From Chondrosia reniformis (taxonomy: Eukaryota > Porifera > Demospongiae > Chondrillida > Chondrillidae), in the NCBI GenBank assembly GCA_947172415.1, contig OX359201.1, positions 248,001 to 312,000 on the forward strand: DNA of 64,000 nucleotides, written 5' to 3'. Shown here in pieces: positions 1 to 64,000 of this stretch. A model generated the notes under the pieces. That model ran no database searches and was not told where the DNA came from. It saw only the letters and a program-made list of their open reading frames with translations. The translations under genes and the position numbers were made by a program. The stretch's first letter is position 1, and each line of letters opens with the position of its first letter.

Positions 1-822
1 TTTCTCTGCGGTATCGTAACGTGTATTCCCATCCCGACCTCCACGTTGCACGGGAATATTGGAACGTGTATTGGAGCGGGTCTGCTAATGCTGTGAGTGT
101 GTGTGTCTCTTAAGCTCCGCTCTATAAACCTCTAGCTATGTAATCATGCGTGTCTCTCTCTTTCCTCTTTCTTACAGCGTGTTTTCAGTGATTCTATTAG
201 TATTAGAAGCGCCTATTCTTGGGTATTGTATTCCTCAGTTGGAATTTATAATTAAATTAACGACTCACGTAAAGAATTGGATGAGAATGATTGCTTATCC
301 AATGTGAGTAACACAAATAGAATGAAACACTTGTGGTTTTGACAAACTAATTTGTGATTGTAGTATCTATTGTGCAAATCCCTTTCAAAAATTATTTTAT
401 AGTTGACTTACAAATGTTGCCAAACTTGATTTGTAACAATGGTTAAATTTAAAAGATGTTTATATTTTGCAACTCGTAGCGATATTTATCAATATTTGTT
501 GTTTGTTATTTGCAGTGTTGTCATAGTAATATTAGCTCTGTGTGTGTCAATATCCACACTAATAGCACAAGGACTCTTATTTCTTCTTGCTGTATTCTAC
601 TTTGTGTTGACCATTGGAGCAAAGTGAGTTACTATTTTTAGTAACACTCATGATTATGATGTAATGTCATGTGACCTGTGATGTAGGGGAGACCATACTG
701 ATGAGTATGTGGCAAAGTATCACAACAAGTCTGGAGAGATTGACATGATCTTACAAGAAGACATGGAGGACAGCGATGATGAAGAGATACAAATACACTC
801 TGGAGCCAATCAGTCAAAATGA
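1..822 (+). CDS. Flower (CACFD1-type) calcium-channel homologue, 5' end outside the window
   Basis: Four exons can be read: 1-95, 178-303, 516-623 and 687-822 (stop TGA 820-822). All introns are GT-AG and all phases agree. The first exon is open from base 1, so the N-terminus lies outside. The product has several hydrophobic segments: GTCIGAGLLML into VFSVILLVLEAPILGYC, then VVIVILALCVSISTLIAQ and GLLFLLAVFYFVLTIGAK. It ends in a hydrophilic, acidic tail (EDMEDSDDEEIQ). The order of a helix with an acidic residue before a Pro (LEAP), a short loop, and a pair of helices ending in a GAKGD turn is that of the flower/CACFD1 family, synaptic-vesicle and plasma-membrane proteins linked to calcium entry and endocytosis. 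This is the only clear plus-strand gene and it converges on EXD3. Family assignment is from pattern, not a search. Confidence 0.68.
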
Positions 823-1111
823 TATTCATGGCTTGCAATAGAAACATGAGTATTGTAACACTTATATGCTTGTTTTTTTAATTAACAAACTGTCTTATTA
901 ATATCCAATTCATTTCATTGCCAATTTCTGTGAATTAAAATGATGTTTTCCTCTCTTGCCTTCTCTCACTGAAGGAAAAACTCCAAATGGAGCAACAGTT
1001 ATATATAGATCCTTATCTAAACCACAACCATTTCAACAAACATGCTGTATCAAAACATTTCATGAACTAATTCAAATCATACATGTCATGTAATAATTGT
1101 GAGAGGGTAAG

Positions 1112-4100
1112 TCATTTAGTGAAAAACTGTTCATATCTCTTGACAGTTCTTAAAAAATGGCCGCCTTGCCAATACACCTTTCCACAGTTGACACAAATAT
1201 AAAATTCTTTCACTTCTCCAACCTTACTGGGAGGAACCGACTCTATATCAACCTTCACTTGATTTTGTGTTAACAGCAAATCAGATCCGACAACCTTCAG
1301 GTTCCCCCATAGTCTCCCCTCTACAGCCTGCAGTCTCAGTTGGGTAGACCCTTCCTCGACATTGTTTTCTGCCGTGCCTTCAGAGTGTAAGGAGGCTACA
1401 TCAGCTTCACTGCTCTTTTGAGGTATACCAACCACCTGGAGGACTTTGGCAAATTCCATCGGAGCAACAGATAAATATGCGTCATTGTTACACACCTGCA
1501 TGACACAGAGCCTTATCTAAACCACAACCATTTTAGTTTGACACATTATATAAGCAACATACTTGACACCTGCTGAATATATCACGCTCAGTGACCTGAA
1601 CATTAAAGTACTCCAACACCTCCTTCACCTGATCCTGTGGTTTCTTTGTCATCACGTGATAACATAGCTGGTCAGGGACCTGGTTACGAGCCCAGAAGAA
1701 TGACTTTCCAGAGGTCAGGATAATCCTGTTCTCTCTAATGGCAATCTTGACCATTTCATATCGAGACTGTTCATTGGACAGTATTGCCGTGTCCACTCCA
1801 CACACCCTCAGCTGTCTCCCCAGTCCTTGGAACATGTAGTCCACTATGATGGAGAGGTCCTTGGGTCTGATGGGCGGGCCCAACAGCTTGGGGGGGTTGG
1901 GACTGGAGCGCAGTCTCACATCGCAGACCTCTCTGTAGGCCATGTCCACTTCCTCCTCTATCACGGCAGAGGCAGACTTCCTTGTAGAATCTAAAGTTGG
2001 CTCCAAATCAAATTTGGGGTCCACTGCCACTACCTTCTTACAAAGGAACTCATAGATCTCCAACAAGCAATATGCATCCAGTGCTACACAGTACATCACA
2101 TGATGGTCACATGAAAATAATAGGAATGATGTTGTATGTATGTAACTCTTAGTAACTTGTCATGTCATGTGACAGTCACATGACCTGTACCGGCATAGGT
2201 GATCTGTTCCTGTCTCAGTGGGCGTCGCTCCCAGTCTGACAGCTGTTGAGACTTGTCAAGAGGTTTTCCGAGACACCTTTGCACCAACCTGCTCAGTCCC
2301 TTCGGATTAACACTGAGGGTACCGCCATTCAGATCTACAAACGAATCCTCCTCCACATCCTCACTAGTTGGCAGGTCAGTGGAGAAGAGGGAGGGGATTA
2401 CCCTACGAACCTATACCAAATGTGGCCACATCACCATGGCAACAATATGGCTGGACCACACAACTGACCAGTTTCTCAAATATCTGTAAATCCAGCATTC
2501 TCTTTGGACTGCCAATCACATCCACTACAAAGGGCCATGATTTAGCCAACATCCTCATGTCCCCATCCAGCCCATAGCCAAGCTTCAGGACATCAGGAGA
2601 GGAGAGGAAACTGGAGAGAAAGGTCTTTAGAACTGCTATTGGGAGGGAACCAGCCAATCGGATTGGGTCTACTAGAAAGATGGCTTCCCTTGTAGCCAGT
2701 TGGAGGAGGGCTAACCTGTGGAGACCCACACGACACATGAGCACATGTAACCAGAAAAGTGGTGTGAGGGGACATACCTCTCTATTCCCTGGTTACAGGA
2801 GGACAGTCTCCATTCAGCATCAATCCCAACAACCTGGTCCACCTGCACACATCATGTGACAGTCATGTGACTGTCATGTGACTGTCAAGTGTAGGATACA
2901 TTATATAGTGTGTTATTCTACGTATGTACTTTTTAGAAAATCAACACAAATTTATAAATCCATCACAAATAACACAACTTTGCATACCATTCTACTCTAA
3001 AATGAATAATAAACAAATTAATTGTAAATGGGAATTCTCTTTTCCCTCTGCTCAACCCGACTGTACCTTGGATAGTACTTTCTGACACTCAACAAGTGTC
3101 CTCTCACAGTCCACCCAAACCACCCTGTCTGATGGAAGACTGAGCTGGTAGTAGTCTCTCCTTGCATCTCCACTGCTCACCTCTCTCTCCATCAAATAGC
3201 TACAGGTCCACACACAGAGGGAGGACATGCAATGGAGATTGACAGGCAGTCAACGAGACTCACTCTGTATTCTCTTCCATGTACACTTGCAAAGGATGAG
3301 GGAGAAGGTTTTGAGGGAGCTCACAGTAGCTGGCAAGTCTGGCTGCAGCCTTGAGGTCATTGTACCGCACCAATTCCATCACCACCAGCACCCTCTCCTC
3401 CTCACTGTGGTTGTCCATGGCAACCTAACACAGATGCTACACGTACACTGGGCCACTCTTGTCTGCACTACAGAACCTACCTTTAACAGTTCGTCCATGT
3501 TTGCGTCAGAAATGGCCTTTGCCTTGTAACGTTGATTCAGAATGTAGTGAAGGGACTTGCGAGCATTAGTACTTGCCAAATAAGGAAAGTCTTTCAATGA
3601 CAAACTGTACACTTTAATTAGTCTCCTCGCTAGCTTTTCCAATTTACTGACTGGAGGAAGTCTATAGTAACAAAGTAGAGGTGTCAGTGGGAATTAATGA
3701 ATAGGGATATACTCACGGGTGGGTGTGGTCAGTGTGGACACTCCCCTTGCTGCATAGACTGTCCAATAGCCCCACAAACTCAGTTTGCAGTAGAGGCTGG
3801 CCTGACAAGTACCACTCAATCACATTCATCTTGTCCACGGAGAGGAGAGGCACTAGAATGTCACTCACTGTAAAGTGCTCCCGAACCTGCAGCTTCATTG
3901 CATAAAGAGCTGCCTCCTTGAAGGCCTCTCCACTGGACAGGGTACACCTCACAGCATCAACACGATCAGGTAGAGGAGCTTCTGGTAAATGGAACACTTT
4001 GATAATGTCGTCAATGTAGTGAGGGAGAAGGGTGGGGATTAAATAGAGTACTTGCTGCTGGCACTCGCTTGGAACACTCTCGAGGCTTTGATCCATTTTA

Positions 4101-4765
4101 ACAATCTCTGCAAACTGGCCCATCACAGCTCGAGGCAAACAGTGCTGTCCTTTCAGTCCTCCTCTTCCGCTGTGCCTCACTACATACACCAGAAAGTGGT
4201 AGGGAAAGAGACACTGTCTTAGGGTGTCCTTGATCTCAGAGTGGACCTCGGAAGAAGGAAGGGTCTTGTGGGACAACCACAGCTTCTTTAAACTGGACAA
4301 GTGACTTGCATACATTAGAGAGTCCTCTGATTTCCTGGCATCTGATTGGTCGGTTGGTAATGCTTCACCCTCTGACTCCCATCCATCACTCTCACCTTTG
4401 ACCTCATCATCTCTAGTCACCAAATCCGGTGAGGTGGATACAGCACTATAGCTAGTAAGATCTACAAGTGGGCGTGGTCCTAAAGGTGGGCGTGGTCTCG
4501 GTCTCACAGTGGGAGTGGCACTTAATGGAAATCTCATTGGATGCTGTTGAGCTATAGCGTACAGTGGCATGGAAGTGAGGACGAGAGGAGGAGTTGTGGA
4601 GATACCTCTTGGACGCCACAGGGAGGATGTGGGTAAGCGAGGAGAGAGGGAGGACGGCTGGCGGAGCTGGTTTGTGGTGATTGAAGGGTCTTCCTCATTG
4701 CCGCTGGAGCCACTACTCGAGCTATCGTACTCGTTCTCTGATCCAAAGTCCCACGTGTTATCCAT
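1112..4765 (-). CDS. EXD3: EXD3 / mut-7 homologue: DEDDy 3'-5' exonuclease with Mut7-C domain
   Basis: Nine exons on the minus strand: 4765-3717, 3661-3481, 3424-3264, 3199-3067, 2842-2778, 2715-about 2465, about 2363-2191, 2083-1563 and 1495-1112. Splice phases agree except between exons 6 and 7, where I could not fix the junction. The first ~350 residues are a Ser-rich lead and a helical N-terminal domain. The nuclease motifs follow: Exo I GIDAEW, Exo II GYGLDGDM, and Exo III YAALD, formed across the exon 7/8 joint and fitting Y-x3-D of DEDDy enzymes. The C-terminus is a Mut7-C domain (VDYMFQGLGRQLRVCGVDTA) with a CxxC pair on each side (SRCQVCN, CVNCGKVYW). The total of about 950 residues is near the usual EXD3 length. 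Family members trim RNA 3' ends; C. elegans MUT-7 acts in small-RNA silencing. The only complete EXD3 here. Start is the ATG at 4765-4763; a GTG just upstream is not needed. Confidence 0.85.
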
Positions 4766-5096
4766 CACACACCATCTGGTCCAGCGCGAACTGTTTCGGC
4801 GATTTTAGATAGAATTATATAAGAGCAAAGTGATCCGCCATTTGTAATGACATCATTCCTTGCGCGTTACATACGTATTGCATTGCGTATGGGCCTGCAT
4901 TGCAGCCTAATTGTTATTATGTAGTTGAAGGTACGTGAGAGCGATAGCATTAAAAGCATACCAATTCATAAAACTTCTATTATCATTATATTAAAGAATT
5001 TACATTGTTTAAAAATGACAAAATTAATGGAATAAAATAAATGGATGACACTGGTGACTCTAACAGACGTGCTTAGATTGGGCAGTAGATGCAGCA
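4766..5096 (-). promoter_or_regulatory. Probable EXD3 promoter region with TATA-like box
   Basis: Spacer between the EXD3 start codon and the minisatellite. On the minus strand a TATATAA-type motif lies at about 4814-4822, some 50 bases before the ATG. Similar TATATAG or TATATAA motifs sit at the same place before the EXD3-N exons near 34270, 44965 and 60998. The region is otherwise AT-rich with no open frame. Promoter role is inferred from position and conservation among copies. Confidence 0.35.
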
Positions 5097-5372
5097 GACG
5101 AGGAGTGACGTAGCAGGTGAGGAGTGACGCAGCAGGTGAGGATTGACGTAACAGGTCAGGAGTGATGTAGCAGGTGAGGATTGACGTAACAGGTCAGGAG
5201 TGACGTAGCAGGTGAGGAGTGATGTAGCAGGTGAGGATTGACGTAACAGGTCAGGAGTGATGTAGCAGGCGAGGAGTGACGTAGCAGGTGAGGATTGACG
5301 TAGCAGGTGAGGATTGACGTAGCAGGTGAGGATTGACGTAGCAGGTGAGGATTGACGTAGCAGGTGAGGATT
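5097..5372. repeat. 19-bp minisatellite (unit GTGACGTAGCAGGTGAGGA), about 14 units
   Basis: Tandem units of about 19 bp, most with TGACGTA (close to a CREB/ATF half-site) and CAGGTGA (an E-box core). It lies about 330 bp upstream of the EXD3 start and just after the DEATH remnant of the GTPase gene. The array is open in several frames, so it makes long spurious ORFs; these are not genes. The same array occurs at 17618, 34592, 45232 and 61281. Confidence 0.95.
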
Positions 5373-5481
5373 GAGGTGGCTGGACAGGATTGATGTAGTA
5401 GATTTATAAATGTTACTCAATCCCGAGATGATGACCAAAGTCCATCCAATTAGGAGACAATTCATTACAATTAACTAACTT

Positions 5482-5725
5482 TCTTTAGTTCAGTAGCAAC
5501 TTCATGAATTCCACTATCTTTCAGTGCTTCGACAACGTAGCTTTATCTCCTTGTTCATCCCTCCATGATTCCAAGGATGTGTAGAAGGCTTCAGATGGAT
5601 CAGTTACATTTGCTTTATCTGATTGTGCAATGACACTGTTACTAACTCCTAAACGTCTGCACACTCCCTTCCACTTCTTAACTGCTTCAGAGTCGGCATC
5701 TTGAAGTTGAACAGTTGTCACTTAC
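5482..5725 (-). pseudogene. DEATH-domain segment after the GTPase-1 gene, 3' end frameshifted
   Basis: The minus strand encodes a DEATH-like core (SEAVKKWKGVCRRLGVSNSV, then ESWRDEQGDKATL). It parallels the intact DEATH exon at 18096-18442, which ends in KKVS and a stop. Here a short deletion after DKATLSK shifts the frame. The downstream part (LKDSGIHEVATELKKVS) can still be read in another frame up to about 5482. It starts only about 26 bases after the donor of the CARD exon and is separated from it by an in-frame TGA, so it may not be translated. Confidence 0.6.
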
Positions 5726-8700
5726 CAGTACTTTCAAGGAACTCTGAGATCATATCAGCAAGGTCCTTGTGAGTACCTTTAGTTGTGTTGGCATAGAGAT
5801 ACTCTTTTAAAGCTGTTAATTTTTTAGGAGATTTGTCTCTTTGTAGTATCATGTAGAGGTTATCAGCTGCCTCCTTCATTCCTTTGCTGTGTCCTATACC
5901 ATCAGCCTCGTTTATATCAATCACACCTTCCCTTAGTAGATCTGTACCTAGTCCTCTAATGTCACATTCTCTCAACTGGTCTAGGAAATCCTTTTTAGCT
6001 AAGAATTCTTTAATCTCCTCTGGCGTCACTCTTCTTCTTAAAGGATCATCACCTATAATAATTATAAGAATTATGTATCTATATTATATAAGTAAGTGAA
6101 GTGTAATAGTATATTGAATAAAGGGTCGCTATCACTAGTGACTTGATCAATCTTTGTACCTCTGTCCTGAGGGCCTGTATATATAGGTGATATATACAAC
6201 ATGTGTATATGCAGTAAGATGTTCTGTTAAGCAACTGACCAGAAATGTGTTGTTCCTCCGACCGTTCCACCAACTGAACAAAGGTATCATCATCATAAGG
6301 AAAGTCCTCCAGCTACAATAGAAAAGATGATTAATTGTTATGTAGATTTTCAAGCTGGTTGAACTGATACAATACAATACACAAAATTTTCATTATCTAC
6401 AGGTTTCAGAGAAAATTAATCACAATTGCAACATTACTGGTATAAACAAAGGTTGCACTGTATTCAATAGTCATTTAATATATAAAACTTCAATGCAACA
6501 GGTACGTATCATACTTCAAATTAATGATTTACATTATTGTTTTTGATTAATAAATGACTTGCCTGCAATTTGCTAGTGTCAATATTACTGAGCCAAATTC
6601 TTTCAGTTGTCAAGAGGGTTTTTCTTTTTACTTTGAAAGTGCAGACTCCTTCTTTACCATTATCTGCAAACACCATCAAATGATCTGGCAAAGGAGGGTC
6701 ATGAGTTATTTGACATGGAACACCTTGCTGAAGAGAAGCTATTCCCTTAAAGGATGTACCAGAGGATTTACGAGAAGTTTCACTGGTTTCCTCTAAAAAT
6801 TCTTTTCCAAAGACTTTCTTGCTGACATATGACAGCCTTCTTTTTATTTCTTGACCTACTTCCATGACAGCTTTGCAAGTTTGAGCAACGTCCCCAAGTG
6901 ATTTCTTTACACGAAGACAAACATCAAAATGACCTTCTTGCTGGATGAGGAAAACAGTTCTGCAATCACCCACAAACTTCAAAATTCTGTTATTAGACTC
7001 TGAAAAGTCTGGATCCCAATTTTGAAATGCAGGTTCTCCATTGCTGATCATGTCAACAGCCAATCTGTGAAATAGTCCAGTTGGTAGACAGTAACTTTTA
7101 ACATGATAATCATTTAAGAACTGGAATGTAAAGCCAAGGTTAACAACACTGCTCTTAGGGGGCAACTTTGTTTTAGCTGTTTCAGCTGTTAGAGCAAGTG
7201 GAATGTGAAAGAGTTTCTCTTTAGATGCAGCAAGTCCAAAGTGCTCTAACATGGCAAGCATCCATGGCATTGCTGGTACCACATCTGGGATTTCAAGCCA
7301 CTTTGTAAACTCCTTATTTGTGCAATTATCTACATTTATTTTGGCACTTTCCCAGTAATAACGGCATTGAGGATCCAAGGGCTCACATTTTTTGGAATAG
7401 TGCACTGTGAGCAGTTTGGACACTTTTTCATAAAAGAACGTAGCATCTGTGCACACCCAACTGTCACTCCCTGTCAGTTTGGGATGATACACATAAAACC
7501 CAAGGCATCGGAAAAGGTGCAGGAAAGCGATAAATTTAGCATCTGTTGGATTTTGAGTGACTCTGACAAACAAGCTCTTCAAGTCTTCATATTTCCATAG
7601 AAATCTCTTTTCGGTCTCTATGTAATGGGATACTAGCATGTGAAACACAAACCAGGCCTTTGGTACTGGCAGCTGGAGACCTGCCTCTTCTTTAGATAGG
7701 TGCCTGCGCAGGAGGTTAACCATTCGTTTTGACTCCTCATTCTCCTCTTCTGTTCCAACTAAGTGGCTGTCTAAGAGATAATATTTGTTTGCCTCAGGAG
7801 AGCATAATTTCATTTCATATGGCTTGTTTTTCAACCTACTAACTATAGTTTCAGTGTTTTTATCCTCCATATCTGCAGCTTTACTGCTTCCCAATTTGAT
7901 TAATTCATTCCTATGGGTCCCAACTAAGAAGAGACAGAGAGGTGGTAGTTTTGCTTCTTGTAATTTTAAAGAGCGTTTGAGTGACATTGTGTATGCTGCA
8001 GTAAAGGACTGCTCCATCAGGTCTATACTAGACTGGGTGTTGTCTTGCTCAATATCACCTTGCCCATCAGGATTGAGTGCATTGGTGTAGGGAGCTGTGA
8101 GATCCCTGGATGCCTTGAAGACTTGCACAAAGCTGCATGGAAAGTCAAGCAGGAGTGGTAGAGCATTCTGAAAGGCAGGCTGGCCTCCCGTGTCCAGGAG
8201 GAATAGAAATGTTTCGTCTTGAATACTCATTTCTTCTTTACTCCCTAGCTTCTCAATGATATTTGCAACGGCTGCTTCGATATTGCCTCCTCCATTGGCA
8301 GATTCTACTTCACCTGTATCCATTTCTGATCCCTCAATATCCTTTTCAACATCATTTTCACCTGTTTTATCTGGAACATTATCTATGTCCGTTGTCAAAT
8401 TCTTCTTATCCTCTTTAAAGCCACTCGTTTTTGGCAAAGTGTGAGTAGAAATGTTTTGACTGCTTTCAGTGTCTGCTATGTTCATCTCGTGTTCACTACT
8501 TTTAAATGATTCTACCTCACTTGTATCCGTCTGTGACACCTCAATATCATCTTTAGAGCCACCTGTGTTTGGTAAAAGGCTTTGACTATCATCTGCTGCC
8601 TTATCATTTTGCTTTAAATTAATTATGGTGTCTATCTCCTTATTAGTTTCAGATAAGTCTACATTTTGTGCTCTATATAGATATTTACTAAATTCATCGT

Positions 8701-9176
8701 CCTTTAATAATCTCCAAAGGGATTCTCCTTCTCCAACCTTTTTAATTGCCTTACTCACAGTTGCCACTTTAACCTTTTCCATCAGTGGAGTGCTTCGTTT
8801 GTCTTCTCTCACCTCGTTGAAGAGCAAGGTGTAAATGAGTGAGGATTTACCGGTTCGAGAGGAACCAGTGAACACATTTCTGATCACTTTTAGATTAACA
8901 GATCCAGACACTGATAATTCATCCTTGTGTTCCTTTTGGACCTCCTGTATAATATAGGACAAATGATGCAGTAACAATACATACAGTTCTCTGTTTAATC
9001 AACAAACATTACATACATGTTCATACAGTTGATATAAATCTCTTCTAACACGTTTGCTATCAATGTACTGTATAAATCTGCCTAATGTAAGAAAACATAA
9101 GTAACAAATTTCTGTATATATACCTTAAGATTGCTGACTTCCTGTTCTGAGTCATCACTGAGCTTCAGAGAACCAC
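5718..9176 (-). CDS. Death-fold GTPase 1: Roc-like GTPase with COR-like region and CARD
   Basis: Exons: linker 9176-9124; a large exon 8944-6563; 6312-6240; CARD exon 6052-5726, with a stop at 5718 if unspliced. All phases match. The large exon (about 800 residues) has P-loop GSSRTGKS near residues 27-34, a low-complexity acidic Ser/Thr stretch (SEMDTGEVES), G3-like LLDTGGQ, and G4-like VGTHRNE in place of N/TKxD. The Roc-COR-like part after it (KAWFVFHMLVSHYIETEKRF) resembles a winged helix. The exon ends at a GC donor. The short exon encodes LEDFPYDDDTFVQLVE. The last exon is a six-helix CARD-like domain (TPEEIKEFLAKKDFLDQLRE to KDLADMISEFLE). Likely a cytosolic NLR-like signalling switch. 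No ATG is seen at the 5' end, so the gene may start further upstream or be spliced from GTPase 2, whose last donor is phase-compatible. Confidence 0.7.
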
Positions 9177-9588
9177 CTGATGTGTAAAAATGTAAATAAT
9201 GGAAATGAATGAATAGACTTTTTGTGTGTTTGGACTTTCATACAATGCATGGTGTATTCGAACCAGGTTGAATTCAGGTAGGATGAACTTGCATGGTTTT
9301 CAACTTAACTTGTGTTCATATGAATACTTGGTAATTACACAAAGTTTGAGTAATGAACATGGCATTCAAAGATATACTAATGTTATTGTTGACAATAGTT
9401 TATCTTAAAAGGTGATTTTCACAGCAACGACAGCTACAGTGACTCAGAAATATGATGTCTAGGTTTTTTTGATATCTTTCGAAATGGAATTTTGTTTTGT
9501 ATGAATCCCTGTAACTGCTGCTGAATGGTGCATTTAATACCTGAACTGTCCTATCAGCTAGTCAGTTAGACTTAAAGTTGAACAGTTG
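9177..9588. other. Spacer or intron between GTPase 1 and GTPase 2
   Basis: AT-rich DNA with no credible coding sequence. Related sequence, including a block with cagcaacgacagctacag, occurs upstream of each GTPase copy (13030-13070, 37790-37820, 49000-49030). It therefore belongs to the ancestral unit, probably a long intron. The plus-strand frame at 9226-9408 has no support. Confidence 0.6.
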
Positions 9589-12500
9589 TCACTTACCAGC
9601 AATTCCAAGGAACTCTGAGATCATATCAGCAAGATCCTTGTGAGTACCTTTAGTTGTGTTGGCATAAAGACACTCTTTTAAAGCTTTCAATTTTTTAGTA
9701 GATTTGTCTCTTTGTAGCATAATGTAGAGGTCATCAACTGCCTCCTTCATTCCTTTGTTGTGTCCTATACTATCAGCCTCATCTATACCAATCACACCTT
9801 CTCTCAGTAGATCTGGACCTAGTCCTCTAATGTCACATTCTCTCAACTGGTCTTGGAAATCCTTTTTAGCTAAGAAATCCATAATCTCCTCTGGCGTCAC
9901 ACTTCTTAAAGGATCATCACCTACAATAATTATAAGAATTATGTATTATATAAGTAAGTGAAGTGTAATAGTACAATGATTAAAGGGTCGCTATCACTAG
10001 TGACTTGAGATCAATCTTTGTACCTCTGTCCTGAGGGCCTGTACTTATAGGTGATATATACAAGATGTGTATATGCAGTAAGAGTGCATGTAATACAGAA
10101 ATGTTCTGTTAAGCAACTGACCACAATCCTGTTCCTCCATCTTCACCAACTGAACAAAGGTATCATCTTCATAAGAAAATTTCTCAAGCTATATTAAAAA
10201 AGATAGATAATTGTTATGTAGATTTTCAAGCTGGTTGAACTGATACAATACAATACACAAAAATATTGAAAAACAGGTTTCAGAGAAAACTATCACAATT
10301 GCAAAATTACTTATGTAAACATAAGTTGCACTGTATTACAAGTTATTTAATATAATATAAACCTTTAATACAACAGGTACATATATCATACTTCAAATTA
10401 TAATGAGGATATTTAATATTATTATGTTTTTGATTACTAAATGACTTACCTGCAATTTGCTAGTGTCAATAGTACCAAGCCAAATTTCTTCTAATGTCGA
10501 GAGGTCTTTTCTTTTTTCTTTGAAAGTGCAGCCTCCTTCTTTACCATCTTTTTCTCTACCTACAAACACCATCAAATGATCTGGCAAAGGAGGATCATGA
10601 GTTATCTGACATGGAACACCTTGCTGAAGAGAAGCTATTCCCTTAGAGGATGTACCAGACAATTTACGAGAGGTTTCATTGGTTTCCTCTAAAAATTCTT
10701 TTCCAAAGAATTTCTTGCTGACATATAACAGCCTTCTTTTTATTTCTTGACCTACTTCCATGACAGCTTTGCAAATTTGAGCAACGTCCCAAAGTGATTT
10801 CTTTACAAGAAGACAAACTTCAAAATGACCTTCTTTCTGGATGAGGAAAACAGTTCCGCAATCACCCACAAACTTCAAATTTCTGTTGTTAGACTCTGAA
10901 AAGTTTGGTTCCCAATTTTGAAATGCAATACCTTCCTCAGGTTTTCTATCGCTGATCATATCAACAGCCAATCTGTGAAATAGTCCAGTTGGTAGACAGT
11001 AACTTTTAACATGATAATCATTTGAGAACTGGAATGTAAAACCGAGGTTAACAACACTGCTCTTACGGGGCAACTTTGTTTTAGCTGTTTCATCTGTTAG
11101 AGCAAGTGGAATGTAAAAGAGTTTCCCTATAGATGTAGCAAGTCCAAAGTGCTCTAACATGGCAAGCATCCATGGCATTGCTGGTCCCACATCTGGGTGG
11201 ATTTTAAGCCAATCTGTAAACTTCTTTGTGCAATCACCTACATTTATTTTGGCACTTTCCCAGTAATCACGGCATTGACGAAGCAAGGGCCTATGGTCAT
11301 TGGAATAGTGCACTGTGAGCAGTTTGGACACTTTTTCATAAAAGAATGTAGCATCTGTGCACACCCAACTGTCACTCCCTGTCAGTTTGGGATGATACAC
11401 ATAAAACCCAAGGCATCGGAAAAGGTGCAGGAAAGCGATAAATTTAGCATCTGTTGGATTTTGAGTGACTCTGAAAAACAAGCTCTTCAAGTCTTCATAT
11501 TTCCATAGAAATTTCTTTTCGGTCTCTATGTAATGGGATACTAGCATGTGAAACACGAACCAGGCCCTTGGTACTGGCAACTGGAGACCTGCCTCTTCTT
11601 TAGATAGGTGCCTGCGCAGGAGGTTAACCATTCGTTTTGACTCCTCATTCTCCTCTTCTGTTCCAACTAAGTGGCTGTCTAAGAGATAGTATATTTGGTT
11701 TGCATCAGGAGAGCCTAATTTCCTTTTATATGGCTTGTTTTCCAACCTACTACATAACGTTTCAGTGTTTTTCTTCTCTACAGCTGCAGCTTTACCACTT
11801 TCCAATTTGATTAATTCATTCCTATGGGTCCCAACTAAGAAGAGACAGAGAGGTGGTCTCTTTGCTACTTGTAATTCTGAAGAGTATTTGAGTGACATTG
11901 TGTATGCTGCAGTGAAGGACTGCTCTATCAGGTCTATACTAGACTGGGTGTTGTTTTGCTCAATATCACCTTTCCCATCAGGATTGAGTGCATTGGTGTA
12001 GGGAGCTGTGAGATCCCTGGATGCCTTGAAGACCTGCACAAAGTTGCATGGAAAGTCAAGCAGGAGTGGTAGAGCATTCTGAAAAGCAGGCTGGCCTCCC
12101 GTGTCCAGGAGGAATACAAAGGTTTGGTCCTCAATACTCATTTCTTCTTCACTCCCCAGCTTCTCAATGATATTTGAAATGACTGCTTCAATATTGCCTC
12201 CAGCATTGGATGATTCTACCTCACCTGTATCCATTTCTGACCCCTCGAAATCGTCTCTAAAGCTACCTGTGTTTGGCAAAAGGCTCTGACTATTATCTGC
12301 TGCCTTCTCATTTTGCCCCAGCTTAATATTAATTCCGGTGTCCATCTCCTTATTAGTTTCAGATGAGTTTTGTGCTCTATATAGATATTTACTAAATTCA
12401 TCGTCACTTAATACGCTCCAAAGGGTATCTGATTCCCCTTTTCCAACATTTTTAATTGCCTTTATCACAGTTGCCACTTTTACTTTTTCCATCAGTGGAG

Positions 12501-12693
12501 TGCTTCGTTTGCCTTCTCTCACCTTGTTGAAGAGCAAGTTGTAAATGAGCGAGGATTTACCCGTTCGAGAGGAACCAGTGAACACATTTCTGATCACTTT
12601 TAGATTAACAGATCCAGACACTGATAATTCATTCTCGTGTTCCTTTTGGAATTCCTGTATAATACAGGACAAAATGATGCAGTAACAATGCAT
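9589..12693 (-). CDS. Death-fold GTPase 2: Roc-like GTPase with CARD
   Basis: Paralogue of GTPase 1. Exons: 12693-10450, 10188-10122 and 9920-9597. An ATG at 12693 opens the frame straight through the position where paralogues have an acceptor (12654), giving a self-contained start MHCYCIILSC. The P-loop GSSRTGKS, LLDTGGQ and VGTHRNE are kept, as is the COR-like region. The acidic linker is shorter than in GTPase 1. Its donor at 10450 is a standard GTAAGT, unlike the GC donors of the four paralogues. The CARD exon (TPEEIMDFLAKKDFQDQLRE) ends at a GTAAGT with no DEATH exon after it; unspliced, it stops after GIAGK. The linker exon found upstream in paralogues is present at 12754-12809 but has lost its donor. 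The open frame is uninterrupted, which suggests selection. Confidence 0.72.
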
Positions 12694-12753
12694 GCAGTTC
12701 TCTGTTTAATCAACAAACGTTGCATATGCGTACATGTATAGTTGATTTAAATC

Positions 12754-12809
12754 TCTTAGGATTGCTGACTTCCTGTTCTGGGTCATCACTGAGCTTCAGA
12801 GAACTACCT
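12754..12809 (-). pseudogene. Linker-exon relic upstream of GTPase 2 with lost splice donor
   Basis: The minus strand keeps the 18-residue linker seen at 9176-9124, 37619-37567 and 48805-48753 (here SSLKLSDDPEQEVSNPK) with its AG acceptor. The donor that follows in paralogues (AAG/GTATAT or AAG/GTACAG) reads AAG/AGATTT here, and the intron behind it is shortened. This exon can no longer splice normally to the GTPase exon. Confidence 0.6.
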
Positions 12810-13603
12810 GATGTGTAAAAATGTAAATAATGGAAATGAATGAATGAAATGAATAGACTTTTTGTGTGTTTAGACTTTCATATAGTGCGTGGTGTATTCG
12901 AACCAGGTTGAATTCAGGTACGTAGGATGAACTTGCATGGGTTTCAACTTAACTTGCGTTCTTAAAAATACTTGGTAATTACACAAAGTAAGAGTAATGA
13001 ACATGGCATCGATGTTATTGTTGACAAGTACCAGGCGATTTTCACAGCAACGACAGCTACAGCGACTCAGAATAATGATTGCAGTTTTTCTGATATCTTC
13101 AAAATGAAATTTGTTTCATATCAATCCCTGTAACTGCTGCTGAATGGTCTTATCAGCTGTGCTATTTTTTTATCTGTCCATGCAAATTCATCCGTGATCT
13201 GCCAACACTGCTATGGAATAGGGTTGAGCTCACATTTGAAAATCAAGTTCAATTCACTTTTAAAACTTGTATATGAATGCTTAACTCTGGATCGGACTTA
13301 AGTGTCCATATGAAATATGAAAGGGGTATATAGTCACTAAAATGCATTGCAAAAGTCATTCATTTATTTGTTCTGAAATACAGTAAAACCTGTACTAGTG
13401 ACCACTCAATTAAAATATCTACTTGTTCATAATGACTGTTTCATGCACAAAGACAACAACGATCATCTGACACAATCACCAAATCTCAAGGTTGACCTGT
13501 TGCCTTCAAAGACATTCATGTATATACCAAAATGGCTGCACAGACGTTGGGGCTGTATTAATGAGCCCAACTTCCGTGGGGCTGAGAACAAAATTGATGC
13601 GGA
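12810..13603. other. Spacer upstream of GTPase 2
   Basis: AT-rich spacer. It shares blocks with 9200-9560, 37640-37900 and 48830-49150, and with 38890-39200 (gttgacctgttgccttcaaa and nearby). The same ancestral upstream DNA was therefore copied with the GTPases. No RNA gene or convincing exon seen. Confidence 0.55.
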
Positions 13604-13685
13604 GTCTTGACCAGACCCTATCTCGCCGACCGTGTGACGTCACCATATAAATATGGAGGCGAGATAGGGTCTGGCTACGCGAGAC
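13604..13685. mobile_element. Short MITE-like element with inverted ends
   Basis: About 80 bp. The left end has CCAGACCCTATCTCGCC (13611-13627) and the right end its reverse complement GGCGAGATAGGGTCTGG (13658-13674). The similarity continues outward imperfectly (gtcttg and gcgagac). The middle holds TGACGTCA, a perfect CRE palindrome. It appears to lie inside, or at the edge of, the Helitron-like repeat that resumes at 13690. Confidence 0.65.
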
Positions 13686-13689
13686 TAAT

Positions 13690-14020
13690 GAAAACCGTCA
13701 TATTCAATAATGGCATTATCGTTTTTGCTTCTACAAAAGAATATAGCTCGGAAAATTTGGTTATGGCTGACGAAGAAGAATAAGAAGAAGAATATGAAGA
13801 AGACGAAAACGGGATTTTTTAAAGTTTATTATTTTGCCAGCGGGACATATTCGCTTGCCTTTAAGGTCTATTTAGAGTATGTATATTATATATTTAGCTA
13901 TACATAGCCTTGTTTTGTCGATTTTCGGTCTATTTCGGGATTTTGCTCCTATACCAATGTATGGGGAAAACGAAAAAAACCGTGTCATCCCTACATAGGG
14001 AGTACTACCGTACTCCCTGA
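13690..14020 (+). mobile_element. Helitron-like non-autonomous element, 3' part
   Basis: Diverged copy of the repeat at 40403-41032, 50591-51230 and (reversed) 18731-19476. It contains the purine-rich gaagaag tract and ends with the hairpin GAGTACtaccGTACTC followed by CCTGA and a host T. The 5' half is absent and the 80-bp MITE sits at its left edge. The copy is older than the 40- and 50-kb copies, judging by divergence. Confidence 0.6.
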
Positions 14021-14021
14021 T

Positions 14022-14172
14022 ACTCCCTTAGACTAGATGCGTGTATAATGAAATTTAAACATCTCAAGTTCACACCTTGCTTAGCAATGGTGAGGTTACC
14101 TAGCAATGTCTGGAATTAACAGAAACCCAGTGCTACTGAAAAGTGGTGGTATTCCACGAAAAGGCCTTCTAG
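14022..14172. repeat. 151-bp direct repeat, copy 1
   Basis: Near-identical to 14875-15025: starts actcccttagactaga and ends ggccttctag. On the plus strand it carries an ATG (14106) followed by 36 open codons up to AG/GTGAGT at 14212, which looks like a first exon; copy 2 keeps the ATG but not the donor. I found no convincing downstream exon, so no gene is called. Confidence 0.85.
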
Positions 14173-14319
14173 CACACTGGTTTCATGACATCGTTTATAA
14201 AGACCATCTTAGGTGAGTACTATTTCTCTCATTCATGACCATGGCTCTATGTATAAAGCTTACTCTAAATAAGCACTTGTGGTTTATTGTATTCTTAGTA
14301 CATTCAATGTTGTGTGTAA

Positions 14320-15412
14320 TTATGTACTTTGTTTCCTCAGTTCTTCAGCCACGTCTCTACACCTGCTATCCTCGAGTGCCTTACAGAGAACTGAATATGT
14401 CACTGGTACAGTTCTATTATGGAGGACTCCATTTCCATTGTACCAGTCCTGCAAGCCATACATGAACCTATTTCCTAGAGCTCCAGCAGTGCCAAGAGGG
14501 TAGGTTAGTTCAGCCTCTCTGAGCATTGCCTCACTGACCCCTAATCGTCTACAGATCCCATCTGAGTGACTTATTGCTCCAGAGTCTGCCACATACTGGA
14601 GGTCTAGGATGGTCGGCTTCACTGGCTTGACCTCTTCTACAGGCAGAGAAAAACAGAGTATAAAAACAATCTTTTTAGAGAGTAATATATTCTTGCATCT
14701 CCAAATTAACCATTCGTATGCCCAAAATCAAATTAGACTCACTTAGACCAGGAGTAACAGTAGGAGTAGAGGTAGGGATAGGAGGATGTGTTCCTGGACA
14801 TATATAAAAAGGTAACATTTATGACCATCATGACGGGAATCGTTAATAGTCTGGTCTCTATATAATGCTCCACAACTCCCTTAGACTAGACGTATGTATA
14901 ATGAAATTTAAACATCTCAAGTTCACACCTTGCTTAGCAATGGTGAGGTTACCTAGCAATGTCTGGAATTAACAGAAACCCAGTGCTACTGAAAAGTGGT
15001 GGTATTCCACGAAAAGGCCTTCTAGTACATTTTGGAAATTTTTGCACCTTTCGTTTACTAAGGAATACTGATCATCATATTCATACCCACCTGATGTGGT
15101 ATCTTTGAGAGACAAGAAATCTTCAATAACCTCTGCAAACGTCTTATTCGGGTTTATACTATCAGGAGCTTCCTTTAGTACTTTAGCAGCTGCTTCAAGT
15201 GTCTTTGAAGCTGGGTCACTGCGGAGGAACTGGTAGAACAGGTTATTTGCAGCAGCTGTATCCGAAGCATTGTCCAACCGTTCTCTCTGTCCTTGAGATA
15301 TGACACGCCCATGCTCAAGATCAGAACATATTACTTTAACATTACAGTGCTTTATATGACTATCCTTGTGTTTCCACAGGAATTCAATGATCTCATCTGG
15401 ACTCTTTTCCAT
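14320..15412 (-). CDS. Small CARD-DEATH adaptor-like gene
   Basis: Three exons with matching phase-1 joints: CARD exon 15414-15091 (ATG 15412-15410), a Pro/Thr linker exon 14793-14743 (PPIPTSTPTVTPGL), and a DEATH-like exon 14636-14320 ending in a stop. The CARD-like part (SPDEIIEFLWKHKDSHIKHC to NKTFAEVIEDFLSLK) spans about 100 residues. The DEATH-like part has DGICRRLGVSEAMLREAE and YSVLCKALEDSRCRDVAEEL. Total about 230 residues. N-terminal CARD plus C-terminal DEATH is the layout of CRADD/RAIDD adaptors, but the sequences look more like the local paralogues (compare 45566-45979), so it may be a shortened relative of the GTPase genes and not a true CRADD orthologue. The linker intron holds the second 151-bp repeat. 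An exon further upstream cannot be excluded, as the first exon has an acceptor two bases before the ATG. Confidence 0.6.
14875..15025. repeat. 151-bp direct repeat, copy 2
   Basis: Second copy of 14022-14172, about 850 bp away in the same orientation, inside an intron of the CARD-DEATH gene. It differs from copy 1 at a few positions near its left end. High identity implies recent duplication. Confidence 0.85.
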
Positions 15413-16232
15413 TGCTATATAACACAAATAAAACATGTAAAGCCAAACTTCATTAATGTCTATACTTATTGTAGCATATATTTTATGTGAAATGATAACT
15501 GTATATAAGCTGCTATACATATACAAGTAACGAAATGTGATAAACTGCAAGTTTACAGTATTTTTATTGGTGTCATATTCAGCAAAGGCAGGCCAGGACA
15601 GTAAGTCATTTTTCCACCAATCATGTGTGGTGAGGGAAGTCCACATTTCTGATTATGTGAATAACCTTTCTGCAAAGGCACCTTACTCCCTTAAGCCATC
15701 TGGTAACCAGTATATATATACGTATGAATGACCCAGTGAAGAAGATGTAAGAAAGGAATGAACGAGAAGATGCATGACTGATTCACTTACGGCACGTATT
15801 ACTGCTGTCCTTTAGGGTTAACGAGCATCATATCGATCCAACTAACAAAAGAGTTAGTCACTTTCACTTAAAACTGGCGTTTTCGCATGGCGCGATGCAT
15901 ATTTATGCTAATAATCATTCCAAAATTGGTAAATTCTTAATATAGTTGCATCCCATATATGGGTCGGTCTAAAATTAGCATTTTAAGTACAGATATAATA
16001 TAATCTTTGTCTTTTTAGTAATGGTGGAGATACTCTAATTGGTGCACACTAACAGAGTTTGCCAGCTTCATTACACATAAATGTAGAGCCTGATGCTATT
16101 TGTTGAATGTCACATGTGCATGTGCAGAGAATCGCAATAGTAGTGATCACATACAGACAACCATTATATATTATTATTATCCTTTATTAACTGTGCCCAA
16201 GGCAAATCAAAAGAAATAGTTATGGTCAACCA
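15413..16232. other. Spacer upstream of the CARD-DEATH gene with one interspersed repeat
   Basis: Holds the probable promoter of the CARD-DEATH gene (15415-15700, AT-rich). It then holds an interspersed repeat of about 150 bp at 15866-16012 (actggcgttttcgcatggcg) and a fragment of the fusion-gene terminal exon around 16022-16052 (actctaattggtgcacact). No further gene seen. Confidence 0.55.
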
Positions 16233-16382
16233 CTATTGGTATGCATTGCGAAAGCCACTGATTATAAAGTCTGTGGACCTAAATCCAATTAGTGCTCCTA
16301 TCGCAACACCTGCCACCAAAAATGGATAGGTGATGTAGAAGAATAGCAAAACCAACAAACTGATTATTCCGTATCTTCTTGC
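16233..16382 (-). pseudogene. Relic of a CD225-like last exon
   Basis: Matches the second transmembrane exon of the CD225-like genes (YGIISLLVLLFFYITYPFLV, then the ending FRNAYQ and a stop at 16235-16233). Homology stops abruptly near 16382, before the charged loop and the acceptor. No first exon lies upstream; instead 16385-16920 is unrelated AT-rich DNA. A truncated copy. Confidence 0.75.
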
Positions 16383-16924
16383 AATTGCTTCTAGAATATT
16401 GTACTGTATTATGTATGTTCACTGCAGGCACATATTACAGAGAATTAGATACAAAATCTGTGTTACACATTTATGTGGACATGATCATGATCTGCTACTG
16501 GAGAACATGACCTCTTTCACCAAACAACATCCTGTTTGCAGTATCACCTACACTTCTCAGTAGTGGGTAATGCAAATGTTTGTACAGGTTTCCTGAATAC
16601 AAGTATATTCATGTCTCTTGCACAAACAATTCCCTTTCCAGGAATATACAGCTTGCACTAAGGGAGGATTCTGGACAGAAACCTTCTCATAAGAAAACAT
16701 CCTATAGTTCTATTACACACACTAGAGACCAATAGGCCACTCCCAGCTATAGCTATGAATTCACTCTATTTGGCAAAGGGGGATCTTATAAAATAGTTTT
16801 TATTATACTCTCATGTCTGTAAATATTATCTAATATGCACAATATTAATATATAATCCAATAAAAACACAAGTCTTGTAATATAAGCCACAAAATGCCTT
16901 TGTGATTTACATGCCCTCTCGGGA
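16383..16924. other. Unassigned AT-rich stretch
   Basis: Sits between the CD225-like relic and the EXD3-N relic. I see no open frame of note, no paralogous copy in the window and no clear terminal repeats. The junctions on both sides are abrupt, so it may be inserted or rearranged DNA. Confidence 0.4.
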
Positions 16925-17341
16925 GAGGCACTAGAATGTAAAGTGCTCCCGAACCTGCAGCTTCATTGCATAAAGAGCTGCCTCCTTGAAGGCCTCTCCA
17001 CTGGACAAGGTACACCTCACAGCATCAACACGATCAGGTAGGGGAGCTTCTGGTAACTGGAACACTTTGATAATGTCATCAATGTAGTGAGGGAGAAGGG
17101 TGGGGATTAAATAGAGTACTTGCTGCTGACACTCGCTTGGAACACTATGGATTTTCACAATCTCTGCAAACTGGCCCAACACAGCTCGAGGCAGACAGTG
17201 CTGTCCTTTCAGTCCTCCTCTTCCGCTGTACCTCACTAAATACACCAGAAAGTGGTAGGGAAAGAGACACTGTCTTAAGGTGTCTCTGATCTCAGAGCGG
17301 ACCTCGGGAGAAGGAAGGTTCTTGTGGGACAACCACAGCTT
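16925..17341 (-). pseudogene. Relic of the EXD3 N-terminal exon
   Basis: Encodes the helical core of EXD3-N (KKLWLSHKNLPSPEVRSEIR to ALYAMKLQVREHF) in one open frame, with neither start codon nor splice donor. Both ends break off: upstream, the Ser-rich lead and ATG are missing; downstream, the DKVNVIEWYLSGQPLL part is missing. It still lies beside a 19-bp minisatellite and a DEATH terminal exon, as in the complete modules. This marks it as the remnant of a whole module. Confidence 0.8.
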
Positions 17342-17617
17342 GTAATGACATCATTCTTTATGGAGTGATTGTACATTTTTGATGTATATATACATATGCA
17401 TGTCACATACATGCTGTACCTTGTAACATTAATTGTATATAGTTGAGGTAGATAGTACTAGCACATGCAGCTTTAAGCAAATTTTATATCAATTCATAAA
17501 ACTTACATTATCATCATATTAAAAAATTTACATTGTTAAAAAAATGACAAAACTAATGGAATAAAATAAATGGATGATATTGGTGACTCTGAGGGACGTG
17601 CTTAGATTGGGCAGTAC

Positions 17618-17998
17618 ATGCAGCAGATGAGGAGTGACGTAGCAGTTGAGGAGTGACGTAGCAGTTGAGGAGTGATGTAGCAGTTGAGGAGTGATGTAGC
17701 AGGTGAAGATTGACGTAGCAGGCGAGGAGTGACGTAGCAGGCGAGGAGTGACGTAGCAGATGAGGAGTGACGTAGCAGTTGAGGAGTGACGTAGCAGTTG
17801 AGGAGTGATGTAGCAGTTGAGGAGTGATGTAGCAGGTGAAGATTGACGTAGCAGGCGAGGATTGACGTAGCAGGCGAGGAGTGACGTAGCAGGCGAGGAG
17901 TGACGTAGCAGGCGAGGAGTGACGTAGCAGGCGAGGATTGACGTAGCAGGCGAGGAGTGACGTAGCAGGCGAGGAGTGACGTAGCAGGTGAGGATTGA
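17618..17998. repeat. 19-bp minisatellite, about 20 units
   Basis: Same family as 5097-5372, here with many GCAGGCGAGGA and GCAGTTGAGGA variants, arranged in a higher-order block that repeats once. It lies immediately 3' of the ankyrin gene's stop and upstream of the EXD3-N relic. Confidence 0.95.
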
Positions 17999-18095
17999 GG
18001 TGACTGGTGATTGATGCAGTAGCTGGATCTATAAATGTTACTCAACCCCAAGGTGTTGACCAAAGTCCATCCAATTAGGAGACAATTCATTACAA

Positions 18096-21000
18096 TTAAC
18101 TAACTTTCTTTGATTTAATTAATTTAGTAGCAACTTCATGAAATCCACTATCTTTCAATGCAGTAGTAAGCTTGAACAACGTAGCTTCATCTCCTTGTTC
18201 ATTCCTCCATGATGCCAAGGATTGGAAGAAGGCTTCAGATGGTCCATTTGGTATTCCAGTCACATGTGCTGTTTCTGATTGTGCAATGACATCACCACTA
18301 ACTCCTAAACGTCTGCACACTCCCTTCCACTTCTGAACTGCTTCAGAGTCGGCTACATCTTGAAGTTGAACAGTTGTCACTCTTCTTCTTAAAAAGAAAT
18401 CCATAATCTCCTTTGATATCACTCTTCTTAAGAGATCATCATCTACAATAATTATAAGAATTCTTTATTAATAATACTGATACTTAATACTGATTGAAAG
18501 TAATGTGAGAGTCTCCCACCCACTCCAGAAGCGTTATCACCTCGCATAGTGTATAAACGCTTTAAATCGTTCGCAACTACATTTTAAAATAGGCATTAAG
18601 TTGTTAGGTGTAATAGTATTAAATGATGACCCTTTAAAACCTTTTAAAACGGTCGCTATCACTAGTGACTTGATCAATCTTTGGACCTCTGTCCTGAGGG
18701 CCTGTACTTATCAGAGAGTACGGTAGTACTCTCTATGTAGGGATGGTACGGGTTGTTTCGTTTTCCCCATACATTGGTATAGGAGCGAAATTCCGAATTA
18801 GGCTGAAAATCGCCAAAACGAGACTATGTAGAGTTGAATATAGAACAAACATGCTATAAATTGGCCTTGAAGGCAAGCGACCGTGTATCGTTGGCAAACG
18901 AACGAACTTTGAAAACTCCCATTTTCGTTTTCTTCTTCATCTTCTTCTTCTTCATCTTCTTCATCTTCTTCGCCCGCTGTAACTAAAAAACGAAATAAGC
19001 CTTCGGACTACTTCTTAATCGAAATTACTCTAAATTTTCCGAGCTGTATTCTTTTGTAGAAGCGAGAGCGATAACGCTATTATTGAGTATGACAGTTTTC
19101 ATGGCTCAAGAGTCAAGACCTCAATAAATTCGCCATTTTAATGACGTCATAATCAGTCGAAGATTGCAAAACCAAAGTGGTTTAAAATACAACGAATTCT
19201 TAGCTTATGCTCCATAAAAAGTACAGAAACTAGAGAACAATAAAAATTTTCTACAAAAATAGTGAAGATGTAGGGATGGCACAAAAAGCATAGAAACAAG
19301 AAAGGGATGTTACACAGTGAAGCATTAGCTATGCATGAATCCTACAAGCAAGGGTGTTGTATGATTCGTGCATATATAGCTAATGCTTCACTGTGTAACA
19401 TCCCTTTCTTGTTTCTATGCTTTTTGTGCCATCCCTACATCTTCACTATTTTTGTAGAAAATTTTTATTGTTCTCTATACGTGATATATACAACATGTGT
19501 ATATGCAGTAAGAGTGCATATAATACAGAAATGTTCTGTTAAGCAACTGACCAGAAATGTGTTGTTCCTCGATCTGTTCCACCAACTGAACAAAGGTTTC
19601 ATCATCATAAGAAAATTCCTCCAGCTACAATAGAAACGATATAAAATTGGTTGAACTGATACACAAAATTGTCATTATCAGAGAAAACTAGTCACAATTG
19701 CAAAATTATTTGTATAAACATATGTTGCACTGTATTAAAAGTTATTTAATATAATATAAAACTTCAATGCAACAGGTACATATATCATACTTCAAATTAA
19801 TGAGGATGTTTTACATTATTATGTTTTTGATTACTAAATGACTTGCCTGGAATCTGCTAGTGTCAATATTACTGAGCCAAATTTCTTCTATTGTCAAGAG
19901 GTCTTTTCTTTTTTCTTTGAAAGTGCATTCTTTTTCTCTACCTACAAACACCATCAAATGATCTGGCAAAGGAGGGTCATGAGTTATTTGACATGGAAAA
20001 CCTTGCTGAAGAGAAGCTATTCCCTTAGAGGATGTACCAGAGGATTTACGAGAGGTTTCACTGGTTTCCCCTAAAAATGTATCTCCAAAGACTTTCTTGC
20101 TGACATATAACAGCCTTGTTTTTATTTCTTGACCTACTTCCATGACAGCTTTGCAAATTTGAGCAACGTCCCCAAGTGATTTCTTTACAAGCAGACAAAC
20201 TTCAAAATGACCTTCTTTCAGGATGAGGAAAACAGTTCTGCGATCACCCACAAACTTCAAATTTCTGTTATTAGACTCTGCAAATCTTGGTTCCCAATTT
20301 TGAAAAGCAATACCTTCCTCAGGTTCTCTATTACTGATTACATCAACAGCCAATCTGTGAAATAGTCCAGTTGGTAGACAGTAACTTTTAACGTCATTAT
20401 CATTTGAGAACTGAAACGTAAAGCCGAGGTTAACAACACTGCTCTTATGGGGCAACTTTGTTTTAGCTGTTTCAGCTGTTAGAGCAAGTGGAATGTAAAA
20501 GAGTTTCTCTTTAGATGCAGCAAGTCCAAAGTGCTCTAACATGGCAAGCATCCATGGCATTGCTGGTACCACATCTGGGTGGATTTTAAGCCAATCTGCA
20601 AACTCCTTCTTTTTGAAACCATCTACATTTATTTTGGCACTTTCCCAGTAATAACAGCATTGAGGATCAAAGGGCTTACGATCATTGGAATAGTGTACTG
20701 TGAGCAGTTTGGACACTTTTTCATAAAAGAATGTAGCATCTGTGCACACCCAACTGTCACTCCCTGTCAACTTTGTCAGTTTGGGATGATACACATAAAA
20801 CCCAAGGCATCGGAAAAGGTGCAGGAAAGCGATAAATTTAGCATCTGTTGCATTTTGAGTGACTCTGAAAAACAAGCTCTTCAAGTCTTCATATTTCCAT
20901 AGAAATCTTTTTTCGGTCTCTATGTAATGGAATACTAGCATGTGAAACACAAACCAGGCCTTTGGTACTGGCAGCTGGAGACCTGCCTCTTCTTTAGACA

Positions 21001-24000
21001 GGTGGCTGCGCAGGAGGTTAACCATTCGTTTTGACTCCTCGTTCTCCTCTTCTGTTCCAACTAAGTGGCTGTCTAAGAGATAGTATATTTGTTGGTTCGG
21101 ATCAGGATAGCATAATTTCATTTCATATGGCTTGTTTTTCAACCTAATATCTATAGTTTTAGTGTTTTTATCCTCCATATCTGCAGCTTTACTGCTTCCC
21201 AATTTGATTAATTCATTCCTATGGGTGCCAACTAAGAAGAGACAGAGAGGTGGTCTCTTTGCTTCTTGTAGTTCTGAAGAGCATTTGAGTGACATTGTGT
21301 ATGCTGCAGTGAGGGACTGCTCCATCAGGTCTATACTAGACTGGGTGTTTTCTTGCTCAATATCATCTTGCCCATCAGGATTGTGTGCATTGACGTATGG
21401 AGCTGTGAGATCCCCAGATGACTTGAAGACCTGCACAAAATTGCATGGAAAGTCAAGCAGGAGTGGTAGAGCATTCTGAAAGGCAGGCTGGCCTCCTGTG
21501 TCCAGGAGGAATACAAACGTTTGGTCCTCGATACTCATTTCTTCTTCACTCCCCAGCTTCTCAATGATATTTGCAACGGCTGCTTCAATATTGCCTCCAG
21601 CATTGGATGATTCTACCTCACCTGTATCCATTTCTGACTCCTCAATGTCATTTTCACCTGTTTTATCTGGAACATTATCTATGTCCGTTGTCAAGTTCTT
21701 ATCCTCTTTAAAGCCACTCGTTTTTGGCAAAGTGTGAGTAGAAATGTTTTGACTGCCTTCAGTGTCTCCTATGTTCATCTCATGTTCGCTAGTTTTAAAT
21801 GATTCCACCTTACCTGTATCCGTCTGTGACCCCTCAATATCATCTTTAGAGCCACCTGTGTTCGCTGCCTTCTCAATTTGCCCCAGCTTTAAATTAATTC
21901 TGGTGTCCATCTCCTTATTAGTTTCAGATAAGTCTACATTTTGTGCACTATATAGATATTTACTAAATTCATCGTCACTTAATACGCTCCAAAGGGTATA
22001 CGATTCCCCTTCTCCAACGGTTTTAATTGCCTTCATCACAGTTGCCACTTTTACCTTTTCCATCAGTGGAGTGCTTTGTTTGTCTTCTCTCACCTCGTTG
22101 AAGAGCAAGATGTAAATGAGCGAGGATTTACCCGTTCGAGAGGAACCAGTGAACACATTTCTGATCACTTTTAGATTAACAGTTCCAGACACTGATAATT
22201 CATTCTCATGTTCCTTTTGGACCTCCTGTATAATATAGGACAAATGATGCAGTTACTCTGGTTAATCAACTGACTGTACGTATGTATATAGGTATACATA
22301 TATATGGTTGATTTAAATTCTCTTCTATCTATAACATGCATTTTGTGGGTAATAAATAAATGTAAGAATACAACACTGTACATATATACCTTAAGATTTT
22401 TGACTTCATGTTCTGAGTCATCACCTTGCACTCCTTTGTCTCTTCCACTTGTGTGTTCCCCACTCAACATCTTCTCCATTTCACTGGCAAGCTGATCAAA
22501 TCCACTCTTCTTTAGAGCTGTTAGGACAGATTTCCATGTTCTGGGAAGATCTCCAGTGTCTCCTTCTCTTGACAGCCATCTTGCACTCAGCTTATTAAAA
22601 CATCTCCTCCATATTGCTTCATCACCCCCACCATCTGAGGCAGTCTGTTTCACATCTCTCTCTATCCTCTTCAGAAGGGACATCTCAACTCCAAGGTGAT
22701 GACCAAAGTCCATCCAATTAGGAGACACTTGATTACAGACTAGTTCATCCAGTAAATCTGGAGTTGGTGTTGATGTTATTCCTAAATGTAATAGAGGAAC
22801 TGTACATGATGGTTGTTTATACAATTAAGCTAACAAAAATATTGAAAGAGGTAGCAAATATCACTATCATGCATGCATATGTATTTCTCAACTAACAGAG
22901 AGATTGCTACACTGTAATTGAGTCTCTAACGAAACTCAGTGTATACGTACCTTCAGGAGAATGTTCAGTGACTGATGTTTGATTCATTTGTTTCAAAACT
23001 GGTACACAATCTTGTGATAGACTCCAGTCATAGAAGAACTCTGACAGCGGAATAGAAGTTATATCTTCACTTCCGTATGGAACCACTGCAGTTCCACCTT
23101 TCTCTACAGTCTTAATGATAGAAGACACAGCAGCTTGTACTCCACTTGGGATGCCACTCTTGACCTTTACCAGAACAGACACAGTCTTCATGTTGGGACA
23201 GTGATGTTCTTTCATTTTCATCACCTCTTGGATGACCTTAGGAGCTTCCTTCATTAGTGGGTCCATCCCATTTCGGCTGCGAACTAATACTTGAACAGTT
23301 GCTTTACTCGTAAAGGTTTGAACTTGAAAATCAATTCCATGTACAGTGGACCAGAAGATCCCATTCTTCCACACAGTACAGGAGTGCTGAAGGACCTGGC
23401 TCTCTTGGTCATCTATCACATTTTGGACAAACTTGTGAGCAAGTCTTAGGAAAATTGAGTGTTGGAATCGCGGAGAGAGGAATGGATATTCAAATCCTCT
23501 CAACTCCCAACACAACCAAACACAACTTTGTACATCTGATGGAGATGAACCAAATGGATTTGATGGAGTGTCTTGGCTAACTAATGATGGGAAATATAAC
23601 CATTCATCTTGGGTAGCTAACAAAGACCTAATTTCATCTCTGAGAAGATTACTGTCTACTGGATGACAGAATTCCATGGATAGCAACAATTCCTTTATCA
23701 GTTTAGGACTTAAATTACTACCTTCAAATGCTTGATCCAGTTCATTGGAAAGAACAAGTCCAAACTTGTTAGCAAGGTCCTTGTGATGCATGGGAAACTC
23801 ATCCGATTCAGGAGCAAACAGTTTACCATGAATATCAGTAATTACTTCCTGAATCTCCAGGATGAGCCAACCATCCTCTAATGTCTCCTTATTTGGAAGA
23901 TATATGGCAAGTCCGGCAGAAGAAAGGTCTTGACAACACTCATGAATGAGAGAGATTGTATAAGGAGAAGAAAGAGTTTGTAAGATGTTGCTTAATTGTA

Positions 24001-27000
24001 CAAATCTCTGATGTTGTACTTTCTTCCAAAAAAGGCAAGCACGGAGTGGTACTTGTGAAACTATACTTTCTGTTGCCTGACTAGCTAGTGATTGTCTGTT
24101 ATAGCTTTTAAAGTAATTGTTTAACTGTTGAAGGCCTTGTGAAGACAGTTTTCTACAGTCCATTGACAAACAATCCATAAATTCTATATTACTGTGAATG
24201 AAATTAGATTTCAGTTCCTGAAAACAGTTGGAATGGGAATCAGTGATTTCTAACTTCCTTTTGGAAGGAACATCATCCAAATGACTGCCAATTAGAATTA
24301 CACGAATCTGCACATTTGAAGTACAAATTGATGGAATAGGAGACAACCATTCCATACACTGGTCTACCCTTTCCTTATAAGGAATCCTCAGGTCTACTAC
24401 CATCAGGAATGTGATGATGGTTCCTCTTGAAGACAAAGCAGCTTCCAGAAAGGCATAATGAGAAGAATAGTATTCTGATTGACCAGCAAAATTGAAGAAA
24501 AGCATTCTACCATATTTCTCATCATCCAAAGTTTTAACATCAATACCAGCAGTTCTGTTGGTAATATTCTGAACATTATGAATTCCTTTGAACATGTAGT
24601 CTTTTGTTGACCCTCTAATTGCTTCAACAAGTGTGGACTTACCAGCTTTCGGATGCCCAATAACACAAACCATTCTACGACTCTCAAGTGAAAGATGATT
24701 TTTGACTGATTGCAATAATTGGTCACTAGCCAAGTCAGCAAATGTCTTCCCATCTTCATCTTGTGCATCACGGTCAGCTCCAGCTTCAAGTAGCATCAAA
24801 GGGATAGTTGGATTGTCACTCCCTGTAGAAAGGTGTAGAGCTGTTCTACCATTTTTATCTCTCAGGTTCACCTCACAATTCTTTGATATTAAATTCTTAA
24901 CTGTTGATGTATGACCATTCATACCTGCAATCATTAATGCCGTCTGTTGGTTTAAATTGGGCACATTCACATTACATTTTTTTTCTATCAGCATTTGAGC
25001 TATTTCCCATCTATTTTTCTTGGTAGCTAAAAGTAGTGCAGTGTCGCCATTCTTATCTACAACATTTACATCACAATCTTTTTCTATCAAACATTTGACT
25101 AATTCAAAGTGACCAGCATCTGCAGAATAATGTAGAGCTGTTCTTTCTCTATCATCTTTCAAGTTCACCTTACAACCTGCTTGTAATAAACACTTGACTG
25201 CATCAGCCTTACCCTTCTCTACAGCTATCAATAATGCTGTCTGGAGTGACTTGTTGGGAGCATCCACTTGACAACCTGCCTTAATTAATAATTGAATAAT
25301 TTCTAAATGACCCTTCTCTGCAGCTTTGTGTAGTGCAGTTTCATCTCTAGAGTTCACAGCATCCACCTGACACCCTTTTTCTAATAGACAATTTACCAGT
25401 TCAGTGTTTGCATTTAAAGAAGCAAGTAATAAAGTGCCCTTGTCATTAAGGAAAGCTACATCCACCTTACAACCTGCCTTTATTAGCCAATTGACTATTA
25501 TAAAATGACCTTCCCTGACTGCTTTATGCAGTGCAGTCTCACCTACTTCATCTTCAACATTCATATCACAACCTATTCCTATTAGGAATTTGATTATTTG
25601 AATATGACCAATTTTGGAGGCTATCATTAATGCTGTCTGTCTCTTGAAATTAACTTCATTAATCTTACAACCTGCGTTTACTAGTAAATGAACTATTTCC
25701 AAATGGCCTACCTGTGTTGCTTTATGCAGTGCAGTCTCACCTACTTTATCTCCAACATCCTTATTGCAACCAACTTTTAACAAGCATTCAACTAGTTCAG
25801 TGTTCCCATGAAATGCAGCTTTTAGTAAAGTGCCCTTGTCATTAAGGAAAGCTACATCTACCTTGCAACCTGCCTTAATAAGCAAATGGACTATTTCCAA
25901 ATGGCCTCCCTCTACTGCTTTTTGCAGTGCAGTCTCACCTACTTTGTTGAAAACATTCACAACTTCTAACAAGCATTTGACTAGTTCAGTTTTCCCATGA
26001 AATACAGCTTTTAGTAAAGTGCCCTTGTCATTAAGGAAAGCTACATCCACCTTACAACCTGCCTTAATAAGCAAATGGACTATTTCCAAATGACCTCTCT
26101 CTACTGCTCTATGTAGTGCAGTGTCACCTACTTGGTTGACAACATTTACATTACAACCTGCCTTAATAAGCAAATGGATTATTTCCAAATGGCCTCCCTC
26201 TACTGCTCTATGTAGTGCAGTGTCACCTACTTTGTTGACAACATTCACATTACAACCAACTTTTTGTATTAAACATTTAACTAATTCAGTGTTTCCATGA
26301 AATGCAGCATTTAGTAAAGTACACTTGTCATTAAGGAAAGCTACATCCGCATTACAACCTGCCTTAATAAGCAAATTGACTATTTCCAAATGGCCTCCCT
26401 CTACTGCTTTATGTAGTGCAGTCTCACCTACTTTGTTGACAACATTCACATTGCAACCAGCTGATATTAGGAGTTTAACTATTTCAATCTTATTATAAGT
26501 AGAGGCTATCATTAATGCTGTCCTTCCATGAACATTAACTGCATCCACATTACAACCTGCCTTAATAAGCAAATGAATTATTTCCAAATGGCCTCCCTCT
26601 ACTGCTTTATGTAGTGCAGTCTCACCTACTTTGTTGACAACATTCACATTGCAACCAACTGATATTAGGAGTTTGACTATTTCAATCTTATTATAAATAG
26701 AGGCTATCATTAATGCTGTCCTTCCATGAACATTAACTGCATTCACATTACAACCTGCCTTAATAAGCAAATGAATTATTTCCAAATGGCCTCCCTCTAC
26801 TGCTATATGTAGTGCAGTTTCACCTACTTTGTCTTCAACATTCACATTACAACCAACTGATATTAGGAGTTTGACTATTTCAATATCATTATAAGTAGAG
26901 GCTATAATTAATACTGTCCTTCCATCAACATTAACTGCATCCACATTACAACCTGCCTTAATAAGCAAATGGATTATTTCCAAATGGCCTCTTTCTACTG

Positions 27001-27154
27001 CTCCATGTAGTGCCGTATAACCAATATCATCTTGTGCACCCAACCAATCAGAACCCGTTAAGTTCCTGTGGCTTTGTAGTATCCTTCTTACATCTTGAAT
27101 ATCTCCTCTTCTACAGGCACTGATTAACTCTCTAATGTCAGCAGAGCTAGACAT
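18096..27154 (-). CDS. Giant ankyrin-Roc-COR-DEATH-GTPase-DEATH protein gene
   Basis: Exons: 27154-22951, 22781-22390, 22225-19847, 19624-19552 and 18442-18096 (stop). Every joint is phase-compatible (EG/ITS phase 1; NLK/EVQ phase 0; IS/G phase 1). The first exon (about 1400 residues) has about 24 ankyrin repeats (GETALHKAVEGGHLEIIHLL type). A Roc GTPase follows (GHPKAGKST, FFNFAGQSEYY, IGSHLDD), then a COR region (EWLYFPSLV). The second exon is a DEATH domain (SPNWMDFGHHLGVEMSLLKR). The third is a second, different GTPase (GSSRTGKS, LLDTGGQ, VGTHRNE). The last is DEATH (EAVQKWKGVCRRLGVSGDVI). In total about 2470 residues. Start: ATG at 27154; an upstream TTG frame is ignored. Ankyrin-Roc-COR-DEATH resembles the non-kinase half of DAPK1. 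Splicing of both halves into one mRNA is inferred; two adjacent genes or alternative 3' ends remain possible. The intron before the last exon carries a 746-bp Helitron-like insertion. Confidence 0.72.
18731..19476 (-). mobile_element. Helitron-like non-autonomous element in an intron of the ankyrin gene
   Basis: Reverse-oriented copy. The 3' hairpin GAGAGTACggtaGTACTCTC lies at the left (18731 onward, beginning TCAG) and the hairpin-forming 5' end lies at the right. The empty site can be read at 10020-10060, where gggcctgtacttat runs straight on into gtgatatatac; here the same flanks are about 750 bp apart. CTGA at the end followed by a host T fits Helitron rules (CTRR, A/T target), but no TC start is evident. 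It has no transposase. Confidence 0.6.
19232..19476. repeat. Near-perfect 245-bp foldback (stem about 115 bp)
   Basis: Left arm 19232-19346 starts agagaacaataaaaatttt; right arm about 19361-19476 is its reverse complement, ending aaaatttttattgttctct. About the outer 100 bp pair almost perfectly, the inner part with a few mismatches, leaving a loop of about a dozen bases. The 40- and 50-kb copies of the element have only one arm. If transcribed within the intron, it would make a long double-stranded RNA hairpin. Confidence 0.9.
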
Positions 27155-27562
27155 GTAACGGACTGGAAACTGATGTATGAGCAAGCGATTCTAAAATAGA
27201 AAAAGGACATTTTTGCATGAACTACTACTGTAACATAAGTAAACTATTGATTATTTGGTGACATCTTTTATGCTGTTACAATGAGGTACGTATGTAGCTT
27301 GAAAGTATTGCAAACATATACGTACGTACGTATAGTACTACTAGTACTTTCTAATCATTGTCTCCAACTCACTAAATTTCACAACAAGGTGTAAAACACA
27401 GAAGTGTATATAGAAAGCTTTCTCAAGGAATATTGAAGCGCTTCTGATCTCACTTTCTTTAGAAAACTCGGCTATTTCGCATGGTGTGATGCTAATTTTA
27501 GACCAACCGATATGGGGTGATCAACTATATTAAGAATTGACCAAATTTGGAATGATTATATA
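27155..27562. promoter_or_regulatory. 5' flank of the ankyrin gene
   Basis: An AG acceptor (ttttag) about 38 bases before the ATG suggests a non-coding first exon further upstream. The stretch is AT-rich with a (gtac)n-like run near 27322-27332. From about 27465 it holds one copy of the 150-bp interspersed repeat (catggtgtgatgctaatttt) that is interrupted by the element at 27563. Confidence 0.4.
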
Positions 27563-28176
27563 CCGTATTATCTCTAATATAAACCTGGGTTTGTATAAGA
27601 GGCTGGGCCTTCAATTTATATTGGTAAATCAACTATGTTGGGACAATTTCCACGTAAACTACGGTACCAGTCAGTAATTAAAAACTGAACGTTTTCCATC
27701 CATAGCTACCCTACCCGTATAAAATTAATAATCGAAACGTATGACATTGTATTAAATCGTTGCAATCTGAAACGGGTTTAGCCGCACTAGCACATTCAAG
27801 ATTAGTCGATAGGACGGCGCTTTTACTTCATTAACAGCTCGATCGATACTCGCCTCGGTCTCGCTACACTACTTTAAGTGTGTCAACTTTGACACCTAAA
27901 CTGCGTACGGCGTCCCTTTACGTACGTAACGCAGCCCTACGCCAGTACCTGCTACGGGACGCGATACGGCTTTCACCAGGTCGTTTTGTGTTCAAAGCCG
28001 TACGGAAATCGTTCAGCTGGTACTGTATGTATAAGTATGAACACCAAAAGTACTTTAGTGTGTCAGTGGGCTTATATTGGGGACTGGGCTTCTATTTTTT
28101 CCGATAAATCGTAAAGGTGGGCTTTTGTTGGAGACGGGCTTGCATTAGAGATCTGGGCTTATATTAGAGATAATGC
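27563..28176. mobile_element. 614-bp non-autonomous DNA element (MITE-like) nested in a repeat
   Basis: Ends are inverted: ATTATCTCTAATATAAacC at the left and GGcTTATATTAGAGATAAT at the right. Outside it, the interspersed repeat runs tggaatgattat on the left and gcataaatatgcattttaag on the right; these join directly in the uninterrupted copies at 15930, 41265 and 51465. The interior has scattered GGGCTT motifs near both ends and no long frame. The exact target duplication is unclear because the site is AT-rich. Confidence 0.7.
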
Positions 28177-28230
28177 ATAAATATGCATTTTAAGTATATA
28201 CGTACATACATATGTATATATACATAAATA

Positions 28231-28950
28231 TTATTTTAATAATTTTTGTCTCTTATCCGTTACAGTAGCAGTGGGTGGAGGTACTCTAATTGGTGCACAC
28301 TCCGGTGAAGTCACACGTCTATAGATTGTATGTCTGGGCTGTCTGCTGGAGAATGAACATGGAGTAACAGTCATCACCCCCTCCCCACCAGGGTGGGGTG
28401 GAGAGTGTCCAGTCTGGTTGGGTGACAAGTAGTATTTCAGTGAGTCCAGTGAGAGAGGCTCCCGTGGAAATGACAGGATGGTAGGTTGTGCTACAACAGG
28501 CTGAGGTTCAGGTGTCGTAGTTGGCTCCACTGCAACAGGCTGAGGTTTAGGTGTCGTAACAGGCTGAGGTTCAGGTGTCGTAGTTGGCTCTGCTGCAACA
28601 GGCTGAGGTTCTGCTGTTGGCCATGGATGTTCTCCTGGAATTATTTCATATTCATGAAAATTGTACTCTTTATCCCTAATCTCGTCACCTGGTTGTCCTA
28701 TGCATGTCTTAAACTTTGTTTGTTGGGGTTGAGGGGGTTTAGATTTCATTGCTCTGGTTCTGATCAGCTCAGTCCCTTCAGTTTGCTTAGTAGAGGCTGG
28801 AGAAACTTTGTTGAATAATGGAGGAGGGGGTCGAGGAGGTTTAGATTTCATTGCTCTGGTTCTGATCAGCTCAATCTCTTCAGTTTGCTTAGTAGAGGCT
28901 GGAGGATTATCTTGATATCCAATTGGGATATATGATTGATTTGGTTCCAT
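28231..28950 (-). CDS. Chimeric proline-rich protein: CD225-like N-terminus fused to fusion-gene C-terminus
   Basis: One uninterrupted frame of 239 codons starting MEPNQSYIPIGYQDNPP. The first ~150 residues match the cytosolic N-terminus of the CD225-like proteins, with EELI/RTRAMK duplications and PEPQPV repeats. At about 28487 it passes in frame into the C-terminal segment of the EXD3-N fusion genes (FPREPLSLDSLKYYLS to RVPPPTATVTDKRQKLLK). Both transmembrane segments are absent, so the product would be soluble. No PPPPY motif remains (RPPPPLFNK). It probably arose by recombination between neighbours. Whether it is expressed cannot be told; an intact frame across a fusion is only weak support. 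Confidence 0.5.
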   Translation of the reverse strand: MEPNQSYIPIGYQDNPPASTKQTEEIELIRTRAMKSKPPRPPPPLFNKVSPASTKQTEGTELIRTRAMKSKPPQPQQTKFKTCIGQPGDEIRDKEYNFHEYEIIPGEHPWPTAEPQPVAAEPTTTPEPQPVTTPKPQPVAVEPTTTPEPQPVVAQPTILSFPREPLSLDSLKYYLSPNQTGHSPPHPGGEGVMTVTPCSFSSRQPRHTIYRRVTSPECAPIRVPPPTATVTDKRQKLLK

Positions 28951-29544
28951 TACAATTATAGTGGAATCATCAATGGATTCATTGGGACGCTATGACGAGC
29001 TCGAGTAAAATTAACAGACAGGTAGTGGTATCTCCGTGTTTCTCGGGCGTTAAGTTTACTTAAATGACTCTCTTTAATAAATTTTCGCAGACGTAACAAA
29101 TATGTATTTATACATAACACGCAGAGTGTTGATTACGTAAGAACACGGGGCGTTTCCACTAAACTGGGCGTTTTTGCATGGCACAATGCTAATCTTAGGC
29201 CAATCCATACATGCAACTATAATAAGACTTGACCAATTTTGGCATGATTTCTTTGCATAAATATCAATTTAATATAATGTACGTATTATATTTAATCTTT
29301 GTCTCTTTTCAGTTAGCTACACTAGCAGTGGGTGGAGGTACTCTAATTGGTGCACACTAACAGAGTTTGCCAGCTTCATTACATATAAATGTAGAGCCTG
29401 ATCCTATTTGTTGAATGTCACATGTGCATGTGCAGAGAATCGCAATAGTAGTGATCACATAGCTATAGACAACCATTATATATTATTATTATCCTTTATT
29501 AACTGTTCCCAAGGCAAATCAAAAGAAATAGCTATGGTCAACCA
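28951..29544. other. Spacer with module-boundary pieces
   Basis: Contains the 5' flank of the chimera (tctcgggcgttaagtttact, also at 42837 and 53474). It then holds the 150-bp interspersed repeat at about 29161-29300, a stub of the fusion-gene terminal exon (29325-29358), and the 3' flank of the CD225-like gene from aacagagtttgccagc. Confidence 0.6.
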
Positions 29545-31689
29545 CTATTGGTATGCATTGCGAAAGCCACTGATTATAAAGTCTGTGGACCTAAATCCAA
29601 TTAGTGCTCCTATCACAACACCTGCCACCAAAAATGGATAGGTGATGTAGAAGAAGAGCAAAACCAACAAACTGATTATTCCGTATCTTCTTGCTTCTCT
29701 TATCTTCTGTTTCTCCTTCTTTACAATACCCTAAGAAACATATTAATAGAAATCATCTATTATAGAAATATATAACATAAAATTAACATTTATACAGTTG
29801 AAGAACAAGTACATAATTAATTTTATAGGTAATATTGATATTAATTAGACTCTCCGTCATTGATAGTGAGATTCTGAAATATATATAATGATACAGCCAA
29901 GAGAAAGAATCCAATTTAGATAGTCCATTAGAGACTCTGAAAGATTTGAGGGACAGTAACAACTGGATCTTGCATCATGTAAGCACATCACGACACTGCA
30001 GGTCTTATGATGGAAAAACTGTGGATCTTAGAGAAGCTTATATAATTCTTAGCCAATAAACTGCATGTGTCATTGCAAGTTTGGTCATAAGTTTTTCAGC
30101 AACTAGATACGTATGCCAGATGACTTTAAATTATAGGTATAGCCAATTGCAGTACATATTAATTATAAAACAGGAGACAATTTTTAATACTATATATACA
30201 CACATGTACATGAAAAATCTAGATACCATTTTCCTACATGCTATATGCTATTCTGTAAAAGAGCCTATAGGGGAACTAAACCTGAAGAGAGCTTTTGGAT
30301 GAGGATACAGGAGTCTTTTCTTCCTTCTTTTCCCTTCTTTCATCTTCTTCTCTACTGGGTCAGACAGCCGTTTCTGGGAATTCCATGCACATGTACATGT
30401 ATTCTGTACATGGCAAATATAGCTCAGTGGCAGAGCTATGGCGGCTATAACTAATAGATACCAGCAAATCCCTTCTTGTTTTTCTTCTTCATAATGTTTG
30501 AGAATGATTATAATTACTTGTGATTTGATTATGTATTCACATATTAGCAGAACACACTCACAGCAGTAGCCAATCCAATGGCTGGAAGCGAGCAAAACAA
30601 ACCTGGCAACCAAAACAACACAGTTGAGAAGATTATAATCGTGACAATCCCAAGTATAAGTGCATATGATGGTATACTTGTATCTCTATTAGACACAGTT
30701 GTTTGGGAGCTGCTGGTAGGTTGTACTACAACAGGCTGAGGTTCAGGTATCGTCTGTGCTACAACAGGCTGAGGTTCAGGTATCGTCTGAACTGATTGGT
30801 GTGCTACAACAGGCTGAGGTTCAGGTATCGTCTGAACTGATTGGTGTGCTACAACAGGCTGAGGTTCAGGTATCGTCTGTGCTACAACGGACTGAGGTTC
30901 AGGTATCGTCTGTGCTACAACGGACTGAGGTTCAGGTATTGTCTGAACTGATTGGTGTGCTACAATAGGCTGAGGTTCAGGTATTGTCTGAACTGATCGG
31001 TGTGATACATGTATAACAGGCTGAGGTTCAGGTATCGTCTGTGCTACAACAGGCTGAGGTTCAGGTATTGTCTGAACTGATTGGTGTGCTACAATAGGCT
31101 GAGGTTCAGGTATTGTCTGAACTGATCGGTGTGATACATGTATAACAGGCTGAGGTTCAGGTATCGTCTGAACTGATTGGTGTGCTACAACAGGCTGAGG
31201 TTCAGGTATCGTCTGAACTGATTGGTCTGCTACAACAGGCTGAGGTTCAGGTATCGTCTGTGCTACAACAGGCTGAGGTTCAGGTATCGTCTGAACTGAT
31301 TGGTGTGCTACAACAGGCTGAGGTTCAGGTATCGTCTGAACTGATTGGTGTGCTACAACAGGCTGAGGTTCTGCTTTTGGCCATAGATGTTCTGGAATTA
31401 TTTCATAATCATGAGAATTGCACTCTTCATCCCCAATCTCTTCACCTGGTCGTCCTATGCGTGTCATAAACTTTGTTGAATATGGAGGAGGGGGTCGAGG
31501 AGGTTCAAATTTAATTGCTCTGGTTCTGATCAGCTCAATCTCTTCAGTTTGCATAGTAGAGGCTGGAGGATATCTAGCTGCGATATATGATGGATTTTGT
31601 TCCATTACAATTATAGTAGAATCATCAATGGATTCGTTGGATGAATAATTCCGTTTGTGGCTATTAACATCTCCAAATTTCCTATCCAT
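29545..31689 (-). CDS. CD225/IFITM-like (dispanin-like) proline-rich membrane protein, copy 1
   Basis: Two exons: 31689-30562 and 29730-29545 (stop), joined in phase 0. The first encodes a long cytosolic N-terminus starting MDRKFGDVNS. It has a RPPPPYSTKF segment with PPxY, then about fourteen copies of a 15-residue repeat (VVAHQSVQTIPEPQP), then the first hydrophobic segment ALILGIVTIIIFSTVLFWLP followed by GLFCSLPAIGLATA. The second encodes a charged loop (KKEKQKIREARRYG) and a second hydrophobic segment (IISLLVLLFFYITYPFLVAG), ending FRNAYQ. Two membrane segments separated by a short basic loop, and an N-terminal PPxY, recall IFITM/CD225 proteins, which block virus entry in vertebrates; the PPxY of IFITM3 binds NEDD4. 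The family call is by topology and is uncertain. The long spacer between exons (30561-29731) may hide a small exon. Confidence 0.58.
30719..31370. repeat. 45-bp coding minisatellite, about 14 units
   Basis: Tandem 45-bp units encoding VVAHQSVQTIPEPQP on the minus strand. Shorter 30-bp units lack the HQSVQ part, and two variants read HVSHRSVQ. Length is always a multiple of three, so the frame is kept. Its counterpart at 55240-55745 has a different unit order, and the copy at 52770-52930 is short, so the array is unstable between paralogues. Confidence 0.92.
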
Positions 31690-31896
31690 AATATGGCAAA
31701 AATAACATCTATAATATACCACACAGAATTCGAAGATTCACGTTTCCATTAAAAACTGGGCGCTTTTTCACATGGCAAAATGCTAATGTTATATATAGAT
31801 GAATCCAAATGGGGTACAACTATATTAGGAAGTGACCAATTTTGGAATGATTATATTACATAAATATACATTTAAAGTAAGTATTATATACAAACA

Positions 31897-34226
31897 TTAT
31901 TTTAATAATTTTTGTCTCTTATCCGTTACAGTAGCAGTGGGTGGAGGTACTCTAATTGGTGCACACTCTGGTGAAGTCACATGTCTATAGATTGTATGTT
32001 TGGGCTGTCTGCTGGAGAATGAACATGGAGTAACAGTCATCACCCCCTCCCCACCAGGGTGGGGTGGAGAGCGTCCAGTCTGGTTGGCTGACAAGTAGTA
32101 TTTCAGTGAGTCCACTGAGAGAGGCTCCCGTGGAAATGACAGGAGACGAGGTGCTCGGGGGTGGGGACAATCCCCAAATGGGTATCTCCGGATGGGGGCT
32201 TGTTTGGGAATGAACCAACCCTTCAGGTCATCTGGTTCTGCAGCCACTATCACTTTTGTGTCTCTTTAGCATTCTCCTTTAAAACATGCTTTTCTGAATT
32301 GTCTTTACAGACAACCTCTTCATGTTTACTTTCAACCACTTTCGTCTGATCTTTGTACAGTAGTAGAGTGTCACTTTCCATGTCTTCCTCTTGTATCAAT
32401 GTGCTCAATTTGGTCTTCATGGGATATGCTACGCTCAGTACATGCTTGTTGAACTGGCTGATCTTGTTCCTTTTCTGTCTCTCCAACATCTCCTCCAGTT
32501 GAACGTGTTTACTTGTAAGAGGGTCTTGAACAGTCTTGTCCTGTGAGGGCGGGGTGGATGGGGAGCGTTGCAGTTCACTGAACATGGGATTGACAGACAA
32601 TAGCTCATGAGATCAGATGTACACATTCTTAAGCATTACATTCATACCTATGTATGGTATATATACGTATACGTATATATGAGTATAATGTATAGCAATG
32701 TGTGTACATGTACCTGATGTGGGTATTGTCCAGTATCATAGCAAGTTCCTCCTGAGTCAGTTCAATCAAATCTGAATAACTACACACAAACATTAGTATG
32801 ATATCAATGGCTATGTATTCAATATAAATACTTGAACTTACTACTCGTTGGCCAGGTCTTTGTACCACTTGGCACTGCTTGGAGTAGAAATGTTTCTCTT
32901 CTTCTTCACCTCTGGAGAGCCCCTCTTCGGTAGCTCAACCATCTCATTCAAGTAGGTCATACCTCCCGAGGTACGCTTGACCTGACACAGGAGATGATAG
33001 GTGGGAGAGGAGTTGGTGGGAGGGGAATAATATATAAAGCAAGAATAAAAGGACTTCAATTCAATCACATTCTGTTTCTTCCTTCTTGATGACTGCTTGG
33101 GAACACAGATGTAAAATTGAGTAAAGTCGTAATCACTATAGCTATAGGTGTCAGTGGGAATTAATGAATAGGGATATACTCACGGGTGGGTGTGGTCAGT
33201 GTGGACACTCCCCTTGTTGCAGAGGCTGTCCAATAGTCTCACAAACTCAGTTTGCAGTAGAGGCTGGCCTGACAAGTACCACTCAATCACATTCACCTTG
33301 TCCACAGAGAGGAGAGGCACTAGAATGTCGCTCACTGTAAAGTGCTCCCGAACCTGCAGCTTCATTGCATAAAGAGCTGCCTCCTTGAAGGCCTCTCCAC
33401 TGGACAAGGTACACCTCACAGCATCAACACAATCAGGTAGGGGAGCTTCTGGTAAATGGAACATTTTGATAATGTCGTCAATGTAGTGAGGGAGAAGGGT
33501 GGGGATTAAATAGAGTACTTGCTGCTGACACTCGCTTGGAACACTCTCTAGGTTTTGATCCATTTTAACAATCTCTGCAAACTGGCCCAACACAGCTCGA
33601 GGCAGACAGTGCTGTCCTTTCAGTCCTCCTCTTCCGCTGTGCCTCACTACATACACCAGAAAGTAGTAGGGAAAGAGACACTGTCTTAGGGTATCCCTGA
33701 TCTCAGAGCGGACCTCGGGAGAAGGAAGGTTCTTGTGGGACAACCACAGCTTCTTTAAACTGGACAAGTGACTTGCATACATTAGAGAGTCCTCAGATTT
33801 CCTGGCATCTGATTGGTCGGTTGGTAATGCTTCACCATCCGACTCCCATCCATCACTCTCACCTTTGACCTCATCACTGCCAGTCACCAGATCCGGTGAG
33901 GTGGATACAGTACTAGTAAGATCTACAAGTGGGCGTAATCCTAAAGGTGGGCGTGGTCCCGGCCTCACAGTGGGAGTGGCACTTAATGGAAATCTCATTG
34001 GATGCTGTTGAGCTATAGCGTACAGTGGCATGGAAGTGAGGACGAGAGGGGGAGTTGTGGAGATACCTCTGGGATGCCACAGGGAGGATGTGGGTAAGTG
34101 AGGAGAGAGGGAGGACGGCTGGCGGAGTTGGTTTGTGGTGATTGAAGGGTCTTCCTCATTGGCGCTGGAGCCACCACTCGAGCTATCGTACTCGTTCTCT
34201 GATCCAAAGTCCCACGTGTTGTCCAT
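31897..34226 (-). CDS. EXD3 N-terminal domain fused to unrelated exons (fusion gene copy 1)
   Basis: Exons: 34226-33184 (EXD3-N, intact frame, MDNTWDFGSENEYDSSSG start), 33141-33069 (KQSSRRKK), 32991-32842 (GSPEVKKKRNISTPSSAKWY), 32779-32714 (LIELTQEELAMILDNTHIR), and 32577 onward. Phases agree to that point. The last exon runs through a Lys/Glu-rich segment to a stop after KETQK at about 32250. Relative to the copies at 56.4 and 58.1 kb, a two-base insertion there separates it from the C-terminal segment 32247-31897 (AAEPDDLKGWFIPKQAP to TDKRQKLLK). So the C-terminus may be lost. The nuclease and Mut7-C domains of EXD3 are absent. I do not recognise the appended part: it is basic, then acidic, then proline-rich, with no membrane segment. 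Function unknown. Confidence 0.5.
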
Positions 34227-34567
34227 TACACATCATCTGGCCCAGTGCGAACTGTTTCGGCGATTAGATAGAACTATATAGAGCAAACAGTTTATTGTGA
34301 CCCGCCATTTGTAATGACATCATTCCTTGCGCCCTGATTTATGAAGCACTACTGTACGTGTTTTGATGTAGCACGTTGCAATTGTATGTACATGTAGTTG
34401 AGGTAGATAGCGCTAGAACATGCAGCATTAAGCAAATTTCTTATATCAAATAATAATACATTTACATTATCATATATTAAATATATATAAAAGAATTTAC
34501 ATTGTTAAAAATGACAAAATTAATGGAATAAAAATAAATGGATGACAATGGTGACTCTGAGAGATGC
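34227..34567 (-). promoter_or_regulatory. Promoter-side spacer of fusion gene copy 1
   Basis: Equivalent to 4766-5096: a TATATAG-type motif on the minus strand near 34270, then AT-rich DNA. No coding sequence. A shortened 19-bp array follows. Confidence 0.35.
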
Positions 34568-34591
34568 TTAGATTGGGCAGTATGTGCAGCT

Positions 34592-34672
34592 AGTGAGGAG
34601 TGACGTAGCAGGTGAGGAGTGACGCAGCAGGCGAGGAGTGACGTAGCAGGTGAGGAGTGACGTAGCAGTCAA
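34592..34672. repeat. 19-bp minisatellite, about 4 units
   Basis: Short version of the array at 5097. It overlaps the 3' end of the decayed DEATH exon and lies about 370 bp upstream of the EXD3-N start codon at 34226. Confidence 0.9.
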
Positions 34673-35305
34673 TGTTCTGTCATCTCTTAAATAATTTTTT
34701 GATACAGTACACACCTCCTTCCATTCTGGAACAGCATCTGATTCTGACACAAATAACAAGGCATTAATAGATGGCTTTGATTCCTTCCATGCTGCCAAAG
34801 GGTCACTATCACTTGCAGCTTGATCTTGCTGTTCTTCCACCAACTGAACAAAGGTATCATCATCATAAGAAAATTCCTTCAACTATAATTGAAAAAGAAA
34901 ATGATTATGTAGATTTTAAAGATGGTTGAAATGATACAATACAATACACAAAATTTTCATTATCTACATATTTCAGAGAAAACTAACAAATGTTGCACTG
35001 TATTAATAGTCATTTAATATATAAAACTTCAACATTTAAAATGGCAAGAGGTATGTATCATACTTCAAATTAATGAGGATGGTTTACTTTATTGTTTTCG
35101 ATAAATAAATGACTTGCCTGCAATTTGCTAGTGTCAATATTACTGAGCCAAATTTCTTCTGTTGTCAAGAGGTCTTTTCTTTTTACTTTAAAAGTGCAGT
35201 CTCCTTCTTTACCATTATCTGCAAACACCATTAAATGGTCTGGCAAAGGAGGCTTGTGAGTTATTTGACATGGAACACCTTGCTGAAGAGAAACTATTCC
35301 CTTAG

Positions 35306-35405
35306 AGGAGGTACCAGAGGATGTACCAGTGGAGGTACCAGGGGAGGTACCAGGGGAGGTACAAGAGGAGGTACCAGAGGATGTTCCAGAGGAGGTATCA
35401 GACGA
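35306..35405. repeat. 12-bp coding minisatellite (GGTACC-containing), about 8 units
   Basis: Units of the type GAGGTACCAGGG; on the minus strand they encode Gly-Thr-Ser-Ser/Pro runs inside the GTPase-3 exon. The single SSGTS motif at this point in GTPases 1, 2 and the ankyrin gene is the likely seed. A longer array lies at 46440-46600. Confidence 0.9.
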
Positions 35406-37619
35406 TTCACTGGTTTCCCCTAGAAATTTATCTCCAAAGATTTTCTTGCTGACATATGATAGCCTTGTTTTTATTTCTTGACCTACTTCCATGACAGCTT
35501 TGCAAATTTGAGCAACGTCCCCAAGTGATTTCTTTACAAACGGACAAACTTCAAAATGACCTTCTTTCAGGATGAGGAAAACAGTTCTGCAATCACCCAC
35601 AAACTTCAAAGTTCTGTTGTTAGACTCAGAAAAGTTTGGTTCCCAATTTTGAAATGCAATACCTTCCTCAGGTTTTCTATCACTGATCATATCAACAGCC
35701 AATCTGTGAAATAGTCCAGTTGGTAGACAGTAACTTTTAACATCACGATCAAATGAGAACCGGAATGTAAAGCCGAGGTTAACAACACTGCTCTTACGGG
35801 GCAACTTTGTTTTAGCTGTTTCAGCTGCTGTTAGAGCAAGTGGAATGTAAAAGAGTTTCCCTTTAAATGCAGCAAGTCCAAAGTGCTCTAACATGGCAAG
35901 CATCCATGGCATTGCTGGTACCACATCTGGGTGGATTTTAAGCCAATCTGTGAACTCCTTCTTTGTGCAATCATCTACATTTATTTTGGCACTTTCCCAG
36001 TAATAACAGCATTGATGAAGCAAGGGCTTACGGTCATTGGAATAGTGCACTGTGAGCAATTTGGACACTTTTTCACAAAAGAATGTAGCATCTGTGCACA
36101 CCCAATCGTCACTCCCTGTCAACTTGGGATGATACACATAAAACCCAAGGCATCGGAAAAGGTGCAGGAAAACGATAAATTTAGCGTCTGTTGCATTTTG
36201 AGTGACTCTGAAAAATAAGCTCTTCAAGTCTTCATATTTCCATAGAAATCTCTTTTCGGTCTCTATGTAATGGGATACTAGCATGTGAAATACGAACCAG
36301 GCCTTTGGTACTGGCAGCTGGAGACCTGCCTCTTCTTTAGACAAGTGCCTGCGCAGGAGGTTAACCATTCGAATAGACTCTTCATTCTCCTCTTCTGTTC
36401 CAACTAAGTGGCTGTCTAAGAGATAGTATATTTGGATTGCATCAGGATAGCATAAATTCCTTTCATATGGCTTGTTTTTCAACCTATACTCTCTATAGTT
36501 TCAGTGTTTCTATCCTCCATATCTGCAGCTTTACCACTTCCCAATTTGATTAATTCATTCCTATGGGTCCCAACTAAGAAGAGACGAAGAGGTGGTCTCT
36601 TTGCTTCTTGTAATTCTGAAGAGCGTTTGAGTGACATTGTGCATGCTGCAGTGAAGGACTGCTCCATCAGGTCTATACTAGACTGGGTGTTGTCTTGCTC
36701 AATATCACCTTTCCCATCAGGATTGAGTGCATTGGTGTATGTATCTGTGAGATCCCTGGATGACTTGAAGACCTGCACAAATTTGCATTAAAAGTCAAGC
36801 AGGAGTGGTAGAGCATTCTGAAAGGCAGGCTGGCCTCCCGTGTCCAGGAGGAATACAAAGGTTTGGTCCTGAATACTCATTTCTTCTCCACTCCCCAGCT
36901 TCTCAATGATATTTGCAATGGCTGCTTCAATATTGCCTCCAGCATTGGATGATTCTACCTCACCTGTATCCATTTCTGACCCCTCGAGATCGTCTCTAAA
37001 GCTACCTGTGTTTGGCAAAAGGCTTTGACTATAATCTGCTGCCTTCTCATTTTGCCCCAGCTTTAAATTAATTCTGGTGTCTATCTCCTTATTAGTTTCA
37101 GATGAGTTTTGTGCTCTATATATATATTTACTAAATTCATCGTCACTTATTACGCTCCAAGGGGTAGCCGATTCAACGTTTTTAATTGCCTTCATCACAG
37201 TTGCCACTTTTACTTTTTCCATCAGTGGAGTGCTTTGTTTGTCTTCTCTCACCTTGTTGTAGAGCAAGATGTAAATGAGCGAGGATTTACCAGTTCGAGA
37301 GGAACCAGTGAACACATTTCTGGTCACTTTTAGATAAACAGATCCAGACACTGATAATTCCTTTTGAACCTCCTGTATATATAGGACAAAGCAATGCAGT
37401 AACAATGCATGCAATTCTCTGTTTAATCAACAAACATTGCATACAGTACATGGTATGCATACATGTACAGTTGATATAAATTCTCTTCTAACATGTTTGC
37501 TATCAATGTACTGTATAAATAATGTAAGAAAACATAAGTAACACATTTCTGTATATACCACTGTACCTTAAGATTGCTGACTTCCTGTTTTGGGTCATCA
37601 ATGAGCTTCAGAGAACCAC

Positions 37620-39345
37620 CTGATGTCTTTTTGTGTGTGTTGACAGCATACCCCTTTCATGGTGCATTCGAACCAGGTTGAATTCAGGTACATAGGATGA
37701 ACTTGCATGGGTTTCAACTTAACTTGCAAAAACATGGCATTCAAGATATACTGATGTTATTGTTGACAAGAGTTGATCTTAAAAGGTGATATTCACAGCA
37801 TGCAACGACAGCTACAGCGACTCAGAAAAATGATGGCAGTTTTTCTGATATCTTTCAAAATGAAATTTCTTTCGTATCCAATAACTGCTGCTGAATGGTC
37901 TTATCAGCTGTACTGCTATTTTTAGCTGTGGCAGCCCCTACCTTATATTGTTTTCATTTGCCGATTACGTTGTACGGCTTCATGTTACGGAAAGATATAT
38001 ATCTATATATATATAATACGGGTTCATATGCAACTATTGTAACACTTAATTTATACGTCAATACATCGTTTCTGTTACATCTCAAACTGATTACATTTAC
38101 TACAAATATATAGACTATGTTTACATCTCTATACAAAAATATATTCTGTATAAAGGAAAACAAGCTAGAAACGAAAGAACATTGCTAAAGGTTAATTAAC
38201 AGGGTATGTACGTATACTCCAGCAGACCTCTTCAGTCAGTTCCCTATACATGTAAACACATGACTTAAAGAACAATTAGTAGTGAAAGAAAGTGACATGC
38301 ATGCAGTATTCTTACATTTTTCTCCTAATGTATATCCTTCATCTTCACCTTGCCCATCAGGGTTATCTTGTTGCTGCTCTACTATACAGAATAGTGTGGA
38401 ACTTCATACGTACACAACAGCCATTTGCAAAATAGGATTAATGCAATTATAAAATTAAGATGCAGTGAGGTTAACCTTGAACATTTAGTATACATATACA
38501 TATATACCTCTAGAACATGCTGCATTATCAGCTAACTTACTGTTCTGATCTGCCTCTTCATTTAGTTTCCTTTCTATACAGAGAATATATACTTGACTTC
38601 AAAACAACACTGCATTACAAAGCATGCTAATGTACGTAGGTATATGTGTATATACTTATTCTCAGCTCTTGGGCAGTGTCACCAAATCCATGTTTTTGCA
38701 AATTGTGGCATTCAGGAAGCTTTAGTTAACGAAGCTTCTCTGTCGTTATTTATAAAATTCAGGACACTTAAGCGTCCTCAATCATTAAGATTATGAATAC
38801 TTATTTTAAATCTCAACGAAGTGGCCAAGTAGTTCAAGTTAATTCGGGGGGCAGCAGCCCCACGAGTTTTTAAACTCGAAATACTTGTTTATCTGTCCAT
38901 GCAAATTCATCCATGATCCGCCAACACTGTATGGTTGAGCTCACATTTGAAAATCAAGTTGAATTCACTTTTAAAACTTGTATAATATGAATGCTTAACT
39001 CTTATATAGTCACTAAAATGCATTGCAAAAGTCATTCATTTGTTCTGAAATACAGTGCTAGTGACACTCAATTAAAATAACTAATTGTTACTGTTTCACG
39101 CACAAAGACAACAACAAACATCAGCCACAATCACCAAATCTCAAGGTTGACCTGTTGCCTTCAAAGACATTCATGTATATACCAAAATGGCTGCATGACA
39201 CCACACCTTTTATGCATGCATACCTTCAGGAGACCACTCTGTAGGTAGAAGGTTCTACTGTGTTCCCAGTTCATTTGAAATTACAAGTAACAAACATTAT
39301 AATCAAAATAGACACTGATACTTCTCTAACTCATTCAATGCATAC
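37620..39345. other. Introns of GTPase 3 with copied upstream DNA
   Basis: Holds the block shared with 9200-9560 and 48830-49500 (tcagctgtactgctattttt, ggcagcccctaccttatatt). It also holds a probable 65-base exon 38383-38319 (QQQDNPDGQGEDEGY), a possible exon near 38570-38545 (KLNEEADQN), and a stretch shared with 13150-13540. No separate gene seen. Confidence 0.5.
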
Positions 39346-39753
39346 CTTCAGGAGACTCTGTCTGGTGTAGTTGGGTAGATGTGATTCCCAATAGTACAAA
39401 AGCAACTTTTTGAAATCCACTATTATTCAATGCTTGATAAAGCTGGTACAACGTAGCTTTACCTCGTTGTTCATCCCTCCATGATTTCAAGGATGTGTAG
39501 AAGGCGTAAGATGCCACATATTTAGCTGATTCTGCAATGACACCTTTACTAACTCCTAAATGTCTGCACACTTGCATCCACTTATTAACTGCTCTAGAAT
39601 TAGCTACATACTTAAGATGTTCAGGTGTCACTCTCTCAGTATCTGCAATAAGAGTGCATTTAATACTTGAACTATTCTATCAGCTAGTCAGTTAGACTTA
39701 AAGTTGAACATTGGTCACTTACTATCAGGGAACCCTGAGATCACACGGGCCAT

Positions 39754-40402
39754 GTTAGCCTCCCAATTCTAAGTATATATATACACATATATATGTAGAA
39801 GAGTTAGACAGTACAGTGCAATCTGCTAACAATCAAATATATAGTGTTTTCTGAAAATGTCATGTTTCTTCAAGCACATCTACAAAAATAACATGGCTAC
39901 CTTCCTTAGAGAAGGGCAAGACTGCCATGCACCTATAAATGGAAATCAGGACCGAATACTTGGAATCATTCGTATACAAGCTTGTACCCTCAAGCGCAAT
40001 ATTGTTTTCGAGACCATATTTCCGTTCACTGATTGATCACTGGATTCCAAATAAAGGCATAGTATGGAAACGTAAATTATCGCGGCCGAAAAATGATTTA
40101 CCAAAGAGCAGTGGGGCTGGTAGGGTTTAATAGTCAATACTTCAAGTTTCAGACACATTTTAAAGGAGACATGTATAGCTATATATGAAGGAGATTTGGT
40201 GGACATCCTTCGATATTCCACTTGATTACAGTGCTTTGACCTAATATCGATCATATCGGCCGAAAATATCGATTTTCAGCCACCCTCTTCAATCGTCTCT
40301 AGCGCAAAGATGCCATGAGATAGAAATTCCTGATTGCGCACACTATGTTCTCCCAGAAAGGCCTGTGTTATGATGTTTATTTAAAGTTTATAGCTTTCGT
40401 AC
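39754..40402. other. 5' flank of GTPase 3
   Basis: Nearly identical to 49925-50590, so it belongs to the recent module duplication. It contains ctataaatgg near 39931 on the plus strand and a conserved 63-codon plus-strand frame (39939-40130) that exists in both copies only because the copies are almost identical. I do not call it a gene. A putative first exon of GTPase 3 ends at 39723. Confidence 0.5.
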
Positions 40403-41032
40403 ATGAATCATACAACACCTTTGCTTGTAGGATTCATGCATAAATAATTCTTCACTGTGTAACATCCTTTTCTTGTTTCTGTGCTTTTTGTGCCATCCCT
40501 ACATCTTCTACTATTTTTGTAGAAAATTTTTATTGTTCTCTAGTTTCTGTACTTTTTATGGAGCATAAGCTAGGAATTAGATAATATACAATTTTTGGTT
40601 TCGCAATCTTCGACTGAACATGACGTCATTAAAATGGCGAATTTATTGAAGCCTTGACTCTTGGGCCACGAAAACCGTCATGCTCAATAATAACGTTATC
40701 GCTCTCGCTTCTACAAAAGAATACAGCGCGGAAAATTCGGAGTATTTTCGCTTAAGAAGTAGCCCGAAAGCTTATTTTCTTGTTTAGTTACAGCGGGCGA
40801 AGATGAAGAAGAAAACGAAAATGGGATATTTCAAAGTTCGTTCATTTGCTAGCGGAACACGGTCGCTTGCCTTAAAGGCCAATTTATAGCATGGCTGGTC
40901 TATTTTTAACTATACATAGCCTTTTTTCGGCAGTTTTCAGCCTATTTCGGATTTTTACTCCTATATCAATGTATAGGCAAAACGAAACAACCGGTACCAT
41001 CCCTACATATAGAGTACTACCGTACTCTCTGA
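40403..41032 (+). mobile_element. Helitron-like non-autonomous element
   Basis: Forward copy. From its 5' side it has a short loop region (catgaatcatacaac, 40403), one arm of the foldback seen at 19232, an internal region with tgacgtcattaaaatggcg and a gaagatgaagaag tract, and the 3' hairpin AGAGTACtaccGTACTCT followed by CTGA and a host T. Nearly identical to 50591-51230, with which it was duplicated as part of the module. Confidence 0.62.
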
Positions 41033-41178
41033 TAATCAGCTCTAGCTCCAAGAAGGATGTCATATTGATCGCTTAGCATGACTGATTCACTTACGGACGT
41101 ATCATTGCTGGCCATTAGGACTACAGAACATCAAATCGATCCAACTAACTGATGAGCACAGAAGAATCACTTTCACTT

Positions 41179-41330
41179 AAAACTGGGCGTTTTCGTATGG
41201 CACAATGTTAATCTTAGACAGACCCATATATGGGGTGCAACTATATTAAGAATTTACCAATTTTGGAATGATTATTTGCATAAATATGCATTTTAAGTAC
41301 AGATATATAATGATATTAATCTTTGTCTTT
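41179..41330. repeat. 150-bp interspersed repeat (about ten copies in the window)
   Basis: Starts aaactgggcgttttcg and runs through ccaattttggaatgattatt and ttgcataaatatgc to about aagta. Copies lie near 15866, 27465 (interrupted), 29161, 31745, 41179, 42948, 51376, 53601, 56224 and 57944, all in the same orientation. They always precede a piece of the fusion gene's terminal exon, so they are probably its 3' flank carried along by duplication and not a transposon. Confidence 0.75.
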
Positions 41331-41515
41331 TTTCAGTAATGGTGGAGGTACTCTAATTGGTGCACACTAACAGAGTTTGCCAGCTTCATTACACATAAAT
41401 GTAGAGCCTGATGCTATTTGTTGAATGTCACATGTGGAGAATTTGCAATTGTAGTGATCACATATAGACACCCATTATTATTCCCAAGGCAAATCAAAAG
41501 AAATATGGTCAACCA

Positions 41516-42736
41516 CTATTGGTATGCATTGAGAAAGCCACTGATTATAAAGTCTGTGGACCTAAATCCAATTAGTGCTCCTATCACAACACCTGCCACC
41601 AAAAATGGATAGGTGATGTAGAAGAAGAGTAAAACCAACAAACTGATTATTCCGTATCTTCTTGCTTCTCTTATCTTCTGTTTCTCCTTCTTTACAATAC
41701 CCTAAAAACATGTTAATAGAAAACACCTATTATTGGCTTATCATAAGATTAACATTTACAGTTGAAGAACAAGTACGTAATTAATTTTTTAGGTAATATT
41801 GATATTAATTAGACTCTCTGTCATTGATAGTGAGATTCTGAAATTATGATACAGCCAAGAGAAAGGGTCCAATTTTAGATAGTCCATTAGAGACTGAAAG
41901 ATTTGAGGGACAGTAACAACTGGATCTTGCATCATGTAAGCACATCACGACACTGCAGGTCTTATGATGGAAAAACTAGAGAAGCTTATATAATTCTTAG
42001 CCAATAAACTGCATGTGTCATTGCAAGTTTGGTCATAAGTTTTTCAGCAAGTTTCAAGTTTTTTAGATACGTATGCCAGATGACTTTAAATTATAGGTAT
42101 AGCCAATTGCAGTACAATTGCAGTACATATTATAATTAATTTTAAAACAGGAGACAATTTTTAGTACTATATATATACACATGTACATGAAAAATCTAAG
42201 ATACCATTTTCCTACATGCTATATGCCTATTCTGTAAAAGAGCCTATAGGGGAACTAAACCTGAAGAGAGCTTTTGGATGAGGATACAGCAGTCTTTTCT
42301 TCCTTTTTTTATCTTCTTCTCTACTGGGCCAGACAGCCGTTTCTGGGAATTCCATGCACATGTACATGTATTCTGTACATGGCAAATATAGCTCAGTGGC
42401 AGAGCTATGGCGGCTATAACTAATAGATACCAGCAAATCCCTTCTTGTTTTTTCCTCTTCATAATGTTTGAGAATGATTATAATTACTTGTGATTTGATT
42501 ATGTATTCACATATTAGCAGAAAACACTCACAGCAGTAGCCAATCCAATGGCTGGAAGCAAGCAAAACAAACCTGGCAACCAAAACAACACAGTTGAGAA
42601 GATTATAATCGTGACAATCCCAAGTATAAGTGCATATGATGGTATACTTGTAGAGATATTAGACACAGTTGTTTGGGAGCTGCTGGTAGTAATAATTCTG
42701 TATGTGACTATTAACATCTCCAACTTTACTATCCAT
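41516..42736 (-). pseudogene. CD225-like gene, copy 2, with deleted N-terminus
   Basis: Exons 42736-42532 and 41701-41516. The start MDSKVGDVNSHIQNY is kept. After it, the proline-rich and repeat region is gone: the sequence jumps directly to the serine-rich lead before the first membrane segment. The joint shifts the frame, giving a stop after about 25 codons. Both membrane segments are otherwise intact in the other frame (ALILGIVTIIIFSTVLFWLP; IISLLVLLFFYITYPFLVAG). A shorter protein starting at another codon is possible but unsupported. Confidence 0.65.
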
Positions 42737-43084
42737 AATATGGCAAAAAATAACATCTTATATACCACAAAGGATTCTCGTTTCCACTACGCTATGACGA
42801 GTAAAATTAATAGACAGGTAATGGTATCTCCGTGTTTCTCGGGCGTTAAGTTTACTTAAATGACTCTCTAATTAAATTTTTCGTAGACGTAACAAATATG
42901 TATGTTTATACATAACACGCAGAGTGTTGATTATGTAAGAACACTAAAAACTGGGCGTTTTTGCATGGCACAATGCTAATCTTAGACCAATCCATACATG
43001 CAACTATAATAAGACTTGACCAATTTTGGAATGATTTCTTTGTATAAATATATATCCATTTAAAGTACGTATTATATACAAACA
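42737..43084. other. Spacer between CD225-like copy 2 and fusion gene copy 2
   Basis: Contains the conserved flank tctcgggcgttaagtttact (42837) and the 150-bp interspersed repeat (42948-43080). No coding sequence seen. Confidence 0.6.
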
Positions 43085-43255
43085 TCATTTTAATCTTTGT
43101 CTCTTTTCAGTTACACTAGCAGTGGGTGGAGGTACTCTAATTGGTGCACACTCTAGTGAAGTCACACGTCTATAGATTGTATGTTTGGGCTGTCTGCTGG
43201 AGAATGAACATGGAGTAACAGTCATCTCCCCCTCCCCACCAGGGTGGGGTGGAGA

Positions 43256-43496
43256 GTAGGTGGGAGGGGAGTTGGTGGAAGGGGAGTTGGTGGGAGGGGA
43301 GTTGGTGGGAGGAGTGGTGGGAGGAGTGTTGGTGGGAGGGGAGTTGGTGGGAGGGGAGTAGGTGGGAGGGGAGTTGGTGGGAGGGGAGTAGGTGGGAGGG
43401 GAGTTGGTGGGAGGGGAGTTGGTGGGAGGGGAGTTGGTGGGAGGGGAGTTGGTGGGAGGGGAGTTGGTGGGAGGGGAGTTGGTGGGAGGGGAGTGG
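43256..43496. repeat. 15-bp G-rich minisatellite (unit TTGGTGGGAGGGGAG), about 16 units
   Basis: G-rich on the plus strand, C-rich in the sense strand of the minus-strand gene. It corresponds to about two units at 33005-33030 and about 51 at 59196-59970. Because the unit is 15 bp, it is open in most frames; the NSPPT and VGGRG frames are spurious unless the intron is retained. Confidence 0.95.
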
Positions 43497-43606
43497 GCAG
43501 GAGAGGAATAATATATAAAGCAAGAATAAAAGGACTTCAATTCACTCACTTTCTGTTTCTTCCTCCTTGATGACTGCTTGGGCACCCTGATGTAAAATGG
43601 AGTAAA

Positions 43607-43799
43607 CACAGGAATCAAATTTCAGGTTTCAAATGGCATGAAACCAATTTGAACAGCCAGGTTTCAAAGGGTGCTCAAATATCTACTAATAGATTAATTT
43701 CACTAGTTTCAAATTTTAACAGCCCCCTTTCCGAGTGTTATACATATGTAGTTTCTACATAGGTTTCATGCCTTCTGAAACCTGAAATTTGATCCTGTG
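43607..43799. mobile_element. 193-bp MITE with about 36-bp inverted ends and AAA target duplication
   Basis: Left end CACAGGAATCAAATTTCAGG, right end CCTGAAATTTGATCCTGTG; the inverted match continues inward to GGCATGAAACC. AAA flanks both sides (43604-43606 and 43800-43802). The empty site is seen at 33110-33125 and 60070-60080 (gagtaaagtcgtaatcac). A 3-bp duplication would suit the PIF/Harbinger superfamily, but the family is not established. Confidence 0.85.
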
Positions 43800-44915
43800 A
43801 AAGTTGTAATCACTATAGCTATAGGTGTCATTGGGAATTAATGAATAGGGACATACTCACGTGTGGGTGTGGTCAGTGTGGACACTCCCCTTGCTAAAGA
43901 GGCTATCCAATAGTCTCACAAACTCAGTTTACAGTAGAGGCTGGCCTGACAAGTACCACTCAATCACATTCACCTTGTCCACGGAGAGAAGAGGCACTAG
44001 AATGTCACCCACTGTAAAGTGCTCCCGAACCTGCAGCTTCATTGCATAAAGAGCTGCCTCCTTGAAGGCCTCTCCACTGGACAAGGTACACCTCACAGCA
44101 TCAACACGATCAGGTAGGGGAGCTTCTGGTAACTGGAACACTTTGATAATGTCATCAATGTAGTGAGGGAGAAGGGTGGGGATTAAATAGAGTACTTGCT
44201 GCTGACACTCGCTTGGAACACTCTCAAGGTTTTGATCCATTTTCACAATCTCTGCAAACTGGCCCAGCACAGCTCGAGGTAGACAGTGCTGTCCTTTTAG
44301 TCCTCCTCTTCCGCTGTGCCTTATTACATACACCAGAAAGTGGTAGGGAAAAAGACACTGTCTTAAGGTGTCCTTGATCTCAGAGCGGACCTCGGGAGAA
44401 GGAAGGTTCTTGTGGGACAACCACAGTTTCTTTAAACTGGACAAGTGACTTGCATACTATAGAGAGTCCTCTGATTTCCTGGCATCTGATTGGTCGGTTG
44501 GTATTGCTTCACCATCCGACTCCCATCCATTACTCTCACCTTTGACCTCATCATCACCAGTCACCAGATCCGGTGAGGTGGATACAGTACTAGTAAGATC
44601 TACAAGTGGGCGTGGCCCTAAAGGTGGGCGTAGTCCCGGCCTCAAAGTGGGAGTGGTACTTAATTGAAATCTCATTGGATGCTGTTGAGCTATAGCATAC
44701 AGTGGCATGGAAGTGAGGACGAGAGGAGGAGTTGTGGAGATACCTCTGGGACGCCACAGGGAGGATGTGGGTAAGCGAGGAGAGAGGGAGGACGGCTGCA
44801 GCTGGCGGAGTTGGTTTGTGGTGATTGAAGGGTCTTCCTCATTGCCGCTGGAGCCACTATGTATACTCGAGCTATCGTACTCGTTCTCTGATCCAAAGTC
44901 CCACGTGTTATCCAT

Positions 44916-45231
44916 CACACACCATGTGGTCCAGCGCGACCTGTTAAAGTGTTTTGGCGATTATATAGAACAATTTACAAAGGTCTCCGCCATTTGTAAT
45001 GACATCATTCTTGGGCCTATTTATGAAGCGCTACATGTTTTGATGTAGCACGTCGCATGGGCAATTGTATGTAATTGAGGTAGATAGCGCTAGCACATGT
45101 AGCATTAAGCAAATTTAATAACAATTCATAAAAGTTACATTAAAGAATTTACATTGTTAAAAAATGACAAATTTCATGGAATAAAATGGATGACATTGGT
45201 GAGAGACTCTGATGTTTAGATGGGGCAGTAC
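44916..45231 (-). promoter_or_regulatory. Promoter-side spacer of fusion gene copy 2
   Basis: Equivalent to 4766-5096, with a TATATAA-type motif on the minus strand near 44965. AT-rich, no frame. Confidence 0.3.
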
Positions 45232-45526
45232 AGGAGGTGAGGAGTGATGTAGCAGGTGAGGAGTGACGTAGCAGGTGAGTAGTGACGTAGCAGGTGAGGA
45301 GTGACGTAACAGGTGAGGAGTGACGTAGCAGGTGAGGAGTGACGTAGTAGGTGAGGAGTGATGTAGCAGGTGAGGAGTGACGTAGCAGGTGAGGATTGAC
45401 GTAGCAGGTGAGGATTGACGTAGCAGGTGAGGAGTGATGTAGCAGGTGAGGATTGAGGTAGCAGGTGAGGATTGACGTAGTAGGCGAGGATTGACATAGC
45501 AGGTGAGGAGTGACGTAGCAGGTGAG
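45232..45526. repeat. 19-bp minisatellite, about 15 units
   Basis: Same unit as 5097-5372 with good conservation of TGACGTAGCAGGTGAGGA. It lies about 320 bp upstream of the EXD3-N start at 44915 and directly after the DEATH exon ending at 45566. Long antisense frames over it are spurious. Confidence 0.95.
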
Positions 45527-45565
45527 GAACAAGGCTGATTGTGTAGAATTTCATACCAAATGTCC

Positions 45566-48500
45566 CTAGTCACTTTTCTGTCGTCTCTTAAATAATTCTT
45601 CTGATACCGTGCAATATCTACATTCTTCCAGTGCTTTACATAACATGCCATTAGTCACTGGAACTGGTACACCATCTATTTTGCAGTTTCCTCCATACCA
45701 GTCCTCCAGACCATATCCGAATCTACTAGCTGGAGTACCTTTAGTACCCAATGGAAAGGTTTGGTCAGCATGTGTTAACACTTTCTGAGGTACTCCTAAA
45801 TGAGTACACACCTCCTTCCATTTAGTAACAGCTTCTGATTCTGACACAAATAACAAGGCATTAATAGATGGCTTTGATTCCTTCCATGCTACCAAAGGGT
45901 CACTATCACTTGCAGCTTGATCTTGCTGTTCTTCCACCAACTGAACAAAGGTATCATCATCATAAGAAAATTCCTTCAGCTATAATTGAAAAAGAAAATG
46001 ATTATGTAGATTTTAAAGCTGGTTGAAATGATACAATACAATACACAAAATTGTCATTATCTACAGGTTTCAGAGAAAACTAATCACAATTGCAACAATA
46101 CTGGTATAAACAAATGTTGCACTGTATTAATAGTCATTTAATATATAAAACTTCAACATTTAAAATGGCAACAGGTACATACGTATCATACTTCAAATTA
46201 ATGAGGATGGTTTACATTATTGTTTTTGATTAATAAATGACTTGCCTGCAATTTGCTAGTGTCAATATTACTGAGCCAAATTCTTTCTGTTGTCAAGAGG
46301 TCTTTTCTTTTTACTTTGAAAGTGCAGTCTCCTTCTTTACCATCTCTACCTGCAAACACCATCAAATGATCTGGCAAAGGAGGTTTGTGAGTTATTTGAC
46401 ATGGAACACCCTGCTGAAGAGAAGCTATTCCCTTAGAGGATGTGCAGAGGAGGTACCAGGGGAGGTACCAGGGGATGTACCAGGGGAGGTACCAGAGGCG
46501 GTACCAGGGGATGTACAAGAGGAGGTACCAGGGGATGTACCAGTGGAGGTACCAGGGGAGGTACCAGAGGAGGTACCAGAGGAGGTACCAGAGGATCCAC
46601 TGGTTTCCCCTAGAAATTTATCTCCAAAGATTGTCTAGCTGACATATGACAGCCTTCTTTTAATTTCTTGACCTACTTCCATGACAGCTTTGCAAATTTG
46701 AGCAACATCACCAAGTGATTTCTTTACAAGAAGACAAACTTCAAAATGACCTTCTTTCAGGATGAGGAAAACAGTTCTGCGATCACCCAAAAACTTCAAA
46801 TTTCTGTTATTAGACTCTGAAAATCTTGGTTCCCAATTTTGAAATGCAATACCTTCCTCAGGTTCGCTATTGCTGATCATATCAACAGCCAATCTGTGAA
46901 ATAGTCCAGTTGGTAGACAGTAACTTTTAACATGATAATCATTTGAGAACTGGAACGTAAAGCCGAGGTTAACAACACTGCTCTTACAGGGTAACTTTGT
47001 TTTAGCTGTTTCAGCTGCTGTTAGAGCAAGTGGAATGTAAAAGAGTTTCCCTTTAAATGCAGCAAGTCCAAAGTGCTCTAACATGGCAAGCATCCATGGC
47101 ATTGCTGGTACCACATCTGGGTGGATTTTAAGCCAATCTGTGAACTCCTTATTCGTGCAATCATCTACATTTATTTTGGCACTTTCCCAGTAATAACGGC
47201 ATTGAGGATTCCAGGGCTTACGGTCATTGGAATAGTGCACTGTGAGCGGTTTGGATACTTTTTCAAAAAAGAACAAAGCATCTGTGCACACCCAACTGTC
47301 ACTCCATGTCAGTTTGGGATGATACACATAAAACCCAAGGCATTGGAAAAGGTCCAAGAAAGCGTTAAATTTATCATCTGTTGCATTTTGAGTGACTCTG
47401 AAAAACAAGCTCTTCAAGTCTTTCATATTTCCATAGAAATTTCTTTTCGGTCTCTATGTAATGGGATACTAGCGTGTGAAACACAAACCAGGCCTTTGGT
47501 ACTGGCAGCTGGAGACCTGCCTCTTCTTTAGACAGGTGCCTGCGCAGGAGGTTAACCATTCGAATTGACTCCTTTTTCTCCTCTTCTGTTCCAACTAAGT
47601 GGCTGTCTAAGAGATAATATATGTTTGCCTCAGGAGAGCATAATTTCATTTCATATGGCTTGTTTTTCAACCTCCTACATAAGGTTTCAGTGTTTTTCTT
47701 CTCTACAGCTGCAGCTTTACTGCTTCCCAATTTGATTAATTCATTCCTATGGGTCCCAACTAAGAAGAGACAGAGAGGTGGTCTCTTTGCTTCTTGTAAT
47801 TCTGAAGAGCATTTGAGTGACATTGTGTATGCTGCAGTGAGGGACTGCTCCATCAGGTCTATACTAGACTGGGTGTTGTCTTGTTTAATATCACCTTTCC
47901 CATCAGGATTGAGTGCATTAGTGTATGGAGCTGTGAGATCCCTGGATGCCTTGAAGACTTGCACAAAGTTGCAAGGAAAGTCAAGCAGTAGAGGTAGAGC
48001 ATTCTGAAAAGCAGGCTGGCCTCCCGTGTCCAGGAGGAATACAAAGGTTTGGTCCTCAATACTCATTCCTTTTTCACTCCCCAGCTTCTCAATGATATTT
48101 GCAATGGCTGCTTCAATATTGCCTCCAGCATCGGATGATTCCACCTCACCTGTATCCATCTGTGACCCCTTGAAATCGTCTTTAGAGCCACTTTTGTTTG
48201 GCAAATGGCTTTGACTATCATCTGCTGCCTTCTCTTTTTGCCCCAGCTTTAAATTAATTCCGGTGTCTATCTCCTTATTAGTTTCAGATGAGTTTTGTGC
48301 TCTATATATATATTTACTAAATTCATCGTCACTTATTACGCTCCAAAGGGTAGCCGATTCAACGTTTTTAATTGCCTTCATCACAGTTGCCACTTTTACT
48401 TTTTCCATCAGTGGAGTGCTTCGTTTGTCTTCTCTCACCTTGTTGTAGAGCAAGATGTAAATGAGCGAGGATTTACCAGTTCAAGAGGAACCAGTGAACA

Positions 48501-49837
48501 CATTTCTGGTCACTTTTAGATAAACAGATCCAGACACTGATAATTCCTTTTGAACCTCCTGTATATATAGGACAAAGCAATGCAGTAACAATGCATGCAG
48601 TTCTCTGTTTAATCAACAAACATTGCATACAGTACATGGTATGCATACATGTACAGTTGATATAAATTCTCTTCTAACATGTTTGCTATCAATGTACTGT
48701 ATAAATAATGTAAGAAAACATAAGTAACACATTTCTGTATATACCACTGTACCTTAAGATTGCTGACTTCCTGTTTTGGGTCATCACTGGGCTTCAGAGA
48801 ACCACCTGATGTGTAAAAATGTAATGAATAATCTTTTTGTGTGTGTTGACAGCATACCCCTTTCATGGTGTATTCAAACCAGGTTGAATTCAGGTACATA
48901 GGATGAACTTGCATAGGTTTCAACTTAACTTGCAAAAACATGGCATTCAAGATATACTGATGTTATTGTTGACAAGAGTTGATCTTAAAAGGTGATATTC
49001 ACAGCATGCAACGACAGCTACAGCGACTCAGAAAAATGATGGCAGTTTTTCTGATATCTTTCAAAATGAAATTTGTTTCGTATCCAATAACTGCTGCTGT
49101 ATGGTCATATCAGCTGTACTGCTATTTTTAGCTGTGGCAGCCCCTACCTTATATTGTTTTCATTTGCCAATTACGTTGTACGGCTTCATGTTACGGAAAG
49201 ATATATATCTATATGTATATAATACGGGTTCATATTATACGTCCTTTATATGTATATAATACGAGTTCATATGCAACTATTGTAACACCTAATTTATACG
49301 TCAATACATCGTTTCTGTTAAATCTCAAACTGATTACATTTACTACAAATATATAGACTATGTTTACATCTCTATACAAAAATATATTCTGTAAAAAGGA
49401 AAACAAGCTAGAAACGAAAGAACATTGCTAAAGGTTAATTAACAGGGTATGTACGTATACTCCAGCAGACCTCTTCAGTCAGTTCCCTATACATGTAAAC
49501 ACATGACTTAAAGAACAATTATTAGTGAAAGAAAGTGACATGCATGCAGTATTCTTACATTCATCTCCTAATGTCTCAATTCTCAATAGTCCAATACCAA
49601 CTTTTTGAAATTTATTATTATTCAATACTTGATAAAGCATGGACAATGTAGCTTTATCTCCTTGTTCATCCATCCATGATGTCAAGGATTTGTAGAAGGC
49701 CTCCTGTACCACATATTTAGCTGATTCTGCAATGACATCTTCACTAACTCCTAAATGTCTGCACACTCGCTTCCACTTCTTACCTGCTTCAGATTTAGCT
49801 ACATACTGAAGATGTTCAGATTTCACTCTCTCAGTAT
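45566..49837 (-). pseudogene. Death-fold GTPase 4 (DEATH-GTPase-DEATH), decayed
   Basis: Exons by homology: DEATH 49837-49559 (GKKWKRVCRHLGVSEDVIAE), linker 48805-48753, GTPase 48558-46246, and a DEATH-like 3' exon 45979-45566 (EAVTKWKEVCTHLGVPQKVL), both DEATH parts intact. The GTPase exon has three lesions: the P-loop Arg codon reads as a stop (GSS-stop-TGKS), one extra base in the FLWKYE region (about 47425) shifts the frame, and a Lys codon after RRLSYVS is a stop (46635). It ends at a GC donor. A further exon upstream (NWKADHARMMRGA, near 49950-49917) may hold the start. Loss is confined to the GTPase exon, so a DEATH-only transcript is conceivable. Confidence 0.68.
46440..46600. repeat. 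12-bp coding minisatellite, about 13 units
   Basis: Longer version of the array at 35306, inside the GTPase-4 exon, units GAGGTACCAGGG and GATGTACCAGGG. On the minus strand it encodes Gly-Thr-Ser-Pro/Ser/Ala runs. It lies downstream of the Lys-to-stop change at 46635, so it is no longer read. Confidence 0.9.
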
Positions 49838-50590
49838 CTGCAATAAGAGTGCATTTAATACTTGAACTATTCTATCAGCTAGTCAGTTAGACTTAAAGTT
49901 GAACATTGGTCACTTACCAGCACCTCTCATCATACGGGCATGGTCAGCCTTCCAATTCTAAGTATATATATACACATATATATGTAGAAGAGTTAGACAG
50001 TACAGTGCAATCTGCTAACAATCAAATATATAGTGTTTTCTGAAAATGTCATGTTTCTTCAAGCACATCTACAAAAATAACATGGCTACCTTCCTTAGAG
50101 AAGGGCAAGACTGCCATGCACCTATAAATGGAAATCAGGACCGAATACTTAGAATCATTCGTATACAAGCTTGTACCCTCAAGCGCAATATTGTTTTCGA
50201 GACCATATTTCCGTTCACTGATTGATCACTGGATTCCAAATAAAGGCATAGTATGGAAACGTAAATTATCGCGGCCGAAAAATGATTTACCAAAGAGCAG
50301 TGGGGCTGGTAGGGTTTAATAGTCAATACTTCAAGTTTCAGACACATTTTAAAGGAGACATGTATAGCTATACGTGAAGGAGATTTGGTGGACATCCTTT
50401 GATATTCCACTTGATTACAGTGCTTTGACCAAATATCGATCGGATCGGCCAAAAATCGATATTTTCAGCCACCCTCTTCAATCGTCTCTAGCGCAAAGAT
50501 GCCATGAGATAGAAATTCCTGATTGCGCACACTATGTTCTCCCAGAAAGGCCTGTGTTATGATGTTTATTTAAAGATTATAGCTTTCGTA
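49838..50590. other. 5' flank of GTPase 4
   Basis: Near-identical to 39643-40402. It includes the presumptive first coding exon (49950-49917) and the conserved spacer. A local duplication of tatataatacgRgttcatat lies further down at 49217-49280. No independent gene is called. Confidence 0.5.
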
Positions 50591-51230
50591 CATGAATCAT
50601 GCAACACCTTGCTTGTAGGATTCATGCATAAATAATTCTTCACTGTGTAACATCCTTTTCTTGTTTCTGTGCTTTTTGTGCCATCCCTACATCTTCTACT
50701 ATTTTTGTAGAAAATTTTTATTGTTCTCTAGTTTCTGTACTTTTTATGGAGCATTAGCTAGGAATTAGATAATATACAATTTTTGGTTTCGCAATCTTCG
50801 ACTGATTATGACGTCATTAAAATGGCGAATTTATTGAAGCCTTGACTCTTGGGCCACGAAAACCGTCATGCTCAATAATAACGTTATCGCTCTCGCTTCT
50901 ACAAAAGAATACAGCGCGGAAAATTCGGAGTATTTTCGCTTAAGAAGTAGCCCGAAAGCTTATTTTCTTGTTTAGTTACAGCGGGCGAAGATGAAGAAGA
51001 AGATGAAGAAAACGAAAATGGGATATTTCAAAGTTCGGCTATGTATAGTTAAAAATAGACCAGCCATGCTATAAATTGGCCTTTAAGGCAAGCGACCGTG
51101 TTCCGCTAGCAAATGAACGATTTTTCGGCAGTTTTCAGCCTATTTCGGATTTTTACTCCTATATCAATGTATAGGCAAAACGAAACAACCGGTACCATCC
51201 CTACATATAGAGTACTACCGTACTCTCTGA
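50591..51230 (+). mobile_element. Helitron-like non-autonomous element with internal inversion
   Basis: Copy of 40403-41032, sharing both flanks. Segment 51038-51120 is reversed relative to the 13.7-, 18.7- and 40.4-kb copies. Ends with AGAGTACtaccGTACTCT then CTGA and a host T. Confidence 0.62.
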
Positions 51231-51735
51231 TAATCAGCTCTAGCTCCAAGAAGGATGTCATATTGATCGCTTAGCATGACTGATTCACTTACGGACGTAT
51301 CATTGCTGGCCATTAGGACTACAGAACATCAAATCGATCCAACTAACTGTTGAGCACAGAAGAATCACTTTCCTTAAAACTGGGCGTTTTCGCATGGCGC
51401 GATGCTAATCTTAGACCGACCCATATATGGGGTGCAACTATATTAAGAATTTACCAATTTTGGAATGATTATTTGCATAAATACCCATTTTAAATACAGA
51501 TATAATCTTTGTCTTTTTTATTAATGGTGGAGGTACTCTAATTGGTGCACACTAACAGAGTTTGCCAGCTTCATTACACATAAATGTAGAGCCTGATGCT
51601 ATTTGTTGAATGTCACATGTGCATGTGCAGAGAATCGCAATAGTAGTGATCACATACAGACAACCATTATATATTATTATTATCCTTTATTAACTGTGCC
51701 CAAGGCAAATCAAAAGAAATAGCTATGGTCAACCA
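51231..51735. other. Spacer 3' of CD225-like copy 3
   Basis: Contains the 150-bp interspersed repeat (51376-51520), a stub of the fusion terminal exon (51525-51552), and the 3' flank of the CD225-like gene. Closely matches 41033-41515 and 15790-16230. Confidence 0.6.
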
Positions 51736-53372
51736 CTATTGGTATGCATTGCGAAAGCCACTGATTATAAAGTCTGTGGACCTAAATCCAATTAGTGCTC
51801 CTATCACAACACCTGCCACCAAAAATGGATAGGTGATGTAGAAGAATAGCAAAACCAACAAACTGATTATTCCGTATCTTCTTGCTTCTCTTATCTTCTG
51901 TTTCTCCTTCTTTACAATACCCTAAGAAACATGTTAATAGAAATCATCTATTTTAGAAATATATAACATAAAATTAACATTTATACAGTTGAAGAACAAG
52001 TACATAATTAATTTTATAGGTAATATTGATATTAATTAGACTCTCCGTCATAGATAGTGAGATTCTGAAATTATGATACAGCCAAGAGAAAGGGTCCAAT
52101 TTTAGATAGTCCATTAGAGACTGAAAGATTTGAGGGACAGTAACAACTGGATCATGCATCATGTTAGCACATCATGATCACTGCAGGTCTTATGATGGAA
52201 AAACTGTGGGTCTTAGAGAAGCTTATATAATTCTTAGCCAATAAACTGCATGTGTCATTGCAGGTTTGGTTTTAAGTTTTCAGCAATTTAGCTATATAGA
52301 TATGCCAGATGACTTTAACTTATAGGTATATAGCCAATTGCAGTGCATATTAATTTTAAAACAGGTGACAATATTTAGTACTATATATATATACACACAT
52401 GTACATGTATATATTCTGTACATGGCAATTGTATATATATCTGTAGCTCAGTAGCAGAGCAATGGCGGCTATAACTAATAGGTTTATAATTAATTTGAGA
52501 CCAGCAAATCCCTTCTTGTTTTCCCTCTTTATAATGTTTGTGAATGATTATAATTACTTGTGATTTGATTATGTATTCACATATTAGCAGAAAACACTCA
52601 CAGCAGTAGCCAATCCAATGGCTGGAAGCAAGCAAAACAAACCTGGCAACCAAAACAACACAGTTGAGAAGATTATAATCGTGACAATCCCAAGTATAAG
52701 TGCATATGATGGTATACTTGTAGAGATATTAGACACAGTTGTTTGGGAGCTGCTGGTAGGTTGTGCTACAACAGGCTGAGGTTCTGGTGTCGTAGTTGGC
52801 TCCACTACAACGGACTGAGGTTCAGGTATCGTAGTTGGCTCCACTACAATGGACTGAGGTTCAGGTATCGTAGTTGGCTCCACTACAACAGGCTGAGGTT
52901 CAGGTGTCGTAGTTGGCTCCACTACAACAGGCTGAGGTTCTGCTGTTGGCCATGAATGTTCTCCTGGAATTATTTCATATTCATGAAAATTGTACTCTTT
53001 ATCCCCAATCTCTTCACCTGGTTGTCCTATGCGTGTCTTAAACTTTGTTGAATATGGAGGAGGGGGTTGAGGAGGTTTAGATTTCATTGCTCCGGTTCTG
53101 ATCAGCTCAATCTCTTCAGTTTGCATAGTAGAGGCTGGAGAAACTTTGTTGAATAATGGAGGAGGGGGTCGAGGAGGTTTAGATTTCACTGCTCTGGTTC
53201 TGATCAGCTCAATCTCTTCAGTTTGCTTAGTAGAGGCTGGAGGATTATCTTGATATCCAATTGGGATATATGATTGATTTGGTTCCATTACAATTATAGT
53301 GGAATCATCAATGGATTCGTTGGATGAATAATTCTGTGTGTGACTATTAACATCTCCAACTTTACTATCCAT
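51736..53372 (-). CDS. CD225/IFITM-like proline-rich membrane protein, copy 3
   Basis: Exons 53372-52602 and 51921-51736, joined in phase 0. The N-terminus starts MDSKVGDVNSHTQNYSS and has two EEIELIRTRA blocks and RPPPPLFNK. It then has QPPPPYSTKF with a PPxY motif and only four short repeats (VVVEPTTTPEPQP and variants, 12-13 residues) in place of the 15-residue repeats of copies 1 and 4. Both membrane segments are intact and identical or nearly so to copy 1, while the N-terminal repeat differs. The spacer between the exons (52601-51922) looks non-coding. Confidence 0.58.
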
Positions 53373-53985
53373 AATATGGCAAAAAAATAACATCTATATA
53401 GCACACAAAATTCTCGTTTCCACTACGCTATGACGAGTAAAATTAATAGACAGGTAATGGTATCTCCGTGTTTCTCGGGCGTTAAGTTTACTTAAATGAC
53501 TCTCTCTAATTAAATTTTTCGTAGACGTAACAAATATGTATGTTTATACATAACACGCAGAGTGTTGATTACGTAAGAACACGGGGCGTTTCCACTAAAA
53601 AACTGGGCGTTTTCGCAGGGCACAATGTGCTAATCTTATAGACCAAGCAACTATAGCTAATAAGAATTGACCAATTTTGGAATGATTTCTTTGCATAAAT
53701 ATCCATTTAAAGTACGTATTATATACAAACATTATTTTAATCTTTGTCTCTTTTCAGTTACATGCACTAGCAGTGGGTGGAGGTACTCTAATTGGTGCAC
53801 ACTAACAGAGTTTGCCAGCTTCATTACACATAAATGTAGAGCCTGATGCTATTTGTTGAATGTCACATGTGCATGTGCAGAGAATCGCAATAGTAGTGAT
53901 CACATACAGACAACCATTATATATTATTATTATCCTTTATTAACTGTGCCCAAGGCAAATCAAAAGAAATAGCTATGGTCAACCA
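53373..53985. other. Spacer between CD225-like copies 3 and 4
   Basis: Carries the conserved flank tctcgggcgttaagtttact (53474), the 150-bp interspersed repeat (53601-53740), a terminal-exon stub (53773-53803), and the CD225-like 3' flank. No gene seen. Confidence 0.6.
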
Positions 53986-56163
53986 CTATTGGTATGCATT
54001 GCGAAAGCCACTGATTATAAAGTCTGTGGACCTAAATCCAATTAGTGCTCCTATCACAACACCTGCCACCAAAAATGGATAGGTGATGTAGAAGAATAGC
54101 AAAACCAACAAACTGATTATTCCGTATCTTCTTGCTTCTCTTATCTTCTGTTTCTCTTTCTTTACAATACCCTAAGAAACATGTTAATAGAAAACATCTA
54201 TTATAGAAATATATAACATAAAATTATCATTTACAGTTAATGAACAAGTACATAATTAATTTTATAGGTAATATTGATATTAATTAGACTCTCTATCATT
54301 GATAGTGAGATTCTGAAATTATGATACAGCCAAGAGAAAGGGTCCAATTTTAGATAGTCCATTGGAGACTCTGAAAGATTTGAGGGACAGTAACAACTGG
54401 ATCTTGCATCATGTTAGCACATCACGACACTGCAGGTCTTATGATGGAAAAACTGTGGATCTTAGAGAAGCTTATATAATTCTTAGCCAATACACTGCAT
54501 GTGTCATTGCAAGTTTGGTCATAAGTTTTTCAGCAACTAGATACGTATGCCAGATGACTTTAAATTATAGGTATAGCCAATTGCAGTACATATTAATTTT
54601 AAAACAGGAGACAATTTTTAGTACTATATATATACACATGTACATGAAAAATCTAAGATACCATTTTCCTACATGCTATATGCCTATTCTGTAAAAGAGC
54701 CTATAGGGGAACTAAACCTGAAGAGAGCTTTTGGATGAGGATACAGCAGTCTTTTCTTCCTTTTTTTATCTTCTTCTCTACTGGGTCAGACAGCCGTTTC
54801 TGGGAATTCCATACACATGAAAAATCTAATATACCATTTTCCTACATGCTATATGCCTATTCTGTAAAAAGAGCCTATAGGGGAACTAAACCTAAAGAGA
54901 GCTACATGTACATGTATTCTGTACATGGCAAATATAGCTCAGTGGCAGAGCTATGGCGGCTATAACTAATAGATACCAGCAAATCCCTTCTTGTTTTTTC
55001 CTCTTCATAATGTTTAAGAATGATTATAATTACTTGTGATTTGATTATGTATTCACATATTAGCAGAAAACACTCACAGCAGTAGCCAATCCAATGGCTG
55101 GAAGCAAGCAAAACAAACCTGGCAACCAAAACAACACAGTTGAGAAGATTATAATCGTGACAATCCCAAGTATAAGTGCATATGATGGTATACTTGTAGA
55201 GATATTAGACACAGTTGTTTGGGAACTGCTGGTAGGTTGTGCTACAGCAGGCTGAGGTTCAGGTATCGTCTGTGCTACAACAGGCTGAGGTTCAGGTATC
55301 GTCTGAACTGATTGGTGTGCTACAACAGGCTGAGGTTCAGGTATCGTCTGAACTGATTGGTTTGCTACAACAGGCTGAGGTTCAGGTATCGTCTGAACTG
55401 ATTGGTGTGCTACAACAGGCTGAGGTTCAGGTATCGTCTGAACTGATTGATCTGCTACAACAGGCTGAGGTTCAGGTATCGTCTGAACTGATTGGTGTGC
55501 TACAACAGGCTGAGGTTCAGGTATCGTCTGAACTGATTGATCTGCTACAACAGGCTGAGGTTCAGGTATCGTCTGAACTGATTGGTGTGCTACAACAGGC
55601 TGAGGTTCAGGTATCGTCTGAACTGATTGGTGTGCTACAACAGGCTGAGGTTCAGGTATCGTCTGAACTGATTGATCTGCTACAACAGGCTGAGGTTGAG
55701 GTATCGTCTGAACTGATTGGTGTGCTACAACAGGCTGAGGTTCTGCTTTTGGCCATAGATGTTCTGGAATTATTTCATAATCATGAAAATTGCACTCTTC
55801 ATCCCCAATCTCTTCACCTGGTCGTCCTATGCGTGTCATAAACTTTGTTGAATATGGAGGAGGGGGTCGAGGAGGTTCAAATTTAATTGCTCTGGTTCTG
55901 ATTAGCTCAGTCTCTTCAGTTTGCTTAGTAGAGGCTGGAGAAATTTTGTTGAATAATGGAGGAGGGGGTCGAGGAGGTTTAGATTTCATTGCTCTGGTTC
56001 TGATTAGCTCAATCTCTTCAGTTTGCTTAGTAGAGGCTGGAGGATATCTAGCTGCGATATATGATGGATTTTGTTCCATTACAATTATAGTAGAATCATC
56101 AATGGATTCATTGGATGAATAATTCTGTATGTGGCTATTAACATCTCCAAATTTCCTATCCAT
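53986..56163 (-). CDS. CD225/IFITM-like proline-rich membrane protein, copy 4
   Basis: Exons 56163-55078 and 54171-53986, joined in phase 0. MDRKFGDVNSHIQNYSS start, two EELI/RTRA blocks, RPPPPYSTKF (PPxY), then about eleven 15-residue repeats (VVAHQSVQTIPEPQP alternating with VVADQSVQ). The two membrane segments follow, with GLFCLLPAIGLATA between the first one and the joint. The intron carries a local duplication: a block of about 85 bp starting acatgaaaaatctaa occurs at 54643 and again at 54818. Topology and PPxY suggest an IFITM-type protein; the identity is not proven. Confidence 0.6.
55240..55745. repeat. 45-bp coding minisatellite, about 11 units
   Basis: Same unit as 30719-31370. His and Asp variants of the fourth codon (VVAHQ / VVADQ) alternate partly in pairs, suggesting 90-bp higher-order duplication steps. 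Confidence 0.92.
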
Positions 56164-56375
56164 AATATGGCAAAAATAACATCTATAATATACCACACAG
56201 AATTCAAAGATTCACGTTTCCATTAAAAACTGGACGCTTTTTCACATGGCAAAATGCTAATGTTATATATAGACGAATCCAAATGGGGTACAACTATATT
56301 AGGAAGTGACCAATTTTGGAATGATTATATTACATAAATATACATTTAAAGTAAGTATTATATACAAACATTATT

Positions 56376-57230
56376 TTAATAATTTTGTCTCTTATCCGTT
56401 ACAGTAGCAGTGGGTGGAGGTACTCTAATTGGTGCACACTCTGGTGAAGTCACATGTCTAGAGGTTGTATATTTGGGCTGTCTGCTGGAGAATGAACATG
56501 GAGTAACAGTCATCTCCCCCTCCCCACCAGGGTGGGGTGGAGAGTGTCCAGTTTGGTTGGCTGACAAGTAGTATTTCAGTGAGTCCAGTGAGAGAGGCTC
56601 CCGTGGAAATGATAGGAGACGAGGTGCTCGGGGATGGGGACAATCCCCAAATGGGTATCTCTGGATGGGGGCTTGTTTGGGAATGAACCAACCCTTCAGG
56701 TCATCTGGTTCTGCAGCCACTATCACTTTTGTCTCTTTAGCATTCTCCTTTAAAACATGCTTTTCTGAATTGTCTTTACAGACAACCTCTTCATGTTTAC
56801 TTTCAACCACTTTTGTATCATCATTGGACAGTACTATAGAGTGTCACTTTCCATGTCTTCCTTATCTCTTGTATCAATGTGTTCAATTTGGTCTTTATGG
56901 GATATGCTATGCTCAGTGCATGCTTGTTGAACTGACTGATCTTGTTCCCTTTGTGTCTCTCCAACACTCTCCTCCAGTTGGGTTTGTTTACTTGTAAGAG
57001 AGTCTTGAACAGTCTTGTCCTGTGAGGGCTGGGTGGATGGGGAGTGTTGCAGTTCACTGAACATGGGATTGACAGACAATAGCTCATGAGATCAGATGTA
57101 CACATTCTTAAGCATTACGTTCATACCTATGCATGTAGGTATATATGAGTATAATGTATACAAATGTGTGTACATGTACCTGATGTGGGTATTGTCCAGT
57201 ATCATAGCAAGTTCCTCCTGAGTCAGTTGA
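56376..57230 (-). pseudogene. Isolated 3' exons of an EXD3-N fusion gene
   Basis: Contains the TQEELAMILDNTHIR exon (from about 57225), the ELQHSPSTQPSQDKT exon (from about 57056) and the terminal segment (VVESKHEEVVCKDNSEKHVL to RVPPPTATVTDKRQ). The upstream EXD3-N and basic exons are missing: homology stops at about 57235, where unrelated DNA begins. The frame breaks after MESDTL, as in the 58-kb copy. Confidence 0.65.
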
Positions 57231-57662
57231 ATCAGTTCACACAGATAGTGCAAATGATCTGACAACTAATAACACTGCTATCAACACTGCACTTAACAAA
57301 AGATAAGGTATTTCAAAAACTAATCTTAATAACACTTGGAGATCCCATTACAGAAAATAAGAATAACACTTCAAAATTGAATTGACTAAAGGATATACTA
57401 ATCGAATGTAATAGTATTACTGTGTACTAATTATAAGGCTAGCTAACCAGCCAATTCTGTGTGAGTATGTAACCTTTTCAACTCCATTTCCTAAAGATAT
57501 ACAGCACTCATTACTCTATGAATACAGTCCTTCTCTTCTGCTATTCCAGTACACTAGCTGCCACAGACACGCTCTCATTCCACTCAAAATTTAATGCTTA
57601 TACGTGTAGCAGTGCAAGGCGACCAAATACACTTTCCCACACGGCACTCCTAATCTATATTA
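57231..57662. other. Unassigned 430-bp segment between two broken gene ends
   Basis: Begins after gagtcagttgaatcag and ends before gtggaatgggtcgagg. No copy elsewhere in the window, no long frame and no clear terminal repeat. It joins a truncated fusion gene to a truncated CD225-like first exon, so it is a rearrangement scar, inserted DNA or the residue of an older spacer. Confidence 0.4.
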
Positions 57663-57887
57663 ACTTAGTGATAGTGGAATGGGTCGAGGAGGTTCAGATT
57701 TAATTGCTCTGGTTCTGATTAGCTCAATCTCTTCAGTTTGCTTAGTAGAGGCTGGAGGATTATTTTGATATCCAATTGGGATGTATGATTGATTTGGTTC
57801 CATTACAATTATAGTGGAATCATCAATGGATTCATTGGATGAATAATTCTGTATGTGGCTATTAACATCTCCAAATTTCCTATCCAT
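57663..57887 (-). pseudogene. CD225-like N-terminal fragment
   Basis: MDRKFGDVNSHIQNYSSNES start and MEPNQSYIPIGYQNNPP continue as in the paralogues. The frame ends soon after SEPPRPIP because homology breaks into the 57231-57662 segment. No repeats or membrane segments follow. Confidence 0.7.
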
Positions 57888-58088
57888 AATATGGCAAAAA
57901 TAACACCTATAATATACCACACAGAAGATTCACGTTTCCATTAAAAACTGGGCGTTTTTTCACATGGCAAAATGCTAATGTTATATATAGACGAATCCAA
58001 ATGGGGTACAACTATATTAGGAAGTGACCAAATTTGGAATGATTATATTACATAAATATACATTTAAAGTAAGTATTATATACAAACA

Positions 58089-60959
58089 TTATTTTAATAT
58101 TTTTTGTCTCTTTTCAGTTACACTAGCAGTGGGTGGAGGTACTCTAATTGGTGCACACTCTGGTGAAGTTACATGTCTATAGATTGTATGTTTGGGCTGT
58201 CTGCTGGAGAATGAACATGGAGTAACAGTCATCACCCCCTCCCCACCAGGGTGGGGTGGAGAGCGTCCAGTCTGGTTGGCTGACAAGTAGTATTTCAGTG
58301 AGTCCAGTGAGAGAGGCTCCCGTGGAAATGACAGGAGACGAGGTGCTCGGGGATGGGGACAATCCCCAAATGGGTATCTCTGGATGGGGGCTTGTTTGGG
58401 AATGAACCAACCCTTCAGGTCATCTGGTTCTGCAGCCACTATCACTTTTGTCTCTTTAGAATTCTCCTTTAAAACATGCTTTTCTGAATTGTCTTTACAG
58501 ACAACCTCTTCATGTTTACTTTCAACCACTTTTGTATCATCATTGGACAGTACTATAGAGTGTCACTTTCCATGTCTTCCTTATCTCTTGTATCAATGTG
58601 CTCAATTTGGTCTTTATGGGATATGCTATGCTCAGTGCATACTTGTTGAACTGACTGATCTTGTTCCTTTTCTGTCTCTCCAACACTCTCCTCCCGTTGA
58701 ACGTGTTTACTTGTAAGAGGGTCTTGAACAGTCTTGTCCTGTGAGGGCGGGGTGGATGGGGAGCGTTGCAGTTCACTGAACATGGGATTGACAGACAATA
58801 GCTCATGAGATCAGATGTACACATTCTTAAGCATTACATTCATACCTATGTATGGTATATATACGTATACGTATATATGAGTATAGTGTATACCAATGTG
58901 TGTACATGTACCTGATGTGGGTATTGTCCAGTATCATAGCAAGTTCCTCCTGAGTCAGTTCAATCAAATCTGAAAAACTACACACAAACATTAGTATGAT
59001 ATCAATGGCTATGTATTCAATATAAATACTTTAACTTACTACTCGTTGGCAAGGTCTTTGTACCATTTGGCACTGCTTGGAGTAGAAGTGTTTCTCTTCT
59101 TCTTCTTCACCTCTGGAGAGCTCCTCTTTGGTAGCTCAACCATCTCATTCAAGTAGGTCACACCTCCCGAGGTACGCTTGACCTGACACAGGAGATGATG
59201 GGTGGGAGGGGAGTTGGTGGGAGGGGAGTTGGTGGGAGGGAGTTGGTGGGAGGGGAGTTGGTGGGGAGGGGAGTTGGTGGGAGGGGAGTTGGTGGGAGGG
59301 GAGTTGGTGGGAGTGGAGTTGGTGGGAGGGGAGTTGTTGGGAGGGGAGTTGGTGGGAGGGAGTTGGTGGGAGGGGAGTTGGTGGGAGGGGAGTTGGTGGG
59401 AGGGGAGCAGGTGGGAGGGGAGTTGGTGGGAGGGGAGCAGGTGGGAGGGGAGTTGGTGGGAGGGGAGTTGGTGGGAGGGGAGTTGGTGGGAGGGGAGCAG
59501 GTGGGAGGGGAGTTGGTGGGAGTGGAGTTGGTGGGAGGGGAGTTGTTGGGAGGGGAGTTGGTGGGAGGGAGTTGGTGGGAGGGGAGTTGGTGGGAGGGGA
59601 GTTGGTGGGAGGGGAGCAGGTGGGAGGGGAGTTGGTGGGAGGGGAGCAGGTGGGAGGGGAGTTGGTGGGAGGGGAGTTGGTGGGAGGGGAGTTGGTGGGA
59701 GGGGAGCAGGTGGGAGGGGAGTTGGTGGGAGGGGAGTTGGTGGGAGGGGAGTTGGTGGGAGGGGAGTTGTTGGGAGGGGAGTTGGTGGGAGGGGAGTTGG
59801 TGGGAGGGGAGTTGGTGGGAGGGGAGTTGGTGGGAGGGGAGTTGGTGGGAGGGGAGTTGGTGGGAGGGGAGTTGGTGGGAGGGGAGTTGGTGGGAGGGGA
59901 GCTGGTGGGAGGGGAGCAGGTGGGAGGGGAGCTGTTGGGAGGGGAGTTGGTGGGAGGGGAGTTGGTGGGAAAGGAATAATATATAAAGCAAGAATAGAAG
60001 GACTTCAATTCAATCACTTTCTGTTTCTTCCTTCTTGAGGATGACTGTTTGGGCACCCAGATGTAAAATTGAGTAAAGTCGTAATCACTATAGCTATAGG
60101 TGTCAGTGGGAATTAATGAATAGGGATATACTCACGGGTGGGTGTGGTCAGTGTGGACACTCCCCTTGCTGTAGAGGCTGTCCAATAGTCTCACAAACTC
60201 TGTTTGCAGTAGAGGCTGGCCTGACAAGTACCACTCAATCACACTCATCTTGTCCACAGAGAGGAGAGGCACTAGAATGTCATTCACTGTAAAGTGCTCC
60301 CGAACCTGCAGCTTCATTGCATAAAGAGCTGCCTCCTTGAAGGCCTCTCCACTGGACAAGGTACACCTCACAGCATCAACACGATCAGGTAGGGAGCTTC
60401 TGGTAAATGGAACACTTTGATAATGTCATCAATGTAGTGAGGGAGAAGGGTGGGGATTAAATAGAGTACTTGCTGCTGGCACTCGCTTGGAACACTCTCG
60501 AGGTTTTGATCCATTTTAACAATCTCTGCAAACTGGCCCAGCACAGCTCGAGGCAGACAGTGCTGACCTTTCAGTCCTCCTCTTCCGCTGTGCCTCACTA
60601 CATACACCAGAAAGTGGTAGGGAAAGAGACACTGTCTTAGGATGTCCCTGATCTCAGAGCGGACCTCGGGAGAAGGAAGGGTCTTGTGGGACAACCACAG
60701 CTTCTTTAAACTGGACAAGTGACTTGCATACATTAGAGAGTCCTCTGATTTCCTGACATCTGATTGGTCGGTTGGTAATGCTTCACCATCCGACTCCCAT
60801 CCATCACCCTCACCTTTGACCTCATCACCTCCAGTCACCAGATCCGGTGAGGTGGATACAGTACTATAGCTAGTAAGATCTACAAGTGGGCGCCTCGAAA
60901 AAATACACCACTTGAGCTATCGTACTCGTTCTCTGATCCAAAGTCCCATGTGTTATCCA
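58089..60959 (-). pseudogene. EXD3-N fusion gene copy 3, decayed but with all exons
   Basis: Exons: EXD3-N 60959-60126; basic exon near 60077-60015 (KQSSSRRKKQK); 59191-59043 (NEMVELPKRSSPEVKKKRNT type); 58980-58916 (LIELTQEELAMILDNTHIR); 58781-58565; and the terminal segment 58529-58089. Most of the Ser/Pro-rich lead of EXD3-N is deleted (joint near 60890), and a one-base loss in LPEAPLPD (about 60392) shifts the frame. A further break follows MESDTL. The intron before the 59191 exon holds the 51-unit G-rich minisatellite. Useful as the most complete template of exon order. Confidence 0.65.
59196..59970. repeat. 15-bp G-rich minisatellite, about 51 units
   Basis: Unit TTGGTGGGAGGGGAG with point variants (GCAGG, GTTGTTGG, one-base losses). 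Variant order shows at least one higher-order duplication of roughly 230 bp (gagtggagttgg...gttgttgg occurs at 59310 and 59520). It lies in an intron of a minus-strand gene. Long frames on both strands over it are artefacts. Confidence 0.97.
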
Positions 60960-61280
60960 TCACACACCATCTGGTCCAGCGCGAACTGTTTCGGCGATTA
61001 GATAAAACTATATAGAGCAAAGAACAGTTTATAGTGATCCGCCATTTGTAATGACATCATTGCTCGCGCCTTCGTATGGAACGTTACATGTAGCATGTCG
61101 CATGGGCCTGCAGCCTGTAATTGTATGTAGTTGAGGGTGAGAGCGATAGCACATTAAAAGCATACGTATTCATAAAAATTATCATTATATTAAAGAATTT
61201 TATTTGTTAAAATTAATGCAATAAAATAAATGGATGACATTGGTGACTCTGAGAGACGTGCTTAGATTGGGCAGTACATG
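60960..61280 (-). promoter_or_regulatory. Promoter-side spacer of fusion gene copy 3
   Basis: Equivalent of 4766-5096 with TATATAG on the minus strand near 60998. No frame. Confidence 0.3.
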
Positions 61281-61335
61281 TAGCAGGTGAGGAGTGACGT
61301 AGCAGGCGAGGAGTGACGTAGCAGGTGAGGAGGAT
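61281..61335. repeat. 19-bp minisatellite, about 3 units
   Basis: Shortest array of the family at 5097, about 320 bp upstream of the EXD3-N start at 60959. Confidence 0.85.
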
Positions 61336-61443
61336 TAAGGTGGCTGGTCAGGATTGATGTAGTAGCTGGATCTATAAATGTTACTCAACCCCAAAGTGAT
61401 GACCAAAGTCCATCCAATTAGGAGATAATTTATTACAATTAAC

Positions 61444-61690
61444 TAACATTCTTTAGTTTAGTAGCAACTTCAATGCTTCATTAAGCTTGGACAACGTAGC
61501 TTCATCTCCTTGTTCATCCCTCCATGATGCCAAGGATGTGTAGAAGGTTTCAGATGGTCCATTTGGTGTTCCAGTCACATGTGCTATCTCTTCTGATTGT
61601 GCAATGACGCTGTTACTAACTCCTAAATGTCTGCACACTCCCTTCCACTTCTTAACTGCTTCAGAGTCGGCTACATCTTGAAGTTGAACA
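61444..61690 (-). pseudogene. DEATH-domain segment, 3' end deleted
   Basis: SEAVKKWKGVCRHLGVSNSV and LASWRDEQGDEATLSKLNEAL are present, but the following helix is lost by a deletion (EALKLLLN then stop at 61453; the ancestral end VS and stop lies near 61444 in another frame). As at 5.7 kb, it begins only about 26 bases after the CARD donor with an in-frame TGA between them. Confidence 0.6.
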
Positions 61691-61694
61691 GTTG

Positions 61695-64000
61695 TCACTT
61701 ACGAGCACTTCCAAGGAACTCTGAGATCATATCAGCAAGGTCTTTGTGAGTACCTTTACTTGTGTTGGCAAGAATTTCAGTTAGAGCAGTTAGTTTATAA
61801 GTAGATTTGTCATTGTGTAGTATCATGTAGAGGTTATCAGCTGCCACCTTCATTCCTTTGCTGTGTCCTATACCATCAGCTTCATTTATATCAATCACTC
61901 CTTCTCTCAGTAGATCTGGACCTAGTCCTCTAACATCACATTCTCTCAACTGGTCTAGGAAATCCTTTTTAGCTAAGAAATCTATAATCTCCTTTGGCGT
62001 CACTCTTCTTAAAGGATCATCACCTACAGTATCATAAAGTAGATTTGAGGACAAAAAACAGTTTTAAAATTTAACTGTAAGTGCCAAAAATGTGTTTAGT
62101 CCCAGACCACATTTTCGGCACTTCATTACAAAGTATAAAAATGAACTAACTCCAGTTGTTTGTATAAGCAGGTTTAGAATGGAAAAGTAGCAAGCTAACA
62201 AACATCAGTCATTTTACATTAATTTTGAAAAATAGATAAAGTTATCATTATTTCAAAAAAGGAATTTAACTTGAGGAAAATAATTCTTTATGAATTAGTA
62301 CTCATTTTTAGTCATGTCAGTTGAACTATACCAGGGCTGTAGGAAACTCATAAGAGTTGGTCAGGCCATGGCCATTTACTTATCAAAATATCGCTGCTCT
62401 TTGCAGCGTTTGAACATGACAACATGATTTTAATTGTATAAAAAATGCCGGCCACAACGAGGCGACGATCGTTTGGGTGTAATTTCTAACAACTATATAC
62501 TTATTCAATGCAGGCACACCTTTAGAAGCAGTTTGGTTCAGATAATGACCTGACTTAAATCCTTCTCTAAGCTCTGATGCTCTTGAAGTCCGATAATCAT
62601 GGTCATCTGTTTTCTCTGAGTGGTCATTCGTTAGTGCAAGTTGTGAAACTGAATCAGATCCGCTAGATAATTCCTCACTTCTAGGAGATTCCTTATTTAA
62701 TGGAGAGGAATTTTCATGAGGAGAAGGTAACTTTCTTTTGTCTGAGTTAGGCCCTGTAGATTGAAAGTAAAAATATTCTGTATCAGTAACCATCTGGATC
62801 TGTTCTACACAATTAACACTTAGTCTGTACTTAAAAGATATGGTGGTAGTGGTAATATTTCTTTCAAATGTTTCAATGAAGTGCTAAAAACACTTCCTTA
62901 ATTATACATTAATATATATAAGCAGGCATATTGAAGCCATAACTTAGCTATGCATATGAACATATATAACTGTTCTAACTATTGTATATTCACAGAATTT
63001 AAACCAAGTCACTTTGACAGTTGAATTTGGTGTTATGGAAAGAAGTGCTAGGAATACCAGCTATAGCGTATATAGGGTAAAACACTACAAAGAAATAGAG
63101 ACTGGAACTTCAAACATGGTATACAGGCATACAAAGTCTTCATTTACCTTCAGTATGAGGATTAGTGTTGGTGGAAAGAGAAGATATGACAAGTTCTGAA
63201 AGACCTCGTAGATTAGATTCTTCCTCTCCAAGTTTCCAATTCAACTGGCCATCTGTTTCTTGGTTTAACTGTATAAAATAAAAAGCAATTCCAAAACATC
63301 TTCAGGATTATAGATTTCTCAGCGAAGCATATTTTTGATCTACCTACCTCTGAATTGTCAAGTCTGAAGATAACATTAATCCTATTTTCCAAGTATGTTT
63401 TAAATGTCGTCTGGTTTTCTTCCAGTTTAGTTTCATCATATGAATTAACAAGTATAGCAACCTGCATAATCAGAGTAATGGTAATATTCTATTTACGGAT
63501 GGTTCAAAAACATGGCACCTTCCATCCAGCCACCTTCTTCTGTTTCTATAACTAGGAATCAGCGGACTTAGCATGATTTTGTACCTGATATCTACCATAC
63601 CATCTGGTACCCGATTATAGAAACAGCTGCTGAAGTAGAGATATAAAGCCTATTTGAGACCTGGTCTTAGATTTCAGTATGCCACTTCGGTATGGTTATA
63701 TTTTCCATGCCTACTTTAAACTTCACTTTTTAAACATTTATACTTAACTAATATTTATAAGATACTGTAGTTTTATTGATCAGGAAAGAATAGAGTTCAT
63801 TTACACTTACTTCGGGTTTAGCGGTAGAGTCAATCTTTGTGGTACTAAGTTGTTCTATTTTGATACCTTCATCAAGTAAGTCAACGTATAGGGTGTAAAG
63901 TAGCCGTCTTTTCTTTGCAATGTCTTCTGAAAGGTTATTAACCTTTCCTTCTGGAATATAAAACTGGAGTCTAACACTTCCTTCTTCATATCCAGCAAGA
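61695..64000 (-). CDS. CARD-containing protein gene, 5' part outside the window
   Basis: Exons: 64000-63811 (open at the edge), 63461-63348, 63268-63148, 62753-62520 and CARD 62023-61703, with a stop at 61695 if unspliced. Joints are phase-compatible (PE/VAI phase 0, EG/PN phase 1, KG/DD phase 1). The first visible part (RLQFYIPEGKVNNLSEDIAK, LYVDLLDEGIKIEQLSTTKI) and the next (VAILVNSYDETKLEENQTTF) are unlike any other gene in the window and I do not recognise the domain. A Ser/Glu-rich linker follows (SPLNKESPRSEELSSGSDSV). The CARD (TPKEIIDFLAKKDFLDQLRE) is nearly the same as in GTPases 1 and 2. This gene shows the CARD exon attached to a different N-terminal module. Confidence 0.65.

Follow-up and report, generated by a model that had tools for sequence, protein, structure and literature searches.

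The window, a stretch of 64,000 nucleotides from the sponge Chondrosia reniformis (contig OX359201.1, positions 248,001 to 312,000), carries on its minus strand five exons between 27154 and 18096 that join into 2,464 codons and one stop codon, with no internal stop. Positions are those of the window, and the exons are listed in reading order:

Exon A, 22951..27154, minus strand: 4,204 nt; about 24 ankyrin repeats, then Roc GTPase and COR by profile comparison; donor in phase 1.
Exon B, 22390..22781, minus strand: predicted DEATH domain and linker; phase 1 in, phase 0 out.
Exon C, 19847..22225, minus strand: second, divergent Roc-like GTPase with a COR-like part; open in phase 0.
Exon D, 19552..19624, minus strand: 73 nt; phase 0 in, phase 1 out; behind a GC-AG intron.
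Exon E, 18096..18442, minus strand: about 20 codons from the start of a CARD-like exon, joined to a DEATH domain; carries the stop codon.

Exon A lies inside a stop-to-stop open reading frame of 1,427 codons and exon C inside one of 813; since the longest such frame in 50 shuffles of the window measured only 215 codons, frames of this length are not due to chance. Exon A ends at a phase 1 GT donor (GAAG/GTACGT), exon B is entered at an AG acceptor in phase 1 and left in phase 0 (AAG/GTATAT), and exon C continues in frame; the introns between them span 169 bp (A–B) and 164 bp (B–C). These splice sites and phases agree with the original prediction, as does its figure of about 2,470 intact codons; exons D and E, the GC-AG intron and the stop codon were absent from its exon listing. 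The donor of the C–D intron, CAG/GCAAGT at 19846, starts with GC in one paralogous copy too (C1, below) and reads CAG/GTAAGT in another (C2). Within the D–E intron, 19477-19231 matches its own reverse complement (93%), and the element 19477-18708, with related copies near 40402-41035 and 50591-51233, is probably a mobile element. An acceptor-like site lies upstream of exon A, at 27191.

The predicted number of 24 ankyrin repeats in exon A proved a fair count, with 22 repeats scored by consensus and about two degenerate ones recognised by eye (residues 1–827). The array (27022-25261, minus strand) has a period of 198 bp, the length of two ankyrin repeats, is 77% alike over 1.6 kb and contains single pieces up to 93% alike; by this periodicity, it is an array expanded by pairs of repeats. 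It is followed by the GTPase motifs G1 (GHPKAGKST, 833), G3 (NFAGQ, 888) and G4 (GSHLD, 956). The Pfam Roc model matched exon A at 9e-6 with 26.4 bits, 0.6 bits short of the cut-off of 27, and comparison with the LRRK2 Roc chains in PDB gave a best E of 1.3e-4. No LRR, kinase or NACHT match was found in exon A with Pfam.

Because Pfam reported no COR in exon A, even when the COR part was searched alone, we built a profile of bacterial Roc-COR sequences. It comprises 45 segments from 50 loci (L120–L169) that were picked up by the Pfam COR-A model, drawn from 8 of 13 genomes reached via mostly cyanobacterial loci and from 27 of 194 genomes of the same phylum. In profile–profile comparison, exon A matched it with a probability of 96.4 and an E of 1.1e-9 over positions 14–457. 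The COR part alone (residues 201–586) scored 28.4, a value reached by none of 60 shuffles if the score is, as we assume here and below, independent of the mact setting, which differed between some of the observed alignments and the shuffles. With HMMER and 17 bacterial Roc-COR sequences, exon A reached 24.4 bits, and 100 shuffles of exons A and C stayed at or below 3.6. By profile comparison, the GTPase of exon A is thus a Roc domain with COR directly after it. No relatives of this Roc-COR part were found in the viral_contigs or plasmids searched, and a single-sequence AlphaFold model of it was unusable (mean pLDDT 35.6).

Exon C carries the GTPase motifs in the expected order, with G1 (GSSRTGKS) at residue 27, G3 (DTGGQP) at 242 and G4 (GTHRN) at 334 in exon numbering. 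It belongs to a family of five copies in the window, two of them broken, found by tblastn; the exon C copy of the five-exon set is called C3 here, and the other four, with their linker exons (B'), lie as follows:

C1, 6563..8944, minus strand: open.
C2, 10450..12654, minus strand: open; usual donor of its B' deleted.
C4, 35118..37375, minus strand: frameshifted.
C5, 46246..48561, minus strand: frameshifts and a stop at the P-loop.
B' of C1, 9124..9176, minus strand: linker exon; phase 1 in, phase 0 out.
Other B', starting at 12807 (C2), about 37618 (C4) and about 48806 (C5), minus strand: linker exons.

With four further local copies, the second GTPase is ruled out as a one-off. The THRN noted at its G4 is confirmed and occurs in all five copies, which share 91.6–93.4% pairwise DNA identity over exon C. 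The insert between G1 and G3 is long and variable in length, so that G1 and G3 are 215 residues apart in C3 and 157 in C2.

The affinity of exon C is more distant. The Pfam Roc model matched at 0.056 over the whole exon and at 0.0088 over a sub-sequence, both under the cut-off, and the HMMER search with the 17 bacterial sequences gave 0.0 bits, not above the shuffles (best 3.6). In profile–profile comparison the whole exon scored 38.1, reached by none of 60 shuffles, in an alignment that covers only the P-loop region. Without the P-loop the score was 27.3 (0 of 60 shuffles), and residues ~418–627 aligned in the register expected of COR with a score of 26.6 (1 of 60); with a thinner profile, the score of the COR part was reached by four of 60 shuffles. 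Pfam returned neither COR nor NACHT in exon C, exon C and the Roc-COR of exon A showed no tblastn match and a profile comparison probability of 0.5, and neither the sequence nor the exon C alignment had a meaningful match in PDB. No relatives of exon C were found in viral_contigs, and none of the 452 pattern matches that its alignment gave in genome_contigs was confirmed. An AlphaFold model from three alignment rows was unusable (mean pLDDT 28.6). On these comparisons, exon C is a Roc-like GTPase with fair support; for its COR part, and hence for full Roc-COR identity, the scores are suggestive. A receptor of the NLR/STAND type with a NACHT domain was considered and rejected: neither exon A nor exon C contains NACHT, and an nSTAND3 match to part of C4 (0.032) stays under the cut-off.

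The five GTPase units carry varying mixes of exon D, CARD-like exons and DEATH exons, together with a 19-bp minisatellite and a fivefold repeated stretch (both described below). Pfam CARD scored 0.019–0.11 on three CARD-like neighbour exons, below the cut-off, for which reason the label "CARD" is tentative; on the CARD-like exon at 15412 it gave no match up to 0.05. The two DEATH domains of the original prediction both hold, at different strength. The domain in exon E is clear (Pfam 2e-7, over the cut-off). In exon B, Pfam DEATH scores 0.0056, under the cut-off, and a local DEATH model built from six DEATH domains of the same window gives 12.0 bits, which none of 200 shuffles reached (best among the 161 listed, 8.8); by this weak evidence, exon B is a DEATH domain.

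Exon B is where the two halves of the locus meet. The C3 unit becomes homologous in DNA to the other units at 22424, a point within exon B. The part of exon B upstream of this position is the DEATH domain; downstream, the 3' tail of the exon (DDSEHEVKNLK, 22390..22424, minus strand) is homologous to the linker B' found ahead of the GTPase in those units. Tail and donor are common to the B' of C1, C4 and C5, and C2 has a B' that lacks the usual donor. At a blastn limit of E 1e-6, no second copy of exon A or of the DEATH body of exon B was found in the window, apart from a 54-bp fragment of that DEATH domain. Copies of that fragment, 89–93% alike, sit out of use behind the terminal DEATH of three units (18094-18041, 5469-5416 and 61437-61384, minus strand).

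From this distribution of homology, chimeric exon B is best read as the footprint of a gene fusion within an exon, with its breakpoint at about 22424. A single join of an ankyrin-Roc-COR-DEATH gene to a B' would explain the whole pattern in one event: the gene would have joined, with the frame kept, one of the genes of the local tandem death-fold/GTPase family, and the DEATH exon would have kept its own acceptor and gained the linker, the donor and the following introns of the GTPase gene. In an unrooted tree C4 and C5 group together (99%), and C3 and C1 are separated from C2, C4 and C5 (57%); the fusion is most simply assigned to the branch of C3, provided that this branch does not hold the root. 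Tandem units this alike over exon C are also the usual setting for a misjoin, so that an assembly or haplotype chimera could have attached the ankyrin gene to the wrong repeat of the array. We regard such an artefact as very improbable, because exact identity between the junction region and the corresponding sequence of the four other units never runs beyond 17 bp and no N occurs in the window; the join is, moreover, in frame.

The original prediction had argued for a single protein from matching phases. Its gene structure is sound and one protein is still the best reading, although the argument has to change. The death-fold cassettes joined in this analysis are entered in phase 1 anyway, which makes phase matching weak support, and we dropped it as proof of one gene since a second chain of phase-1 cassettes in the window (15412-5717, below) also joins in frame. 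Chimeric exon B is the better evidence. We consider it reasonably probable that 27154-18096 is one real fused gene, and infer a single transcript from the following observations together with the chimeric exon. No ATG precedes the P-loop in the exon B tail plus C3, where the first Met comes after 65 residues, nor in the B' of C1 plus C1, where it comes after 71; exon C therefore needs an upstream coding exon, and the nearest is exon B. The introns A–B and B–C contain neither AATAAA nor ATTAAA.

The same observations bear on a reading with two genes, in which an ankyrin-Roc-COR(-DEATH) gene ends in the A–B or B–C intron and a separate GTPase-DEATH gene follows. None of the other four GTPase copies of the window has ankyrin-Roc-COR in front, and because a frame continued past the exon A donor runs into a stop after at most 44 nt, a short form limited to ankyrin-Roc-COR may be made. 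Exon B moreover holds in-frame ATGs at 22713, 22683, 22479 and 22470 (frame assigned by hand), from which a GTPase without the whole DEATH domain could start. Such a downstream gene would, however, need a promoter inside exon A, inside exon B or inside an intron of 169 or 164 bp, and the chimeric make-up of exon B, the lack of a poly(A) hexamer in both introns and the absence of any ATG before the P-loop in the exon B tail plus C3 all speak against it; we hold two genes to be unlikely.

A fused gene may also be a decaying one, with join and frames real and no functional protein made. C1, C2 and C3 are open and C4 and C5 are broken, and pairwise dN/dS is 0.57 (C3/C1), 0.69 (C3/C2) and 0.79 (C1/C2), with 1.05 for C1/C2 over the last 572 codons. 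Such values are near enough to 1 for weak constraint, at best, or decay to be possible. Exon E is itself a deletion product in which the start of a CARD-like exon is joined to DEATH. Against a dying locus stand the 2,464 codons, still open through the chimeric joins in both exon B and exon E and with a GC-AG intron, and we judge it quite improbable. The fused gene accordingly remains our preferred reading, and the surrounding array offers a possible second case.

On the minus strand, 15412-5717 can be read as a chain of 11 exons that joins in frame over 2,062 codons, in the order CARD-linker-DEATH-B'2-C2-D2-CARD2-B'1-C1-D1-CARD1. The first cassette holds the start and leaves in phase 1. This chain depends on one cryptic donor, several donors chosen by the analyst and a last exon read through its donor to the stop, and it stands as a candidate for a second double-GTPase gene.

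The window contains further repeats and genes. One stretch occurs five times on the minus strand (4285-3844, 17341-16922, 33752-33311, 44429-43990 and 60703-60263), with copies 91–92% alike to that at 17341 and no Pfam match of its own. At 4804-1112 the neighbouring exons encode a Mut7-C RNase domain and match a 3'-5' exonuclease weakly, and the stretch is for this reason probably part of an exonuclease gene with a Mut7-C domain. A 19-bp minisatellite, open in several frames, lies behind two units (4954-5443 and 17502-18048), the two places within the part of the window searched. Four repeat-rich proteins with PEPQPV-like motifs (28989-28231, 31737-30544, 53393-52584 and 56211-55060, minus strand) have no Pfam match over a cut-off, and three of them end in a hydrophobic stretch.

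How might a fused protein of this kind work? By extrapolation from other Roco proteins, a ligand would bind to the ankyrin array, and the two GTPase modules of the chain could associate with each other as an integral, unequal pair, whereas the GTPase module of an ordinary Roco protein must find its partner in another molecule. Ligand binding by the ankyrin repeats and the nucleotide state of the pair would expose or hide the two DEATH domains, and once exposed these could nucleate a death-fold signalling complex. The G3 aspartate is replaced by N in the first module (NFAGQ) and the G4 aspartate by N in the second (THRN); changes at G3 and G4 are expected to affect GTPase function. Because the modules lack the G3 and the G4 aspartate, respectively, a plausible idea is a division of labour in which one half would be mainly regulatory. 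A bacterial Roco protein is mostly a dimer when nucleotide-free or bound to GDP and becomes monomeric on binding GTP (PMC5714945). As a tentative proposal, which we would sooner doubt than accept, each chain could contain two complete Roc-COR modules with complementary G3/G4 defects, making the Roco dimer cycle intramolecular and placing it between two DEATH domains. If this were true, the 15412-5717 chain would be a second, ankyrin-free double-GTPase protein of the same kind (CARD-DEATH-GTPase-CARD-GTPase-CARD), and the double-GTPase arrangement would be a recurrent product of the array.

Roco proteins attract interest since LRRK2 and DAPK1 belong to them, and it is still debated whether they act by a monomer–dimer switch. 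A chain with two Roc-COR modules, if present, would be a natural covalent dimer on which to test this. The locus also shows, step by step, a way in which a tandem array of phase-1 death-fold cassettes may give rise to new sensor proteins, by in-frame joins inside exons.

DAPK1 has a kinase domain and ankyrin repeats ahead of its Roc-COR. Of the three groups into which Roco proteins are divided, the DAPK1 group carries a death domain (PMC6337361), and the fused gene resembles it in having Roc-COR followed by a death domain, without LRR; DEATH domains are present behind Roc-COR here in exon B (below the Pfam cut-off) and exon E (2e-7). It differs in its array of about 24 ankyrin repeats, in the additional GTPase and DEATH domain that follow the first ones, and in the lack of a kinase in the open frame, which starts with ankyrin repeats. 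The absence of a kinase covers exon A, and a coding exon may lie upstream, at the acceptor-like site. Bacterial LRR-Roc-COR proteins are alike in that exon A aligns with them over both Roc and COR, and exon C weakly so; they differ by their LRR, for which exon A has no match.

Among sponges, Amphimedon has expansions of TRADD-N/death-fold proteins with ankyrin repeats (PMC8195603), a similar case of death-fold domains and ankyrin repeats being recombined within one lineage. Those proteins are TRADD-N, whereas Pfam found no TRADD-N in exons A, B, C and E, and the sections of that report covered here describe no sponge Roc-COR proteins. For Dysidea avara, a figure legend on NLRs names a COR domain (PMC12909245).

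In Trichoplax, at least 17 Roco genes occur with CARD, death, TPR and LRR domains, and at least three Roco proteins have a Ras-like domain N-terminal to Roc (PMC4104024). Roco proteins with CARD or death domains, and others with two GTPase domains each, are thus already known, and with five local copies of the second GTPase the original view of a combination foreign to described families holds only in part. Searches of the mainly open-access literature, by titles and abstract openings, returned no protein with two Roc-COR modules; the "two Roc" of PMC6337361 are the two protomers of a dimer. Whereas the extra GTPase of Trichoplax is Ras-like and precedes Roc, that of Chondrosia is Roc-like, possibly with COR, and follows Roc-COR-DEATH. 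The locus is, on this comparison, a fusion of two known kinds, in a combination that is new as far as the literature was searched.
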